A stretch of DNA of 64,000 nt, from positions 62,001 through 126,000 of the forward strand of contig ABHC01000001.1 of NCBI GenBank assembly GCA_000171835.1, in the 5' to 3' direction. Under the pieces are notes generated by a model. It was not told the origin of the DNA, did not search any database, and saw only the letters and a list, made by a program, of their open reading frames with translations. The stretch's first letter is position 1. Each line of letters starts with the position of its first letter. This document shows positions 1 through 64,000 of the stretch, piece after piece. The position numbers and the translations under genes were made by a program. Source of the DNA: an alpha proteobacterium BAL199. GTDB taxonomy: Bacteria > Pseudomonadota > Alphaproteobacteria > Thalassobaculales > Thalassobaculaceae.

Positions 1-577
1 CATGGGGCTGGCGGTCAACTGGGCGGCCGCGGTCCTGCTGGCCGTCACCATCGGCTTCTACGTCTTCATCTACACGATGTGGCTGAAGCGCCGCACGCCG
101 CAGAACATAGTGATCGGCGGCGCCGCCGGCGCGTTCCCGCCGATGATCGGCTGGGCGGCGGTCACCGGTGACGTGTCGGTCGCGTCCATCGTGCTGTTTG
201 CCATCATCTTCATGTGGACGCCGCCGCACTTCTGGGCGCTGGCGCTGTGGCGCTGCGGTGATTACGCGCGGGCTGGGGTTCCGATGCTGCCGGTGGTCGC
301 CGGCGATCGCGAGACCCGGCGCCAGATCCTGATCTACGCCGTGCTGCTGGCGCCGTTGGGTGTCGCGCCGTGGTTCCTGGGGTTTGCCGGTCTTGGGTAT
401 GGCATGGCCGCGACCGTGCTTGGCGCCCTGTTCGTGGTGGCGGCGGTGCGGGTGTGGCGCGGCAGCGACGCTGATCATCGGCCGGCCAAGCAACTGTTCG
501 GGTATTCGATCCTGTATCTGTTCGCCCTGTACGGCGCGCTTCTGATCGACTCCTGGCTGGTGGGGGGAGCGGGATGA
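1..577 (+). CDS. ctaB: Protoheme IX farnesyltransferase, C-terminal part (partial at window start)
   Basis: Membrane prenyltransferase that turns heme b into heme o for the terminal oxidase. Only about 191 codons are present; the family is near 300 residues, so the first third, with the first DxxxD prenyl-diphosphate motif, lies left of the window. The visible part has the conserved loop [20 protein letters not shown], the [10 protein letters not shown] segment and several hydrophobic helices, as expected for the UbiA superfamily. The stop overlaps the next start as ATGA, so it is translationally coupled to the oxidase assembly genes that follow. Family assignment is secure. Confidence 0.95.
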
Positions 578-711
578 CTGACCCCGCACCGAAGCCCGAC
601 GCCAACGATCCCTGGGCATCACGCCGCCGCAAGAATGTCGCCTTGCTGGTGGCGATCTTGTCGCTGGCCGCACTGTTCTTCGTGATCACCATCCTGCGGA
701 TGGGATCATGA
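574..711 (+). CDS. Small single-span protein between ctaB and ctaG (CoxF-like)
   Basis: A 45-residue reading frame, [21 protein letters not shown] followed by one transmembrane segment (about residues 22-41, [18 protein letters not shown]). It overlaps ctaB (ATGA) and ctaG (ATGA at 708-711), so all three are likely translated together. A tiny membrane protein at this exact position is common in alphaproteobacterial cox clusters and is often called CoxF or a cytochrome c oxidase assembly accessory protein. The function is inferred from position only; its reality is supported by the double overlap and the positively charged stretch before the helix. Confidence 0.75.
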
Positions 712-1343
712 CGGGTCCGCACGATCAGGGTCTTGAGCTCCGCGTGCGACGGACCCGCAATCTGCGCACGGTCGGCGTTCTGGCGACCGTCGTCGTCGGG
801 ATGGTCGGGATGGCCTACGCGTCGGTCCCGCTGTACGAGATCTTCTGCCGGGTGACCGGGTTTGGCGGCACGACGCAGGTCGCGACCGGGGAGTCGGATC
901 GGGTGCTCGATCGGATGGTGACGGTGCGTTTCGACGCCAACGTCAATCCGGAGCTGCCCTGGACCTTCAAGCCGGTCCAGCAAACGATGCGGCTGAAAGT
1001 CGGCGAGACCAAGCTGGCGTTCTACGAGGCGACTAACAACAGCAACAAGACCCTGGTGGGCACGGCGGCATTCAACGTCACGCCCGACAAGGCCGGATTG
1101 TACTTCGACAAGATCGACTGCTTCTGCTTTACCGAGCAGGTGTTGCGGCCCGGTGAAACGGTGGACATGCCGGTGTCATTCTATCTGGATCCGGCGTTGG
1201 CCGATGATCGCAAAATGGACGGAGTGACCACCATCACCCTGTCCTATACTTTTTTCCGCGCCCAGGACCAGTCCAAGGCGCGGCAGATTGCCGAGTTGCC
1301 GGCGACCGCGGACAACGTGGGTGCCGGCGGCACGAAACAATGA
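708..1343 (+). CDS. ctaG: Cytochrome c oxidase assembly protein Cox11/CtaG
   Basis: Copper chaperone that delivers Cu(B) to subunit I of the aa3-type oxidase. The 211 residues match the family length. One N-terminal anchor (VGVLATVVVGMVGMAYASVPLYEIFCRVTG) is followed by a periplasmic immunoglobulin-like domain carrying the diagnostic copper motif CFCFTEQ (KIDCFCFTEQ). The start overlaps the stop of the small upstream gene. It sits between ctaB and subunit III, the usual alphaproteobacterial order. Confidence 0.97.
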   Translation: MTGPHDQGLELRVRRTRNLRTVGVLATVVVGMVGMAYASVPLYEIFCRVTGFGGTTQVATGESDRVLDRMVTVRFDANVNPELPWTFKPVQQTMRLKVGETKLAFYEATNNSNKTLVGTAAFNVTPDKAGLYFDKIDCFCFTEQVLRPGETVDMPVSFYLDPALADDRKMDGVTTITLSYTFFRAQDQSKARQIAELPATADNVGAGGTKQ

Positions 1344-1409
1344 CGAACCACCAAGCCGACGCGGCTGGAGCCGCCCGCCGCTTGGGCAGCGCGTGAGACG
1401 AGGGGACCG

Positions 1410-2195
1410 ATGGCACACGAACAGAAGCATCCTTACCACCTGGTCGAAGCGAGCCCCTGGCCGTTCGTCGGAGCCGGCGCCGGTTTCCTGATGGCGGCGG
1501 GTGCTGCGCTGTACATGCACGGCAAGCCGTTCGGCGGCGCGATGCTGATCGTCGGCCTCGGGCTCATGCTGATGACCATGTTCTTCTGGTGGCGTGACGT
1601 GATCCGGGAGGCTCACTACCAGGGCCATCACTCGCCGGTGGTGCAGATCGGTACACGCTACGGGATGCTGTTGTTCATCACCTCGGAGGTGATGTTCTTC
1701 CTGGCGTTCTTCTGGGCGTTCTTCGACATGGCGCTGTACCCGCGCATGGGGGTATGGCCGCCGGAGGGGATCGTACCGTTCGACGCCTTCGACCTGCCGC
1801 TGTTGAACACCCTGATCCTGCTGCTGTCCGGCACGACGGTCACCTGGGCGCACGCAGCGCTGCTGGAAAATGATCGTAAGAACCTGCTGCTGGGCCTCGG
1901 CATCACGATCCTGCTCGGCATCAGCTTCACCGCGCTGCAGGCCATCGAGTACAGCCACGCGGCCTTCTCCTTCAAGGACGGCATCTACCCGTCGACCTTC
2001 TACATGGCGACCGGCTTCCACGGCTTCCACGTGATCGTCGGCACGATCTTCCTGATCGTGTGCTGGTGCCGGGCCTATGTCGGCCACTTCACGCCGGAGC
2101 AGCATTTCGGTTTCGAGGCGGCCGCCTGGTACTGGCACTTCGTCGACGTGGTCTGGCTGTTCCTGTTCGTGTGCATCTACTGGTGGGGAGCCTGA
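1410..2195 (+). CDS. ctaE: Cytochrome c oxidase subunit III
   Basis: Integral membrane subunit of the aa3-type cytochrome c oxidase. At 261 residues it has the seven-helix hydrophobic pattern, the conserved [14 protein letters not shown] helix with its glutamate, the THAALL-like segment ([11 protein letters not shown]), [10 protein letters not shown] and the C-terminal [14 protein letters not shown] motif. The start is preceded by AGGGGA a few bases upstream. A gap of 66 bases separates it from ctaG; subunits I and II are not in the window and probably lie to the left. Confidence 0.97.
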
Positions 2196-2221
2196 TCGAA
2201 CGATCTCTTAGGATCGTTCGA
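2196..2221 (+). terminator. Perfect inverted repeat directly after ctaE
   Basis: TCGAACGATC (2196-2205) and GATCGTTCGA (2212-2221) form a perfect 10-bp stem with a six-base loop, starting immediately after the ctaE stop codon. No T-tract follows, so it may act as an mRNA 3' stabiliser or weak attenuator rather than a full intrinsic terminator. The next gene begins only 14 bases later. Confidence 0.5.
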
Positions 2222-2235
2222 CCGGCGGCGGACCG

Positions 2236-2598
2236 ATGAGCGACGCTTTCGGCCCGCCTCCGTCACCTTTCGTCACGGGTCTTCGCGGCCGCTGCCCGCA
2301 GTGCGGGGTTGGGCGTCTGTTCGACGGCTACCTGTCGGTACGCGAGATCTGTGAGTCCTGTGGCGCGGCGCTGTCTGAGCACGATACCGGCGACGGCCCG
2401 GCGGTGTTCGTGATCTTTATCTTGGGCGCTGCCGTCGTTCCATTGGCACTGGCGGTCGAGGCAGCGTTCGGTCCGCCGATGTGGCTGCACGCAGTGCTGT
2501 GGAGCGCGGTGATCCTGGGTGGGACGCTCGCGCTGCTGCGACGCCTCAAGGGCGTGATGGTGGCGCTGCATTACCGCCACCGCGGCCCGGGCTCCTGA
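2236..2598 (+). CDS. DUF983 family membrane protein
   Basis: A 120-residue protein of the DUF983 family, regularly found beside cox assembly genes in alphaproteobacteria. The N-terminus holds a zinc-ribbon-like pair of CxxC motifs (GRCPQCGVGRLF and CESCG), followed by two hydrophobic segments (about residues 53-75 and 82-100). The pattern suggests a membrane-anchored metal-binding protein. Biochemical function is unknown; a role in oxidase assembly is inferred from its place between subunit III and SURF1. Confidence 0.88.
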   Translation: MSDAFGPPPSPFVTGLRGRCPQCGVGRLFDGYLSVREICESCGAALSEHDTGDGPAVFVIFILGAAVVPLALAVEAAFGPPMWLHAVLWSAVILGGTLALLRRLKGVMVALHYRHRGPGS

Positions 2599-2691
2599 CG
2601 ATCTCCTGCGGGCTGCGACGACGCGGTGCTTGCCTTACGCCGCCGCACAGTCGATCTAGAGAGCGCTCGTCCCCTTACCAGTCGAGGCACC

Positions 2692-3414
2692 ATGCCATTC
2701 CGCCCGCGACTCTGGCCAACCCTCTTCACCATCCCGGCGCTGCTGATGATGTTCGGCCTGGGGGCTTGGCAACTCGACCGGCTGGCCTGGAAGACCGCCC
2801 TGATCGACAGCTTCGAAAGCCGCGTTTCGGCGCCAGCGGTCCCGGCGCCGGCGGTTGTCGAGGATATGGAGGAGTGGCGCTTCCGGCACGTCCAGGCGGC
2901 CGGGCATTTTTTGAATGACAAGGAACTCCACCTTACCGGCCGGCCCTACGAGGGCAACGCCGGGTTCCATGTCATCACGCCGTTCGTCACCGACGATGGC
3001 CTGACGGTTCTGGTGAACCGCGGCTGGGTGCCGATGGATCGCCGTCGTCCGGAGACTCGGCCCGAGACGTTGCTCAGCGGTACGGTTACACTCAACGGCA
3101 TCGTCCTCGAGGCTGGCCGCAAAGGTTATTTTGTGCCGGAGAACGAGCCGGGACGGGACGTCTGGTTCACCGTCGAACCCGCGCAGATGGCCGCCCATTT
3201 GGGTGTCGGTCCGGTCGCGTCCTACTACATCGATGTGCTTCGTCCGCCGGGCCGTCCGACGTCGCTGCCGATCGGCGCGGTGGCCTCGATCCAGGTCCGC
3301 AACGAACATCTGCAGTACGCCATTACCTGGTTCCTGCTGGCTGGGACCCTGCTCGTGGTCTACGTGCTGTGGCACCGGCAGATCGATCGCAAGGAACCCG
3401 AGGACGCAGCATGA
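2692..3414 (+). CDS. SURF1 family cytochrome c oxidase assembly protein
   Basis: SURF1/Shy1-type protein that helps insert heme a into subunit I. It has the classic architecture: an N-terminal membrane helix (LWPTLFTIPALLMMFGLGAWQ), a soluble periplasmic domain with GFHVITPF and VNRGWVP, and a C-terminal helix (YAITWFLLAGTLLVVYVLW). The ATG at 2692 is chosen over an in-frame ATG 66 bases upstream because the helix normally begins within a few residues of the start and a GAGG lies just before it. Its stop overlaps the next start (ATGA). Confidence 0.93.
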   Translation: MPFRPRLWPTLFTIPALLMMFGLGAWQLDRLAWKTALIDSFESRVSAPAVPAPAVVEDMEEWRFRHVQAAGHFLNDKELHLTGRPYEGNAGFHVITPFVTDDGLTVLVNRGWVPMDRRRPETRPETLLSGTVTLNGIVLEAGRKGYFVPENEPGRDVWFTVEPAQMAAHLGVGPVASYYIDVLRPPGRPTSLPIGAVASIQVRNEHLQYAITWFLLAGTLLVVYVLWHRQIDRKEPEDAA

Positions 3415-4913
3415 GTGCAATGCCGACGCCCGCCACCGATGCGCTCGAGGCACTTTCGCGACGACTGTCGGCGGTCGAGGGCGCGATGGGCGTGTTGTCC
3501 TGGGACCGCATGGTCATGATGCCGACCGGTGGCGGTGATGCTCGCGCCGAACAGGCAGCGACTCTTGGGGTGATTGCCCACGAGTTGCTGACTGCCCCGA
3601 AGATCGACGATCTGCTGACCGCGGCCGAAGGGGAACCCCTGACCGGGTGGCGGGCCGCTAATCTTCGCGAACTGCGACGACGGCATGCCCACGCCACCGC
3701 CGTGCCGTCGTCGCTGGTCGAGGCCATGTCGCGGGCCAGCGCGAAGTCTGAGACGGCGTGGCGGGCCGCTCGGGCCGCGTCCGACTATTCGCTTGCCCGC
3801 GAGCCGCTTGCCGAGATCGTACGCCTGACGCGGGAGACTGCGTCGGCCAAGGCTGCGGCGCTTGGCTTGGACCCCTATGCGGCCCTACTCGACCAGTACG
3901 AGCCCGGCGGTTCGGTGCCGCGGATCGATCGTCTGTTCGCCGAACTGGAAGCGGCACTGCCACCGATCCACGAGGCCGTGCTGGAGCGCCAAGCGCGCGA
4001 CGGCGATCCGGTCATGCCCTCCGGACCGTTCCCGGTGGCACAGCAACGCGCGCTCGCCCGCGAGATCATGACGACGCTAGGCTTCGATTTTGACCATGGC
4101 CGCCTTGACGAAACCCTGCACCCGTTCTGCGGCGGCGTCCCCGATGACGTGCGGGTGACCACCCGGTTCTCGGAGAACGGCTTCGTCTCCGGCGTGATGG
4201 GCGTAATCCACGAGACCGGTCACGCGCTGTACGAGCGCGGCTTGCCCGTGGAATGGCGCGGCCAGCCGGTCGGCGACGCCCGTGGCATGGTTTTGCACGA
4301 AAGCCAGTCGCTGCTGATGGAGATGCAGGCCTGCCGGTCGCCGGCGTTCCTCGCGCATCTGTCCGGCAAGGCGAAGGTGGCCTTCGGCGGCGACGGTGCG
4401 GCGTGGCAGCCGGACAACCTGCGGCGGATCTACACCCGGGTCGAGCGCGGGTTCATCCGGGTCGAGGCCGACGAGATCACCTATCCGCTGCACGTCATCC
4501 TGCGCACCCGACTGGAACGGGCGCTGCTGTCGGGCGATCTGGCGGTCGCCGATTTGCCCGCTGCCTGGAACGAAGGCATGCGGACGCTGCTGGGTGTGAC
4601 GCCCCCTGATGATGCGCGTGGCTGCCTGCAGGACATCCACTGGTATGATGGGGCGATCGGCTACTTCCCGACCTACACCCTCGGCGCCCTGGCGGCGGCC
4701 CAATTGTTCGGTGCGGCAGTAGCCTCCGACCCAGCCATTCCCGAAGCGTTGGGCAGCGGTGACTTCACCCGCCTGCTGGCGTGGCTGCGCCCGAACGTCC
4801 ACCAGCGCGCCAGTTCCGACTCCACCGATGCAATTTTGGAAGCGGCAACCGGGAGCCCGCTGGGCACCGAAGCGTTCCTCGCGCACCTCAAGCGGCGTTA
4901 CCTGGACGGTTGA
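3411..4913 (+). CDS. Carboxypeptidase Taq (M32 family metallopeptidase)
   Basis: Zinc carboxypeptidase of family M32, about 500 residues, the normal size. The zinc-binding HExxH motif is visible as HETGH in GVIHETGHALYERGLP, followed by the family signature HESQSLLMEMQA with the third ligand. The later IRVEADEITYPLHVILR and IHWYDGAIGYFPTYTLGALAAAQ segments are also typical. The start overlaps the SURF1 stop (ATGA), so it is the last gene of the oxidase assembly transcript; no functional link to the oxidase is known. The cytoplasmic protein lacks a signal peptide. Confidence 0.95.
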   Translation: MSAMPTPATDALEALSRRLSAVEGAMGVLSWDRMVMMPTGGGDARAEQAATLGVIAHELLTAPKIDDLLTAAEGEPLTGWRAANLRELRRRHAHATAVPSSLVEAMSRASAKSETAWRAARAASDYSLAREPLAEIVRLTRETASAKAAALGLDPYAALLDQYEPGGSVPRIDRLFAELEAALPPIHEAVLERQARDGDPVMPSGPFPVAQQRALAREIMTTLGFDFDHGRLDETLHPFCGGVPDDVRVTTRFSENGFVSGVMGVIHETGHALYERGLPVEWRGQPVGDARGMVLHESQSLLMEMQACRSPAFLAHLSGKAKVAFGGDGAAWQPDNLRRIYTRVERGFIRVEADEITYPLHVILRTRLERALLSGDLAVADLPAAWNEGMRTLLGVTPPDDARGCLQDIHWYDGAIGYFPTYTLGALAAAQLFGAAVASDPAIPEALGSGDFTRLLAWLRPNVHQRASSDSTDAILEAATGSPLGTEAFLAHLKRRYLDG

Positions 4914-4926
4914 CCCAAAATCCTGG

Positions 4927-5424
4927 TCAAGTCTCGTCGAAGGACAGGCAGAGCATCAGCATGTTCACGTCCGTGCCGTTGTCGGACAGTGGCAGATGCA
5001 CGGAACAGAAGTTCAGGAAACCCTTGCCGACGAATTCCAGGTCACCGCGGTAGAACGTTGCTGTCCGTCGATCGACGGCTGCTGAATACGCTACGGTATA
5101 ACCGTCCAGGATCTGGTCCGAGTACAACTCGTCAAACCACTGGCCGGTGACGTCACGCCCCATCCGGACCGAAATGTTCGATCCGATGAGCCGCCACCTG
5201 AAGCGCCGGGGCTCAAGGTCGGCGTCAACCAGATTGACGTTTCCGATCCAAGGCCTCAGATCCTCGATTGGGAAATCGTCGCGGGACGGGAGTCGTCCGG
5301 TACTGCATCGGCTCTTCCAGAGGTCCCGGATTGTCGAGATTGACGCAACTTCGGGAAAGCCATCCGGCGCTTCCGTGAGGTTAAGTCGTCTGACGTCCCA
5401 GTCGGATAGTGCCGGTCGCGGCAT
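4927..5424 (-). CDS. PAS domain-containing protein (PAS_5-like)
   Basis: A 165-residue protein resembling the stand-alone PAS_5 family common in Rhodospirillales. The typical pattern is present: an N-terminal W-x-R-x3-G-RLPSRDDF-I-DLRPWIGNVNLVD stretch, then FRWRLIGSNISVRMGRDVTGQWFDELY and a closing strand FCSVHLPLSDNGTDVNMLML. No output domain is attached, so the ligand and partner are unknown. It converges with the peptidase gene, only 13 bases apart, and lies 150 bases downstream of fabF on the same strand. Confidence 0.8.
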   Translation of the reverse strand: MPRPALSDWDVRRLNLTEAPDGFPEVASISTIRDLWKSRCSTGRLPSRDDFPIEDLRPWIGNVNLVDADLEPRRFRWRLIGSNISVRMGRDVTGQWFDELYSDQILDGYTVAYSAAVDRRTATFYRGDLEFVGKGFLNFCSVHLPLSDNGTDVNMLMLCLSFDET

Positions 5425-5574
5425 AACGCTCGCTTCGCCTGATCCACATTGTCGGTCGGTTCAGCGCCCCTGAGCTCTCTCAAAACACGCCAAGCCAAGG
5501 CCACCATACCAAAGTAGCCTCGAAAGGCCCATCACACCTTGGCAGAGGGCCAAGTGAACCCGTTTTTCCAAATT

Positions 5575-6840
5575 TCAGGCAGCCCAACGCCGGAAGATCA
5601 GCGTCGCGTTGACGCCGCCGAAGCCGAAGGCGTTGGATATTGCATACTCGACCTCGGCGTGCCGGCCAGTCGGGCCGATCAGGTCGAGCCCGTCGGCCAG
5701 CGGGTCCGGCTCGATCAGGTTCAGGGTTGGGGGCAGATGGCCGGTGCGCAGCGCCTCGATCGAGAACACCGCCTCCAGCCCCCCGGCGGCACCCAGCAAG
5801 TGACCGGTTGCCGACTTGGTCGACGAGATCGCGACCGCCGAACCGGTGCCGAACACCGTCCGGATGGCGGCGAGCTCCCCGGCATCGCCGACCGGGGTCG
5901 ATGTGGCATGGGCATTCAGGTAGCCAATGGCGGATGGGTTCAAACCGGCGGCATCGAGCGCCGTGCGCATCGCGCGTGCCGCGCCCTCGCCATCCTCCGG
6001 ACCCGCGGTCATGTGATAGGCGTCGGCCGTGGTGCCGTAGCCGACCAGTTCGGCAAGCGGCGTCGCGCCGCGCGCCAGCGCGTGCTCCAGCGTTTCAATC
6101 ACGACGACCCCGGCGCCTTCGCCCATGACAAAGCCGTCGCGCTGCCGATCGAACGGGCGCGACGCCTCGGCCGGCCGGTCGTTGAAGCCGGTGGACAACG
6201 CTCGCGCGGCGGCGAACCCACCCAGGCTGACCGTGTCGATGCAGGCTTCCGCCCCGCCGCACACCGCCACGTCGACCTCGCCGGTGCGGATCATCCGTGC
6301 GCCGTCGCCGATCGCCTGGGCGCTGGCCGCGCAGGCGGTGACCGGCGTGCCGAGCGGCCCCTTGAAACCGTGGGCGATCGAGACTTGTCCGGCCGCCAGA
6401 TTAGCCAGGAACGACGGCACGATGAACGGCGACAGGCGCTTGGTGCCGCGTTCGGCGACCACGCGGGCTGCCTCCATCATGGCCGGGAAGCCGCCGACGC
6501 CGGAGGCGATCACCGTCGCAGTGCGATGCTGGCTGTTTGGGCCCTCTGGATACCAACCGGCCTGTTCGATCGCTTCCTTGGCGGCGACCATGGCGAACTG
6601 GATGAACCGATCCATCTTCTTCAGGTCCTTCGGCGCGATCGCGGCCGTCGGATCGAATCCGGCGGGGCTGTCGGCAATGCCGGGCACCAGCCCCGCAACC
6701 CGAGCCGGCAGATCGGTTGCAACCGCCTCGGGCAGACGGGCCAGACCGGAGTGGCCGAGCGTCAGTCGATCCCACACCGGCCCAACCCCGACACCCAGCG
6801 GCGCTACTACACCGAGCCCGGTAACCACCACACGTCGCAT
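5575..6840 (-). CDS. Beta-ketoacyl-ACP synthase II-type condensing enzyme
   Basis: FabF-family condensing enzyme of fatty acid or related synthesis, 421 residues. The catalytic triad is intact: the cysteine in TPVTACAASAQAIGDG, the first histidine in LNAHATSTPVGD and the second histidine in SSTKSATGHLLGAAGG; the C-terminal NAFGFGGVNATLIF is also present. The start MRRVVVTGLGVV is used; reading further upstream runs into an AT-rich promoter. No acpP, fabD or fabG lies nearby, so this is probably an accessory synthase. A MarR-type regulator is immediately upstream, suggesting regulated expression. Confidence 0.93.
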   Translation of the reverse strand: MRRVVVTGLGVVAPLGVGVGPVWDRLTLGHSGLARLPEAVATDLPARVAGLVPGIADSPAGFDPTAAIAPKDLKKMDRFIQFAMVAAKEAIEQAGWYPEGPNSQHRTATVIASGVGGFPAMMEAARVVAERGTKRLSPFIVPSFLANLAAGQVSIAHGFKGPLGTPVTACAASAQAIGDGARMIRTGEVDVAVCGGAEACIDTVSLGGFAAARALSTGFNDRPAEASRPFDRQRDGFVMGEGAGVVVIETLEHALARGATPLAELVGYGTTADAYHMTAGPEDGEGAARAMRTALDAAGLNPSAIGYLNAHATSTPVGDAGELAAIRTVFGTGSAVAISSTKSATGHLLGAAGGLEAVFSIEALRTGHLPPTLNLIEPDPLADGLDLIGPTGRHAEVEYAISNAFGFGGVNATLIFRRWAA

Positions 6841-6874
6841 CGTGCCCGCCTCCTCGTTGCCAAACAGCATCGAG

Positions 6875-6900
6875 CACAAATATGTATATACACAATTAAA
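6875..6900 (-). promoter_or_regulatory. AT-rich promoter with palindrome upstream of the ketoacyl synthase
   Basis: The 89-base gap between the MarR gene and the synthase contains a sharply AT-rich patch in otherwise GC-rich DNA. It includes the perfect 10-bp palindrome TGTATATACA (6883-6892). Position and symmetry fit a MarR-type operator overlapping the synthase promoter. This is inference from sequence symmetry and context only. Confidence 0.45.
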
Positions 6901-6929
6901 TGCAAGCGGTACCGACGATTGCTCAAAGA

Positions 6930-7385
6930 TCAACCGTCGGCCGGTGCTACCTCGCGGGCGGCAATCCGCAGCCGTTCGAGCGCCCCACGGGCGTCGTCCA
7001 GTCCGTCGGGGCCAAGGGCGGCCACCAACTGGCGATGCGCCGCCTGCCACAGCGGTTCGGCGGTCGCGATCAATGCATGCCCGGCATCGGTGACAGCGAA
7101 GCGCTTGGTCCGACTGCCAGCCGGGCGGTTGGACTCAATCAGCCCGTCGCGCTCCAGCAGCTTGAGGTTTCGCACCAGCGTGGATCGGTCGATCACCAGC
7201 ATCTCGGACAACTCGGACATCCCGAAATCCGGATACAAGGTCAGTGTCCCGAGCAGGTGAAACTGAGTGGGCCCGACGCCGAGCGGGCGCATCGTTGTCG
7301 CGTAGACCCGGGCGATCGCCCTGGCGGTCATCGCGGTCTGGAGGGCGAGACACTCCCGCTCCATCTGCTTCACGCCGGAACTCAT
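6930..7385 (-). CDS. MarR family transcriptional regulator
   Basis: Winged-helix regulator of about 151 residues. The core reads PTQFHLLGTLTLYPDFGMSELSEML (helix-turn-helix), VIDRSTLVRNLKLLERDGLIES (recognition helix) and GSRTKRFAVTDAG (wing), the standard MarR layout. The ATG at 7385 is preferred; an upstream in-frame ATG would overlap the stop of the citrate synthase remnant. It lies on the same strand just ahead of the FabF-type gene, whose promoter holds a palindrome, so it may control that gene. The ligand is unknown. Confidence 0.88.
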   Translation of the reverse strand: MSSGVKQMERECLALQTAMTARAIARVYATTMRPLGVGPTQFHLLGTLTLYPDFGMSELSEMLVIDRSTLVRNLKLLERDGLIESNRPAGSRTKRFAVTDAGHALIATAEPLWQAAHRQLVAALGPDGLDDARGALERLRIAAREVAPADG

Positions 7386-7441
7386 GCCTCGGCTATAGCC
7401 GTTGGGCACGGGGGCCGCAATCGTTCCACACCCATCGCCGA

Positions 7442-7586
7442 TCAATCGCGCTCCCGATTGTCGTGAGCCGGGCGCGGGTCCGGGCCGGTGTAGCGGGCTC
7501 TGGGCCGGATCAGGGAGCCGGACACCGATTGCTCGGCGGCGTGGGCCAGCCAGCCGACGCTGCGACCGATGGCGAACACTCCGATG
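7442..7586 (-). pseudogene. 3' remnant of a citrate synthase gene
   Basis: Reading the minus strand from the IS edge gives IGVFAIGRSVGWLAHAAEQ, then LIRPRARYTGP and a stop at 7442-7444. This is the conserved C-terminal end of citrate/2-methylcitrate synthases (FAIGR...GWLAHALEQ...LIRPRARYTGP). About 48 codons remain of a gene of roughly 370-430 codons; everything upstream is missing at the insertion sequence. It has no start and should be non-functional. Its other part is not elsewhere in the window. Confidence 0.85.
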
Positions 7587-7622
7587 GGTGTTGTCACGTT
7601 AACGTGCCTGAGGTTGCGGGTT
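7587..7622 (+). repeat. Left terminal inverted repeat of the IS6-family element
   Basis: Begins GGTGTTGTCACGTTAACGTG. The first 17 bases match the inner right end (8386-8402) in inverted orientation, and all 36 match 8403-8438 in inverted orientation. It contains the 12-bp palindrome CACGTTAACGTG. Confidence 0.85.
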
Positions 7623-7642
7623 CAATGATCCGGGCGTAGGCG

Positions 7643-8350
7643 GTGTCGATGCAAACAGAGAAAATCAGCTACAAGCGCCACCGCTTTCCGCCTCAGATCA
7701 TTTCTCATGTTGTCTGGCTCTACGCCCGGTTCAACTTGAGCCTGCGCGAGGTCGAGGAGCTTATGCTGGAACGTGGTGTGGACGTTTCGTATGAGACGAT
7801 CCGGCGCTGGACCGTCAAGTTCGGTCCCCGGATCGCCCACGTTCTGCGGCGACGGCAGCCTCGCCCTGGTGATGTTTGGCATCTGGACGAAGTCGTCGTG
7901 AAGATCGCGGGCCGGTCATACTGGCTGTGGCGCGCCGTCGACCAACACGGTGTCGTTCTTGAGGAAATCTTACAATCGAAGCGAGACAAGCGCGCTGCAA
8001 AGCGGCTTTTGATCAAGCTGATGAAACGTTGGGGCTTCGTGCCCAAAAGGATCATTACGGACAAACTGCGCTCATATGGGGCCGCCAAGCGCGAGGTCGC
8101 GCCTGGCCTTGATCATTGGTCACACAAGGGGCTCAATAACCGCGCCGAGAACAGCCACTTGCCCTTCCGAAAACGAGAGCGGGTGATGCAAGGCTTCCGA
8201 TCACCGGGTGGATTACAACGCTTCGTGTCTATGCAATCCGCAACCCGCAATCGTTACTCTGTCCCAGCCCGCCGTCGTTCCGCCCTCACCATTCGCTACC
8301 ATCGGCTCGAAGCGTTCGAAGCTTGGAAATCCGCGGCACATGCCGCTTGA
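7643..8350 (+). CDS. IS6-family DDE transposase
   Basis: A 235-residue transposase of the IS6/IS26 family, which moves by replicative or conservative cointegrate formation. Seen: N-terminal YKRHRFPPQIISHVVWLY helix-turn-helix-like region and VSYETIRRW, then the DDE domain with D82 (VWHLDEVVVKI), D140 (IITDKLRSYG) and the acidic residue in NNRAENSHLPFRKRERVMQGFRS. Translation may begin at the GTG given or at the ATG six bases later. The gene appears intact, so the element may still be active. Its GC content looks lower than the neighbourhood, consistent with a mobile origin. Confidence 0.92.
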   Translation: MSMQTEKISYKRHRFPPQIISHVVWLYARFNLSLREVEELMLERGVDVSYETIRRWTVKFGPRIAHVLRRRQPRPGDVWHLDEVVVKIAGRSYWLWRAVDQHGVVLEEILQSKRDKRAAKRLLIKLMKRWGFVPKRIITDKLRSYGAAKREVAPGLDHWSHKGLNNRAENSHLPFRKRERVMQGFRSPGGLQRFVSMQSATRNRYSVPARRRSALTIRYHRLEAFEAWKSAAHAA

Positions 8351-8385
8351 TCAACGACCGGCATGCCAACTTGCTAACTCGACGA

Positions 8386-8438
8386 GTTAACGTGACAACA
8401 CCAACCCGCAACCTCAGGCACGTTAACGTGACAACACC
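8386..8438 (-). repeat. Duplicated right end of the IS: two tandem terminal copies
   Basis: GTTAACGTGACAACACC occurs twice, at 8386-8402 and 8422-8438, exactly 36 bp apart. The inner copy fits the natural right end of the element. The outer 36 bp are a perfect inverted copy of the left end, best explained as the residue of a second, inverted IS copy. Confidence 0.8.
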
Positions 8439-8727
8439 GTTGCGCCTGATAGGCGCGCAGTTCCAGATTGCAGTACGGGCACCAGCCGCCACGGTAGAAT
8501 GTGATGATCAGTGGGCCGCGACCGATCAGGTCTTTCGATCGAACCGTGTCGCCGCGGACGTTCGGCAACTCGAAGCCCGGCACGGCGTCGCCGATGGCAA
8601 GCGCGCAGTCCGCAATACCCGTGGCCCTCAGTTCGTCGATGCCACGCTCGTAGGTCGCGATCATCGCGGCGCCGCGCTTCTCGACCACCGCGCGTTTTAT
8701 GCCGGCCAGTTCGTCTTGAAAGCTCAT
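8439..8727 (-). pseudogene. 5' fragment of an AhpC/TSA-type peroxiredoxin-like gene
   Basis: From the start MSFQDELAGIKRAVVEKRG the frame runs about 96 codons through a thioredoxin-fold segment: IGDAVPGFELPNVRGDTVRSKDL, then IITFYRGGWCPYCNLELRAYQ, with a CPYC redox motif. It then enters the IS, where translation continues only into IS sequence. The second half of the thioredoxin domain (normally about 100 more residues) is missing, so the product is probably inactive. The gene lies 107 bases downstream of ridA on the same strand and was probably the last gene of that transcript. Confidence 0.85.
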
Positions 8728-8834
8728 TATTCACTCCGTTTCTGGACTTCCGTTCAGAGAATGACATCGGGAGAGGCGCGGTAACGGCCGGCATCGGCGC
8801 CGGTCTGCTTCTGCCCCTGCATCAATCGGAGTCT

Positions 8835-9230
8835 TCAGGGGCGTTTGGCGACGAAGTCGATCTCCACCAGCGCGCCGCGGGCGAGGCCGGTGACGCCGAT
8901 ACATGTCCGTGCCGGGCGGCGGTTGTCGGGAAAGTATGAGGCGTAGACCGCGTTCATGGCCGCGTAGTCGCGCTCGAAATGGGTGATGAAGACCCGGGCC
9001 TGCAGCACGTGCTCGAATCCCAGCCCAAGGCCGGAAAGGACCCGCCCCAGGTTGTCCATGGTCTTGGCTGTCTGGGCCTCAACGCCGTCCGGCAGTGGGG
9101 TGTCGTCGTCGTCCGGATCGGTCGCCAGCTGGCCAGTGACCAGAACCCAGCCGTCGGTCTCGACCGCATGGCTGTACGGGGCGACGGGGGCCGGAGCGCC
9201 GGCCAGCAGGTGAAAGATCGGATCGGCCAT
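8835..9230 (-). CDS. RidA family protein (reactive imine/enamine deaminase)
   Basis: A 131-residue YjgF/YER057c/UK114 family protein; the family hydrolyses reactive 2-aminoacrylate-type enamines to 2-oxoacids. Seen: PVAPYSHAVETDGWVLVTGQL, the QTAKTMDNLGRVLSGLGLGFEHVLQARVFI helix region, and RPARTCIGVTGLARGALVEIDFVA with the catalytic-site arginine. The length is standard. It sits 24 bases downstream of the homocysteine methyltransferase gene and is probably co-transcribed, which may link it to sulfur amino acid metabolism. Confidence 0.93.
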   Translation of the reverse strand: MADPIFHLLAGAPAPVAPYSHAVETDGWVLVTGQLATDPDDDDTPLPDGVEAQTAKTMDNLGRVLSGLGLGFEHVLQARVFITHFERDYAAMNAVYASYFPDNRRPARTCIGVTGLARGALVEIDFVAKRP

Positions 9231-9254
9231 GGTTTGTCGCTCCGGCTTTGTGGG

Positions 9255-10310
9255 TCAGGCTCGGCGTCGGCGCGGGCGGCGCGGTTCGCTGTCCGCGCGC
9301 GGGTCTGAATCGGCGAGACGCCCCGGCTTGACCCATGGTGCGCCGAGCACCTCGGTCACCCGCGCCAGATCCGGCCGGGAACCGGGAACATAGCCGTCCA
9401 GGGCTTCGGCGATTGCCTTGACATGGATGGCGGTCGACCCGCAGCAGCCGCCGACGATGCGCGCGCCGGCGTCACGGACCAGCTGGGCATAGGCGGCCAT
9501 CGCTTCGGGCGAGCCGTTGTAGACGATGGCGCCCTCGACGTATTGCGGGATGCCGCAATTTCCCTTGGCGATCACCACCGCGCCGGGGGCAGCGGCGGTG
9601 ATGCCGAGGATGGTGTCGACCAGTTCCGCCGGTCCGACCCCGCAGTTGGCACCGATTGCGACTGGCGTGTGCTCAAGGGCCTGCGCGAAGTTCGCGAACT
9701 CCACTGGGGTGACGCCCATCATGGTGCGGGCGTTGGTATCGAAGGTCATGGTGACCACGATTGGCAGCCCGGTGCGGGCGCCGCCGGCGACCGCGGCCAG
9801 CACCTCCTCCGGTGCCGACATGGTCTCGATCCACAGCACGTCGGCTCCGCCCTCGGCGAGACCGGCGGCCTGTTCGGCGAACGCGTCGGCGGCGGCCTCG
9901 GCGGTCAGCGCGCCGAGTGGGATGAACAATTCGCCGGTAGGCCCGATCGATCCAGCGACCAGCGTCCGACGGCCGGTCGAGGCGGCGTGTGCGTCGACCT
10001 CGCGTCGGGCGATACCGGCGGCGGCAGCGTTGAGCTCGCGCACCCGATCCTGGGCGTGATGCAGCTTGAGGCGGAAGCTGGAGCCGCCGAAGCTGTTGGT
10101 CAGCACGATGTCGGAGCCGGCTTCCAAAAAGTCGCGGTGAACCGTGGCGACCCGATCCGGATGCTCGACGTTCCACAGTTCGGGCGAGTCGCCGGTTTCC
10201 AGCCCCAGAGCGAACAGGTTGGTGCCCATGGCGCCGTCGGCGATCAGGTGGCCGCGTTCGGCGAGCAGGTCGGTCAGGCAATCGGCCACGGCGGGCTCCC
10301 GTCTCGTCAA
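9255..10310 (-). CDS. Homocysteine S-methyltransferase family protein (betaine-homocysteine methyltransferase type)
   Basis: Zinc-dependent (beta/alpha)8 methyltransferase that remethylates homocysteine to methionine, 351 residues. Seen: LIADGAMGTNLFALGL, DIVLTNSFGGSSFRLKLH, VAGSIGPTGELF, and the zinc ligands in GANCGVGPAE and GGCCGSTAIHVKAI. Such stand-alone proteins in alphaproteobacteria usually use betaine or a related methyl donor; the donor cannot be told from sequence. The C-terminal tail is arginine-rich and low complexity. The start overlaps the DUF1289 stop by four bases. Confidence 0.88.
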   Translation of the reverse strand: MTRREPAVADCLTDLLAERGHLIADGAMGTNLFALGLETGDSPELWNVEHPDRVATVHRDFLEAGSDIVLTNSFGGSSFRLKLHHAQDRVRELNAAAAGIARREVDAHAASTGRRTLVAGSIGPTGELFIPLGALTAEAAADAFAEQAAGLAEGGADVLWIETMSAPEEVLAAVAGGARTGLPIVVTMTFDTNARTMMGVTPVEFANFAQALEHTPVAIGANCGVGPAELVDTILGITAAAPGAVVIAKGNCGIPQYVEGAIVYNGSPEAMAAYAQLVRDAGARIVGGCCGSTAIHVKAIAEALDGYVPGSRPDLARVTEVLGAPWVKPGRLADSDPRADSEPRRPRRRRA

Positions 10311-10576
10311 AGGGTGTTGGTCGAATCCATCCGGGCTTGCCGCCGGCGGGTCACGCGGCGGCGGTCCTGACCGGCGTCGCGCTGCCGCTCCCGCAGGCGC
10401 TCAAGCACTTCGAGGCGTTGTGGGTCGGGGTAGCGCGACCAGTGCGCGATCTCCTCAATGGTCCGCCAGCAACCCAGGCAGAATTTGGTGTCGCGGTCGA
10501 TCTGGCAGACCCCGACGCAGGGGCTGGCGATCGTACGCGGCGCGTCAACGGACGGAACGGATGCGGACTTTGTCAT
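10307..10576 (-). CDS. DUF1289 family protein
   Basis: Small 89-residue protein with the DUF1289 signature SPCVGVCQIDRDTKFCLGCWRTIEEI followed by W and an arginine-rich tail. The four cysteines suggest binding of a metal or Fe-S cluster; function is unknown. Its stop overlaps the start of the methyltransferase gene, so it leads the DUF1289-methyltransferase-ridA operon. Confidence 0.85.
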   Translation of the reverse strand: MTKSASVPSVDAPRTIASPCVGVCQIDRDTKFCLGCWRTIEEIAHWSRYPDPQRLEVLERLRERQRDAGQDRRRVTRRRQARMDSTNTL

Positions 10577-10616
10577 GGCCTGACACTAAGTGGATTCGCG
10601 ATCGGGCGCCCCAACG

Positions 10617-10649
10617 AAAAACGACGCCGACCAGTCTGTCGGCGTCGTT
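10617..10649 (-). terminator. Intrinsic terminator for the DJ-1/PfpI gene
   Basis: A perfect 12-bp stem, AACGACGCCGAC (10620-10631) with GTCGGCGTCGTT (10638-10649), and a six-base loop. On the minus strand the hairpin is followed by a short T run (AAAAA on the plus strand near 10617-10621), as expected for Rho-independent termination downstream of the gene ending at 10737. Confidence 0.8.
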
Positions 10650-10736
10650 CGTTCGCTGTCATCCGATCGACGGGATCGGCGATGACCAAGACGCGGCTGT
10701 GCCTGGATGGGTCCCGCTCAGCGAGACCCTGCCGGA

Positions 10737-11309
10737 TCAGGCGGCCTGGGCGTCTTCCTTGCTGTGGTAGGCGGCGACGACTTCGACGAAGCGATCCATC
10801 GCTTCGCGAACGCCCTCGACGCCATTCGCGGTCACCAGATTGCCTTCGACGACGACCGGGCCGGCTTCCCAGCTTGCGCCGGCAGCTTCCAGGTCGGCCC
10901 GGGCTTCCTCACTGGAGGTCACGGTGCGGCCCTTGGCGTCTTCGGTGACGACCAGCAGCTTGCCGGCATCGCCCGTCACGGCCACCGGCATGCCGGCCCG
11001 CATGAACGCCTTCAGGACGCGCTTGGAATGAGCTTCCTCGGCCAGCTTCTCAACTGCCCGGATGCCGCCCGGCACCACCAGGCCGTCGAAGTCGACAGCC
11101 AGGGTCTCGGCCAGGTCGACGTCGACCGGGAAGAAGTGGCCCCAGGAACCTTCGTACCAGCCATTGACCAGACCATTGGCCCGCGACACCACCTTGGTGG
11201 TGGCGCCGGCTTCGATCAGCTTCTTCTGCGGCTCGGTGAATTCGATTTCGTCGAAACCATTGGCGAGCATGATAGCAATGACGCGTCCGGCAAGCGGCTT
11301 ATCGACCAT
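10737..11309 (-). CDS. DJ-1/PfpI family protein lacking the nucleophilic cysteine
   Basis: A 190-residue class I glutamine amidotransferase-like protein. Seen: RVIAIMLANGFDEIEFTEP with the conserved glutamate region, FDGLVVPGGIRAVEKL, and PVAVTGDAGKLLVV where relatives have the nucleophile elbow (A-I-C-H-G-P). There is no cysteine anywhere in the protein, so canonical PfpI protease, glyoxalase or deglycase chemistry is not expected. It is a single-gene unit with its own terminator. Family membership is clear; activity is unknown. Confidence 0.88.
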   Translation of the reverse strand: MVDKPLAGRVIAIMLANGFDEIEFTEPQKKLIEAGATTKVVSRANGLVNGWYEGSWGHFFPVDVDLAETLAVDFDGLVVPGGIRAVEKLAEEAHSKRVLKAFMRAGMPVAVTGDAGKLLVVTEDAKGRTVTSSEEARADLEAAGASWEAGPVVVEGNLVTANGVEGVREAMDRFVEVVAAYHSKEDAQAA

Positions 11310-11466
11310 ACAGAACCTCCTCTAGATGTTTTGGCATCGCGCCGAAAATGAACCTTCAACGGGCTCTAAGGCGCGAGCGACGCGGGCGCCGGACGGGATC
11401 CGACCGGCGGGGCGCGTTTATGATGGGAACTCGAAGGCGCTCACATAGCCCCTGGAGCGCTGGATT

Positions 11467-12810
11467 TCAACCCTGTTCCGGGGGCGTCCGCGACACCATG
11501 CCGCGCCCGTCGTCGTGATTCGGTGCGGAACCGGTGGGCGACGGTTCGATCGGACCGCCGGCCAAAGCCGGGTCCGGTGAAGCGTCTGAGTCGGATCGCG
11601 GGTCGAGTGTGTTGATCGTCGGCGATGTGCCGGCGGTGGCCACGAAATCCGGACGAACATCGGGATGCGGCGCCGAGCGGACCCGCATCCGCATGACCAC
11701 GAAGGCCGCGAACCCGGCATACACAACGGCAATATAGGGAAACAGCAGATCGGTTCCGGCCAGACCCGTCGCCCAGGACGCGACCATCGGCCCGACGATT
11801 GCGCCGGCGGCGTAGATCATCAGCATGCCTGACGAGGCCTCGACGAAACCGTCGGATTCCACGAAGTCGTTCATGTGGGCGACCGACAGGGCATAAACCG
11901 GCATGGCGGTCAGCCCGAACAGGAACGCGCCGACATAGAGGCCTGGCACGAACATGACCGTCACGAACGGCAGGAGTCCGCCCATCAGCACGACGCCGAC
12001 CGCGGCGGCGAGGATCACCCGGCGGCGGTCGGTCCGATCGGACAGCTTGCCGAGCGGGTACTGCCCGATCGCGCCGCCCAGAACGACCAGACTCATGAAC
12101 AGGGCCACGCCGTTGATGTCGAGGCCGCTGCCGGTCGCAAACAACGGCGCCAGCGACCAGAACGCACCATTGCCGAGCCCGACCGTAAAGGCCCCCACGA
12201 AGCCGACCGGCGAGATCCGGTACAGGCGCAGAATACGGATCTTGGTGCTCTGCAACGGTGCCGGAGCGAGCGAAGTGGTCAGCGCAACCGGCAGGGCGGC
12301 CAGCGACACCAGGATGGACGCCAGGGCGAACGGTGCGAACGACGCCGGGTTGTAGAGCGTCAGCAGCATCTGGCCGGCCATGATCACGGTCAGATTGATG
12401 ACCGTGTAGATCGACATCACGGTGCCGCGGGTCTCGTTGGTGGCCCGCTCGTTCAGCCAGCTTTCGATCACCATGTACAGGATGGCGAAGGCAAAGCCGG
12501 TCAGCGCGCGCAACGGCCACCAGGCCCAGGGCTCGGTGATCAGCGCATGGGCGAGCGCGACGGTAGAGGCCAGGGCAGTCGCTGCTGTGAAGGTCCGGAT
12601 ATGCCCGACCCGGCCGACGATGATCGGCCCGGACAGGCAGCCCAGCGCGAAACCGAGAAAATACGACGAACCCATGATGCCGATCGCAACCGGGCCAAAG
12701 GCTTCGATCTCGGCGCGGATCGGCAGCAGCGTCCCCTGCAGGCCATTGCCCATCAGCAGGAGTGCTACACTGATGAGCAGAGCCCCAACCGGGGCGATGA
12801 CCTTAATCAT
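11467..12810 (-). CDS. MFS transporter (YcaD/sugar-phosphate type 12-TM permease)
   Basis: A 447-residue major facilitator superfamily transporter. Twelve hydrophobic segments occupy the first 375 residues; GYFLGF-like SSYFLGFALGCLSGPIIVGRVGHIRTF carries the loop 2-3 signature and GKLSDRTDRRRVI its second-half counterpart, followed by a long hydrophilic C-terminal tail of about 70 residues rich in P, S and D. The substrate cannot be told. Its start overlaps the stop of the ABC permease (ATGA), so the two are translationally coupled although they belong to different transporter classes. Confidence 0.87.
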   Translation of the reverse strand: MIKVIAPVGALLISVALLLMGNGLQGTLLPIRAEIEAFGPVAIGIMGSSYFLGFALGCLSGPIIVGRVGHIRTFTAATALASTVALAHALITEPWAWWPLRALTGFAFAILYMVIESWLNERATNETRGTVMSIYTVINLTVIMAGQMLLTLYNPASFAPFALASILVSLAALPVALTTSLAPAPLQSTKIRILRLYRISPVGFVGAFTVGLGNGAFWSLAPLFATGSGLDINGVALFMSLVVLGGAIGQYPLGKLSDRTDRRRVILAAAVGVVLMGGLLPFVTVMFVPGLYVGAFLFGLTAMPVYALSVAHMNDFVESDGFVEASSGMLMIYAAGAIVGPMVASWATGLAGTDLLFPYIAVVYAGFAAFVVMRMRVRSAPHPDVRPDFVATAGTSPTINTLDPRSDSDASPDPALAGGPIEPSPTGSAPNHDDGRGMVSRTPPEQG

Positions 12811-14573
12811 GGAATCCTCGGCGATGCGTTCGGCCCAGTGTGCCGTGCTGGGCCTGTCCTTGAGAACCCCTCACCGTAGGGCTCGTTCCGGCGCCGCGCT
12901 GCGTCGGGTGCGCGCCGCCGCCGGAGCAGCAGGGACGGAAGAAACTGCGCGGCTGCGAATGCCGCCAGCGGAACCGCGATCTGCAGCAGCCCGAGTGCCC
13001 CGATAACCCGGCGGTCACCGCCGCCGGCCAGAGCCACCGCCTCGGTGGTCAGCGTATTGAGGCGTCCGGCACCGGCGAACAGTGTCGGCAGGTACTGCGC
13101 GACCGAGACCGATACGCCGACTGCCGCCGCTGTCAGCACGGGGCGCAGCAGCAGTGGCAACGTGACCCGCCACAGCACCCGGCCCGGACCGTGGCCGAGG
13201 GTGCGGGCGGTCTGCGCCCAGCGCTGGTCGAGCCGGCGCCAGGGCCCGGCCAGGGACAGGAACACATAGGGCAGAACGACGACCAGATGCGCCCAGACCA
13301 ACGCGCCCCAACTGCCGTCGATACCGGTGGCGGCAAACAGCACCTGCAGGCCAAACAGAAAGGCCACCTGCGGCATCAGCAGCGGCACGTAGAGCACCCA
13401 GTCGACCCATGGCGGGGGCGTCACTGCGCGTCGGGTCTCGTTCTCCAGGCAGCCGACCGCCAGGATGATGGCTAGGCCGGCGCTGAAAACCGCCGTCAGC
13501 ACCGTGACCGACAGGGTGTCGGCCAGGATCGGTGCTGCGCCGATCCAGGCTTCGAACCCGATCGTTGCCGGCAACGCCTCCGGGAACCGCCACGGACCGG
13601 CCACCGACCACACCGCAAGGCCGAGCAGGGCGGCACCTGCCGTCGCCAGGCACAGAGGAGCGAGCGCGGCCAGCGGCAGGCGCAGCCAGTTCTCGTTCCG
13701 TCCACTGACCCCGGTCGCCAGCCACCGTCGGCCGAGCCAGGTCGCCAGCCGCTCGACTGTTAGCCAGACCGCGATGGCACTGGCGGTCACCGCGACCTGC
13801 AGCAATGCGGCGGCTGACCCGAGCAACCGGCGGTCGAGATCGGCATCGCCGGTCCAACCAACCACCCTGACCGCCAACGGTGCCGGCGTCGTGGGGCCGA
13901 GTAGCACCGCCATGTCGACCACTGAGGTCGAGAACGCGATCACCGCCAGCATGGGCAGGCGCAGCCGGACATAGACGCGCGGCAGGACCACGACGATCCA
14001 GGCAGTCATCGGCCGGCAGCCGAGACTGCGGGCGGCGGCGTGCAGGCGGGGAGCGTCGAGCCGGTCGAGCGCGGCCAGGACCATCAGGAACAGGAACGGC
14101 ACTTCCTTCAGCAACAGCCCGAGTCCTAGGGCGAGTCCCCAGGGATCGTGCAGCGTCACAAGGTCGGGCGGGCGGTCCCAGCCCGTGGCCCAGGGCGACA
14201 GCAGGCGCACGATCCAACCGCTGGGCGCCAGCAGGAAGGCCAGGCCCAGCGCCACCGTCGCATGCGGCACCGCCAGCAGCGGCGACAGCAACCGGCCGAT
14301 CCAGGCGAAGGCCGTCGTGCCATAGCTGGCGGCCACGAAACCGAGCGCGATCACGAAGGCGGCGGCACTGGCGCCAAGCCCGACACCGAAGGACAGACCA
14401 ACCGAGTGCAGCAGGCCGGGCTGGTCCAGGAGTTCGCGCCACGGGCCGAGAGAGATCGATGTTCGGCCGACCACCGGCAGCAAACCGAAAGCCGGCAGCG
14501 TGGTCCCGAGCAGCCCGGCGGCGATTGGTCCAAGCATCGCGAGCAACGCCAAGGCAGGGAACACCCGGATCAT
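12807..14573 (-). CDS. ABC transporter permease of the YnjC/ThiP type (two fused permease domains)
   Basis: A 588-residue membrane protein made of two BPD_transp_1 permease domains, as in YnjC, ThiP and iron-type importers. Each half has an EAA-like loop: AARSLGCRPMTAWIVVVLPRV in the first and ARTLGHGPGRVLWRVTLPLLL in the second. The adjacent YnjB-type binding protein makes YnjC the best comparison. No ATP-binding subunit is encoded next to it, so an ATPase must come from elsewhere in the genome. The hydrophilic C-terminus overlaps the start of the MFS gene. Confidence 0.87.
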   Translation of the reverse strand: MIRVFPALALLAMLGPIAAGLLGTTLPAFGLLPVVGRTSISLGPWRELLDQPGLLHSVGLSFGVGLGASAAAFVIALGFVAASYGTTAFAWIGRLLSPLLAVPHATVALGLAFLLAPSGWIVRLLSPWATGWDRPPDLVTLHDPWGLALGLGLLLKEVPFLFLMVLAALDRLDAPRLHAAARSLGCRPMTAWIVVVLPRVYVRLRLPMLAVIAFSTSVVDMAVLLGPTTPAPLAVRVVGWTGDADLDRRLLGSAAALLQVAVTASAIAVWLTVERLATWLGRRWLATGVSGRNENWLRLPLAALAPLCLATAGAALLGLAVWSVAGPWRFPEALPATIGFEAWIGAAPILADTLSVTVLTAVFSAGLAIILAVGCLENETRRAVTPPPWVDWVLYVPLLMPQVAFLFGLQVLFAATGIDGSWGALVWAHLVVVLPYVFLSLAGPWRRLDQRWAQTARTLGHGPGRVLWRVTLPLLLRPVLTAAAVGVSVSVAQYLPTLFAGAGRLNTLTTEAVALAGGGDRRVIGALGLLQIAVPLAAFAAAQFLPSLLLRRRRAPDAARRRNEPYGEGFSRTGPARHTGPNASPRIP

Positions 14574-14604
14574 GCAGCGCTGACGGTCGTGCCGCCCCGG
14601 TGGT

Positions 14605-15825
14605 TCACCGACCGGCGGCGTAGCGACGTTCCCACTCAGCCTCCAGCCAAGCGGCCCAACTCGGATGCGGTTCCGCCAGAGCGGGTCCTAGCTGCTCCGG
14701 CGATAGGGTCGCGATGCCGAGCGGTAACTCGGCGAAGCGCCGACGATCGGCCGGCGCCAGGGCAGCAACGTCCAGCACCGTGAAGTCGCCCCATACCCGC
14801 GGATCCTGCTTGTGAGCCTGGGCTTCCGGCGACATCAGGAAGTCGGCGACCACCATCGCCGCCTCTTTGGCTGCCGCGTTGAACGGGATCGCCACGAAAT
14901 GCGTGTTGGCGAGGGTTCCGCCGTCCAAGGTGCTGGTGCGCACGGTGCCCGGCAGTGTTCCCGCCGCAATCGCAGCGCTGGCTTCGGCGGGGTTGAATGC
15001 CATGGCCATGGATACCTCGCCGTCGGCCAGCAGACGCTGCAAGGCTGGGCCGCTTTGCGGGTAGGCACGGCCACCTTGCCAGAGCGCTGGCCGGATCCGG
15101 TCGAGCCAGGCCCACAACGGCGCCGACACTTCGGCGGCGTCGACATTCTCGACCGGCTCGGCCAGCACCGCTCGATTCGCCGCCAGCCCGGTCAACGCCT
15201 GTTTCAGGAAGGTGGTGCCGATGAAGTCCGGTGGTTGCGGATAGGTGAAGCGCCCGGGCTCCCGGCCGATCCAGTCGGCCAACGCGGCGAGCGTCGGAGG
15301 CGGGGATGCGAGATAGGCAGTATCATGGAAGAACACGAACTGGGCCATGCCCCACGGTGCCTCCAGCCCGTCGGTCGGTACCGTGAAATCGACGGTGGTG
15401 GTTGGTTTGCCTTGTACGTCGACATGCCGAAAGTTCGGTGCCTGTGCCACCCAGGGACCGTGCAGCAGGTCGGCGCGCTTCATCGCGGCGAAGTTCTCGC
15501 CATTGATCCAGATCAGGTCGACCGAACCGCCCTTGTGCCGTCCGGCGGTCTTCTCGGCCACGACCCGGGCTACCGCGTCGGTGGTGTCGGCCAACTTCAC
15601 GTGCACGAGGCGTATCCCGTGACGCTCGGCGACCTGTTCGCCGACCCAGGCGATGTAGCCGTTGATCTGGGCGGAGCCACCCCAGGCGTTGAAGTGCACC
15701 GTCTGGCCACGGGCCGCATCGATCAGCTCTGCCCAGGGCCGGGAGCCAGCGGCTGCCGGAGACACAGCCGCGAGCAAGAGCGCGATCAGCAGCAGCCGGA
15801 AGGCATCGAGGCGGCGGTTGTGCAT
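14605..15825 (-). CDS. ABC transporter substrate-binding protein (YnjB family)
   Basis: Periplasmic binding protein of about 406 residues. The ATG at 15825 gives a normal signal peptide (MHNRRLDAFRLLLIALLLAAVSPAAAG, cleavage near AAAG); a longer in-frame start would bury it. Diagnostic YnjB-like segments are VHFNAWGGSAQINGYIAWVGEQ, SVDLIWINGENFAAMKRADLL, EAPWGMAQFVFFHDTAYL and MAFNPAEA. The E. coli homologue's ligand is not established, so the substrate here is unknown. The permease gene follows after 31 bases. Confidence 0.88.
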   Translation of the reverse strand: MHNRRLDAFRLLLIALLLAAVSPAAAGSRPWAELIDAARGQTVHFNAWGGSAQINGYIAWVGEQVAERHGIRLVHVKLADTTDAVARVVAEKTAGRHKGGSVDLIWINGENFAAMKRADLLHGPWVAQAPNFRHVDVQGKPTTTVDFTVPTDGLEAPWGMAQFVFFHDTAYLASPPPTLAALADWIGREPGRFTYPQPPDFIGTTFLKQALTGLAANRAVLAEPVENVDAAEVSAPLWAWLDRIRPALWQGGRAYPQSGPALQRLLADGEVSMAMAFNPAEASAAIAAGTLPGTVRTSTLDGGTLANTHFVAIPFNAAAKEAAMVVADFLMSPEAQAHKQDPRVWGDFTVLDVAALAPADRRRFAELPLGIATLSPEQLGPALAEPHPSWAAWLEAEWERRYAAGR

Positions 15826-15904
15826 CGTCGTTCTCGATCGCTGTTCGGCGGGGCGTGACGATAGCGTGTGCCTGAAGCGGAGGTCATGCCGCAATCGATC
15901 ACAA

Positions 15905-15960
15905 ATCGGTTAGAACGGCACATTCGGTTGCGTTTTAGCTAAAATATTACTAAACGTTCG
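15905..15960. promoter_or_regulatory. Divergent AT-rich promoter region with a 12-bp palindrome
   Basis: The 185-base gap between the divergent binding-protein gene and the unknown gene at 16 kb contains an AT-rich island with the perfect palindrome TTTTAGCTAAAA (15933-15944). This is unusual against the GC-rich background and is a reasonable operator or promoter candidate for either direction. No clear pair of -35/-10 boxes with good spacing was found. Confidence 0.4.
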
Positions 15961-16010
15961 TCCAAAGACCGCGCAAGCGGAGGGCCGGGTCGGAGGAGAT
16001 CGCGATCCGG

Positions 16011-17081
16011 ATGGTGGGGGACAAGATGCCGGATGCTATGCGGCCCGGGTCGGTCATCGCCGACTTCGATCGTGATTCGATCCACACTTTGCCACTATCG
16101 GTTCTGCCGATATCCAATACCGCACTCAGCAAAGCGCGCCTGATCAAGAACCACCGCCTGGAAACCCGGATCGAGCTGTTCCGCGAGGCCGGAATGGGAT
16201 CCGGCCAGATTGCGATCGACGAAGTTCCCGACTTCTTTCCCGGTGAACCCGGCGCGTTGCAGGACGACCTTTCGCTGTTGATGCGGATCGGCCAGTTGCC
16301 GGCCTTCAACCCCTACAGCTTGCGAATTGGGCTGCGCCAGGCCGGTATCGATGTGCTCAGCGTCGATGCGCTGCAACTGTCGCCGGCCAAGCGCGCTGAA
16401 CTGTTGCCGCTGATGCGGAACATCACCCGACCGTTGGTCGCCCATCTGTATGGCAACGGTCAGGTGGATTCCGATGACCTGAATGCGCTGATCCGCCTGA
16501 TTGCCAACCCGGACACTCCAAAAGTGCGCGCCCGGATCCAATCGATGGCGTCGGGACTGCAGGTCAGCTTGGACGCCTTGCCGGACATGCTCGAGGACTA
16601 TGGCGACACGTATCTGGCGCTGTCCTACTACCGGAGCTACTTCCAGTACGCGTTCCCGGTATTGAAGCGCATCCAGGTCTGGATGAACGAGGTGATGGAC
16701 AACTCGTATCTGCAGAAGAACGCCAGCGCCCGCCGTTCCTTCAAGGAGGTTGAGGATGTGCTGGTCCATGTCTCGGCGTCGGTGACCCGCCGGTTCGACG
16801 GGTTCGATCGCAACACCGAGATCAATTGGGACAAGGTGACGGTCGGCACCTTCCGCCACGTGCGGGACCTGATTTCCCAGCACCAGCGGTCTCTGGCGGA
16901 AGTGATCTGCGGCCTGACCGTGAAGATCTACGAATGGGAACAGCGCTTCCCGCAAGGCGGCGGCAGCCCCGACAAGCGGGCAGAGTTCGTGTCGACCGAC
17001 CTCAAGCCGGGCATGGACGGCCTGTGGGGCGTCGAGCGCCGAGCGCCGAAGTTCGATGAATCGGGTCGCGTCGGTACCTGA
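16011..17081 (+). CDS. Uncharacterised protein, conserved-looking
   Basis: A 356-residue soluble protein that I do not recognise. It has no signal peptide and no membrane helix. The sequence is helix-rich, with a central part LPDMLEDYGDTYLALSYYRSYFQYAFPVLKRIQVWMNEVM and a C-terminal part EINWDKVTVGTFRHVRDLISQHQRSLAEVICGLTVKIYEWEQRFP. The start is ambiguous: the ATG given has GGAGGAG 12 bases upstream, whereas the ATG at 16026 has GGGGGA at a better distance and would shorten the protein by five residues. A divergent promoter region precedes it. Confidence 0.75.
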   Translation: MVGDKMPDAMRPGSVIADFDRDSIHTLPLSVLPISNTALSKARLIKNHRLETRIELFREAGMGSGQIAIDEVPDFFPGEPGALQDDLSLLMRIGQLPAFNPYSLRIGLRQAGIDVLSVDALQLSPAKRAELLPLMRNITRPLVAHLYGNGQVDSDDLNALIRLIANPDTPKVRARIQSMASGLQVSLDALPDMLEDYGDTYLALSYYRSYFQYAFPVLKRIQVWMNEVMDNSYLQKNASARRSFKEVEDVLVHVSASVTRRFDGFDRNTEINWDKVTVGTFRHVRDLISQHQRSLAEVICGLTVKIYEWEQRFPQGGGSPDKRAEFVSTDLKPGMDGLWGVERRAPKFDESGRVGT

Positions 17082-17301
17082 TGGACCACCGGGCTCCGAC
17101 CCGATCGAACGCAATGTCTGACGTCAACGTCGATCTTCCTTAGGCCCTCTGCTATCGTTGGGGGAGCGTCGGCGGCAGCGCTTTTCGGCGAGGTCGGAAC
17201 GACTCCGGGTCAACGGCGTTGACCTATGGTGATGCGCGTCGCTGATCCCAGTTGGCGCAGGCGCGGTGTGCCGACGTGTCATTGTATTTCGGGGGTGGCG
17301 C

Positions 17302-18480
17302 ATGGACTTGACGCTTGTTGGCTACACCGTGTCCGTGTTCGTCACGCTGTTGGCGCTCAGCACCTACTCCCATTGGGGGGTCGCGGAGGTGCACACCTAC
17401 ACGATTCCACCCTATCTCGAGGAGCGGGGGTACACCTCGAAGATCGTGGCCAACCAAGTGGTCGACTCGATGCGGCGGATCCAACTCGAAGTGTCGTCGT
17501 TGCGGGAAACCAAGGTCGTGGTCCAGGGGCAAGCCCAGCCGATCGGTGATGTGGCCTCGTACTTCGGCATCGTCGAGTTGCTGCGCGCGACGGAGGGGTT
17601 GCTGGGACTGGATCCGCGCGTGGTAGCGCTTGAAATTACTCAGAACGAGGACACCGCGCATTGGCGCGTCCGCGGCGACCACATTGTCCACGGATTCACG
17701 ATCCGGCAGGGCGATGTACCGCTGAAGGACCCGGATGCCCTGATCGACTACCTCGGTCTCCAGGTGGTCAGCTATGTCTCTCCATTCGAGGCGCTGGCGT
17801 TCCACTTCATTCAGGATTCCGACACCGGCAAATACGAAACCACCATCGAAGCCGCGTCCGAATTGCTGGTCGACTGCAAGCAGATCTATTCCTGGGCGTG
17901 CACCGACTCCAACATCAAGAACGCGTATCTGTTGTGTGGCATGGCGAACCTGTACTCCGACCGATTGACCCGCGCGTTTGACGACTTCGCCGCAGCCAAC
18001 AAGATCGGCGCCGAATCCGCTCTTGGTGTGGCGTTCTACGGCGACGCGTTCACGGCGCTGGGACAGGAGGATGCCGCCAAGCGTGAATACGCCAAGGCGC
18101 AGGCGCTTGATCGGGATATCGGCGAGCGGTTTCTGGCCCTGGCCACAGGTTATGCACAGAGTGGCAAGCACCGGCTGGCCGATCGCCGGTTTGCGACGGC
18201 CGCCGAGCTTGGCCTGACGTCGGACACCCTGATGGCGGGATGGGGCGACACGCTGTTCAAGCTGGGTTGGTACGAGAGCGCGCTCGAGAAATACCGCTAC
18301 GCAGAGGCTTTCGACACCACGACCGAACTCTACGCCGACCGGATCGACCGGGCGCAGAAGGCTTTGACCGATTCCAAAGCCGCGCCTTCGAGCAAGCCGG
18401 CGGTTCCCGAAAAGCCAGCGGCGATGGGCGAAACCAAGCCGGTTCAGCCGGCGGAGCCCGCCCCGGCTCCGACCAAGTGA
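17302..18480 (+). CDS. TPR-like repeat protein with an N-terminal membrane anchor
   Basis: A 392-residue protein. The start MDLTLVGYTVSVFVTLLALSTYSHWG gives one N-terminal helix, probably an uncleaved anchor, with the rest outside the cytoplasm. Residues about 200-350 contain degenerate tetratricopeptide repeats (for example ALGVAFYGDAFTALGQEDAAKREYAKAQALD and MAGWGDTLFKLGWYESALEKYRYAEAFD). The C-terminus is a proline/lysine/alanine-rich tail. GGGGGTGG precedes the chosen ATG. It is likely a scaffold protein of the envelope; partners are unknown. It converges with the methyltransferase gene, 21 bases apart. Confidence 0.8.
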   Translation: MDLTLVGYTVSVFVTLLALSTYSHWGVAEVHTYTIPPYLEERGYTSKIVANQVVDSMRRIQLEVSSLRETKVVVQGQAQPIGDVASYFGIVELLRATEGLLGLDPRVVALEITQNEDTAHWRVRGDHIVHGFTIRQGDVPLKDPDALIDYLGLQVVSYVSPFEALAFHFIQDSDTGKYETTIEAASELLVDCKQIYSWACTDSNIKNAYLLCGMANLYSDRLTRAFDDFAAANKIGAESALGVAFYGDAFTALGQEDAAKREYAKAQALDRDIGERFLALATGYAQSGKHRLADRRFATAAELGLTSDTLMAGWGDTLFKLGWYESALEKYRYAEAFDTTTELYADRIDRAQKALTDSKAAPSSKPAVPEKPAAMGETKPVQPAEPAPAPTK

Positions 18481-18501
18481 AGGTCTGCCGCGACGCGGTC
18501 C

Positions 18502-20336
<1,835 letters not shown>

Positions 20337-20527
20337 TCTGTGCACGGTCGGGTCAGGCCGGTTGCCCCGGCCCGGCCCGGCCCGTACAGTGATGCGCCCT
20401 TCACGCAAGCCGGAACCGAGATGGCCGACGCGCCCGTGTCCGATGCAGAGTGCAGCGAGGCGGCCGGTGTCGCGGCCATCCAGACGGACGCAGCGCTTGG
20501 CGGCTGCAATACGATGAGCGGGGAACC

Positions 20528-21696
<1,169 letters not shown>

Positions 21697-21697
<1 letters not shown>

Positions 21698-22572
21698 TGT
21701 CGGTTCTCGTCGACAAGAACACGAAGGTCATCTGCCAGGGCTTCACCGGCAGCCAGGGTACCTTCCATTCCGAGCAGGCCATCAAGTACGGCACCAAGAT
21801 AGTCGGTGGCGTCACCCCGGGTAAGGGTGGCCAGAGCCATCTCGGCCTGCCGGTGTTCGACACCGTGCACGAGGCGGTTGCCAAGACCGGTGCGAACGCC
21901 AGCGTGATCTATGTTCCGCCGCCGTTTGCGGCCGACTCGATCCTGGAGGCGATCGACGCCGAGTTGCCGCTGGTGATTTGCATCACCGAGGGCATTCCGG
22001 TTCTCGACATGCTGAAGGTCAAGCGTTCGCTGAGTGGCACGAAGACGCGTCTGATCGGGCCGAACTGCCCGGGCGTGATCACGCCGGACGCCTGCAAGAT
22101 CGGCATCATGCCGGGCCACATCCACAAGCGCGGCAAGATCGGCATCGTGTCGAAGTCGGGCACGCTGACCTACGAGGCGGTGGCGCAGACCACGGCAGCC
22201 GGGCTCGGCCAGTCGACCTGCGTCGGCATCGGCGGCGATCCGGTGAACGGCACCAGCTTCATCGACGTGCTGGAAATGTTCCTGGCCGACGACGAGACCC
22301 AGGGCATCATCATGATCGGCGAGATCGGCGGGTCGGCCGAAGAAGAAGCCGCCGAGTTCCTGAAGACATCGAAGGTGAAGAAGCCGGTGGCCGGTTTCAT
22401 CGCCGGGGTGACGGCCCCTCCGGGCCGGCGCATGGGCCATGCCGGGGCAATCATCGCCGGCGGCAAGGGCGGCGCCGACGACAAGATGGAAGCGATGCGG
22501 GCAGCCGGGATCAAGGTGTCAGCCTCGCCGGCCAAGCTGGGCGAGACGATGCTCGCGGCGATCAACGGGTGA
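21697..22572 (+). CDS. sucD: Succinyl-CoA synthetase subunit alpha
   Basis: CoA-binding subunit of succinyl-CoA synthetase, 291 residues. Seen: [19 protein letters not shown] (CoA site), [35 protein letters not shown], and the phosphorylated active-site histidine in [16 protein letters not shown]. It is translationally coupled to sucC and followed by a hairpin before sucA. Confidence 0.97.
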
Positions 22573-22580
22573 TGCGGCAG

Positions 22581-22601
22581 GGGCGGGACTCGGTCCCGCC
22601 C
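22581..22601 (+). terminator. Hairpin between sucD and sucA
   Basis: GGGCGGGAC (22581-22589) and GTCCCGCCC (22593-22601) form a perfect 9-bp GC-rich stem with a three-base loop, followed by TTGATCTG. It lies eight bases after the sucD stop. It could terminate, attenuate or protect the sucCD mRNA end; the absence of a long T run makes partial read-through likely. Confidence 0.55.
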
Positions 22602-22744
22602 TTGATCTGTGGGGCGGATGCGACGACCATTTGTTAAGGAATCGATGTTTACATCGGACCTGAGATGGATTGCTGGCACAGCCGGTCCCGTGTCGGGTTT
22701 ACCGGATGGCGTCGAGCCGGGGGTGACAAGAGGCGTGAACGATC

Positions 22745-25636
22745 ATGTCGACGGATGATCTCGATCTGACCTTCCTGAACGGTGCCAACGCCCCGTTCAT
22801 GGCTGAACTCTACGCGCGCTACCTTGCGAAGCCGACCTCGGTCGACGAGAGCTGGCGCAGCTATTTTGACCAGTTGCAGGACGACGTGGGGGCTGCCGCG
22901 CACGACGCCGATGGCCCGAGTTGGGCACCGCGCAGCACCAAGGTGATCGGTGCCGTCGACCCGGCGAACGAGAACGCCAGATCCGACAAGAAGGCGCCGG
23001 CGGCGGCCGACGTCCGGGCGGCAACGTTGGACTCGTTGCGGGCCATCATGCTGATCCGCGCCTACCGCATGCGCGGGCATCTTCGCGCCAAGCTCGATCC
23101 GCTCGGGCTGGACGAGCCGACACCGCATCCCGAACTCGACCCGGAAACCTACGGCTTCACCGACGCCGATTGGGACCGACCGATCTTCATCAATCATGTG
23201 CTCGGCCTCGAGACCGCGACGCTGCGCGAGATCATGGACCTGCTTGAGGCGACCTATTGCGGGTCGATTGGCGTCGAGTTCATGCACATCCAGGACCCGG
23301 CTCAGAAGGCCTGGATTCAGGAGCGGATCGAGCAGATCCGCAATCAGACCGATTTCACCGCGCGCGGCAAGCAGGCGATCCTCGACCGCCTGATCGCGGC
23401 CGAATGCTTCGAGAAGTTCCTGGCCGTCAAGTACGTCGGCACCAAGCGGTTCGGCCTCGACGGCAGCGAAACGCTGATCCCGGCGCTCGAGCAGATCCTC
23501 AAGCGCGGCAGCCAGATCGGCATCGAGGAAGTCGTGCTCGGCATGTCGCACCGCGGTCGGCTGAACGTGCTGTGCAACTTCATGGACAAGCCGTTCCGAG
23601 CGATCATCTCGGAGTTCCTGGGCAACCCGGCGAATCCGGAAGACGCCGGCGGTTCGGGCGACGTGAAATACCACATGGGCGTTTCGGCCGACCGAGAGTT
23701 CGATGGCGTCAATGTCCACCTGACCCTGAACGCCAACCCGTCGCACCTGGAGATCGTCAACCCGGTGGTGCTGGGCCGGGTTCGCGCCAAGCAGGTGCAG
23801 CGTCGCGACAAGGACCGCAAGAAGGTGATCGGCGTCCTGCTGCACGGCGACGCTGCGTTCGCCGGCCAGGGCGTGGTTGCGGAGACCTTCGATTTCTCCA
23901 GCCTGCGCGGCTACAAGACCGGCGGCACGATCCACATCATCGTGAACAACCAGATCGGCTTTACGACCAGCCCACACTATTCGCGCTCGTCGCCGTACCC
24001 GACCGACATCGCCAAGATGGTGATGGCGCCGATCTTCCACGTGAACGCCGACGACCCGGAAGCGGTCATCCACGTCACGCGGATCGCCACCGAGTTCCGG
24101 CAGGAGTTCGGGGTCGACGTGGTGGTCGACATGATTGGCTACCGCCGGTTCGGCCACAACGAAGGTGACGAGCCGACGTTCACCCAGCCGCTGATGTACG
24201 CCAAGATCGGTACTCAGCCGACCACCCGCCAACTGTACGCTGATCAGTTGACCCGTGAGGGCGTGATCGCCGAAGGCGAGGGCGACCGGCTGGTCGAGCA
24301 GCAGAACGCCTATCTGGCGCAGGAGTTCGAGTCCGGCCTGTCCTACAAGGCCAACAAGGCCGACTGGCTGGAAGGCAAGTGGTCCGGCATCAAGGTGGCG
24401 TCGGGCGACGCGCGGCGCGGCGAAACCGCGTTGCCGGTCGACGAGCTGAAGCGGATCGGCAACAAGCTGTGCGAGGTTCCTGAAACCCTCGACATCAACC
24501 GCAAGCTCAACCGTTTCATCGAGGGACGGCGCAAGGCGCTGGAGACCGGCGAGGGTGTCGACTGGTCGTTCGGCGAGGCACTGGCCTTCGGATCGCTTCT
24601 CGCCAGCGGCGTCCCGGTGCGCCTGTCCGGCCAGGATTCCGGGCGCGGTACGTTCTCGCAGCGCCATTCGGTGTACATCGACCAAACGACCGAGGAGCGT
24701 TACGTCCCCCTGAACCACGTTCAGGAGGGGCAGGCGCAGTACGAGGTGATCGACAGCCCGTTGTCGGAGGCCGGCGTGCTCGGCTTTGAATACGGGTACA
24801 GCCAGGCCGAACCGAACGCGTTGGTGATGTGGGAAGCGCAGTTCGGCGATTTCGCCAACGGCGCCCAGGTGATCGTCGACCAGTTCATCTCGTCGGGCGA
24901 GGCCAAGTGGCTGCGCCTGTCCGGGCTGGTCATGCTGTTGCCGCACGGCTACGAGGGCCAGGGCCCGGAGCATTCGTCGGCCCGACTGGAGCGTTATCTC
25001 CAGCTGTGCGGCGAAGACAACATGCAGGTCGTGAACTGCACCACGCCCGCCAACTACTTCCATGTGCTGCGCCGCCAGCTCAACCGCGACTTCCGCAAGC
25101 CACTGATCGTGATGACGCCGAAGTCGCTGCTGCGGCACAAGCTGTGCGTTTCGAGCTTTGCGGAAATGGGCGAAGGCACCACCTTCCACCGCGTGCTCTA
25201 CGACAACGAAGTGCTGTGCGACGACAAGGACGTCCGTCGGGTCGTGCTGTGCTCGGGCAAGGTCTACTACGACCTGTACGAGGAGCGGGCCAAGCGCGGC
25301 ATCAAGGACGTGTTCTTCCTGCGCCTGGAGCAACTCTATCCGTTCCCGAATAAGGCCTTGCTGCACGAGTTGTCGCGCTTTCCGCAAGCCGACGTGGTCT
25401 GGTGCCAGGAAGAGCCTCAGAACATGGGGTCCTGGACCTTCCTGGACCGCCGGTTGGAAGATGTTCTGATCGAACTCGACGGCGCCTGCCGCCGGCCGCG
25501 CTATGTCGGACGGGCGGAAGCCGCGTCGCCGGCAACCGGCAACCATGGCCGGCACGTGCGCGAGCAGCAGAAATTGGTCGACGAAGCTCTCACTGTCAGC
25601 GCATCGGCCCGCAAGGGCCGCCTGGCCGCCGAGTAG
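22745..25636 (+). CDS. sucA: 2-oxoglutarate dehydrogenase E1 component
   Basis: Thiamine-diphosphate-dependent E1 subunit of 2-oxoglutarate dehydrogenase, 963 residues. The N-terminus has the E2-binding segment (FLNGANAPFMAELYARYLAKPTSVDESWRSYFDQ). The ThDP domain shows LGMSHRGRLNVL, YHMGVSADR, NPSHLEIVNPVVLGRVRAKQ, LHGDAAFAGQG and IVNNQIGFTT; the C-terminal half has GQDSGRGTFSQRHSV and LLPHGYEGQGPEHSSARLERYLQL. AAGAGG lies 11 bases before the ATG. Downstream sucB and lpd complete the complex. Confidence 0.98.
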   Translation: MSTDDLDLTFLNGANAPFMAELYARYLAKPTSVDESWRSYFDQLQDDVGAAAHDADGPSWAPRSTKVIGAVDPANENARSDKKAPAAADVRAATLDSLRAIMLIRAYRMRGHLRAKLDPLGLDEPTPHPELDPETYGFTDADWDRPIFINHVLGLETATLREIMDLLEATYCGSIGVEFMHIQDPAQKAWIQERIEQIRNQTDFTARGKQAILDRLIAAECFEKFLAVKYVGTKRFGLDGSETLIPALEQILKRGSQIGIEEVVLGMSHRGRLNVLCNFMDKPFRAIISEFLGNPANPEDAGGSGDVKYHMGVSADREFDGVNVHLTLNANPSHLEIVNPVVLGRVRAKQVQRRDKDRKKVIGVLLHGDAAFAGQGVVAETFDFSSLRGYKTGGTIHIIVNNQIGFTTSPHYSRSSPYPTDIAKMVMAPIFHVNADDPEAVIHVTRIATEFRQEFGVDVVVDMIGYRRFGHNEGDEPTFTQPLMYAKIGTQPTTRQLYADQLTREGVIAEGEGDRLVEQQNAYLAQEFESGLSYKANKADWLEGKWSGIKVASGDARRGETALPVDELKRIGNKLCEVPETLDINRKLNRFIEGRRKALETGEGVDWSFGEALAFGSLLASGVPVRLSGQDSGRGTFSQRHSVYIDQTTEERYVPLNHVQEGQAQYEVIDSPLSEAGVLGFEYGYSQAEPNALVMWEAQFGDFANGAQVIVDQFISSGEAKWLRLSGLVMLLPHGYEGQGPEHSSARLERYLQLCGEDNMQVVNCTTPANYFHVLRRQLNRDFRKPLIVMTPKSLLRHKLCVSSFAEMGEGTTFHRVLYDNEVLCDDKDVRRVVLCSGKVYYDLYEERAKRGIKDVFFLRLEQLYPFPNKALLHELSRFPQADVVWCQEEPQNMGSWTFLDRRLEDVLIELDGACRRPRYVGRAEAASPATGNHGRHVREQQKLVDEALTVSASARKGRLAAE

Positions 25637-25717
25637 GCCGTAACACGCAACCCCTTGGGAGCTAGCGGCCGAGGCCGCTCGTTGCCGTCCGAACGACAGA
25701 CAAGAGGCGCATAGGCG

Positions 25718-27007
<1,290 letters not shown>

Positions 27008-27045
27008 CCGCGGCAACGCAAACCACTTCGAAACCCGAGGAACTG

Positions 27046-28455
27046 ATGTCGGACACCTACGATCTCGTGGTCATCGGCGCAGGCCCCGGCGGTTACGTTG
27101 CCGCCATCCGCGCCGCCCAACTCGGCCTGAAGGTGGCGTGCGTGGAGAAGCGCTCCGCCCTCGGCGGGACCTGCCTGAACGTCGGCTGCATTCCGTCGAA
27201 GGCGCTGCTGAACGCCTCGGAGAAGTTCTCCGAGGCCGAGCATCATCTGGCGGATTTCGGCATCCAGGTCGGCAAGCCGAAGCTGGACGTCAAGGCGCTG
27301 ATGGCCCGCAAGACCGCGATCGTCACCGGTCTGACCGACGGCATCGCGTTCCTGTTCAAGAAGCACAAGATCGACTGGGTCCAGGGCACCGCCAAGATCA
27401 CCGCGCCGGGCAAGGTTGAGGTGGCGCCGGACGGCAAAGGCAAGGCCCAGACCTTGAGCTGCGAGCGCATCCTGATCGCCACCGGTTCGGAGTCGACCCC
27501 GCTGCCCGGTGTCGAGGTCGACGAGAAGAAGATCGTCACGTCGACCGGTGCGTTGGAACTGGCCAAGGTCCCGGGGCATCTGATCGTCATCGGCGGCGGC
27601 GTGATCGGGCTCGAACTGGGCTCGGTGTGGAAGCGGCTGGGCTCGAAAGTTACGGTCGTGGAGTTCCTCGACCGGATCGTGCCGGGCACCGACGCCGATA
27701 CCGCCAAGCGGTTTCAGCGAGTGCTGGCGAAGCAGGGCATCGAATTCAAGCTGTCGTCCAAGGTCACCGGCGCGAAAGCCAGCAAGACCGGGGTCAAGCT
27801 GACGGTCGAGCCGGTCAAGGGTGGCGACGCCGAGGAGATGACGGCCGACGTGGTGCTGCTGGCGATCGGCCGCCGGCCGCTGACCGCCGGTCTCGGCCTG
27901 GAAGCCCTGGGCGTGGAGATGGACAAGCGCGGCGCCGTCCTGGTCGACGCGGATTTCGAGACCAACGTGAAGGGCATCTTCGCGATCGGCGACGTGATCC
28001 CCGGGCCGATGCTGGCCCACAAGGCCGAGGAGGACGGCGTGGCAGCCGCCGAGATCATGGCCGGCCAGTCCGGCCACGTGGACTACAATCTGGTTCCGGG
28101 CATCGTCTACACATGGCCGGAACTGGCGACCGTCGGCCAGACCGAGGAGCAGTTGAAGGAAGCCAGGATCGAGTACCGCAAGGGCGTGTTCCCGTTCTCC
28201 GCCAACAGCCGGGCCCGCACGGTGCTCGACACCGAGGGCCAGATCAAGATCCTGGCCGACGCCAAGACCGACAAGATTCTCGGCGCCCACATCCTGGGCC
28301 CGGATGCCGGCACGCTGATCCACGAGATCTGCATGGCGATGGCGTTCGGCGGCTCGGCCGAGGACGTCGCCCGGATGTGCCACGGCCACCCGACCCTGAA
28401 CGAAGGCATCAAGGAAGCCGCCCTCGCGGTCGACGGACGGCCGATCCACATGTGA
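27046..28455 (+). CDS. lpd: Dihydrolipoyl dehydrogenase (E3)
   Basis: Flavoprotein that reoxidises the lipoyl groups of E2, 469 residues. Seen: YDLVVIGAGPGGYVAAIRAAQLG (FAD-binding), the redox disulfide in GGTCLNVGCIPSKALL, the NAD site VIGGGVIGLELGSVW, FAIGDVIPGPMLAHKAEEDG, and the catalytic histidine in CHGHPTLNEGIKEA. It is the last gene of the block and converges with xerC after a 106-base gap in which no clear terminator hairpin was found. Confidence 0.97.
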   Translation: MSDTYDLVVIGAGPGGYVAAIRAAQLGLKVACVEKRSALGGTCLNVGCIPSKALLNASEKFSEAEHHLADFGIQVGKPKLDVKALMARKTAIVTGLTDGIAFLFKKHKIDWVQGTAKITAPGKVEVAPDGKGKAQTLSCERILIATGSESTPLPGVEVDEKKIVTSTGALELAKVPGHLIVIGGGVIGLELGSVWKRLGSKVTVVEFLDRIVPGTDADTAKRFQRVLAKQGIEFKLSSKVTGAKASKTGVKLTVEPVKGGDAEEMTADVVLLAIGRRPLTAGLGLEALGVEMDKRGAVLVDADFETNVKGIFAIGDVIPGPMLAHKAEEDGVAAAEIMAGQSGHVDYNLVPGIVYTWPELATVGQTEEQLKEARIEYRKGVFPFSANSRARTVLDTEGQIKILADAKTDKILGAHILGPDAGTLIHEICMAMAFGGSAEDVARMCHGHPTLNEGIKEAALAVDGRPIHM

Positions 28456-28561
28456 GGCGGGAGCCGGCCTGCGGTCCGTCTGGCGCCGGTGCCTTGCGGA
28501 ACTGCTTCAGCTGCTACGTCGCTCCGGGCTGCGCGGGCTCGCGTGACCCGTGCTTCCAAGC

Positions 28562-29533
28562 TTATCGCCCCCGATCCCGTGGGTGCGCCGAGCGGTGCAC
28601 GTCGAGCAGGCGGGCGGCGTCGACTTCGGTGTAGCGCTGGGTGGTCGACAGCGAGGCATGGCCCAGCAGTTCCTGGATCGCCCGCAGATCGCCGCCGCCG
28701 GCCAGAAGGTGGGTGGCGAAGGAGTGGCGCAGGGCATGCGGGGTGGCGGTTTCCGGCAGGCCCAGCCAGCAGCGCAGGGTCTGGATCGACTGCTGCACCC
28801 GGCGGGCGCCGAGCCGGCCGCCGCGCACCCCGACGAACAGCGGGTCGTCCGGGCCGAGGCGGTAGGGACAGCGTTCCAGGTAGTCGGCGACCGCCCGCCG
28901 CACGACGGGCAACACCGGCACCATCCGCGCCTTGCCGCCCTTGCCGGTGATGGTCAGGGTATCGCTTAGCGGGACCACGCGCCGGTTCAGGTCGAGCGCC
29001 TCACCGACCCGCAGCCCACAGCCATAGAGCAGAGTCAGGACGGCGGAGTCGCGGGCGGCGATCCAGGGCTCGTCGGTCAACTCGCCCACACTCTCAAGGG
29101 CATCGCGAGCCTCGTCGACCGTCAACGCCTTCGGGATCGACCGCGGGACCCGGGGGCCGCGCACCACGCCGACCGCGGCGTTGCTGGCCAGACCGCGGCG
29201 CTCCAGGAACCGGAAGAACCCGCGGATCGTCGACAGCGCCCGGGCGGTCGAGCTCTTCTCCAGCCCCCCGCCGGCCCGTCGGGCCAGCCAGGCCCGGAAA
29301 TCGGCCGGCTGCAGCGTGCCGAGAGCGCTCAGGTTGACGGTGTCACCGAGGTGACCGGCCAGGAAATTCACGAAGCCGCCAAGGTCCCGGCCGTAGGCGG
29401 CCAGGGTGTGTGGCGACACCCGTTTCTCGGATTTCAGCCATTCGCGCCAGTCGGCGATAGCGCCGGCCAGACCGGCATCGACCGGTGTGGTCGCCGGGTC
29501 GAGCGGATCGCTTAGCCGGGCAGGTGCAGCCAC
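28562..29533 (-). CDS. xerC: Tyrosine recombinase XerC
   Basis: Site-specific recombinase that resolves chromosome dimers at dif together with XerD, 323 residues. The N-terminal SAM-like DNA-binding domain (SPHTLAAYGRDLGGFVNFL) is followed by the catalytic domain with the R-H-R-H-Y set: LYGCGLRVGEAL, HALRHSFATHLL, LGHASLSTTQRYTEVD. The gene start overlaps the DUF484 gene by 22 bases, the usual DUF484-xerC pairing in proteobacteria. XerC rather than a phage integrase is inferred from that context. Confidence 0.93.
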   Translation of the reverse strand: MAAPARLSDPLDPATTPVDAGLAGAIADWREWLKSEKRVSPHTLAAYGRDLGGFVNFLAGHLGDTVNLSALGTLQPADFRAWLARRAGGGLEKSSTARALSTIRGFFRFLERRGLASNAAVGVVRGPRVPRSIPKALTVDEARDALESVGELTDEPWIAARDSAVLTLLYGCGLRVGEALDLNRRVVPLSDTLTITGKGGKARMVPVLPVVRRAVADYLERCPYRLGPDDPLFVGVRGGRLGARRVQQSIQTLRCWLGLPETATPHALRHSFATHLLAGGGDLRAIQELLGHASLSTTQRYTEVDAARLLDVHRSAHPRDRGR

Positions 29534-30249
29534 TGCCGGATCATGATCTCAAGCGACCGGGCCAGGAAGCCCAGCAGCTCGGTGCCCTGGCCGGCGATGA
29601 AGCCGTCCGGCCGGCGCGAGCCGAGGGCTAGCAAACCAACCGGTGCCTGGGTGGAAGCGCGCAACCGGGTCAGCGCCTGGCTGCGGACCAGCCCGGCGGC
29701 GGCGCCGAACAGCCGTGGGTCGCCGGTGATGTTGCTGGTCAGCACCACGTCGCGGCCGCGCCCCAGGATGCCGTCGACCGCCCCTTCCGGCAGGGCGCGG
29801 ATGCCGGCGGCGTAGGCCTTGGGGATCGGCACGTCGCCGGCCTCGACCCCGATGGTCACCGCGTCGACGTCGAGTTGGACCGCCAACTCGCTGGTGACCG
29901 TGTGGATCATGCTTTCGAACGATGGCGCGCGCAGGATCGCCAGCACCGCGTCATGGACCCGCGACTGGATCGACTGGTTGGAGCGCGCGGTGACCACCAG
30001 GTAATCCTGGGCGGTCTGCAGCTTGTCGTTCTCCGACTTGAGGCGCTGGACCATGGCGTGCTGGAAATCGATGACGTTGCCGGCCTCGCGGCGCGGCGGC
30101 GTCAGGATCTGCAGCAGGTCCGGATGCTCGACCAGGAAGTCCGGGTGATTCTTCAGGTAGTCGACGATCCGGTCGGCCGTCAGCTCCTTCAGGTCGCCTG
30201 GCGCCTTGCCGTTGCCCTTGGCACTCTTGGCCGGAACCTTGTCGGTCAT
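29512..30249 (-). CDS. DUF484 family protein
   Basis: A 245-residue protein of the DUF484 family, which has a GAF-like fold and is typically encoded with xerC. Seen: [52 protein letters not shown], a helical N-terminal part, then a GAF-like domain ending [32 protein letters not shown]. The ATG at 30249 is preferred because it overlaps the stop of the upstream aldolase gene (ATGA). Function is unknown. Confidence 0.88.
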
Positions 30250-30920
30250 GCGGTGTCGGTCTCCGCCCCAAGGATCGACTGGCCGGTCTTGGCCCAATCG
30301 GCCAGGAACGCCTCCAGGCCCTTGTCGGTCAGCGGGTGCTTGTACATCAGGCGCAGTACTGCCGGCGGCAGGGTGACCACGTCGGCGCCCAACTTGGCGG
30401 CGTCGATCACGTGCTGCGGGCCACGCACCGAGGCGACCAGAACGGCGGTCTTGAAGTCATAGGCGCTGTAGATCTCGACGATGTCGGCGATCAGATCCAT
30501 GCCGACCGCGCCGATGTCGTCGAGCCGGCCGACGAACGGCGAGATGTAGGCTGCACCTGCCTTGGCGGCCAGCAGTGCCTGGGCGGCGGAGAAGCACAGC
30601 GTGACGTTCACCGGGGTGCCGGCGTCGGACAGCGTCTTGCAGGTCTTCAGGCCGTCGACCGTCAGCGGTACCTTGACCGCGACATTCTTGGCGATCGAGG
30701 CGAGGTAGCGGCCTTCGCGCAGCATGGTGGCGTAGTCGGTCGCCGTGACCTCGGCCGAGATCGGGCCGGGCACTGCGTCACAGATCTCGGCGATAACCTC
30801 GGCCATCGGCCGGCCGGACTTGGCGATCAGCGACGGGTTGGTGGTCACGCCGTCGACCAGGCCGGTGCTTGCCAGATCGCGGATCTCCGCCACATCGGCG
30901 GTATCGATGAAGAACTTCAT
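30246..30920 (-). CDS. Transaldolase / fructose-6-phosphate aldolase family protein
   Basis: A short class I aldolase of the TalC/Fsa type, 224 residues. Seen: [51 protein letters not shown] with the Schiff-base lysine region, [32 protein letters not shown], and [25 protein letters not shown]. The ATG at 30920 is the conserved start. Transaldolase and fructose-6-phosphate aldolase activities cannot be separated by eye; transaldolase is more usual for alphaproteobacterial copies. The gene is divergent from priA and coupled to DUF484. Confidence 0.92.
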
Positions 30921-31117
30921 GGCCGCTTCGTCTCCACTCGTGGAAGGCCGGAGCCCTACGCGAATCGATTGGGGGAGTCTACCCCATCCCCAAGGCACCG
31001 GCCAGCGGCCGCCCTTGGATGCAACGGAGCGACTGCCGCATTGTCGCTCGCCCTTTCGACCGGCACACTCGCCGCCGATTCACGGTTTGCGACGATTTGA
31101 GAGAGAGACCGACCCGA

Positions 31118-33319
31118 GTGGACGACCTCCTGCCCCTGGATGCGCCCTACGACCGGGTCAGTGTGCTGCTGCCCCTGCCGCTGGACGGGCCGTACGACTA
31201 CAAGGCCGACCCGGCCCTGGGGCTCGGCCGTGGTGCGGTGGTCGAGGTCCCGTTGGGCAAGCGCCGGATGACCGGCGTGGTTCTCGGTCCCGGTGGCGAC
31301 GATGTGGCCGAGGAGCGGCTGCGCGGCGTGATCCGGTCGTTCGACGTGCCGCCGATCCCCGACAGCGTGCTCGACCTGGTCGACTGGGTTGCGGCTTGGA
31401 CCCTGGCGCCGCGCGGCTCGGTGCTGCGCATGGCGATCAGCTCGCCGGGTGCGCTGGAGCCGCCGCCGTCGAGCGTGGTGCTGACCTCCGTGTCGGAGGT
31501 TGCCTGGCCGCCCAACACCCGAATGACCCCGGCGCGCCGCCGGGTGCTCGCTGTGCTGAGCGACGGCCCGGCGCTGGAGCCGAAGGATCTGGCGCGCGAG
31601 GCGGCGGTTGGTCCGTCGGTGATCAAGTCGATGGCCGACGCCGGGCTGCTCGACCGCCACGAATTGGCTCCGCCTCCGCCCTTCAAGGCGCCGGACCCGA
31701 ACCGCTCCGGCCATCCGCTGACCGGCGAGCAGGAGATTGCCGCCGACGCCCTGCGCCGGGCGGTCACGGCCGGCGCGTTCAGCGTTGCCGCCCTCGACGG
31801 CGTGACCGGTTCCGGCAAGACCGAGGTGTATTTCGAGGCGATCGCCACCGCGCTGACCGCCGGTCGGCAAGCGCTGGTGCTGTTGCCGGAGATCGCGCTG
31901 TCGGCGCAGTGGCTGGAACGGTTCGAGGCGCGGTTCGGCGTGCAGCCGGCGGTCTGGCATTCCGATCTGAAGCCGAAGGTCCGCCGCGAGACTTGGCGGG
32001 CGGTAGCCGAGGGGACGGCACGGGTCCTGGTCGGCGCGCGCTCCGCGCTGTTCCTGCCGTTCCACGAGTTGGGCCTGATCGTGGTCGACGAGGAGCACGA
32101 GCCGGCCTACAAGCAGGAGGACGGTGTGGCCTACCAGGCCCGCGACATGGCGGTGGTCCGCGCCCGGCTGGAAGAGGTGCCGGTCGCTCTGATCTCGGCG
32201 ACGCCCAGCCTGGAGACCCTGGAGAACGTCCGAGGCGGCCGTTACCAAGGGCTGCACTTGGCGGCCCGGCCGGGGTCGGCCACTTTGCCGTCGGTCGAGA
32301 TGATCGACCTGCGCCGCGACCGGCCCGACCGGGGCCGCTTCCTGGCACCCGGCCTGGTCAGGGCGGTCGAGCAGACCCTGGCCGACGGCGAGCAGGTGCT
32401 GCTGTTCCTGAACCGGCGGGGCTACGCGCCACTGACCCTTTGTCGGGGCTGCGGGTACCGCCTGGAATGCCCGAACTGCACGGCCTGGCTGGTCGAGCAC
32501 CGGCTGCTCGGCAAGCTGCAATGCCACCACTGCGGCTTTTCAGGCCGGTTGCCGCGGCAATGCCCGTCCTGCGAAGCCGAGGACAGCTTCGTGGCCAGCG
32601 GTCCCGGCGTGGAACGGCTGGCCGAGGAGGTGCTGAGCCGGTTTCCCGACGCCCGCTTCCAAATCGCGTCGTCCGACACCATCGTCGGTCCGGACCAGGC
32701 GGCCGAGTTCGTGCGGGCGGTCAATGCCCGCGAGGTCGATGTCATCGTGGGAACCCAGATCGTCGCCAAGGGCCACCACTTTCCCTGGCTGACCCTGGTC
32801 GGAGTGGTCGACGCCGACCTCGGCCTGGCCGGTGGCGATCTGCGGGCCGGCGAGCGCACCTACCAGATGCTGCATCAGGTCGCTGGTCGGGCCGGTCGGG
32901 CCGATCGGCCGGGGCGGGTGCTGATGCAGACCCACGTGCCGGAGAACCCCGTGATGGCGGCGCTGGCGGCCGGCGACCGCGACCGGTTCCTGGACTACGA
33001 GACTGAGCAGCGCCGTGAGGCAGGCATGCCGCCGTTCGGTCGGCTGGCCGGGCTGGTGGTCTCCGCTCCCGACCCACAGCGCGCCGACGCCGCCGCGCGC
33101 GCCATCGCCCGAGCCGCGCCGCGGCTCGACGGGGTGATGGTGCTGGGCCCGGCACCGGCGCCGCTTGCGCTGCTGCGCGGCCGGCATCGCCGGCGCCTGT
33201 TGGTCAAGGCCCGCAAGGAGATCAACCTGCAGCGCGTCCTGCGCGACTGGCTGGCGCCGATCCGGCTGGAGAATGCCGTTCGTCTGTCGATCGACGTCGA
33301 CCCGTACAGCTTCATGTGA
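31118..33319 (+). CDS. priA: Primosomal protein N' (replication restart helicase PriA)
   Basis: Superfamily 2 helicase that reloads the replisome at stalled forks, about 733 residues from the GTG chosen. Seen: N-terminal 3'-binding domain (VSVLLPLPLDGPYDYKAD), Walker A GVTGSGKTEVYFEAI, Walker B LIVVDEEHEPAYKQEDG, a zinc-binding block of paired cysteines (LCRGCGYRLECPNCTAWL, CHHCG, CPSC) and VGTQIVAKGHHFPWLTLVGVVDADLGL. The GTG at 31118 follows GAGAGAG; an in-frame upstream ATG at 31019 would add 33 arginine-rich residues and looks less likely. Confidence 0.95.
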   Translation: MDDLLPLDAPYDRVSVLLPLPLDGPYDYKADPALGLGRGAVVEVPLGKRRMTGVVLGPGGDDVAEERLRGVIRSFDVPPIPDSVLDLVDWVAAWTLAPRGSVLRMAISSPGALEPPPSSVVLTSVSEVAWPPNTRMTPARRRVLAVLSDGPALEPKDLAREAAVGPSVIKSMADAGLLDRHELAPPPPFKAPDPNRSGHPLTGEQEIAADALRRAVTAGAFSVAALDGVTGSGKTEVYFEAIATALTAGRQALVLLPEIALSAQWLERFEARFGVQPAVWHSDLKPKVRRETWRAVAEGTARVLVGARSALFLPFHELGLIVVDEEHEPAYKQEDGVAYQARDMAVVRARLEEVPVALISATPSLETLENVRGGRYQGLHLAARPGSATLPSVEMIDLRRDRPDRGRFLAPGLVRAVEQTLADGEQVLLFLNRRGYAPLTLCRGCGYRLECPNCTAWLVEHRLLGKLQCHHCGFSGRLPRQCPSCEAEDSFVASGPGVERLAEEVLSRFPDARFQIASSDTIVGPDQAAEFVRAVNAREVDVIVGTQIVAKGHHFPWLTLVGVVDADLGLAGGDLRAGERTYQMLHQVAGRAGRADRPGRVLMQTHVPENPVMAALAAGDRDRFLDYETEQRREAGMPPFGRLAGLVVSAPDPQRADAAARAIARAAPRLDGVMVLGPAPAPLALLRGRHRRRLLVKARKEINLQRVLRDWLAPIRLENAVRLSIDVDPYSFM

Positions 33320-33359
33320 CGTTTCGACCTACCACTCTCTCCGCTACGATGCGCTCGCC

Positions 33360-33872
33360 ATGACCGCGACCACTCTCCGACCGTTCGAACAGGCCGATCT
33401 TGCGGTCACCATTGCCATGCAATGCCGGGCGGTCGATCGGCTCGGACGCAGCCATTATACGGACGATGAGACCGCGCTGCTGATCGCGGCATCCCGCGAG
33501 CCTGACTACGCCGAGGCGCTGTCCGGCAACGATCTGTGGCTGGCGGTCGATCCGGCCGGCGCGATCGTCGGGTCCGCCGGCTGGGGCGCGATGGCGGCCG
33601 AGGCCGGGTCCGCTGCGCCGCGAGGCCGAATCCGCAAGGTTTTCGTTGAACCGGCGTTGGCCGGGCAGGGCCTGGGCCGTGTCCTGGTCGAGGCGGCGCA
33701 GGCGCGCGCCGTCGCGGCGGGGTGCCGTGGCTTCATGGTGCGGGCCAACCTGAACGCCGTGCCGTTCTATCAGCGACTCGGATACCGGGTGACCAGGGCC
33801 GGTAGTCTGGTAGTCGGCGACCGGTCACTGCCGATGACGATGATGGAAAAGCCGGTCGAAATCGGTGTTTAG
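33360..33872 (+). CDS. GNAT family N-acetyltransferase
   Basis: A 170-residue acetyltransferase. The acetyl-CoA site is visible as IRKVFVEPALAGQGLGRVLVEAAQARA (the Q-x-x-G-x-G loop), followed by the C-terminal NLNAVPFYQRLGYRVTRAG. The N-terminal part (LRPFEQADLAVTIAMQCRAVDRLGRSHYTDDE) is typical of small-molecule GNATs. The acceptor is unknown. It begins 40 bases after priA. Confidence 0.88.
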   Translation: MTATTLRPFEQADLAVTIAMQCRAVDRLGRSHYTDDETALLIAASREPDYAEALSGNDLWLAVDPAGAIVGSAGWGAMAAEAGSAAPRGRIRKVFVEPALAGQGLGRVLVEAAQARAVAAGCRGFMVRANLNAVPFYQRLGYRVTRAGSLVVGDRSLPMTMMEKPVEIGV

Positions 33873-33914
33873 CGACACAATGGCACGACTGCGCACGCTG
33901 GGGTCGTGGGCCGC

Positions 33915-33943
33915 TTGCACCCCCCATACCCCTGTGCTAGTTA
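33915..33943 (+). promoter_or_regulatory. Candidate promoter of the F1-ATPase operon
   Basis: TTGCAC (33915-33920) and TAGTTA (33938-33943) are 17 bases apart in the 204-base gap before atpH. The -35 element is good and the -10 element is weak. About 130 bases of GC-rich leader follow. This is a pattern match only. Confidence 0.4.
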
Positions 33944-34076
33944 GGCGCCGCGCCGCGGGGGGAGGCCCCTCCGGGAGGTCTTTGCGCGGCGGCTTCACCA
34001 ACCACGCGGCCTGCTGGCGTGGTCCCGCTTCTGGCGGGAACTGTCGGCATCAATCGAAACGAAGGGGCGTTTCCTC

Positions 34077-34628
34077 GTGGCATCGGAAACCCAAGGACTT
34101 GCCGCTCGGTATGCGCTGGCTCTGTACGAGTTGGCCGACGAGGGTAAAGCTCTGGACGACGTCGCCTCGGACCTGACCGCGGTGCGGCAGCTCCTGAGCG
34201 ACAGCCCGGAGTTCCTGCGCTTGATTCGTTCGCCGGTTCTGACCCGCGACGAACAGAGCAAGGGCGTGCTCGCCGTCATGAACAAGGCCGGGGCGCACGC
34301 GCTCACCGCCAAGTTCCTCGGCGTGCTGGCCACCAACCGCCGGCTGTTCGCCCTGCCGCAGATGATTGAGGCCTACCTGTCGGAACTGGCGCGTCGCCGC
34401 GGCGAAGTCGCCGCCGAGGTCACCTCCGCAGTGTCGCTTTCCGATCCGGAAATCGAGTCCGTCACCGAGGCGCTTCGCAAGGTGGTCGGTCAGAAAGTTT
34501 CCGTTGCTCTCACCGTCGATCCGTCGTTGATCGGCGGCCTTATCGTGCGCGTCGGCTCGCGCATGATCGACAGTTCGCTCCGTACCAAGCTGCAGCGTCT
34601 GCAGCTCGCCATGAAAGGGATTGGCTGA
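34077..34628 (+). CDS. atpH: F1Fo ATP synthase subunit delta
   Basis: Peripheral-stalk subunit that links F1 to the b subunits, 183 residues. The GTG at 34077 begins the conserved [23 protein letters not shown]; the C-terminal region [61 protein letters not shown] is diagnostic. It is the first gene of atpHAGDC; the F0 genes lie elsewhere, as usual in alphaproteobacteria. The stop shares bases with the atpA start (TGATG). Confidence 0.96.
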
Positions 34629-36163
34629 TGGACATCCGCGCCGCCGAAATTTCCGGCATCCTCAAGGAGCAAATCGCCAATTTCGGAGCCGAGGCGGAAG
34701 TCGCCGAGGTCGGACAGGTGCTCTCCGTCGGTGACGGAATTGCACGCGTCTATGGGCTGGATCAGGTCCAGGCCGGCGAAATGGTTGAGTTCCCTGGTGG
34801 GGTCCGCGGCATGGCGCTGAACCTCGAGACCGATAACGTCGGTATCGTGATCTTCGGCGACGACCGCTACATCAAGGAAGGCGACACCGTTAAGCGCACG
34901 GGCGCCATCGTCGACGCGCCGGTCGGCCGCGGCCTGCTTGGCCGCGTGGTCGACGGTCTCGGCAATCCGATCGACGGCAAGGGGCCGCTTCAGGACGTCA
35001 AGCGCATGCGCGTTGAGGTCAAGGCGCCGGGCATCATGCCGCGCAAGTCGGTGCACGAGCCGATGCAGACCGGCCTGAAGGCGATCGACAGCCTGATCCC
35101 GATCGGCCGTGGCCAGCGCGAGCTGATCATTGGTGATCGCCAGACCGGCAAGACCGCGATCGCGATCGACGCCTTCATCAACCAGAAGTCGGTGAACGAC
35201 GCGGCCGGTGACGACGACAGCAAGAAGCTGTTCTGCATCTACGTCGCGATCGGCCAGAAGCGCTCCACAGTCGCCCAGATCGTGAAGACGCTGGAGGATT
35301 ACGGCGCGCTCGAGTACTCGATCGTGATCGCCGCCACCGCTTCCGACCCGGCGCCGCTGCAGTTCCTGGCGCCATACACCGGCTGCGCGATGGGCGAGTT
35401 CTTCCGCGACAACGGCATGCACGCCGTCATCGTGTACGACGATCTGTCCAAGCAGGCGGTGGCCTACCGGCAGATGTCGCTGCTGCTGCGCCGTCCCCCG
35501 GGGCGCGAGGCGTATCCGGGCGACGTGTTCTACCTGCACTCGCGCCTTCTGGAGCGTGCAGCGAAGATGAACGACGCCAACGGCGCCGGTTCGCTGACCG
35601 CGCTGCCGGTCATCGAGACCCAAGCCGGTGACGTGTCGGCCTACATTCCGACCAACGTGATCTCGATCACTGACGGCCAGATCTTCCTGGAAACCGACCT
35701 GTTCTACCGCGGCATCCGCCCGGCGGTGAACGTCGGTCTGTCGGTCAGCCGCGTCGGCTCCGCCGCCCAGATCAAGGCGATGAAGCAGGTTGCCGGCCGG
35801 ATCAAGCTGGAACTGGCGCAGTACCGCGAGATGGCAGCGTTTGCGCAGTTCGCCTCGGATCTCGACGCCTCGACCCAGCGCCTGCTGGCCCGTGGCTCGC
35901 GTCTGACCGAGTTGCTGAAGCAGCCGCAGTTTAGCCCGATGCCGGTCGAAGAGCAGGTGGTCTCGATCTTCGCCGGCGTGCGTGGCTATCTCGACAAGAT
36001 CGCGGTCGCCGATATCGGCCGGTTCGAGCAGCAGCTGCTGTCGGACATCAAGTCGAAGGCACCGGGCATCCTCGACGCGATCCGCGCCGAGAAAGCCCTG
36101 TCGGACGAGACCGAAGGCAAGCTGAAGGAGTTCATGGACTCCTTTGCGAAGACCTTTGCGTGA
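34628..36163 (+). CDS. atpA: F1Fo ATP synthase subunit alpha
   Basis: Non-catalytic nucleotide-binding F1 subunit, 511 residues. Seen: [29 protein letters not shown], the Walker A motif [13 protein letters not shown], and [26 protein letters not shown]. The N-terminal helix [20 protein letters not shown] contacts delta. The length is standard and the gene is coupled to atpH. Confidence 0.98.
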
Positions 36164-36242
36164 TCCTGCGGCGCGCTCGAACCGGGCGCGCCGAACGGGA
36201 CGCTCGACGGCCAACAGCGAACGGTAGGCAGCGGACGGTACG

Positions 36243-37124
36243 ATGGCCAACCTCAAGGACCTGAAGATCCGGATCAAAAGCGTCAAGTCGACGCAGAAGA
36301 TCACCTCGGCCATGAAGATGGTCGCGGCCGCCAAGCTGCGCCGGGCGCAGGAAGCGGCGGAAGCCGCTCGGCCCTACGCCTTGCGGATGGAGCGGATGAT
36401 CGCGTCGCTCGGCGCCAAGGTCGGCTCCGCCGGCGGGCCGAAGCTGATCGCCGGTTCCGGCAAGGACGACGTGCACATGATCGTGGTGGCGACTGCCGAC
36501 CGCGGTCTGTGCGGTGGCTTCAACTCCACGATCGTGCGCGCTGCCCGGCGGCGGATCACCGAGCTGGAGAGTGCCGGCAAGACCGTCAAGATCATGACCG
36601 TGGGCCGTAAGGCCCGCGACCAGCTGCGCCGTACCCATGGCACCAAGATCGTCAAGTCGCTGGAGAACATCGCGCGCACGGTGGTCGGGTTCGAGCAGGC
36701 CGACAACATTGCTCGCGAACTGATCCACGGCTTTGAATCCGGCGAGTTCGACGTCTGCACGATCTTCTTCAACCGCTTCAAGTCGGCGATGACCCAGATC
36801 GTCACCTCTCAGCAGCTGATCCCGGCGAAGCTGCCGGATGCTGAGGAGGAGACCGGTGGCGAACTGAAGGCCCTTTACGAGTACGAGCCGGACGAGGAGG
36901 GCATCCTGGCCGCCCTGCTGCCGCGCAACGTCGCCACGCAGATCTACACCGCGCTTCTCGAGAACGCGGCGAGCGAGCACGGCGCGCGGATGACCGCAAT
37001 GGACAGTGCCACCCGCAATGCCGGCGACATGATCGATCGCCTGACGCTGGTCTATAACCGGACCCGCCAGGCCGTGATCACCAAGGAACTTATCGAGATC
37101 ATTTCGGGCGCCGAGGCGCTCTGA
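36243..37124 (+). CDS. atpG: F1Fo ATP synthase subunit gamma
   Basis: Central rotor shaft of F1, 293 residues. The N-terminal helix [36 protein letters not shown] and the C-terminal helix [51 protein letters not shown] form the coiled-coil shaft; [10 protein letters not shown] lies between them. It sits between atpA and atpD. Confidence 0.97.
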
Positions 37125-37169
37125 GGCGCGACGCACACCTCCGCCGCCCCGCCCAAACGAGGAGCCTAG

Positions 37170-38597
<1,428 letters not shown>

Positions 38598-38652
38598 GCG
38601 GATCGGCGGGCGATCGGCGACCCGGGTGCGGTCGGTACAGAGGTAGGAAGCG

Positions 38653-39066
38653 ATGGCGGAGACCACCAAGTTTGAACTCGTGTCGCCCGAACGGCTCGTG
38701 CTGTCGCGCGATGTTGAGATGGTCGTCGTTCCCGGCACCGAGGGTTACTTCGGCGTGCTGCCGCGGCACGCGCCGATGATCTCGACCCTGTCGGCTGGCG
38801 TGATCGACATCTACGAGGGCGGTGCCGTCGTAGACCGCATCTTCGTGGCTGGCGGATTTGCCGAGGTGACGGAGACCCGCTGCACGGTGCTGGCCGAGGA
38901 GGCGATGCCGCTCGGCGACGTCGATGTGGCAGCAACCGAGAAGTCGATCGCCGACGATCGTGATGTTCTCAAGGACACCACCGATGCGGTGGCGCGCGGC
39001 AAGCTCGAGGACCGGATCCGCAACCGGGAAGCGATGCTGGCGGCCAAGCGGCGGCTCGCAGCGTAA
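38653..39066 (+). CDS. atpC: F1Fo ATP synthase subunit epsilon
   Basis: Small rotor subunit that also inhibits ATP hydrolysis, 137 residues. Seen: FELVSPERLVLSRDVEMVVVPGTEGYFGVLPRHAPMISTLSAGVIDIYEGGA in the N-terminal beta barrel, FVAGGFAEVTETRCTVLAEEA, and a C-terminal helical pair. It closes the operon and is followed by a strong hairpin. Confidence 0.96.
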   Translation: MAETTKFELVSPERLVLSRDVEMVVVPGTEGYFGVLPRHAPMISTLSAGVIDIYEGGAVVDRIFVAGGFAEVTETRCTVLAEEAMPLGDVDVAATEKSIADDRDVLKDTTDAVARGKLEDRIRNREAMLAAKRRLAA

Positions 39067-39115
39067 CGACCGACCCGGGGAGACCCGGTTTCCTGTCTGA
39101 ACCCTGAACCGCGTT

Positions 39116-39142
39116 GAACGGCCGTCTGTTGGACGGCCGTTC
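39116..39142 (+). terminator. Terminator of the atpHAGDC operon
   Basis: GAACGGCCGTC (39116-39126) and GACGGCCGTTC (39132-39142) form a perfect 11-bp stem with a five-base loop, 49 bases after atpC. A partial T/C-rich stretch (GTCGTCTTGCC) follows. Confidence 0.75.
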
Positions 39143-39196
39143 GTCGTCTTGCCATACTCCAGGCCGATTCGCAGCGGCAATGGAGGAGTCTTGAGC

Positions 39197-42100
39197 GTGC
39201 GTTGGTTCGGCCGCGCGATCCTGATCCTGCTGGCAATCGTCGCCTTGTTGGCGCCGGCGCTCTGGATCGGCCGGGATGTGGTTCCGCCGCGGGTGGTCCG
39301 CTGGACGGTCAACTACATCGCCGGTGCCGAGGTGGTGGACGATGTGGAGTTCCGTATCAGCGGATTGTCGCTGCATCACCTCACCATCGACGCCGTAAAG
39401 CTGAACCGCGACGGCGCGTTCCAAGCCGAACAGGCCCGGCTGGAGTTTCAACCTGGAGAGTTGCTGCGTGGCAGACTCCAGGCTGTGGTTCTGGCTGACG
39501 CCAAGCTTGATGCCTCTATTGGCCCGGATGGATCGCTTGCGTTCGGTAGCCTGGAACCAGTAATAGCGGCGTTTTCCGGCGGCGGGACAAATAAGGGGCC
39601 GCCGGCCCTGCGCCGTCTGGAGCTTCGGGACGCCCGGATCGACATGAGAGGTGCGGTAATCGGGCGTCTGCATGTCGACGGAACGGTCGCGCTCGCGTCG
39701 GTTGGTGCGGCCGCGTCCTTGAACTGGCGGGCCGACGTCCAGTCCACCGACGGCGTTCGTCTCGAACTGGCGGCCAACGGCACCGCTACCCTAGACCAAT
39801 CGGCCGATGCCATGCGGGTCGCGCTGACGATCGCCGACGGCGGGATGAAGCGCGGCGGCCTCTTTGTCGACGGAATCCGCGGCACGGTTGCGGCTGCGTT
39901 GCCCGCTGGCGATCTATCGGAAGTGACAGTGGAACTGGCAGCAGACCGGGCGAGCGCCGGTAGTGCCGTGCTGCCGTCACCGTATCTGCACGTTCGCTAC
40001 GACCGGTCGAACGTGTCGGCGGTGGCGCGGCTTGGGCCGGAGGAGGCTCCGGAAGTCACGGTTGCGGCGGTCGCCGATTCCACTACGACCATCGGACGAC
40101 GGTCGTTTCGGCTGGACGGTAGCGGTGATCTGGCCCGGGTCGATGCCTTGACTGCAGCGTGGGCAAACAGTGATCCGCTTGGTCTGGAGGGCAGCGGGCA
40201 TTTCGAGATCACCGGCGGCACGCCGGCGGATCTGGTCGATCCGGCAGAACTTTGGACCGGAACGGTCGCGGCGGGCGGGATCACAATCGACCTCACGCAC
40301 AGCAACCTGCCGGCACCGCTTGCCGGGACCGGGCGGGCCACGGTTCGGCTCGCGCTTGCGCTCGCCGCTGGCCGGTTGGCGATCGAGACGGTGGAGCCGA
40401 TCACCATCGACGCCACGCAGTCGGCGGCGCCGGCCGGCCCGATTGGTGAGCTCCTTGGTGCCGGTCCGGTCGCCTTGGTCTTCGGAGATCAGGCGGTTCC
40501 GTTTCGGATGCTGATCGAGACGCCGTTCGGGGCCGGCCGTGGTGAATTGGCCGGACCGATGCACCTGTCGGTCGCCCATGGCGGCACTGCCGGGTTGGAA
40601 ACTCGACTCACCTTCCATCAGACCGGCGACGGTTGGCTGATCGACGAGATTGCCGAGGCGAGCGTGCAGGCCGAGAGGTTCCAGCTGAACGGCGTCACGC
40701 TCGAACGGCTGGACGGTCGCGTTGACGGACTGGTCCTGCTGCCTGCCGGTCCGGACGGCGCGTTCGAACTTGCGGTCCGGGCGAGTGCCCGGCAACGCGG
40801 GATAACGGGTGCGGCGGTGAACGTTCGCGGAAGAATCGCCTCGGACACCGAAGGGGTCCGGATCACGCTGTCCGAACCGGGCCGGTTGGCCGTCGGTCAA
40901 TTGGCGGCAGCGTCGATCGCGCCGATGAAGCAACTGACGGCCCGCATTCTGGCGGCGGATCGACCGGTCCTGAGCTTGCCGGCCGATGGTGGACCGGTCG
41001 ACATTCGGGTGCCGCTGAGCCTGCCGAAGCTGGTCGTTGAATCGGCCGAGCCCGATGCCTGGGGAATCATCTTCGAGCCGATGCGCGCCGTCGTCGAGGG
41101 CACGATCGATCGTGAAGGACAGGGGGGGTGTGCGGGCCCGCCTCTCCGGTGCGACGGCGGCGGTTGCCCCGGCCGGCGTGACGCTCGAGGGTCTCGCGGC
41201 CGATCTGCGGCTGGCGCTGACCCCGGACGGGGCTCAGATGCAACGGGCCGACGTCCGAGCGGACCGAATGGTCGACCAGGCTAGGCTTGCGCGGTTCACG
41301 CCGTTGTCGCTTGAAGGCTTCGCGCGCGGCGCCGCGACCGCGGCAACGCCCGACCGACTGGCGTTTCGCATGACAATGCGCGGCGCGGACGGAGCCTTCG
41401 TGCTGGATGCTGATGGTCATCACGCTCCCGCCGCTGGGCGGGGAGCGGCGAAACTGACGCTGTTTCCAATCCGGTTCGTTCCCGGCGGACTGCAGCCGGC
41501 CGATCTGTCGCCGGCCGCGGCAGCTCTGTTCCGGGGCGCTTCCGGCGAGGTCTCGCTGGCCGGTAACGTGCGATGGCCGGGTGAGGCGGTTCCACCGGAC
41601 GATCCGCTGACCTTGACCCTCAAGGATCTGGGATTCACCGGTTCGCTCGGCACCGTTACCGGCCTGCAGGGCGCGATCGCGCTCAGCCGGATCGATCCGC
41701 CGATGACCGCAGCTGGACAGGTGTTGTCGGCCAAGGCGATCGATCTCGGCATCCCGATGGTGGCGCCGCGGGTCCGGTTCCGGCTGGAGGCCGACAATCT
41801 CCTGCGCCTGGAGCGCATTGAATCCGGTTTCGCGGGCGGCCAGGTCACCGCCGAGGATGTGGCGGTTCCGCTGGGTGGCGGCCGTCCGGTACCGGTGGTC
41901 CTGACAGTCGAGCGCGTGGACGCGGCAAAGTTGGCCGAGGCGATCGATCTTGACGGACTGGCGGCCACCGGCACGCTGTCGGGCTGGCTGCCGTTGATTT
42001 GGGATCCGACCAGCGGCATTGCCATCCAGCAGGCTCGGCTGACCGCCGGCGCCGAGGGCGGTTCATTGCGCTACGCGCCCGACAAGGATGCTGCTCCGTT

Positions 42101-42374
42101 GCAGGATCAGGGTGAGCAGGTTAGCTTGTTCCTCAAGGCGATTCGGAATTTCGTCTACGAGTCCTTCGAGGTCGAGGCCGATGGCCGCCCGGGAGAACCG
42201 TTCGACGTGAAATTGAGGCTGCGTGGTGCCAATCCCGACCTCTACGATGGATACCCGATCGCGCTCAACGTCACCCTTACCGGGGCGCTCGACCAATTGT
42301 TCGGCAATCTGCGGCGCAGCCTGGGCCTTACCGACGTCATTCGGCGCAAGCTTGAGGCGTCCGGCGGTGGGTAA
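39197..42374 (+). pseudogene. ydbH: YdbH family AsmA-like envelope protein, interrupted by a frameshift
   Basis: A large AsmA-like protein of about 1,058 codons across two frames. The N-terminal helix (FGRAILILLAIVALLAPALWI) anchors it in the inner membrane and the rest is repetitive beta-rich periplasmic sequence ending LTGALDQLFGNLRRSLGLTDVIRRKLEASGGG. The frame breaks in a run of seven G (41122-41128): removing one G joins TIDREGQGG to VRARLSGATAAV. The GTG at 39197 is chosen because GGAGGAG lies eight bases upstream. E. coli YdbH works with YnbE and YdbL in phospholipid transport to the outer membrane, and both partners follow here. Sequencing error or true mutation cannot be separated. 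Confidence 0.85.
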
Positions 42375-42570
42375 GCGCGCTCGCCTCGGCAGGCTGCTCC
42401 TGGTTGCCGGTGCCGTGCTAGTGGTCGCGGCATGTGAGCCGAGGGTACGGCTGGAGGCGCCGACGGAGCCGATCACCATCAACCTGAACATCAAGATCGA
42501 GCAGGAGGTCCGCATCAAGGTTGAGCGCGACCTTGAGCAGCTCTTCAAGAGCGATTCGAAGATCTTCTGA
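42367..42570 (+). CDS. ynbE: YnbE family outer-membrane lipoprotein
   Basis: A 67-residue lipoprotein. The GTG at 42367 overlaps the end of ydbH and has GAGG nine bases upstream. The signal peptide RLGRLLLVAGAVLVVAAC ends in a lipobox with the modified cysteine at residue 23. The short mature part EPRVRLEAPTEPITINLNIKIEQEVRIKVERDLEQLF matches YnbE, where the NLNIKIEQEVRIKV strand extends the C-terminal groove of YdbH. Its position between YdbH and YdbL genes makes the assignment firm. Confidence 0.88.
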   Translation: MGKRARLGRLLLVAGAVLVVAACEPRVRLEAPTEPITINLNIKIEQEVRIKVERDLEQLFKSDSKIF

Positions 42571-42580
42571 GGAGGCGGCA

Positions 42581-42931
42581 ATGCGGCTCGGACGACGAAC
42601 CCTGATGACCGCGCTGTGTGGGCTTGCGGTAGGTGCCGTGTTCGCGGTTCGACCGGCGCTGGCGCTCGATCTCGACGCGGCCAAGGGTCAGGGATGGATC
42701 GGCGAGCGGCGTGACGGCTATATCGGATTGGTGGCGGCGTCCGCCCCGGCCGAGGCGCAGGCGCTGGTCGATACGGTCAACGCCGAACGCCGCGCCGCGT
42801 ACCAGAGCGTTGCTGAGCAGAACAGCGTTCCGCGGGATCAGGTTGAAGCGCTGGCGGGCCAGAAGCTGATCGGCCGGGCCGCGCCGGGAACCTTCGTCAT
42901 GGACGCGGCCGGGCGCTGGATCCGCAAGTAG
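42581..42931 (+). CDS. ydbL: YdbL family (DUF1318) periplasmic protein
   Basis: A 116-residue secreted protein with a twin-arginine-like or Sec signal (MRLGRRTLMTALCGLAVGAVFAVRPALA). The mature part LDLDAAKGQGWIGERRDGYIGLVAA, LVDTVNAERRAAYQSVAEQN and LAGQKLIGRAAPGTFVMDAAGRWIRK is the YdbL/DUF1318 pattern. In E. coli YdbL assists YdbH-YnbE assembly. GGAGG precedes the ATG. It closes the ydbH-ynbE-ydbL operon and converges with the next gene. Confidence 0.9.
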   Translation: MRLGRRTLMTALCGLAVGAVFAVRPALALDLDAAKGQGWIGERRDGYIGLVAASAPAEAQALVDTVNAERRAAYQSVAEQNSVPRDQVEALAGQKLIGRAAPGTFVMDAAGRWIRK

Positions 42932-42941
42932 GCGGGCGTGC

Positions 42942-44204
42942 CTACTCGCCGGATTTTGGTTCGCGTGCCGGCGCGGCGGTTCGTGACGCGGCCTGACCAC
43001 CGGCCTTAGCTTCGCGTCCTTTTGTGACGCGCGACTGCAGTTCGGCGTCGAGAGTGCCGTTCTCCCAGCTGTGCATCTCGCTGACCATCTTCACTCGGGC
43101 CTGTTCATAGCGTGAACCGGGCTTGACCAGTTCATGGTCGGGGTGCACTTCCCGAACGGGAATTCTCGGCGCATAGCCGGCAATCCGCTGCACGGCACGC
43201 TCCATGGCACGGTCTCCTCCGATCGCGTCGCGCGCGACATAGGCGCCGCGCCACATCGTGATCATGTCTTCCCAACCGTCCAACCCGTAGCCGACGTCGC
43301 GGCGCAGCCGGTCGAGCCGGTCGATGGCGTTCATGTTGCCGTCGAACATGTCCGCGAGCTTGCCCAGCAACTCGTTCAGCAGGCTGAGCCGGTCGTTGAC
43401 GTAGGCGATGCACTCGTCCGCCGCCTCCAGGATCAGCCCGATCTGATGGTCGAGTTCCTCGCGGATCTGGCTTCGGTAACCGGCGAGCTCGGACCGGAAC
43501 TGCAGAAGTCGGGTATGCTGCAGATAAAGAAAGCCGTTGTTCTTTTCCTCGCCCTTGGCGGTGACGTTGCCGAAAGGCGTGATCATGCCGACCAGCGGAT
43601 CAAGGTAACTTTTGGCGTCAACGACGGTGCAGTTCCCACGCTCGGCGGCGAAGATCATCACCCGCTCGATCAGCAGGTCGAGATCAATCCGCGACCGGCC
43701 GGAGCCGCTGCCCATCAGTTCCATCAGCGTGCGGGTGTTGGTGCGGGCCATCAAGGTGTCGCCGCGCGCAATCCCGGACTCCCGGGTCAACTGCGCGATC
43801 AGCGACAGCCGCACCATTGATCGATCCTCGTCGTCGCGCGCGACCGCCCGCTTTGCGGCGTCCATGATCGACGGGTCTCCGCTTAGCGCGGCATCCGCGG
43901 CAAGACAGATCTCGCGTATGTTGATCGGATCGAGGTCACGGGTGCTGCTTGTCGCCTGGACCTTCTCGTGGACCTGCTGGTCGCGCATGTCCAGGCTGCC
44001 CATCTGAGGGAGCTGATCCCACGGTACGACCACCAATTCGCCACGACGGGTGCCGGAGTAGTTGGGGATCACCGCTTCCAATAACCGGTCTTCACCGTGA
44101 AAATACTCACGCACCCGCGTGTGGGCGAAATCCTTGTGATGAAGGGGAACGCTGGTCCCCCTCCTCTCGAAGGTTTGCGGCAGGTTAATCCCGCGCATAC
44201 TCAT
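42942..44204 (-). CDS. Uncharacterised protein, helix-rich
   Basis: A 420-residue cytoplasmic-looking protein that I do not recognise. There is no signal peptide or membrane helix. Seen are a moderately charged N-terminus (FERRGTSVPLHHKDFAHTRVREYFHGEDRLLEAVIPNYSGTRRGELVVV), a long helical middle (QIREELDHQIGLILEAADECIAYVNDRLSLLNELLGKLADMFDGNMNAIDRLDRLRRDV) with coiled-coil character, and a low-complexity K/A/R/P-rich tail. It lies 42 bases downstream of rppH on the same strand and could be the last gene of that operon. Confidence 0.78.
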   Translation of the reverse strand: MSMRGINLPQTFERRGTSVPLHHKDFAHTRVREYFHGEDRLLEAVIPNYSGTRRGELVVVPWDQLPQMGSLDMRDQQVHEKVQATSSTRDLDPINIREICLAADAALSGDPSIMDAAKRAVARDDEDRSMVRLSLIAQLTRESGIARGDTLMARTNTRTLMELMGSGSGRSRIDLDLLIERVMIFAAERGNCTVVDAKSYLDPLVGMITPFGNVTAKGEEKNNGFLYLQHTRLLQFRSELAGYRSQIREELDHQIGLILEAADECIAYVNDRLSLLNELLGKLADMFDGNMNAIDRLDRLRRDVGYGLDGWEDMITMWRGAYVARDAIGGDRAMERAVQRIAGYAPRIPVREVHPDHELVKPGSRYEQARVKMVSEMHSWENGTLDAELQSRVTKGREAKAGGQAASRTAAPAREPKSGE

Positions 44205-44246
44205 CCCCCACTGGCACTGGCCTGAGTGTACGCCGGGGCGGGCGGA

Positions 44247-44759
44247 TTACAAAAGTCCGGCTTCAGTCGTCCTGCGCACCGACCGTCGTACGGCCGGTCC
44301 AAGCTCCCGGACCACAGCTTCATAGATCGCGCGCTTGAACGGAACAATGAGCGAGACAAGCTCGTCGAGTTCGGTCCAACGCCACGCGTCGAACTCCGGA
44401 TGCTCGGTCTCGATCCGGATATCCCGGTCCTCGCCGAGAAACCGGCAAGCCAGCCATTTCTGCTGTTGGCCACGCCAGCGACCGCGCCACACTTTTCCGA
44501 TCAGTTCGTCCGGCAGGTCGTAGGTCAGCCACTCGGCAGTGGCGGCCTCGATGACGGCATTGCTGGTGCCGACCTCCTCGCCAAGTTCACGCAGCGCCGC
44601 CACTTCCGGGGTCTCGCCTTCGTCAATCCCGCCCTGCGGCATCTGCCAGGCGTCGGGCGTGTCGATCCGCCTGCCGACAAACACCTGGCCGGACGAATTG
44701 AACAACAGCACGCCGACGCAGGGTCGGTACGGCAACGAGTCTCGGTCGGCCACGGGCAC
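44247..44759 (-). CDS. rppH: RNA pyrophosphohydrolase
   Basis: Nudix hydrolase that removes pyrophosphate from mRNA 5' ends to start decay, 170 residues. The complete Nudix box is [56 protein letters not shown] and the later [26 protein letters not shown] and [29 protein letters not shown] are typical of RppH. It follows the YibQ-family gene after a four-base gap, a conserved alphaproteobacterial arrangement. Confidence 0.94.
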
Positions 44760-44763
44760 TCCT

Positions 44764-46020
44764 TCAGCGCAGACGCTGGCGATCGGCGATGGCGGATATC
44801 GGGGCCAGGGCGATTCCCTTGCCCTCCAAGGTTCCGGCCCAGCGGCTGAGCCGCTCGATGGTGACCGGCAGCGGACGGGCTATGCCGACGGCATAGCGCT
44901 GCTGCCGAGCGGTCGCCTCGAGACTGGCAAGGGCACGGTCGATGGTGCCAGCTGACGGAGTCTGGTCGATGAACGTGTTGTTGAATGCGCGCGGCAACTG
45001 GATCGAGGACGCCAGTTCAGTTGCGATGCTCCGCGACGACGCCCGGCTGTCGACGAACATCAGGCCGCGCTGCCGCAAGCCTTGCAGCACCGGCATCAGC
45101 GCATCTTCCACTGTGGTGAACTGCGACCCCATCCAGGTCGTGACACCGACATAGCCGGGTGCGCGCCCGAGAACCCATTCCAGGCGGTTCAGGTTGTCGA
45201 CCAGGGACAGAGAGGTGAGCAGCGTGGACGGACCGGGGTCGTCGCGCGGGAAATCGAGCGGTTCCATCGGCAGGTCGATCAAGGTCTCGTGCCCGGCTTG
45301 ACGGGCTCGAGCCATCAATGCCTCGATGTTCCGCACGTAGGGCGAGAAGCTCAGGCTGATGGCGCCGGGAAGCAGGGTTGTCGCTTTTTCGGTGATATCC
45401 TTACCGAACCCCACCCCGATCATCACGATGGCAACCCGCGGGCGCGAATCGTCCAGATTGAATGGCCGGGCGTAGGTCGACCATGGCTGCCGGCCGTCGG
45501 GGCCGATGATCGGCAGCTTCGCGCTGTCCTTGGTCTCCAACAGGGTTGGATCGACAGCCGCCAGACGGACGCCGTCAACCGACACCACTTCCGGCACCGG
45601 CGCCGGGGCCGCGGTGTCACCGGTCGGTGCCGGCGAGTTGGTGGCTGCTGAACCAGCATGGCCGTCCTTTTCAGTATGAGGCCCGGCCGTGACCGGTTGT
45701 CCGCCGTCGGAACTGTTCGCCGTCGGCGTCTCGCCCTCGGCCAGGACGGGTACGGTCAACTGCGGCCGTCGCAGCACTTGACGCGATTCCGTCGTCTCGG
45801 CGTTGACCAGCAGCCAGCCGACAAGGGCACCGGTCCCGCCGATGACGGCAACGGCAAGCACGCCGGTCGCAATGCCGATCAGCAGGCGGCCAATGCGCCC
45901 GTCGGAAGCTGCCGCCGGCCGCTTCGCCGGAGCATCGTCCAATGGGTCGCCACCGCCTTCCCGATCGGCCGCCTTCGGTTGCCTCTTTAGGAAGGGAAGC
46001 CGGATCGAGGGCAGTTTCAC
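44764..46020 (-). CDS. Divergent polysaccharide deacetylase family protein (YibQ-like)
   Basis: A 418-residue membrane-anchored protein. One helix near residues 45-72 ([27 protein letters not shown]) follows a charged cytoplasmic tail; a low-complexity linker leads to the DUF610/divergent deacetylase domain from about residue 190 ([92 protein letters not shown]). The family is thought to act on envelope glycans, but activity is not established. The gene lies between ctpA and rppH. Confidence 0.88.
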
Positions 46021-46036
46021 GGTCGGCTTCGTTTCC

Positions 46037-47392
46037 TCAGTTCACCACGCGCGCTTGATAGAGATAGATGCCGCGCAAGAGGTCGATTGCCCGAGCCAAC
46101 TGGTAATCCTCGACCTCGTTTGCCTGATCAGCATCGCTGTTGGCCGCGTCCTCGGTCTTCGGAGTTGCGGGCTCCACCGGAGCCACGGCGTCGGGGTTCG
46201 CCAACGCGCCGCGCAGATCGGCTTCGCGCCGGCCACGCTGCTGGGCCAGTTTCTCGATCTTGGCCGGTTCCACGATGATGTCGGGCGAGATGCCCTTGCC
46301 CTGGATGGAGCGACCGGACGGCGTGTAGTACCGCGCCGTGGTCAACCGCATCGCACCATGGCCTTGCAGCGGAATGATGGTCTGCACCGATCCCTTACCG
46401 AACGACTGGGTGCCGAGGATGATCGCCCGGCGATGGTCCTGCAGGGCGCCGGCGACAATCTCGGAGGCCGAGGCGGAGCCGCCGTTGATCAGAACCACGA
46501 GTGGTGCCCCGTCGGTCAAATCACCGGGTTCGGCATTGGCACGGCTGGAATTCTCCTCGATCCGGCCACGCGTCGATACGATCTCACCACGCTCAAGGAA
46601 GGAATCGGACACCGAGATCGCCTGATCGAGCAGACCGCCCGGGTTGTTGCGCAAGTCGATGACGTAGCCGTGCAGCTTGTTGCCGAGCTTGCTCTTGATG
46701 TCGGCGACCGCTCTCTGCAACCCGGACGTGGACTGCTCGTTGAAGGTGGTGATCCGGATGTAGCCGATGTCGCCGATCGGGCGGTGGCGGACCGAGCGAA
46801 TGGTGATGATCGCCCGCTCGATGACGACGTCGAAAGCCTCCTGGGTGCCGCGACGGATCGTCAGCTTGATCTCGGAGCCGACTTTGCCGCGCATCTTTTC
46901 GACCGCCTCGGACAGCGACAGGCCGAGCACCGGTTCGCCGTTCAGATGGCTGACCAGATCGCCGGGCTGCAGGCCGGCCTTGGCGGCCGGAGTGTCGTCG
47001 ATCGGCGACACCACCTTGATCAGGCCGTTCTCCATCGTGACCTCAATGCCGAGGCCGCCGAACTCGCCGCGGGTCTGAACCTGCATGTCGCGATAGTTCT
47101 TGGCGTTCAGGAATGAAGAGTGCGGATCCAGCGATGCCAGCATGCCGTTGATGGCCGCTTCGAAGAGTTTCTCCTCGCTGACCTCCTCGACGTAGCTTTC
47201 GCGAACGCGCTCGAACACCGAGCCGAACAGATTGATCTGCCGGTAGGTCTCCGATGTGTTGGTCTGGGCGTCCAGATGCCCGGAGCCGGCGACGGTCAGA
47301 CCGCCCAGCAACACGACCACGGCGGCGGTAATTCCAGCGCGGCGTACAAACGGCCGGCGCACCAGGGGGAGGCGGGTCATCAGCGTGGTCAT
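46037..47392 (-). CDS. S41 family carboxyl-terminal processing peptidase
   Basis: Periplasmic CtpA-type serine protease, about 451 residues. It has an N-terminal anchor or signal (VRRAGITAAVVVLLGGLTVAG), a PDZ domain (GGLGIEVTMENGLIKVVSPIDDTPAAKAGLQPGDLVSHLNGEPV) and the S41 domain with the catalytic serine in GGSASASEIVAGALQDH and the lysine in GTQSFGKGSVQTIIPL. The ATG at 47392 overlaps the envC stop (ATGA). CtpA-type enzymes trim envelope proteins, including peptidoglycan hydrolases, which fits its coupling to the EnvC-like gene. Confidence 0.94.
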   Translation of the reverse strand: MTTLMTRLPLVRRPFVRRAGITAAVVVLLGGLTVAGSGHLDAQTNTSETYRQINLFGSVFERVRESYVEEVSEEKLFEAAINGMLASLDPHSSFLNAKNYRDMQVQTRGEFGGLGIEVTMENGLIKVVSPIDDTPAAKAGLQPGDLVSHLNGEPVLGLSLSEAVEKMRGKVGSEIKLTIRRGTQEAFDVVIERAIITIRSVRHRPIGDIGYIRITTFNEQSTSGLQRAVADIKSKLGNKLHGYVIDLRNNPGGLLDQAISVSDSFLERGEIVSTRGRIEENSSRANAEPGDLTDGAPLVVLINGGSASASEIVAGALQDHRRAIILGTQSFGKGSVQTIIPLQGHGAMRLTTARYYTPSGRSIQGKGISPDIIVEPAKIEKLAQQRGRREADLRGALANPDAVAPVEPATPKTEDAANSDADQANEVEDYQLARAIDLLRGIYLYQARVVN

Positions 47393-48789
47393 CCTTTGGC
47401 CTTTCCGGTCAGTCCCGCGATCCACGGTAGCGGGTCAATCGGGTCACCATTGTGGCGAAGCTCCACATACAGCTCGGGACTTCCGGTGCCGCCCCCGGCT
47501 TGCTGCGACCGCATCGCGCCCACCGGTTCGCCGGCAAGCACGCGTTGGCCGACCTGCAGGTCGATCCGTCCGAGCCCAGCCAGCAGGGTATGATATCCCT
47601 CGCCGTGTTCAATGATCAAAATAAGTCCGAAGCCCTCGAAAGCCCCGGCGTAGATCACGGTTCCGTCGTACGGCGCCACGACGGTCGCAGCGCTGCGGGT
47701 TCCGATCACGAGGCCGCGATTGTGCAGACCCTCGGGATCGCGTTGTCCGAAGCGTCGGACGATCGATCCGGTCGCGGGGCGAATCAGCTGTCCCTTGGCA
47801 GTCCTGATCGGCGGGGCCGACGGCAGCATGGCCAGGAGTGCCGCCTTGCCTGGGCTGGGCGCCGGACGAGCCGCGTCGGCGGCCGGCGGAACGGACGGCG
47901 GGGCCGGGCGAGCCTCCGGCAGCGGAGCGAGGGCGGATTTCGGGAGCTCCACCATGGTTTCCGGGGCAGCCGGTTGCGTCGGCCGAACCAGATCGGCGAG
48001 CCGCTGCTGCTCGGCACGCTCGCGGACCCGCTGGGCATCCAGCCGCTCCATCAGTTCGCGCAGCGATCGGGCAGAGTCGCCCAGCGACTGCAGACGCTCG
48101 GCCGTGCTGGCGGCGCGGTTCTCGGTGCTGGCGAGCAGTTGCTGCTTTTCGAGCGCCAGTGCCGCCAGCCGCGTTCGCTCGTTGTCCATCGCGACGGTTG
48201 CGCCATCGAGCCGTGCCCGCTGCCCGCGGATGTCCGCTTCGACCGCCGCGAGCGATGCCAGTTCCGCCTTCAGCCGTTCAGCCTCGGCGTTGATCTGTGG
48301 AATGGCGGCCTCCAGGAGGATGCCGGTGCGTACCGTCTCCAACGGCGAGCGCCGCATCAACAGCAATGTCTCGGGAGGCCGTCGCGCCAGTCGCTGCAAT
48401 GCTCCGACGAGCCGTCCGAGTTCGATCTCGCGTCCGGCCAGCACGGCGCGCTTTTCTCCCGCTTCGTGGCGCAGCACCGACAGCGTCGCCTCGACTTCGG
48501 TCACGGTTTCCTCGGTCCGTTGATGGCGCGAGGTGGCTTCGGCCATCTCGGCGCGCAGCCGTGTGATCTCCCGGTCGAGATCGGCGGCCAGCCGGTCGAG
48601 CTGCGCCTTCGTCGAACGCCCGCCGGCAAGATCGGCCTCGATCCGTTTCAGTTCGTGCGAGGCGCGCTCGGGATCGATCGTGGTCTGGGCCGTTGACGGG
48701 TACGGGGCGAACAGGACGCCGCCCGCAAGCGCCGCCGACAGCGCCAGCGCGACGAAGTCGCTGCGGCTACTGGGCAGCGTGATCGTCAC
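47389..48789 (-). CDS. envC: Murein hydrolase activator EnvC family protein
   Basis: A 466-residue periplasmic protein: signal segment, long coiled coil (about residues 40-280), Pro/Ala-rich linker, then a LytM/M23 domain (SIVRRFGQRDPEGLHNRGLVIGTRSAATVVAPYDGTVIYAGAFEGFGLILIIEHGEGYHTLLAGL). Zinc ligands are partly lost: GLVIG replaces the usual G-x-DI, and ELYVEL replaces the H-x-H strand, as in activators that do not cut peptidoglycan themselves. It likely stimulates an amidase at the division site. It overlaps gpmI by 23 bases and ctpA by four. Confidence 0.92.
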   Translation of the reverse strand: MTITLPSSRSDFVALALSAALAGGVLFAPYPSTAQTTIDPERASHELKRIEADLAGGRSTKAQLDRLAADLDREITRLRAEMAEATSRHQRTEETVTEVEATLSVLRHEAGEKRAVLAGREIELGRLVGALQRLARRPPETLLLMRRSPLETVRTGILLEAAIPQINAEAERLKAELASLAAVEADIRGQRARLDGATVAMDNERTRLAALALEKQQLLASTENRAASTAERLQSLGDSARSLRELMERLDAQRVRERAEQQRLADLVRPTQPAAPETMVELPKSALAPLPEARPAPPSVPPAADAARPAPSPGKAALLAMLPSAPPIRTAKGQLIRPATGSIVRRFGQRDPEGLHNRGLVIGTRSAATVVAPYDGTVIYAGAFEGFGLILIIEHGEGYHTLLAGLGRIDLQVGQRVLAGEPVGAMRSQQAGGGTGSPELYVELRHNGDPIDPLPWIAGLTGKAKG

Positions 48790-50344
48790 GGGTGGCCCGG
48801 CCGTCGGTCACCGGCATCGGCGTACCGGTCATGGCCGCGGGCGGCGCGATGCCCATCAGCGTCAGCAGTGTCGGCGCCACGTCCGCCAACTTCCCGGTCC
48901 GCAGGCCGATCACGTCCGACGGCGCGCCGACCAGCACGGTGGGCACGAGGTTGACGGTGTGGGCGGTGTGCGGACCGCCGGTCCCGGGGTCCACCATGAC
49001 TTCGCAATTGCCATGGTCGGCGGTCAGGAACATCACTCCGCCCGCCTCCTCCAGCGCCTCGACGACCCGGCCGACGCAGGCATCGACCGTCTCCACCGCC
49101 TTGATCGCAGCCGGCAGGCTGTCGGTGTGACCGACCATGTCCGGGTTGGCGAAGTTAGCGACGATCAGGTCGTAGGTGCCGGACCGGATGGCGGCCACCA
49201 GCTTGTCGCAGACCTCCGGGGCGGACATCTCTGGCTGCAAGTCGTAGGTCCGGACCTTCGGCGACGGCACCATGATCCGGTCCTCGCCCTCGAACACCGC
49301 CTCGCGACCGCCGTTCAGGAAGAACGTGACGTGCGGATACTTCTCGGTCTCGGCGATCCGCAGCTGGGTGCGGCCCGCCTTGGCGACCACCTCGCCCAGG
49401 GTGTCGACCAGATCCTGGGGTGGGAAGATTGTTGCCATGCGCCCGGCGAGCGCCGTCGAATACTCCACCATGCCGGCGGCGATGGCGAGTTTCGGTATCC
49501 GCGGCCGAACGAAGCCCTCGAAGGCGGGGTCAAGCAGGGCGGTCAGGATCTCGCGGGCCCGGTCTGCCCGGAAATTCGCCATCACGATGCCGTCTCCGTC
49601 CCGAATTGGCGCGCCGGCGCCGATCACGGTCGGAGTGATGAATTCGTCGGTTTCGTTGCGGGTATAGGCTGCTTCGACCGCGGCAACGGCGTTGTCGGCC
49701 TGATGCGACGCCTCGGCCAAGGTGATCGCCTGCCAGGCGGCTTCGACCCGCTCCCAGCGCTTGTCGCGGTCCATGGCGAAGAACCGGCCGGTGACGCTGA
49801 CCACGGTGGCGGCGCGTTGGAGGTCCCGGACGAACTCAGCGAGTTGCCCGGCGGCGCTTTGCGGCGGGCAGTCGCGGCCATCGGTGAAAGCGTGGATCAC
49901 AACCGGTACGCCATTGTCGGCAATAGTGCGGGCGAGGGCGGCAACCTGACGCTGGTGGCTGTGCACGCCACCGGTCGACACCAGCCCCATCAGATGGCAG
50001 GTCCCACCGCTGGCCTTCAGCGCACCGACGATTTCGGCAATTGCCGGCTGGTTTGCCATGCTGCCGTCGGCGATGGCGGCGTCGATCCGCGGCAGGTCCT
50101 GGTAGACCACCCGACCGGCGCCGAGGTTCATGTGGCCGACTTCGGAGTTGCCCATCTGGCCCTTTGGCAGGCCGACATGCTCCTCCGAGGCGTTCATCAG
50201 GCCGCTCGGCCAGCGCCGGCGCAGCAGGTCGAACACCGGGGTGTCGGCGAGCGCCACGGCGTTGTTGGCCGGGTCGCTGCGTTCGCCCCAGCCGTCCATG
50301 ATGCACAGCACGACGGGGCGGGGAATCTTCGGTGTCGCGATCAT
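48767..50344 (-). CDS. gpmI: 2,3-bisphosphoglycerate-independent phosphoglycerate mutase
   Basis: Manganese-dependent glycolytic mutase of the alkaline-phosphatase superfamily, 525 residues. The start MIATPKIPRPVVLCIMDGWG holds the first metal-binding aspartate. Next come PKGQMGNSEVGHMNLGAGRVVYQDLPRID with the phospho-serine, GLVSTGGVHSHQRQ, HAFTDGRDCPP, NFRADRAREI, ANPDMVGHTDS and LTADHGNCE. Longer upstream readings are not supported. It heads the gpmI-envC-ctpA-yibQ-rppH run and is divergent from the PAS-CPBP gene. Confidence 0.96.
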   Translation of the reverse strand: MIATPKIPRPVVLCIMDGWGERSDPANNAVALADTPVFDLLRRRWPSGLMNASEEHVGLPKGQMGNSEVGHMNLGAGRVVYQDLPRIDAAIADGSMANQPAIAEIVGALKASGGTCHLMGLVSTGGVHSHQRQVAALARTIADNGVPVVIHAFTDGRDCPPQSAAGQLAEFVRDLQRAATVVSVTGRFFAMDRDKRWERVEAAWQAITLAEASHQADNAVAAVEAAYTRNETDEFITPTVIGAGAPIRDGDGIVMANFRADRAREILTALLDPAFEGFVRPRIPKLAIAAGMVEYSTALAGRMATIFPPQDLVDTLGEVVAKAGRTQLRIAETEKYPHVTFFLNGGREAVFEGEDRIMVPSPKVRTYDLQPEMSAPEVCDKLVAAIRSGTYDLIVANFANPDMVGHTDSLPAAIKAVETVDACVGRVVEALEEAGGVMFLTADHGNCEVMVDPGTGGPHTAHTVNLVPTVLVGAPSDVIGLRTGKLADVAPTLLTLMGIAPPAAMTGTPMPVTDGRATRDDHAAQ

Positions 50345-50614
50345 GGCGGCGTTATACAGCAGCCGACCGGAGGCGTCACGACCGGCGCCGACCGTGACGG
50401 GTGGCCGCAATGGCGTCGCGGGACCGGGTACCATCCAGTGGAATCTCGGGCTGGCAATTTGTGCCGCCCCGTCCTTGGAAACGGTCGTCCCCATGGGCAA
50501 TAATGCCGGCCTCGACCCGGCGGCACCCTTCCGAAGACCTCTTGGGAGACCGATCTCAATCGGGGTTGTCGGCGGGCCTCGTCGGAACACGCGGCGTCAA
50601 TCGGAGCAGCACGA

Positions 50615-51748
50615 ATGGATGACGCGAGCACCCGGCCGAATCTGCCGGTCGCGATGACCGATGACATCGTGGCGTCGTCGCGCGATGCGATCATCACCAT
50701 CGATCCCAAAGGACGGTTGACCTCATTCAATCCCGGAGCGGAGGCGATCTTCGGGCTGCGGGCCTCGGAGACCGTCGGACGGACCGTCGCGGAGGTCTTC
50801 CTTCCGATCGAAGAACTCGACGTCTTTACCGACTGCGTGCTGGAAGCGGTAGGGAACCCGGATCAGGAGCACTCCGCCAACATCAGCCTGAACCGCGGGA
50901 ACCGTGTCCTTCACCTCAGCGTCCGAGCCGCCCTGCTGCGCCACAAGGGCACGGGCGACCGGGTCGGCGTTCTCGTCATGATCTCCGACGAGAGCGAGCG
51001 GGTCGAATTCCTGGCGAAGAGCGCGGAGCGAGAGCGGGAACGCGCGGCGACCGGCCGGTTCATTGTCGCCATCCTGACGATCTTCAGCGTGTTCACGCTG
51101 CTCCTGGAACCAATCCAGAAGCTGGCACAGGCCCGGTTCTTCGATTTCGGCCCGGTGATGGCGCTTCTGACGCTGGTCGTGATCGCCTTCATGATCAATC
51201 GGTGGTTCTCGCCATCCTCCGCGACCATCGGCCTCAATCTTCGTCCGCAACGCCGCTATCTGATCGAGGCTGTGGTCTGGTCAATCGCAGCCTGCATCCC
51301 GATGACCCTGGCGAAATACCTGTCGCTCGGCCTCGCCCAAAATCCGGGTGATCCGCCCGCGCCGCTGTTCAGCTTCTACGTCCTGGATGACGGCACCAAG
51401 GTGGACAGCGTCGGACTTTACGCAATCGGGTTGTTGGTCTACCTGATATCGGTGCCGTTTCAACAATTTGCCGTCCGCTGCGCCATCCAGGCTCCGCTGC
51501 AGAGCTTTCTGACAGGGGTGGTCGGACCTGCCGGCTGGATCGCGAACCTGACGGCAACGCTGCTGTTCGCCGTGCTGCATGCCCACCTCAACCCGGTCGT
51601 CTCGCTTGCCGTGATCTTGCCGTCGTTGCTTTGGGGGTGGCTGTTTATGCGTTCGGACAGCATCGTCACGCCGATCGTTTCCCATGCCATCATCGGCGTG
51701 TACGCGATCTTCATCCTTGGGGTGTTCGCCGGATTGGATCAGGTCTGA
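50615..51748 (+). CDS. PAS domain fused to a CPBP (CAAX protease-like) membrane domain
   Basis: A 377-residue fusion. Residues about 15-130 form a PAS domain (IVASSRDAIITIDPKGRLTSFNPGAEAIFGLRASETVGRTVAEVF) with an ISDESER linker. From about residue 148 there are several membrane helices and a CPBP/ABI domain. Motif 2 (FAVLH, 318-322) and motif 3 (SHAII, histidine 357) are present, but motif 1, normally EExxxR, reads QQFAVR (283-288). Loss of both glutamates suggests a non-hydrolytic receptor or scaffold. It is followed after 34 bases by the radical SAM gene. Confidence 0.82.
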   Translation: MDDASTRPNLPVAMTDDIVASSRDAIITIDPKGRLTSFNPGAEAIFGLRASETVGRTVAEVFLPIEELDVFTDCVLEAVGNPDQEHSANISLNRGNRVLHLSVRAALLRHKGTGDRVGVLVMISDESERVEFLAKSAERERERAATGRFIVAILTIFSVFTLLLEPIQKLAQARFFDFGPVMALLTLVVIAFMINRWFSPSSATIGLNLRPQRRYLIEAVVWSIAACIPMTLAKYLSLGLAQNPGDPPAPLFSFYVLDDGTKVDSVGLYAIGLLVYLISVPFQQFAVRCAIQAPLQSFLTGVVGPAGWIANLTATLLFAVLHAHLNPVVSLAVILPSLLWGWLFMRSDSIVTPIVSHAIIGVYAIFILGVFAGLDQV

Positions 51749-51782
51749 ACGTGCCTCCGCTCACCGAAAACGAAGCACCCGC

Positions 51783-53299
51783 ATGACCGGAAACAGGCGG
51801 CCGAGAGTTCTTGTCGTCAACGCGTATGTCGACCCCTGGCGCTCGGCGGCACCCACGCGCCTGTTCATTCCGCGAGCAGTGGCACCCTATTACCTTGCGG
51901 GGCGCTTCTGCCCTGACCGCACCGAGATTCGGGTCCACGATGAAGTCCATCACGGTGCCCTGCTCGACCCGCGCCTTTTCGAATGGCCGGATCTCGTCGT
52001 GCTCACCGGCCTGACCTTATCATTCGATCGAGCGCGTCAGCTCTCGGCCTATTTTCGCAATGCGCGCCCCGGTATTCCGATCGCCATAGGCGGCCCCATC
52101 GCCCGCGCGCTGCCCCGGTTGTGCGAGACGGTCTTCGACTATGTGTGCCTGGGCGACGTCGAGTCCCTGGACGAACTGATCGACGCTGCGCTCGGGGAGG
52201 GCTATCGCGCCGACGACCCTGCCCCCCGATTCGATATGATCGGATGGTCGTACGGTCTCGGCTACATCGAGACGACAAGGAACTGCAATTTCAGCTGCGC
52301 ATTCTGCTCGCTGACCGGCGAGAATCGAGCCTATCAGCAGTATTCCTCCGGCGAGATTTCCCGGCAGTTCAAGGCCCTGGGACGGGTCACGATGCTCATG
52401 GTTCTGGACAATAATTTTACGGAAACAACCGCTCGGATTTCGAGCGTCGTGTCGATCTGCTCGGCGCGCATTGGCGCCGCGGCGACTTCCGGGGGTGGGG
52501 GGCTCTGGTCACGGGCGATTTCTTCAAGAACCCGGACAATCTGGCATTCGTCGCGGCAAACGGCTGCAAGGCCTTGTTCTCCGGTGTTGAATCATTCGAC
52601 CCGTTGGTGCTGAAGAGTTTCAACAAGCGCCACAGCCTGTCGTCCGACCCCCGCACCCTGGCACGGCTCTGCGCTGAGCATGGCGTGCTGTTCGACTACG
52701 GAATGATGCTGGACTTCACCCAACAGACCGTCGCCGAAATCGATGGGCAGATCGACGCGCTGCTCGCCAGCACGGACACGCCCCTGCCGGCACTGCTGTC
52801 GCTGACCATTCCGATCCTCGGCACGCCCTATTTCGATGAAGCGGCCAAGATGGGCCGCCTTATGCCGAACCTTCGGCTGTGCGATCTCGATGGCCAGAAA
52901 GTCGTCGAGTGGCCGAAAGAGCCGGTTGAGCAAGTCGTCCCCTACGTGGCCGATCTGTTGCGGTTCCGCGGCCGCAAATCGGCCCTTCTGCGCCATGCGG
53001 TGCGGCATGTCTGGTCCCGGAGATCGTCGTTCGACGTCTCGCAGTCGATGATCAGCCTGCTCGGTCCCCTGGTTCGGTATGGCGGCACTCTGAAAATCGG
53101 CAGCGTCCGCCAGATGCGGCAGACCTGGCGGGAACCCCGGCGGACCTACTGCGCCATGACCGACCCACTCAGTGTCAGCTACCGTCCGTCCCATCGCTTG
53201 CTCGACAAGTTCACCCGTGACTTCGAGCCGCTCTACGTCACGGATGGCGAGGGTCGCCTGACGCAGGAGATTCGGGCAGGGGCATCGGGAAATCGGTGA
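51783..53299 (+). pseudogene. B12-binding-type radical SAM protein, interrupted by a frameshift
   Basis: About 506 codons in two frames. The N-terminal part (RVLVVNAYVDPWRSAAPTRLFIPRAVAPYYLAGRF, DLVVLTGLTLSFDRARQLSAYFR, IAIGGPIARALPRLCE, VCLGDVE) resembles the cobalamin-binding domain of B12-radical SAM enzymes. The radical SAM motif is CNFSCAFC in ETTRNCNFSCAFCSL. After MLMVLDNNF the frame is lost at TTTT (52415-52418); one extra T would give DNNFYGNNRSDFERRVDLL and restore the C-terminal half (GDFFKNPDNLAFVAANGCKALFSGVESFDP). The end overlaps the CFA-type gene start (GTGA). The substrate is unknown, possibly lipid. Confidence 0.82.
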
Positions 53300-54555
53300 T
53301 TGATCCAATGAACCAGGACCACTCACCGAAGTGCAGCGCGTCGTCCACCCGCCGAACGGCAAGCAAGAGCGGCCTCTCCGGGCTCGATCGATGGACACGT
53401 GCGGCATTCGGCCTGCTGGAAGGGCTCGCTGTCGGGCGACTGACGGTGATCCTGCCCGATGGTCGGACAGTATCGTTCGGTGGTGCAGCGTCCGGGCCCG
53501 ACGCGATCCTGCGTCTGCACGACCTTGGGGTGACCCGGCGCTTCATCCTGGGCGGGCATCTGGCGTTCGCCGAGGCGTATATGGACGGGCTCGTAGAGAG
53601 CCCCGACCCTGTGGCGGTCATCGAGCTGTTCGAGCGCAACAAACACGCGTTCAACCAAGGAAACCCGGACGGTTTGGTGCGGATCCTGGTCCGCCGCATC
53701 CTGCATTGGCTCAACGCCAACAGCCGCCGCGGCAGTCGGCGCAACGCCACCTATCACTACGATCTGGGCAATGCCTTCTACGCCCGGTGGCTCGATCCAG
53801 GCATGACCTATTCGAGCGCCGTATTCGAGGACGGCCAGCAGGATCTTGAAGCCGCCCAGACTGCCAAGAACCGCCGGATGGCTGAGAAGCTTCGACTGCG
53901 ACCCGGCCAGCGGCTGTTGGAGATTGGTTGCGGATGGGGCGGGTTCGCTGTTTACGCGGCCCAGGAATTCGGCGTCGAAGTCGTGGGCGTCACCCTGTCG
54001 AGGGAGCAGCACGCCTATGCGGTGGAGCGGGCGCAGCGTGCCGGGGTCTCGGAACGGGTCCGCTTCGAGATCCGGGACTACCGCGATGTCGCCGGCCAAT
54101 TCGACGCCATCACGGCGATCGAGATGTTCGAGGCGGTCGGGGAGACATACTGGACCAGCTTCTTCACGCAACTCCATGACCGGCTGGTGCCTGGCGGACG
54201 CGCCGCGTTGCAGGTGATCACCATCAGCGAAGAGGGCTTCGAGGACTATCGGGCGAACCCGGATTTCATCCAGCGCTACATTTTCCCGGGCGGCATGCTG
54301 CCGACACGGCGCCACCTGCTCGCGCTTGGCGAGGCGCATGGCCTTCGCGTCGACGCCGAGGAGGCCTTCGGAGCGGACTACGCGCGCACGCTGGCGGCGT
54401 GGCGCACTCGGTTCCTGGCAAACTGGCCGGCGATCGAGCGCCAGGGCTTCGATACGCGGTTTCGCCGGATGTGGGACTACTATCTGGTCTACTGCGAGGG
54501 TGGCTTCCGGGGCGGCTGCATCGACGTTCGTCAGATCGTCTATACCCGCTCGTGA
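53296..54555 (+). CDS. Cyclopropane-fatty-acyl-phospholipid synthase family methyltransferase
   Basis: A 419-residue SAM-dependent enzyme of the CFA synthase family, which methylates or methylenates unsaturated acyl chains of phospholipids. Seen: ATYHYDLGNAFYARWLDPGMTYSSAVF, the SAM loop LLEIGCGWGGFAVYAAQ, VVGVTLSREQHAYA, EMFEAVGETYW, FIQRYIFPGGMLPTRRHL and a C-terminal MWDYYLVYCEGGFRGGCIDVRQIVYTR. The GTG overlaps the radical SAM stop, indicating coupling; an ATG lies 12 bases further. True cyclopropanation or another lipid methylation cannot be told from sequence. Confidence 0.92.
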   Translation: MIDPMNQDHSPKCSASSTRRTASKSGLSGLDRWTRAAFGLLEGLAVGRLTVILPDGRTVSFGGAASGPDAILRLHDLGVTRRFILGGHLAFAEAYMDGLVESPDPVAVIELFERNKHAFNQGNPDGLVRILVRRILHWLNANSRRGSRRNATYHYDLGNAFYARWLDPGMTYSSAVFEDGQQDLEAAQTAKNRRMAEKLRLRPGQRLLEIGCGWGGFAVYAAQEFGVEVVGVTLSREQHAYAVERAQRAGVSERVRFEIRDYRDVAGQFDAITAIEMFEAVGETYWTSFFTQLHDRLVPGGRAALQVITISEEGFEDYRANPDFIQRYIFPGGMLPTRRHLLALGEAHGLRVDAEEAFGADYARTLAAWRTRFLANWPAIERQGFDTRFRRMWDYYLVYCEGGFRGGCIDVRQIVYTRS

Positions 54556-54572
54556 CACGACCATGCACCGCG

Positions 54573-55616
54573 TCAGGCAACAAGGGGCGCCTGGCTGGCT
54601 TTGTGCGTGGCTTGGGCGGCCAGGGCGTTCACGAGGAACTGCCGCGCGCATGATGCCCAACTGAACTCCAGGGCCCGCGCGCGGCAGCGCTCCTTCGGAA
54701 TCAGAAGAGCGTCCAGGGCTGCCTGGCGAAGATCTTCGGAGAGAACGCCTGCACCGCTCTCGCCGATCACGTCGCGGGGTCCCATGACCGGAAACGCGGC
54801 GACCGGAACGCCGCAAGCCAGGGCTTCCAGAAGAACCAGACCGAAGGTGTCCGTCAGCGACGGAAACACGAACACGTCGGCGCTGGCACAGTGCGTCGCC
54901 AGGTCTTCACCCGATTTCTCGCCGGTGAAGTGGACCTCCGGATAGTTCCGCCGGAGGCTCGCCAGCTGCGGGCCGTCTCCGATCACGACCTTCGAGCCGG
55001 GCAGGTCCAGATCCAGGAAGGCCGTGATGTTCTTCTCGATCGATACCCGCCCCACGTTGATGAATATCGGCCGCGGCAGGTCCGCCGGAAGAACCGATCC
55101 TTCCATCGGACGGAACAGATCTGCCTGCACGCCGCGTGACCACGGCATCAGGTTCCGGAAGCCCCGACCATCAAGGTCCTGCTTGAGCGATCCGGTTGCG
55201 ACCATGCATCCGGAGCCTGCGTTGTGGAACCGACGGAGCCACGCATACGACCAGCCGACCGGAACCGGCCAGCGCGCTTCGAGATACTCCGGGAATCGCG
55301 TGTGGTAGCTGGTGGTGTACGGCATTCCGAGCCGACGTGCCGAAGCGGCAGCCAGCAGTCCGAGTGGCCCTTCGGTGGCGATGTGCAGGTGCTCGCATTC
55401 GAGTTCCGCCATCCGCCTCTGGACGGCCCCGCGGTATGTCAGGGACAGCCGGATCTCCGGATAGGTCGGGCAGGGGATCGTCGGAAACTCGAGCGGCGAC
55501 AGGATTTCGACCCGCACCCCTATCGCCCGCAGTTCCCGGGCGGTGCATTCCAGCGACCGGACGACACCGTTGAGCTGCGGCCGCCAGGCATCGGTGACGA
55601 TCAGAATGGACGTCAT
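54573..55616 (-). CDS. Glycosyltransferase family 4 protein
   Basis: A 347-residue GT-B glycosyltransferase. The N-terminal acceptor domain shows LIVTDAWRPQLNGVVRSLECTARELRAIGV and HIATEGPLGLLAAASARRLGMPYTTSYHTRFPEYL; the C-terminal donor domain shows PIFINVGRVSIEKNI, KVVIGDGPQLASLRRNYPEVHFTGEKSGEDLATHCASADVFVFPSLTDTFGLVLLEALACGVPVAAF with the E-x7-E region. It resembles enzymes that glycosylate lipids such as diacylglycerol or phosphatidylinositol. It converges with the CFA-type gene, 17 bases apart; donor and acceptor are not determined. Confidence 0.9.
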   Translation of the reverse strand: MTSILIVTDAWRPQLNGVVRSLECTARELRAIGVRVEILSPLEFPTIPCPTYPEIRLSLTYRGAVQRRMAELECEHLHIATEGPLGLLAAASARRLGMPYTTSYHTRFPEYLEARWPVPVGWSYAWLRRFHNAGSGCMVATGSLKQDLDGRGFRNLMPWSRGVQADLFRPMEGSVLPADLPRPIFINVGRVSIEKNITAFLDLDLPGSKVVIGDGPQLASLRRNYPEVHFTGEKSGEDLATHCASADVFVFPSLTDTFGLVLLEALACGVPVAAFPVMGPRDVIGESGAGVLSEDLRQAALDALLIPKERCRARALEFSWASCARQFLVNALAAQATHKASQAPLVA

Positions 55617-55722
55617 GGCATTGTCACACCGTCGGAGCCTCAGTGGATTGCGATGATACCCGGAATGTTCCTCGCTTGGGCCATAACAGGCGATTTGGCA
55701 GCGTTTGCGTGGCGACGACGCG

Positions 55723-56598
55723 TCAGGCCGGTCGACGGCGCGTCAGGCGGTGCGGGTCTTTCAGGGCGTTCTCGGTGGCCCGCCATTCGCTGTGCAACGT
55801 CAGGGCGGCGGCGTGGATCAAGCCTCCGATGCGCATGCGTTCGGCGGTGGCCGCACCGGCTTTGAGGGCCGCCGCGATGTCTGCGTCGCTCAACGGTCCG
55901 ACGTCCAGCACCACCAGGCGGTCGCCCAGATCGCTGTCCGGGGCTTCGGCACTGGCCGGACCCCGCCGGATCGCCGTGTGGCCCGGCAGGTCGACCGCGT
56001 TGGCGATCAGCGTGGCGGCAACGTCGGCCGCGGCGGCGGTGGCGGCCAGCACCGTCACCGCGTCGGCGATCCCGAGCGAAAACGACCGTCCTCCGCGCCC
56101 GCTGGTGGCGGCACCACGGACCGGATCGTCGAAGCGGATCGTGGCCCTGCCCGACAAGCCGGGCGCGCCGAGGTCGGCAACCAATCCAAGCTCGAACGTC
56201 GCGTCGGGGGTGAGATGGAAGGCGATGTCGCCACCGTCATTGACCCACGCCTTGGCAAGGCCGGGGGCTGATTCGATCATCGCCGCCAGGATGTGGTCGG
56301 CGACCGCACCGGCAACCGCCGCCATAGGGGTGACGAACACATCGCTGTGCGGGCGAACGGCGGCAACCATGCGGCGGGCGACCGGCCCATCGACGGCGGC
56401 GGGCGTTCGGTCGGCTGGCCGCCGAAGAGTGGGCAGTTCAGCGACCAACCCGGCCAGCAGCCCGTCGAACGCGCGGATCGCGGCAGCATGGGCGCGCTGA
56501 ACCGTGTCTGCCGGTCCCTCGGCGCCGATCAGCAGGTCGATCGGTCCTTCCTGCAGATGCAGTCTCCCATCAGGCAGCCGAGCGGCGATCCCGCTCAC
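55723..56598 (-). CDS. UPF0280 family protein with ApbE-like motifs
   Basis: A 291-residue protein that starts at a GTG overlapping the stop of the preceding gene (GTGA). Family UPF0280 is uncharacterised, but the sequence shows ApbE-like features: AWVNDGGDIAFHL (residues 118-129; compare the VNAGGDI strand of ApbE), GAATSGRGGRS (165-171; compare the TSG loop) and DAVTVLAATAAAADVAATL (179-197; compare VTV-A-x-AD-AT). ApbE transfers FMN onto proteins. It is the last gene of an operon with a homologue of a flavin-containing ring reductase, suggesting a role in cofactor attachment. That role is inference. Confidence 0.85.
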   Translation of the reverse strand: MSGIAARLPDGRLHLQEGPIDLLIGAEGPADTVQRAHAAAIRAFDGLLAGLVAELPTLRRPADRTPAAVDGPVARRMVAAVRPHSDVFVTPMAAVAGAVADHILAAMIESAPGLAKAWVNDGGDIAFHLTPDATFELGLVADLGAPGLSGRATIRFDDPVRGAATSGRGGRSFSLGIADAVTVLAATAAAADVAATLIANAVDLPGHTAIRRGPASAEAPDSDLGDRLVVLDVGPLSDADIAAALKAGAATAERMRIGGLIHAAALTLHSEWRATENALKDPHRLTRRRPA

Positions 56599-58091
56599 GG
56601 CCGGCGCTTCGGGTCTCCCGGCGGGTCGTAGGGCCAGGGGTTGCCGGGCCGGCCGGGTTCGCGCCGCAACTCGGGATGCTGCGCCAGCACGGCGTTGAGG
56701 TCGCGGATCGACGCCATGTGGCCGCCGAGCTGTTCGTAGGCGGCGCGTGGCAGGGTGAACTCGATCGGGGCCACCAGCGCCGGGGTCGGTACATAGCCAA
56801 AGGCGTTCGCCGGCAGGCGGGTGACGTCGGCCATCAGAGTGATACCGCCGCCGGGCCAGACATAGGCGGGCGCGCCGCCACAGGTAACGCGGGTGATCAT
56901 GTCCTGCACCGAACGGGTGAGGCGTACCGGGTTTTCGGTCACGCCGGCGCGCAGGCTGCCGCCGGCCCCGCCCATGAACAGCACGGTGCACAGCGCCGGC
57001 TCGCAGTTCTCGGCGATCCGGTCGACCACCACCTGCAACGGCGCCGGCATCGGCATCGGGACCGGGCGCAGGTCCCCGTCCAGCTCAAAGTACGCTGAGT
57101 CCTCGCCGGTGGTGGAGACCATCAGCACCCGCTCGCCCGGCCAGGCGGTCCTGGAATCGATCCGGTCGATGATCGCCAGCGGGTCGGTGACGTCGGTACC
57201 GCCCCAGCCCGAGCCGGGCTCGGCCACCTGGAAATACCGGCCGGGGGTGGACTTGCGGCCGCGTACCCGGATGCCAGCGGGCCGCATGTCGAGGAACCGG
57301 CCGGCCTGGTGCTCGCTCAGCACCCCGGTGATGTGGTCGTCGACCACGATCACCTCGTCCGCATGGCCGATCCACTGCTTGGCGAAGATACCGATGGTGG
57401 CCGACCCGCAGCCGACCCGCATGCGCTCCTCACGCTCGCCATCGACCACCGGCGCCTTGCCGGCCTGAACGGTGACGGTGGAGCCGCCGTCGATGGTCAG
57501 GTCGACCGCCTCGCCGTTGCACAGCGCCAGAAGGGTGGCGCAGGTCACCGTGCCTTCGCGCTTGGACCCGCCGGTCAGGTGCCGCACCCCGCCGAGCGAC
57601 AGCATCTGCGAGCCGTATTCGGCGGTTGTGACGTGGCCGACCGGCTCGCCGTCGACCCGGATCGCCGCCTGCTCGGGGCCGAGATGGCGGTCGGTGTCGA
57701 TCTTCACCTTGGCGCCGCAGTAGCTGAAAATGCCCTCGGTCACGACGGTGACGGTGTCGACGCCCTGCCACTCGGTGGCAACGATGAAGGGGGCTGGCTT
57801 GTAGTCGGGATAGGTGGTGCCGGAACCGATGCCGGTCACGAACACCGGCGGCTCGGCCACCAGTTTGCCGTCCCAGTCGGCGGCGGCGTCCAGGAACGGC
57901 ACCAATTCACCGTCGCGTTCGATCGCGTGTTCGGTCACCACTAGCGGGTCGAGGCGGATCAACTCGCCGTCGCGGTTGGCGTAGCGGTCGCAGGCGCCGA
58001 CCTTACCGCAGCGGATCCGGCACAGCACCGGGCAAGCGTCGCAACGCACGATGTCGCCGGTATTCGGCTCGGTGATTACCGCCTCGCTCAT
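56595..58091 (-). CDS. 6-hydroxynicotinate reductase-like Fe-S flavoprotein
   Basis: A 498-residue protein resembling the ferredoxin-dependent 6-hydroxynicotinate reductase of Eubacterium barkeri, which reduces the pyridine ring to 1,4,5,6-tetrahydro-6-oxonicotinate. The N-terminus has a cysteine cluster, CDACPVLCRIRCGKVGACDRY (C17, C20, C24, C28, C34). Later segments include VTEGIFSYCGAKVKIDTDRHLGPEQAAIRV, REGTVTCATLLALC (about 178-191), GCGSATIGIFA, GSGWGGTDVTDPL and LFMGGAGGSLRAGVT. It is coupled by ATGA to the upstream hydroxylase and by GTGA to UPF0280. The true substrate may be another N-heterocycle. Confidence 0.83.
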   Translation of the reverse strand: MSEAVITEPNTGDIVRCDACPVLCRIRCGKVGACDRYANRDGELIRLDPLVVTEHAIERDGELVPFLDAAADWDGKLVAEPPVFVTGIGSGTTYPDYKPAPFIVATEWQGVDTVTVVTEGIFSYCGAKVKIDTDRHLGPEQAAIRVDGEPVGHVTTAEYGSQMLSLGGVRHLTGGSKREGTVTCATLLALCNGEAVDLTIDGGSTVTVQAGKAPVVDGEREERMRVGCGSATIGIFAKQWIGHADEVIVVDDHITGVLSEHQAGRFLDMRPAGIRVRGRKSTPGRYFQVAEPGSGWGGTDVTDPLAIIDRIDSRTAWPGERVLMVSTTGEDSAYFELDGDLRPVPMPMPAPLQVVVDRIAENCEPALCTVLFMGGAGGSLRAGVTENPVRLTRSVQDMITRVTCGGAPAYVWPGGGITLMADVTRLPANAFGYVPTPALVAPIEFTLPRAAYEQLGGHMASIRDLNAVLAQHPELRREPGRPGNPWPYDPPGDPKRRP

Positions 58092-60853
58092 TCAGCGGCC
58101 CTCGCTTGCGCGCGCAGCGCCGCCCGCACCCGGTGCGGCAGGGCCGGCACGCGGGTGATCTCCACGCCGGTGGCGTGGCGGATTGCGCCCAGGATGGCGG
58201 GTGCGGTCGGCACCAGGGCCGGCTCGCCGATGCCCTTGGCGCCGTTCGGACCGAGCGGTTCGGGATCCTCGACCAGGATGCAGGTGATCTCCGGCATGTC
58301 GCCGAAGGTCGGGATCAGATAGTCGTGCAGGTTCTCGGTCCGACCCGGCAGGTATTCCTCCATCAGCGCGAGACCCAGGCCCTGGGCAATGCCGCCATGA
58401 ATCTGGCCTTCGACCAGGGTCGGGTTGATGGCGCGCCCGACATCGTGGGCGGCAACCATCTTGAGCACCTTGGTGGTGCCGAGCTCGAGGTCGACCTCGA
58501 CCAGCGCGATCTGGGCGGCAAAGGCGTAGGTGGCATAGGGCGTGCCCTGGCCGTCGGCGTTGAGCGGCTCGGTCGGCGGGTCGAACGTGCCGGTGCCGAC
58601 CAAGGCGTCGCCCTCGCTATCCACGGGCAGACCCTCGAGATCGATTGCCCTGGTCTGTCCGTCGTGCAGGACGACCACCCGGCCATCCTCGAAGTCGAGC
58701 ACCGCGTCGTCTCCGGCGTTGGCCAACCGCAGCAGTTGGGCGCGAAGGTCGCGGCCGGCGAGTTCCGACGCCTTGCCGGACACGAAGGTCTGGCGCGAGG
58801 CCGAGGTTTTGCCTGCGTCGGCGGTGCGGTCGGTGTCGCCGCACACCTGGGCGATCAAGGACAGCGGCGCGCCGAGCGCGTCGGCGGCGATCTGCGCCAT
58901 GATGGTGTGGCTGCCCTGGCCGATGTCGAGGGCGCCGTTGTACAGCACCAGCGAGCCGTTCGGCTTCAGACCGAGCCGCATGATCGACGGGTTGCTCATC
59001 GAGGTGTTGCCGCAGCCATACCACATGCAGCCGATGCCGGCGCCGAGGCGGAGAGGGCCGCCGCACGCGTCGGCGGCGGAGCAGGTGTCCAGGTATTCGC
59101 GCCAGTGCGGCTGCAGTGCTTCCAGGCAGGCGGCAAGGCCGACCGATGCCTCGATGCGCTGGCCGGTTGCGGTGGTGTCGCCGGCCCGTAGCGCGTTGGT
59201 CAGGCGGAATTCCAGGCGGTCGATGCCGAGCCGGTCGGCCATGCGGTCCATCAGCGCCTCGCCGGCGATCGCCGCCTGCGGCACGCCGAAGCCGCGGAAC
59301 GCGCCCGCTGGCGGGCCGTCGGTGTAGACCGCGGCGCTGGTGGCCAGCACCGCCGGTACCCGGTACGGGCCGGGCGCGTGCACCGGCACCCGGCCGGCCA
59401 CGGTCGGTCCCCACGACGCATAGGCGCCGGTGTCGAAGTCGCCGTTGAACCGGTAACCGAGGATGCGGCCAGACTTGTCGGCGGCCAGGCCGGCCTGCAT
59501 CCGCGCCGGGTGACGCTTGGTGGACGACGCCAGACTCTCCGGCCGGGTCCATAGCGCGGCAACCGGTCGGCCAAGCGTCCAGGCGGCAACCGCCAGCGGT
59601 AACTGGACCGACTGGTCGAGCTTACCTCCGAACCCGCCGCCGACCGCAGATGGTATGATCCGCACCCGCTCCGGCGCGATGCCCAGGACATGGGCGACCT
59701 CGTCTCTGTCCATGTACGGGGTCTGGGTGGTGACCCGCAGCTCGATCCGCCGGCTGCCGTCGAGACCGTCGATTGGGCGAGCCCAGCCGGCTTCCGGCTC
59801 GATATAGGCATGCTCGACGAACGGGGTTTCGAAATCGTCTTCGACCACCGCGTCGGCGCCGGCGAACACCGCGTCGATGTCGCCGGTGGCGACCCGACCG
59901 CGGATCAGCACGTTGCCGGGCGAGGCGTCGTGCAGTTGGGCCGCTCCACCTGCCAGCGCGGCCTCGATGCCCACCACCGCGTCGCGCGGGTTCCAGGTAA
60001 TCGGAAATCCGACGAGGTCGATGCCCTCGAATGCGGCCCGGTTCTCGACCACGACCGCCGCTACCGCCTCGCCGCGGTAGCGCACGAAGCGTTCCGCGAA
60101 CACCGGCTGGTCCTTCAGGGTCGGGTAGATGCCGAAGCTGTTGCTGCCCGGCACGTCTTTGGCGGTCAGCACCGCGATCACGTCCGGCGTGGCGGCCATC
60201 CACTGATCGATGTTACCCAGCGTGAAGTCGGCCAGTGGGTGCGGCGAGCGCAGGACCTTCAGCCAGAGCGTGCCGTCCGGGTGCTGGTCATCGGCATACA
60301 ATTCGCTGCCATCGAGCCGGCCGGTTCCGTCGAGCCGGGCGACCCGGGCGCCGACCGCAACTCCGGATGCGGGCATTGCCGGGTCGGGCGCATTGGAGGC
60401 GACGTCCAGCACCGCCTCGACGATCTTCTGGTACCCGGTGCAGCGGCACAGCACGCCGCCAAGCGCGTCCATGGCCTGGACTCGACTCGGTCGAGCCTCG
60501 CGGGACAACAGGTCGGCGGCGGCCATCAGCATGCCAGGCGTGCAGATCCCGCACTGCGCGGCGCCGTGCCGATGGAACGCGCGCTGCAGCGCGGACAGCC
60601 GGCCGTCGGGATCGGCCAGTCCTTCGACGGTGACAATCGACGCGCCGTTAGCCTGGGCCGCCGACACCAGGCACGCGCACACCTGCGCGCCATCGAGCAG
60701 CACGGTGCAGGCGCCGCAATCCCCGGCGTCGCAGCCGACCTTGGTGCCGGTCAGGCCGAGATCGTCGCGCAGGACGCGGGCCAGCCGGCGGCCGGGATCG
60801 ACCGTTGCCGTTCGTTCGGTTCCGTTGACGGTCAGAGCGATGGTCACGGTCAT
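58088..60853 (-). CDS. Xanthine dehydrogenase family protein: fused [2Fe-2S] and molybdopterin subunits
   Basis: A 921-residue fusion. Residues 1 to about 155 form the small Fe-S subunit: the plant-type cluster GCDAGDCGACTVLLDG and the second cluster CGICTPG with CRCTGYQ. The rest is the molybdopterin subunit, with AVGGGFGGKLDQSVQLPLAVAAW, GAFRGFGVPQAAIAGE, LDIGQGSHTIMAQIAADALG, VAAHDVGRAINPTLVEGQIHGGIAQGLGLAL and the catalytic glutamate in GAKGIGEPAL. It hydroxylates an aromatic N-heterocycle or aldehyde; the coupled ring reductase makes a nicotinate-like substrate plausible. The FAD subunit gene precedes it by 12 bases. Confidence 0.93.
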   Translation of the reverse strand: MTVTIALTVNGTERTATVDPGRRLARVLRDDLGLTGTKVGCDAGDCGACTVLLDGAQVCACLVSAAQANGASIVTVEGLADPDGRLSALQRAFHRHGAAQCGICTPGMLMAAADLLSREARPSRVQAMDALGGVLCRCTGYQKIVEAVLDVASNAPDPAMPASGVAVGARVARLDGTGRLDGSELYADDQHPDGTLWLKVLRSPHPLADFTLGNIDQWMAATPDVIAVLTAKDVPGSNSFGIYPTLKDQPVFAERFVRYRGEAVAAVVVENRAAFEGIDLVGFPITWNPRDAVVGIEAALAGGAAQLHDASPGNVLIRGRVATGDIDAVFAGADAVVEDDFETPFVEHAYIEPEAGWARPIDGLDGSRRIELRVTTQTPYMDRDEVAHVLGIAPERVRIIPSAVGGGFGGKLDQSVQLPLAVAAWTLGRPVAALWTRPESLASSTKRHPARMQAGLAADKSGRILGYRFNGDFDTGAYASWGPTVAGRVPVHAPGPYRVPAVLATSAAVYTDGPPAGAFRGFGVPQAAIAGEALMDRMADRLGIDRLEFRLTNALRAGDTTATGQRIEASVGLAACLEALQPHWREYLDTCSAADACGGPLRLGAGIGCMWYGCGNTSMSNPSIMRLGLKPNGSLVLYNGALDIGQGSHTIMAQIAADALGAPLSLIAQVCGDTDRTADAGKTSASRQTFVSGKASELAGRDLRAQLLRLANAGDDAVLDFEDGRVVVLHDGQTRAIDLEGLPVDSEGDALVGTGTFDPPTEPLNADGQGTPYATYAFAAQIALVEVDLELGTTKVLKMVAAHDVGRAINPTLVEGQIHGGIAQGLGLALMEEYLPGRTENLHDYLIPTFGDMPEITCILVEDPEPLGPNGAKGIGEPALVPTAPAILGAIRHATGVEITRVPALPHRVRAALRAQARAAE

Positions 60854-60865
60854 CGCGTCCCTCCC

Positions 60866-61729
60866 TCAGGCCGCCGCGAGGTCGGCAAGGCAGCGCCGGA
60901 CCAGGACGGCTGCGGCTTCGCATCGGTACTCGCCGTCGGCGCGCACATCGTCGATTGGTGCCAGCCCTGCCAGATGCTGCGCGGTGACGGTCGCAGCGGC
61001 CTCGGCGAGCGGCCGGCCGACTAGCGCGGCTTCCAGCTCACGAAGCCGAAGGGCCGCGGCCGAACAGGCGCCGACCGCCAGCCGGGCCGAGGCGATGGTA
61101 TCGTCTGCAGCCCTGACCAAGGTGCCCGCGACCATCACGATCGAGATGACCAGATAGCGTCGGGCGCCGAGCTTCAGGAACCGGCCGGTGCCGTCCAGCG
61201 CTGCCGGTGGGATCCGGATCGCGGTCAGCAGTTCGTCCGGTCGCCGGGTGGTGCGGCGATTGCCGAGCACGAAGCCATCGAGTGGCAGCCGGCGGACCCC
61301 GTCGAGCGACGTCAACTCGACCTCGGCGTCCAGCGACAGCAGAGGCGGAACCCCATCGGCGGCGGGCGACGCGTTGCACAGATTGCCACCGACCGTACCG
61401 CGGTTCTGGATCTGCACGCCGCCAACCTCGCGCGCGGCCGCCTTCAGCCCGTCGCAGGCGGACGGCAAGTCGGCGGCGATTACAGCACTCCAGGTGGCAC
61501 AGGCGCCGATCGTGAGGCCGCCATCGGACAGGCGGCGGATGCCGCGCAGTTCCGGCAGGGCAGTGATATCGAGGATTGCTTCGTCCGGGGTGGAGGTGAC
61601 GCGGGCCGGAAAATGGTCGGTCCCGCCGGCCAGCACCGTGCATGGACCGTCGCGCAGCGCCGCCAGCGCATCGGGCAATCGGGTCGGTCGAGTGTACGCA
61701 CCCACGGCCATCGTCCCCGGCCAAGTCAT
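60866..61729 (-). CDS. Xanthine dehydrogenase family FAD-binding subunit
   Basis: FAD subunit of the molybdenum hydroxylase, about 287 residues. Seen: YTRPTRLPDALAALRDGPCTVLAGGTDHFPAR (FAD loop), DITALPELRGI, IGACATWSAVIAADLP, VGGVQIQNRGTVGGNLCNASPAAD (second FAD loop) and the CODH-type C-terminal domain. The start is uncertain: ATG at 61729 is given, ATG at 61711 is also reasonable, and a longer reading from 61771 would translate through a palindromic operator-like site. It is the first gene of a four-gene operon. Confidence 0.9.
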   Translation of the reverse strand: MTWPGTMAVGAYTRPTRLPDALAALRDGPCTVLAGGTDHFPARVTSTPDEAILDITALPELRGIRRLSDGGLTIGACATWSAVIAADLPSACDGLKAAAREVGGVQIQNRGTVGGNLCNASPAADGVPPLLSLDAEVELTSLDGVRRLPLDGFVLGNRRTTRRPDELLTAIRIPPAALDGTGRFLKLGARRYLVISIVMVAGTLVRAADDTIASARLAVGACSAAALRLRELEAALVGRPLAEAAATVTAQHLAGLAPIDDVRADGEYRCEAAAVLVRRCLADLAAA

Positions 61730-61760
61730 TCGTATGCATACGAGTGTGAACACACGCTCG
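61730..61760. promoter_or_regulatory. Operator-like palindromes between the hydroxylase operon and DUF1194 genes
   Basis: TCGTATGCATACGA (61730-61743) is a perfect 14-bp palindrome. Next to it, GTGTG-AA-CACAC (61744-61755) gives a second short dyad within CGAG...CTCG flanks. They lie directly upstream of the FAD-subunit start, where a TetR/GntR/LysR-type regulator could control the operon. No regulator gene is adjacent in the window. Confidence 0.5.
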
Positions 61761-61816
61761 TGAGGGGTCAAGCGGGCACACTGGATTTACCCGCGGGCCG
61801 GTGCAAGGCTGTCGGT

Positions 61817-62593
61817 ATGGCGGGTCGATCCAGTTTCCCCTGGCTTCTCAGGGCCGTGATACTGGCCTTGTGCAACGGGGGTATGGCGACTTCCGTAGCG
61901 GCCGATGTTCCGGTCGACCTTGAACTGATTCTGGCGATCGATTCCTCCGACAGCGTCGACAGCGGCGAGTACGCGTTGCAGGTCGGCGGATTGGCCCAGG
62001 CGTTTCGCGACCCCGAGGTGCATCGGGCGATCCGCGGTGGAATGCTCGGGTCGATCGTCGTCGCCGTGATCGAATGGTCGGGCCGGTACCAGCAGATCGT
62101 GCAGATTCCGTGGACGCGGCTGGATGGCCCGGCGGCGGCCTTGGCGTTCGCCGACGAGATCGCCGATCTGCAGCGCGCCTTTGACGAGGGGGTGACTTCG
62201 ATCTCCGGCGCGCTGGATTTTGCATCGGGACAGTTCGACGGCAACGGCTTCGTTGCGGCGCGCCGGGTGATCGACATCTCGTCCGACGGTGTCCAGAATC
62301 AGGGACGGCGCATCGATCTGGCGCGGGAGGCCACTCTGGCGCGTGACGTCACGATCAACGCCCTGGTGATCCTGAACGAGATGCCGGATCTGGAGGAGTA
62401 CTTCGGCGAGCGGGTGATCGGCGGATTCGGCGCGTTCGTCATGGCGGCGAACGACTACCCGGACTATCCCGAGGCGATCCGGCGCAAGCTCTTGCGGGAG
62501 ATCGGTCAGACGCCGGTCAGTGTGCTGGATGACGGTCGGAACCAGCAGGCGTGGCTGCCGACCCTGACTAGCGATCGTGCGGCGCTGCCATGA
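61817..62593 (+). CDS. DUF1194 (VWA-like) secreted protein, copy 1
   Basis: A 258-residue protein with a signal peptide (FPWLLRAVILALCNGGMATSVAAD) and a von Willebrand A-like domain. The metal-site motif DxSxS is LAIDSSDSVDSGEYALQ, the conserved threonine is in GVTSISGALDFA, and DISSDGVQNQG supplies the later aspartate. The C-terminal IGGFGAFVMAANDYPDYPEAIRRKLLREI is repeated in the two genes that follow. Function is unknown. Its stop overlaps the start of copy 2 (ATGA). Confidence 0.88.
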   Translation: MAGRSSFPWLLRAVILALCNGGMATSVAADVPVDLELILAIDSSDSVDSGEYALQVGGLAQAFRDPEVHRAIRGGMLGSIVVAVIEWSGRYQQIVQIPWTRLDGPAAALAFADEIADLQRAFDEGVTSISGALDFASGQFDGNGFVAARRVIDISSDGVQNQGRRIDLAREATLARDVTINALVILNEMPDLEEYFGERVIGGFGAFVMAANDYPDYPEAIRRKLLREIGQTPVSVLDDGRNQQAWLPTLTSDRAALP

Positions 62594-63351
62594 CCGCTCG
62601 CGGGGGGGCGGGGGCGATTGTCGTCGTCGCTGTGATGTTCTGTACAGCGGCTGGGCCCGCCGTGGCGACAAACGTCGAGGTCGATCTGGCCCTGGTCCTC
62701 GCGCTGGACTCGTCCGCCAGCGTTGACGCCGAGGAGTTCGCGCTGCAGCGCGGCGGACTGGCTGCCGCGTTCCGCGACCGCGAGGTTGTCGAGGCGATCG
62801 CCGCCGGGCCGCTTCGGCGCATCGCCGTGACGGTCATGGAATGGGCCGGCGCCGTCCAGCAGGTGGTATCGGTGGAGTGGGTGGTGGTCGCGGATTCGAC
62901 CGGTGCATTGGAACTGGCCGATCGAATCGACGCCCTGGACCGGGCGATACCCACCGGGGCCACGTCGATAGCCGGCGCGCTGATTTTCGGAAACGCTTTG
63001 CTCCGTACCGCGCCATTTGATGCCACCCGCCGGGTCATCGACCTATCCGGCGACGGCCGCAACAACCAGGGCCAGAACGTCGAGGACGTACGCCGGTTGG
63101 TGGTGGCGCATGGGGTGACGATCAACGGGCTGGCGATCCTGAACGAGCATCCCACGCTGAACCACTATTTCCAGGATCGCGTCATCGGCGGCCCCGGCGC
63201 GTTCGTCGAGATTGCCGAGGACTACAGCGCCTATGTCGGCGCGATCCGCCGCAAGCTGATCCGCGAAATCCGCAGCCTGACGGTCAGCGATGCCACACCG
63301 CCGCCCGAAAGCCGGGTTCAACTGGTTGCCGCTTTGCCACCAGGGCTCTGA
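62590..63351 (+). CDS. DUF1194 (VWA-like) secreted protein, copy 2
   Basis: A 253-residue paralogue of the upstream gene. Signal peptide (GGAGAIVVVAVMFCTAAGPAVA), metal-site motif LALDSSASVDAEEFALQRGGLAAAFRD, threonine in ATSIAGALIFGNAL, DLSGDGRNNQG, and C-terminal VIGGPGAFVEIAEDYSAYVGAIRRKLIREI. The line-by-line similarity with copy 1 is obvious by eye, but the signal peptides and tails differ, so the duplication is not recent. Translationally coupled on the left; three bases separate it from copy 3. Confidence 0.88.
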   Translation: MTARGGAGAIVVVAVMFCTAAGPAVATNVEVDLALVLALDSSASVDAEEFALQRGGLAAAFRDREVVEAIAAGPLRRIAVTVMEWAGAVQQVVSVEWVVVADSTGALELADRIDALDRAIPTGATSIAGALIFGNALLRTAPFDATRRVIDLSGDGRNNQGQNVEDVRRLVVAHGVTINGLAILNEHPTLNHYFQDRVIGGPGAFVEIAEDYSAYVGAIRRKLIREIRSLTVSDATPPPESRVQLVAALPPGL

Positions 63352-63354
63352 AAC

Positions 63355-64000
63355 ATGCGCTTGCGCCTGATTGCGTCGATCGTTGCCGTCGTGGCCGGAT
63401 GGGGCCTCGATGCCCGCTCCGAGCCGGTCGACCTCGAGCTTGTGCTGGCCGTCGACTCCTCGGCGAGCGTCGACTACAGCGAGTTCAGTCTGCAGTTGGA
63501 GGGGTTGGCACTGGCGTTCCGGGACCCCGAATTGGCGGCGACCATCAGCGCCGGCATCCACGGCGTCATCGCGGTCACGCTGATGGAGTGGTCGAGTATC
63601 GGTCGCCAGGAGGTGGCCCTGCCGTGGACGCGGATCGCCACCACGGCGGACGCCAGCGCGTTCGCCGATGCCATCGACCGATCGCCGCGCCAGTTGCAGA
63701 CCGGTGCCACGTCGATATCGTCGGCCATTGAGTTCGCCAATGGACTGTTCGCCGGCAACGGCTTCGAGGGGGTACGACGTGTCATCGATCTGTCCGGTGA
63801 CGGATACAACAACCAGGGCGAGCCGCTGGACATAACCCGAGCGGACGTATTGGCAACCGGCACCACCATCAACGCCCTGGCGATCGAGAACCAAGTGCTC
63901 GGGCTCACCGAGTACTTCGAACAACAGCTGATCGGCGGCGTTGCCGCATTCGCGATGCGCGCCACCGACTATCGGGACTATCTCGGCCAGATCCGTCGCA
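63355..64000 (+). CDS. DUF1194 (VWA-like) secreted protein, copy 3 (cut by window end)
   Basis: Starts MRLRLIASIVAVVAGWGLDARSEP and stays open to the window edge, about 215 codons. Metal-site motif LAVDSSASVDYSEFSLQLEGLALAFRD, threonine in ATSISSAIEFANGLFAGNGF, DLSGDGYNNQG, then LIGGVAAFAMRATDYRDYLGQIRR. Only the last 30 or so residues should be missing. It is the third tandem paralogue of the series. Confidence 0.88.
   Translation, partial: MRLRLIASIVAVVAGWGLDARSEPVDLELVLAVDSSASVDYSEFSLQLEGLALAFRDPELAATISAGIHGVIAVTLMEWSSIGRQEVALPWTRIATTADASAFADAIDRSPRQLQTGATSISSAIEFANGLFAGNGFEGVRRVIDLSGDGYNNQGEPLDITRADVLATGTTINALAIENQVLGLTEYFEQQLIGGVAAFAMRATDYRDYLGQIRR

Follow-up and report, generated by a model that had tools for sequence, protein, structure and literature searches.

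A four-gene operon of alphaproteobacterium BAL199 predicted to combine the first two steps of reductive nicotinate degradation with a maturation factor for its ring reductase

The window, a 64,000-nucleotide stretch of contig ABHC01000001.1 from the alphaproteobacterium BAL199, contains a minus-strand operon that encodes, in order, an FAD subunit, a fused Fe-S/Mo hydroxylase, a homologue of 6-hydroxynicotinate reductase (Hnr) and a UPF0280 protein. Our preferred reading, which we hold to be slightly more probable than its negation, is that these genes provide the two initial steps in reductive nicotinate breakdown and a dedicated maturation factor for Hnr, and that ring opening by HyuA/HyuB follows. 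It is built on the gene structure and families, the coupling of Hnr and UPF0280 in sampled genomes, a predicted ApbE fold with part of the ApbE motifs, a genome in which neither an ordinary ApbE nor an enamidase was found, and the presence in it of a HyuA of the pathway clade. The features are:

60866..61729, minus strand: FAD subunit of a molybdenum hydroxylase of the xanthine dehydrogenase family (PF00941, PF03450)
58088..60853, minus strand: fused 2Fe-2S/molybdopterin subunit, predicted nicotinate 6-hydroxylase (Fer2, Fer2_2, Ald_Xan_dh_C, MoCoBD_1, MoCoBD_2)
58088..58091, minus strand: ATGA overlap of hydroxylase stop and Hnr start (from the sequence)
56595..58091, minus strand: Hnr, 6-hydroxynicotinate reductase homologue (plasmid relatives are annotated as such)
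56595..56598, minus strand: GTGA overlap of Hnr stop and UPF0280 start (from the sequence)
55723..56598, minus strand: UPF0280 protein whose predicted fold is that of ApbE, proposed to attach flavin specifically to Hnr (NF003322, AlphaFold2 model)

The four same-strand genes, the 12 bases separating the FAD subunit gene from the fused hydroxylase gene, and the two overlaps were all reported in a preliminary description of this DNA and were confirmed from the sequence. The FAD subunit matches PF00941 (FAD_binding_5, E 3.5e-39) and PF03450 (CO_deh_flav_C, E 5.3e-15), and UPF0280 matches NF003322 with 367.2 bits against a curated cut-off of 290; Hnr gave nothing above cut-off in Pfam or NCBIfam. 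A promoter and terminator scan returned one promoter-like site (0.7 in shuffles) and no terminator-like site (1.6 in shuffles).

In the proposed route, the molybdenum hydroxylase, composed of the FAD and fused Fe-S/Mo subunits, would convert nicotinate to 6-hydroxynicotinate, and Hnr, as an Fe-S flavoenzyme, would reduce this to 1,4,5,6-tetrahydro-6-oxonicotinate, with reduced ferredoxin as the probable electron source. The ApbE-fold UPF0280 protein would mature Hnr, most likely by attaching a covalent flavin drawn from FAD. The lactam ring would probably be opened by an ATP-dependent HyuA/HyuB encoded elsewhere on the contig, rather than by an enamidase.

Among 385 sampled genomes of the host's class, the same 68 hold both Hnr and UPF0280, and the other 317 hold neither. 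The two genes lie on one contig and strand in 67 of the 68, with at most 162 bases between their aligned parts, and on separate contigs in the 68th; UPF0280 is in two pieces in several genomes, and the distance was taken between the nearest Hnr and UPF0280 pieces. Hnr is imperfect in two of the 68 (in two frames in G028, with an internal stop in G358). UPF0280 looks like an obligate partner of Hnr. In contrast, AA_synth, also a cluster gene, occurs in 59 of the 68 Hnr genomes, counting the window's fragment, and 22 of the 317 genomes without Hnr have it as well. It was dropped as a candidate essential partner because it has no match at E 1e-10 in nine of the 68 and is present in the window's own genome as a fragment only. 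Most clusters keep the gene, and we count its fragmentary state here against our preferred reading. In plasmid records, UPF0280 was found in 27 at E 1e-5 and Hnr in 26. The additional UPF0280 plasmid is Hydrogenophaga pBPS33-1, where the gene adjoins an IS1071 transposase and a MarR gene and is read, from the plasmid record alone, as a cut-off piece of a cluster. A laxer plasmid search for UPF0280 added four records with E values of 2-10, which we attribute to chance.

Ninety related loci were opened, comprising 10 of the 26 plasmid matches and 80 loci from genome contigs, which are biased towards close relatives because they are the best 80 of at least 593. Of the 90 loci selected in this way, 86 have UPF0280 near Hnr, 75 have the fused hydroxylase and 72 have the FAD subunit. 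This grouping of Hnr, UPF0280 and hydroxylase exceeds chance. The genes are kept together both in these neighbourhoods and in the 385-genome survey, rather than conserved apart from each other, an outcome that the preliminary description had counted against itself. A UPF0280 match over 85% of the query is absent from seven of the 80 genome-contig loci (best 80 of at least 593); all four genomes with a UPF0280-less locus contain UPF0280. No Hnr-UPF0280 fusion was found among loci L002-L091, 11 of which have both genes in one frame. Fifteen of the 90 were scored as having no fused hydroxylase, defined as lacking a match that covers 40% of the query with 45% identity; they include two whose contig end holds a partial copy (L032 and L074), one that starts 70 bases before the Hnr match (L077), and three with a NicA/NicB-like enzyme, two of the three annotated as nicotinate dehydrogenase. 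A ferredoxin-NADP reductase gene is present in five of the 80 genome-contig loci (best 80 of at least 593) and six of the 10 plasmid loci.

The preliminary description had proposed hydroxylation and then ring reduction of an N-heterocycle, which stands as far as gene families and neighbourhood speak to it, and had left the substrate open. The substrate now appears less open: the operon corresponds to the core of a nicotinate cluster described in the available part of PMC3511419, one sister cluster has an enamidase of the Eubacterium barkeri type (2VUN, E 1e-106), and a NicA/NicB-like enzyme occurs in those three loci scored without the fused hydroxylase. Nicotinate is very probably the substrate of the operon, that of the hydroxylase being read from its neighbours only. 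We consider it distinctly unlikely that the operon instead has a different N-heterocycle as its substrate, either a pyrimidine or a pyridine other than nicotinate, and that Hnr has changed substrate accordingly. Such a change would fit an operon without the transporter, regulator, AA_synth and ring-opening genes found in many sister clusters, and a clade (the window, L012 and L013) with neither enamidase nor Hyu in its fetched loci. However, the window's Hnr is 61-74% identical, among the matches listed, to Hnr from enamidase or Hyu loci, and these two kinds of loci are intermixed on the Hnr tree (8 changes by parsimony), which points to a shared product.

Relatives of Hnr in the 26 plasmid records share 61-72% identity with it, and 17 carry the annotation '6-hydroxynicotinate reductase' under the match. 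Eight cysteines (17, 20, 24, 34, 125, 184, 228 and 363) are invariant in the 78 rows of the Hnr alignment, which comprises the window and 77 others; L037, L082 and L083 were left out because each either has a stop late in the aligned stretch or contains an unread base. Two further cysteine columns are occupied in 64 and 58 of the 78 rows, and one plasmid Hnr outside the alignment (L008) has no Cys184. The E. barkeri Hnr reportedly contains one 2Fe-2S and two 4Fe-4S clusters; as judged from the alignment, the eight invariant cysteines would suffice for two clusters and are fewer than those three would need. The AlphaFold2 model of Hnr has a pLDDT of 82.2 and a pTM of 0.70. No solved relative was found by sequence, or by Foldseek at E 0.001, and the best VIA-align match was to a GcvT structure (Z 3.8, model residues 125-212). 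A new fold is not claimed, since model confidence is moderate and the whole chain was folded rather than single domains.

The UPF0280 model (pLDDT 92.9) has the predicted fold of the ApbE flavin transferases. VIA-align gave a Z of 19.8 to the nearest solved structure, 2O34 (DVU1097 of Desulfovibrio vulgaris), and of 17.0 to Treponema Ftp (4IG1; rmsd 3.1 over 218 residues). An hhalign comparison with 19 ApbE rows (prob 90.3, E 1.5e-6) aligned GG, ATSG and ADxxAT, and 25 of 73 UPF0280 members match PF02424 at E <=0.1 (best 8.4e-6); the window's protein has no Pfam match at E <=1. ATSG and ADxxAT are retained, and by spacing their Ser and Asp correspond to two of the three triad residues named in the available part of PMC12052999. 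The catalytic His of ApbE, invariant in the 19 rows, and the IDPxTG loop align to a gap, so the transfer chemistry would need to differ. Searches for an ordinary ApbE found none in the window's genome, nor in 39 of the 68 Hnr genomes.

UPF0280 is best read as a flavin-attachment factor for Hnr, because the E. barkeri Hnr reportedly carries a covalently bound flavin (Alhapel 2006). The exact ApbE target motif D-x-x-[ST]-G-A-[ST] was not seen in Hnr; the nearest stretch, D252-H-I-T-G-V-L-[ST]259, is longer by one residue, and position 259 is strictly Ser or Thr. Without the ApbE His and loop, and with no exact motif seen in Hnr, UPF0280 could also serve as an Hnr subunit or non-flavin chaperone within the same nicotinate pathway, for example by binding FAD or a nucleotide or by aiding Fe-S cluster loading, and the coupling itself fits any obligate partner. 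We regard this as rather unlikely, given that the ATSG and ADxxAT positions are kept, that the model closely resembles Ftp in fold, and that the covalent flavin reported for E. barkeri Hnr needs some source.

A role as sulfur or persulfide carrier, supplying either the Hnr Fe-S clusters or the hydroxylase's Mo=S ligand, is suggested by COG2122 proteins such as MA1715, which we take to belong, with DvMF_0044, to the same wider family as UPF0280 on account of 2O34 and of methanogen matches to NF003322 (M. jannaschii and M. acetivorans among 14 control genomes, both below cut-off). MA1715 and DvMF_0044 take part in the DUF39 pathway from sulfide to homocysteine, according to the available parts of PMC5764234 and PMC12068725, where sulfur handling is proposed and a likeness extending to the flavin region of ApbE is doubted. 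For UPF0280 such a role is highly improbable: no conserved Cys exists among 73 rows (the window and 72 others, L013 left out), the best column having 35 of 73 and Val in the window, and it is Hnr with which UPF0280 associates, 15 of the 90 loci (80 of them the best of at least 593) being scored without the fused hydroxylase.

Returning to flavin attachment, we tentatively suggest, at clearly less than even chances, that UPF0280 is a second class of ApbE-fold flavin transferase that works without the His base, has Hnr as its sole client and may place the flavin at Ser/Thr259; by extension, its methanogen and Desulfovibrio COG2122 cousins would attach or handle flavin for the DUF39 homocysteine enzyme. 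The uncharacterised, widely distributed UPF0280 family would thereby gain a named client, and COG2122 in archaeal and Desulfovibrio homocysteine synthesis an alternative reading. Searches of open-licence PMC papers found nothing on UPF0280 or on hydroxynicotinate with covalent flavin; those combining covalently bound flavin with nicotinate, or nicotinate with hydantoinase and oxoprolinase, gave only papers that appeared unrelated from their listing.

For ring opening, 18 of the 90 loci (80 being the best of at least 593) contain an enamidase, 38 contain HyuA/HyuB, none contains both, and 34, short contigs among them, contain neither. Parsimony on the Hnr tree requires 8 changes between the two types, one within the sister pair L055 (Hyu) and L071 (enamidase). 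Enamidase and HyuA/HyuB probably open the same reduced ring, since they never occur together and switch 8 times on the Hnr tree. The labels are more clustered on this tree than shuffled ones (17 changes for Hyu, shuffled mean 29.2; 13 for enamidase, shuffled mean 16.7), as they would be if the two types marked two substrates of closely related Hnr enzymes; this alternative seems doubtful in view of the 8 changes, the mixed sister pair and the complete lack of co-occurrence. Under our preferred reading, of two solutions for one ring, a second, ATP-driven opening of the reduced nicotinate ring is predicted, and it would explain the 38 loci with hydantoinase-type genes and without enamidase.

Ring-opening genes, described earlier as absent, are indeed absent from the window, and the 2VUN-type enamidase was not found anywhere in its genome (the best match, of 24.3 bits, covers a short stretch of the query). 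However, a HyuA of the pathway clade lies on the same contig, about 226 kb from the operon, adjacent to a HyuB read in two frames. It groups with 36 cluster HyuAs (SH-aLRT 100), and seven other paralogues of this genome fall outside, as long branches flagged by a program warning; eight of the genome's nine HyuA matches were included, the ninth being short. All trees are quick trees with SH-aLRT support only. HyuA/HyuB is the likely ring opener, against which we count its lack of linkage to the operon, the two-frame HyuB and the long branches of the other paralogues in the tree.

An operon of this type is already known as the central part of the reductive nicotinate cluster of Azorhizobium and Bradyrhizobiaceae, as far as the available part of PMC3511419 describes it, where nicotinate degradation is assigned to such a cluster in A. 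caulinodans and Bradyrhizobiaceae, and a Bradyrhizobiaceae Hnr is given as 42% identical to that of E. barkeri. The same text has hydroxylation and 6-hydroxynicotinate reductase steps together in the clusters of A. caulinodans ORS571 and Bradyrhizobiaceae, as in the window, with the first three steps and a putative ABC transporter present there. The window, in contrast, has two steps and UPF0280 only, and no enamidase was found in its genome. Its proposed route, hydroxylation and then reduction to 1,4,5,6-tetrahydro-6-oxonicotinate, resembles that of E. barkeri, whose nicotinate fermentation cluster (Alhapel 2006) reportedly has a four-subunit selenium hydroxylase and fermentation genes downstream. 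UPF0280 resembles the ApbE/Ftp FAD:protein FMN transferases (PF02424) in predicted fold and in ATSG and ADxxAT, and differs from them in the missing His base and IDPxTG loop, in a gene partner that is a single Fe-S reductase without the standard target motif, and in having no signal peptide apparent by eye. MA1715 and DvMF_0044 represent another subfamily with another partner and serve homocysteine synthesis (available parts of PMC5764234 and PMC12068725). To the known operon type, the present analysis adds the partnership of UPF0280 with Hnr, the alternation of enamidase and Hyu, and the distant pathway-clade HyuA in the window's genome.

The four-gene operon proposed in the preliminary description, with its 12-base gap and its ATGA and GTGA overlaps, was confirmed at the following positions, with all genes on the minus strand.

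61729–60866, minus: FAD subunit of the hydroxylase (sequence)
60853–58088, minus: fused Fe-S/Mo subunit (sequence and domain scan)
58091–56595, minus: 6-hydroxynicotinate reductase homologue, Hnr (sequence)
56598–55723, minus: UPF0280 (sequence and NF003322)

The domain scan agreed with the hydroxylase domains assigned earlier. UPF0280 scored 367.2 bits against NF003322 (cut-off 290), and Hnr had no above-cut-off match in Pfam or NCBIfam. The window comprises bases 62001–126000 of a contig 590,463 bases long; the genome (6.10 Mb, completeness 100) yielded a single Hnr and a single UPF0280. The nearest named relative, Thalassobaculum fulvum (Hnr 89% identical), has an identical gene order and also DUF1194 genes upstream. 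The DUF1194 (von Willebrand-like) tandem of the window lies on the opposite strand immediately upstream of the operon (61613–63965; first gene by domain scan, two more by tblastn), and a similar tandem flanks the T. fulvum operon (L012 3949–6377). On the plus strand at 51684–53299, a B12-binding/radical-SAM-like protein (family assigned by eye) is split over overlapping ORFs (51684–52613 and 52574–53299), as if frameshifted.

The search of genome_contigs returned at least 593 Hnr relatives, 80 of which were kept and opened together with 10 plasmid loci; Hnr is present at 61–72% identity on 26 plasmid records. These 90 loci contain UPF0280 (86), the fused hydroxylase (75), the FAD subunit (72), AA_synth (PF06684; 64), Liv-type transporter genes (56) and MarR (44). 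Two of the four loci lacking UPF0280 stop within 310 bases of Hnr, and a whole-genome search found UPF0280 in all four genomes concerned. Across 385 genomes sampled from the class, Hnr and UPF0280 are each present in 68, the identical 68, and neither was found in the other 317 (E 1e-10); the two look like an obligate pair, without exception in this sample. They share contig and strand in 67 of the 68, with at most 162 bases separating the aligned parts, and are on separate contigs in the remaining one. AA_synth, by comparison, occurs in 59 of the 68 (including a fragment in the window's genome) versus 22 of the 317. Because the sampled genomes are related and a chance figure assuming independent draws would overstate the pairing, the case rests on the zero exceptions. 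On plasmids, one record has UPF0280 without Hnr, on a piece flanked by a transposon. In this record, Hydrogenophaga sp. BPS33 plasmid pBPS33-1, on which Hnr was not found, IS1071 transposase genes bracket UPF0280 together with a MarR gene (L156), and tblastn detected UPF0280-like sequence in four places.

The predicted UPF0280 model (73-row alignment) has a pLDDT of 92.9. Foldseek (E 0.001) gave 23 matches, consisting of 2O34 (DVU1097) and ApbE/Ftp/FmnB flavin transferases; VIA-align ranked 2O34 first (Z 19.8), followed by the flavin transferases (14.2–17.0) and urate oxidases (8.1). Pfam ApbE was matched by 25 of the 73 UPF0280 members at E ≤0.1 (best 8.4e-6), the window's own protein not among them, and hhalign against 19 ApbE proteins gave a probability of 90.3 (E 1.5e-6). 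This alignment pairs the GG, ATSG (window protein 164–167) and ADxxAT (191–196) motifs of UPF0280 with ApbE, and places a gap opposite the invariant ApbE histidine (271 in E. coli) and the IDPxTG loop. A review (PMC12052999) gives the triad of the Vibrio enzyme as Asp285-Ser241-His257; by our reading, Ser255, His271 and Asp299 of E. coli ApbE have equal spacing, and UPF0280 therefore keeps the serine and aspartate, not the histidine. No conserved cysteine column was present in the 73 rows. Searches for PF02424 proteins came up empty for the window's genome and for 39 of the 68 genomes that carry Hnr, which makes ordinary ApbE an improbable general flavin donor to Hnr.

With its exceptionless coupling to Hnr across the 385 sampled genomes and its predicted fold, UPF0280 is the part that deserves specialist attention; the fold points to a maturation step such as a covalent flavoprotein like Hnr would need. 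The E. barkeri Hnr is reported (Alhapel et al. 2006) to carry a covalent flavin together with one 2Fe-2S and two 4Fe-4S clusters. From the obligate pairing, the fold with its partial active site and this reported covalent flavin, we infer that UPF0280 attaches flavin to Hnr. Three Hnr columns contain only Ser/Thr with each residue in at least 17 rows (118, 259 and 369); column 259 (34 Ser, 44 Thr) is preceded by D252-H-I-T-G-V-L, a stretch similar to the ApbE target motif without an exact match. This inexact motif and the missing histidine count against flavin attachment, as does the proposal (PMC5764234, PMC12068725) that COG2122 acts in sulfur trafficking. Hnr residues 125–212 (window 57710–57450) weakly resemble the C-terminal barrel of glycine cleavage T-protein (sequence E 0.0056 for residues 130–161; fold Z 3.8). 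Eight cysteines are invariant across the 78 aligned Hnr rows, fewer than the clusters reported for E. barkeri Hnr would need; Cys184 is missing in one plasmid row outside this alignment (L008).

PMC3511419 assigns such clusters to the breakdown of nicotinate in Azorhizobium and Bradyrhizobiaceae, and reports an Hnr there that shares 42% identity with that of E. barkeri, where the reduced intermediate is opened by enamidase (PMC9304392). The cluster amidohydrolase of Sulfitobacter pontiacus matches enamidase 2VUN (E 1e-106). Near Hnr, 18 of the 90 loci have enamidase, 38 have HyuA or HyuB, none has both and 34, short contigs among them, have neither. On the 91-row Hnr tree, which has SH-aLRT support only and many weak forks, these labels require 8 changes by parsimony, and each is more clustered than after shuffling. 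A NicA/NicB-like enzyme is present in 3 loci without the fused hydroxylase; of these, only L002 was scanned in full, and it shows cytochrome c domains. We read the related clusters as variants of a single pathway in which the first and third enzymes can be exchanged. A Rieske ring-hydroxylating oxygenase lies inside the clusters carried by Sulfitobacter, Pseudosulfitobacter and Sagittula plasmids (L005, L006, L010) of certain marine isolates, one of which came from a diatom culture; as a guess, it might supply N-methylated nicotinate (trigonelline) to the pathway.

Enamidase was not found in the window's genome (best match 24.3 bits), which has nine HyuA matches. One, at 351796–353844 of the operon's contig and about 226 kb from the operon, shares 59% identity with the HyuA of the Pseudosulfitobacter cluster and groups within a clade of 36 cluster HyuAs (SH-aLRT 100); seven other paralogues fall outside it on long branches. 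The adjoining HyuB (65–69% identity) is in two overlapping frames, through either a genuine disruption or faulty assembly.

About 349558–351338 of the same contig (L128 6558–8338): HyuB of the pathway-type pair, two overlapping frames

Of AA_synth the genome has only a fragment, on another contig (C26; L129 around 7794–8036), which covers profile positions 2–84 of 175 and, by eye, adjoins a transposase-like ORF. Overall, the four genes make up the core of an already known pathway, in slimmed form.
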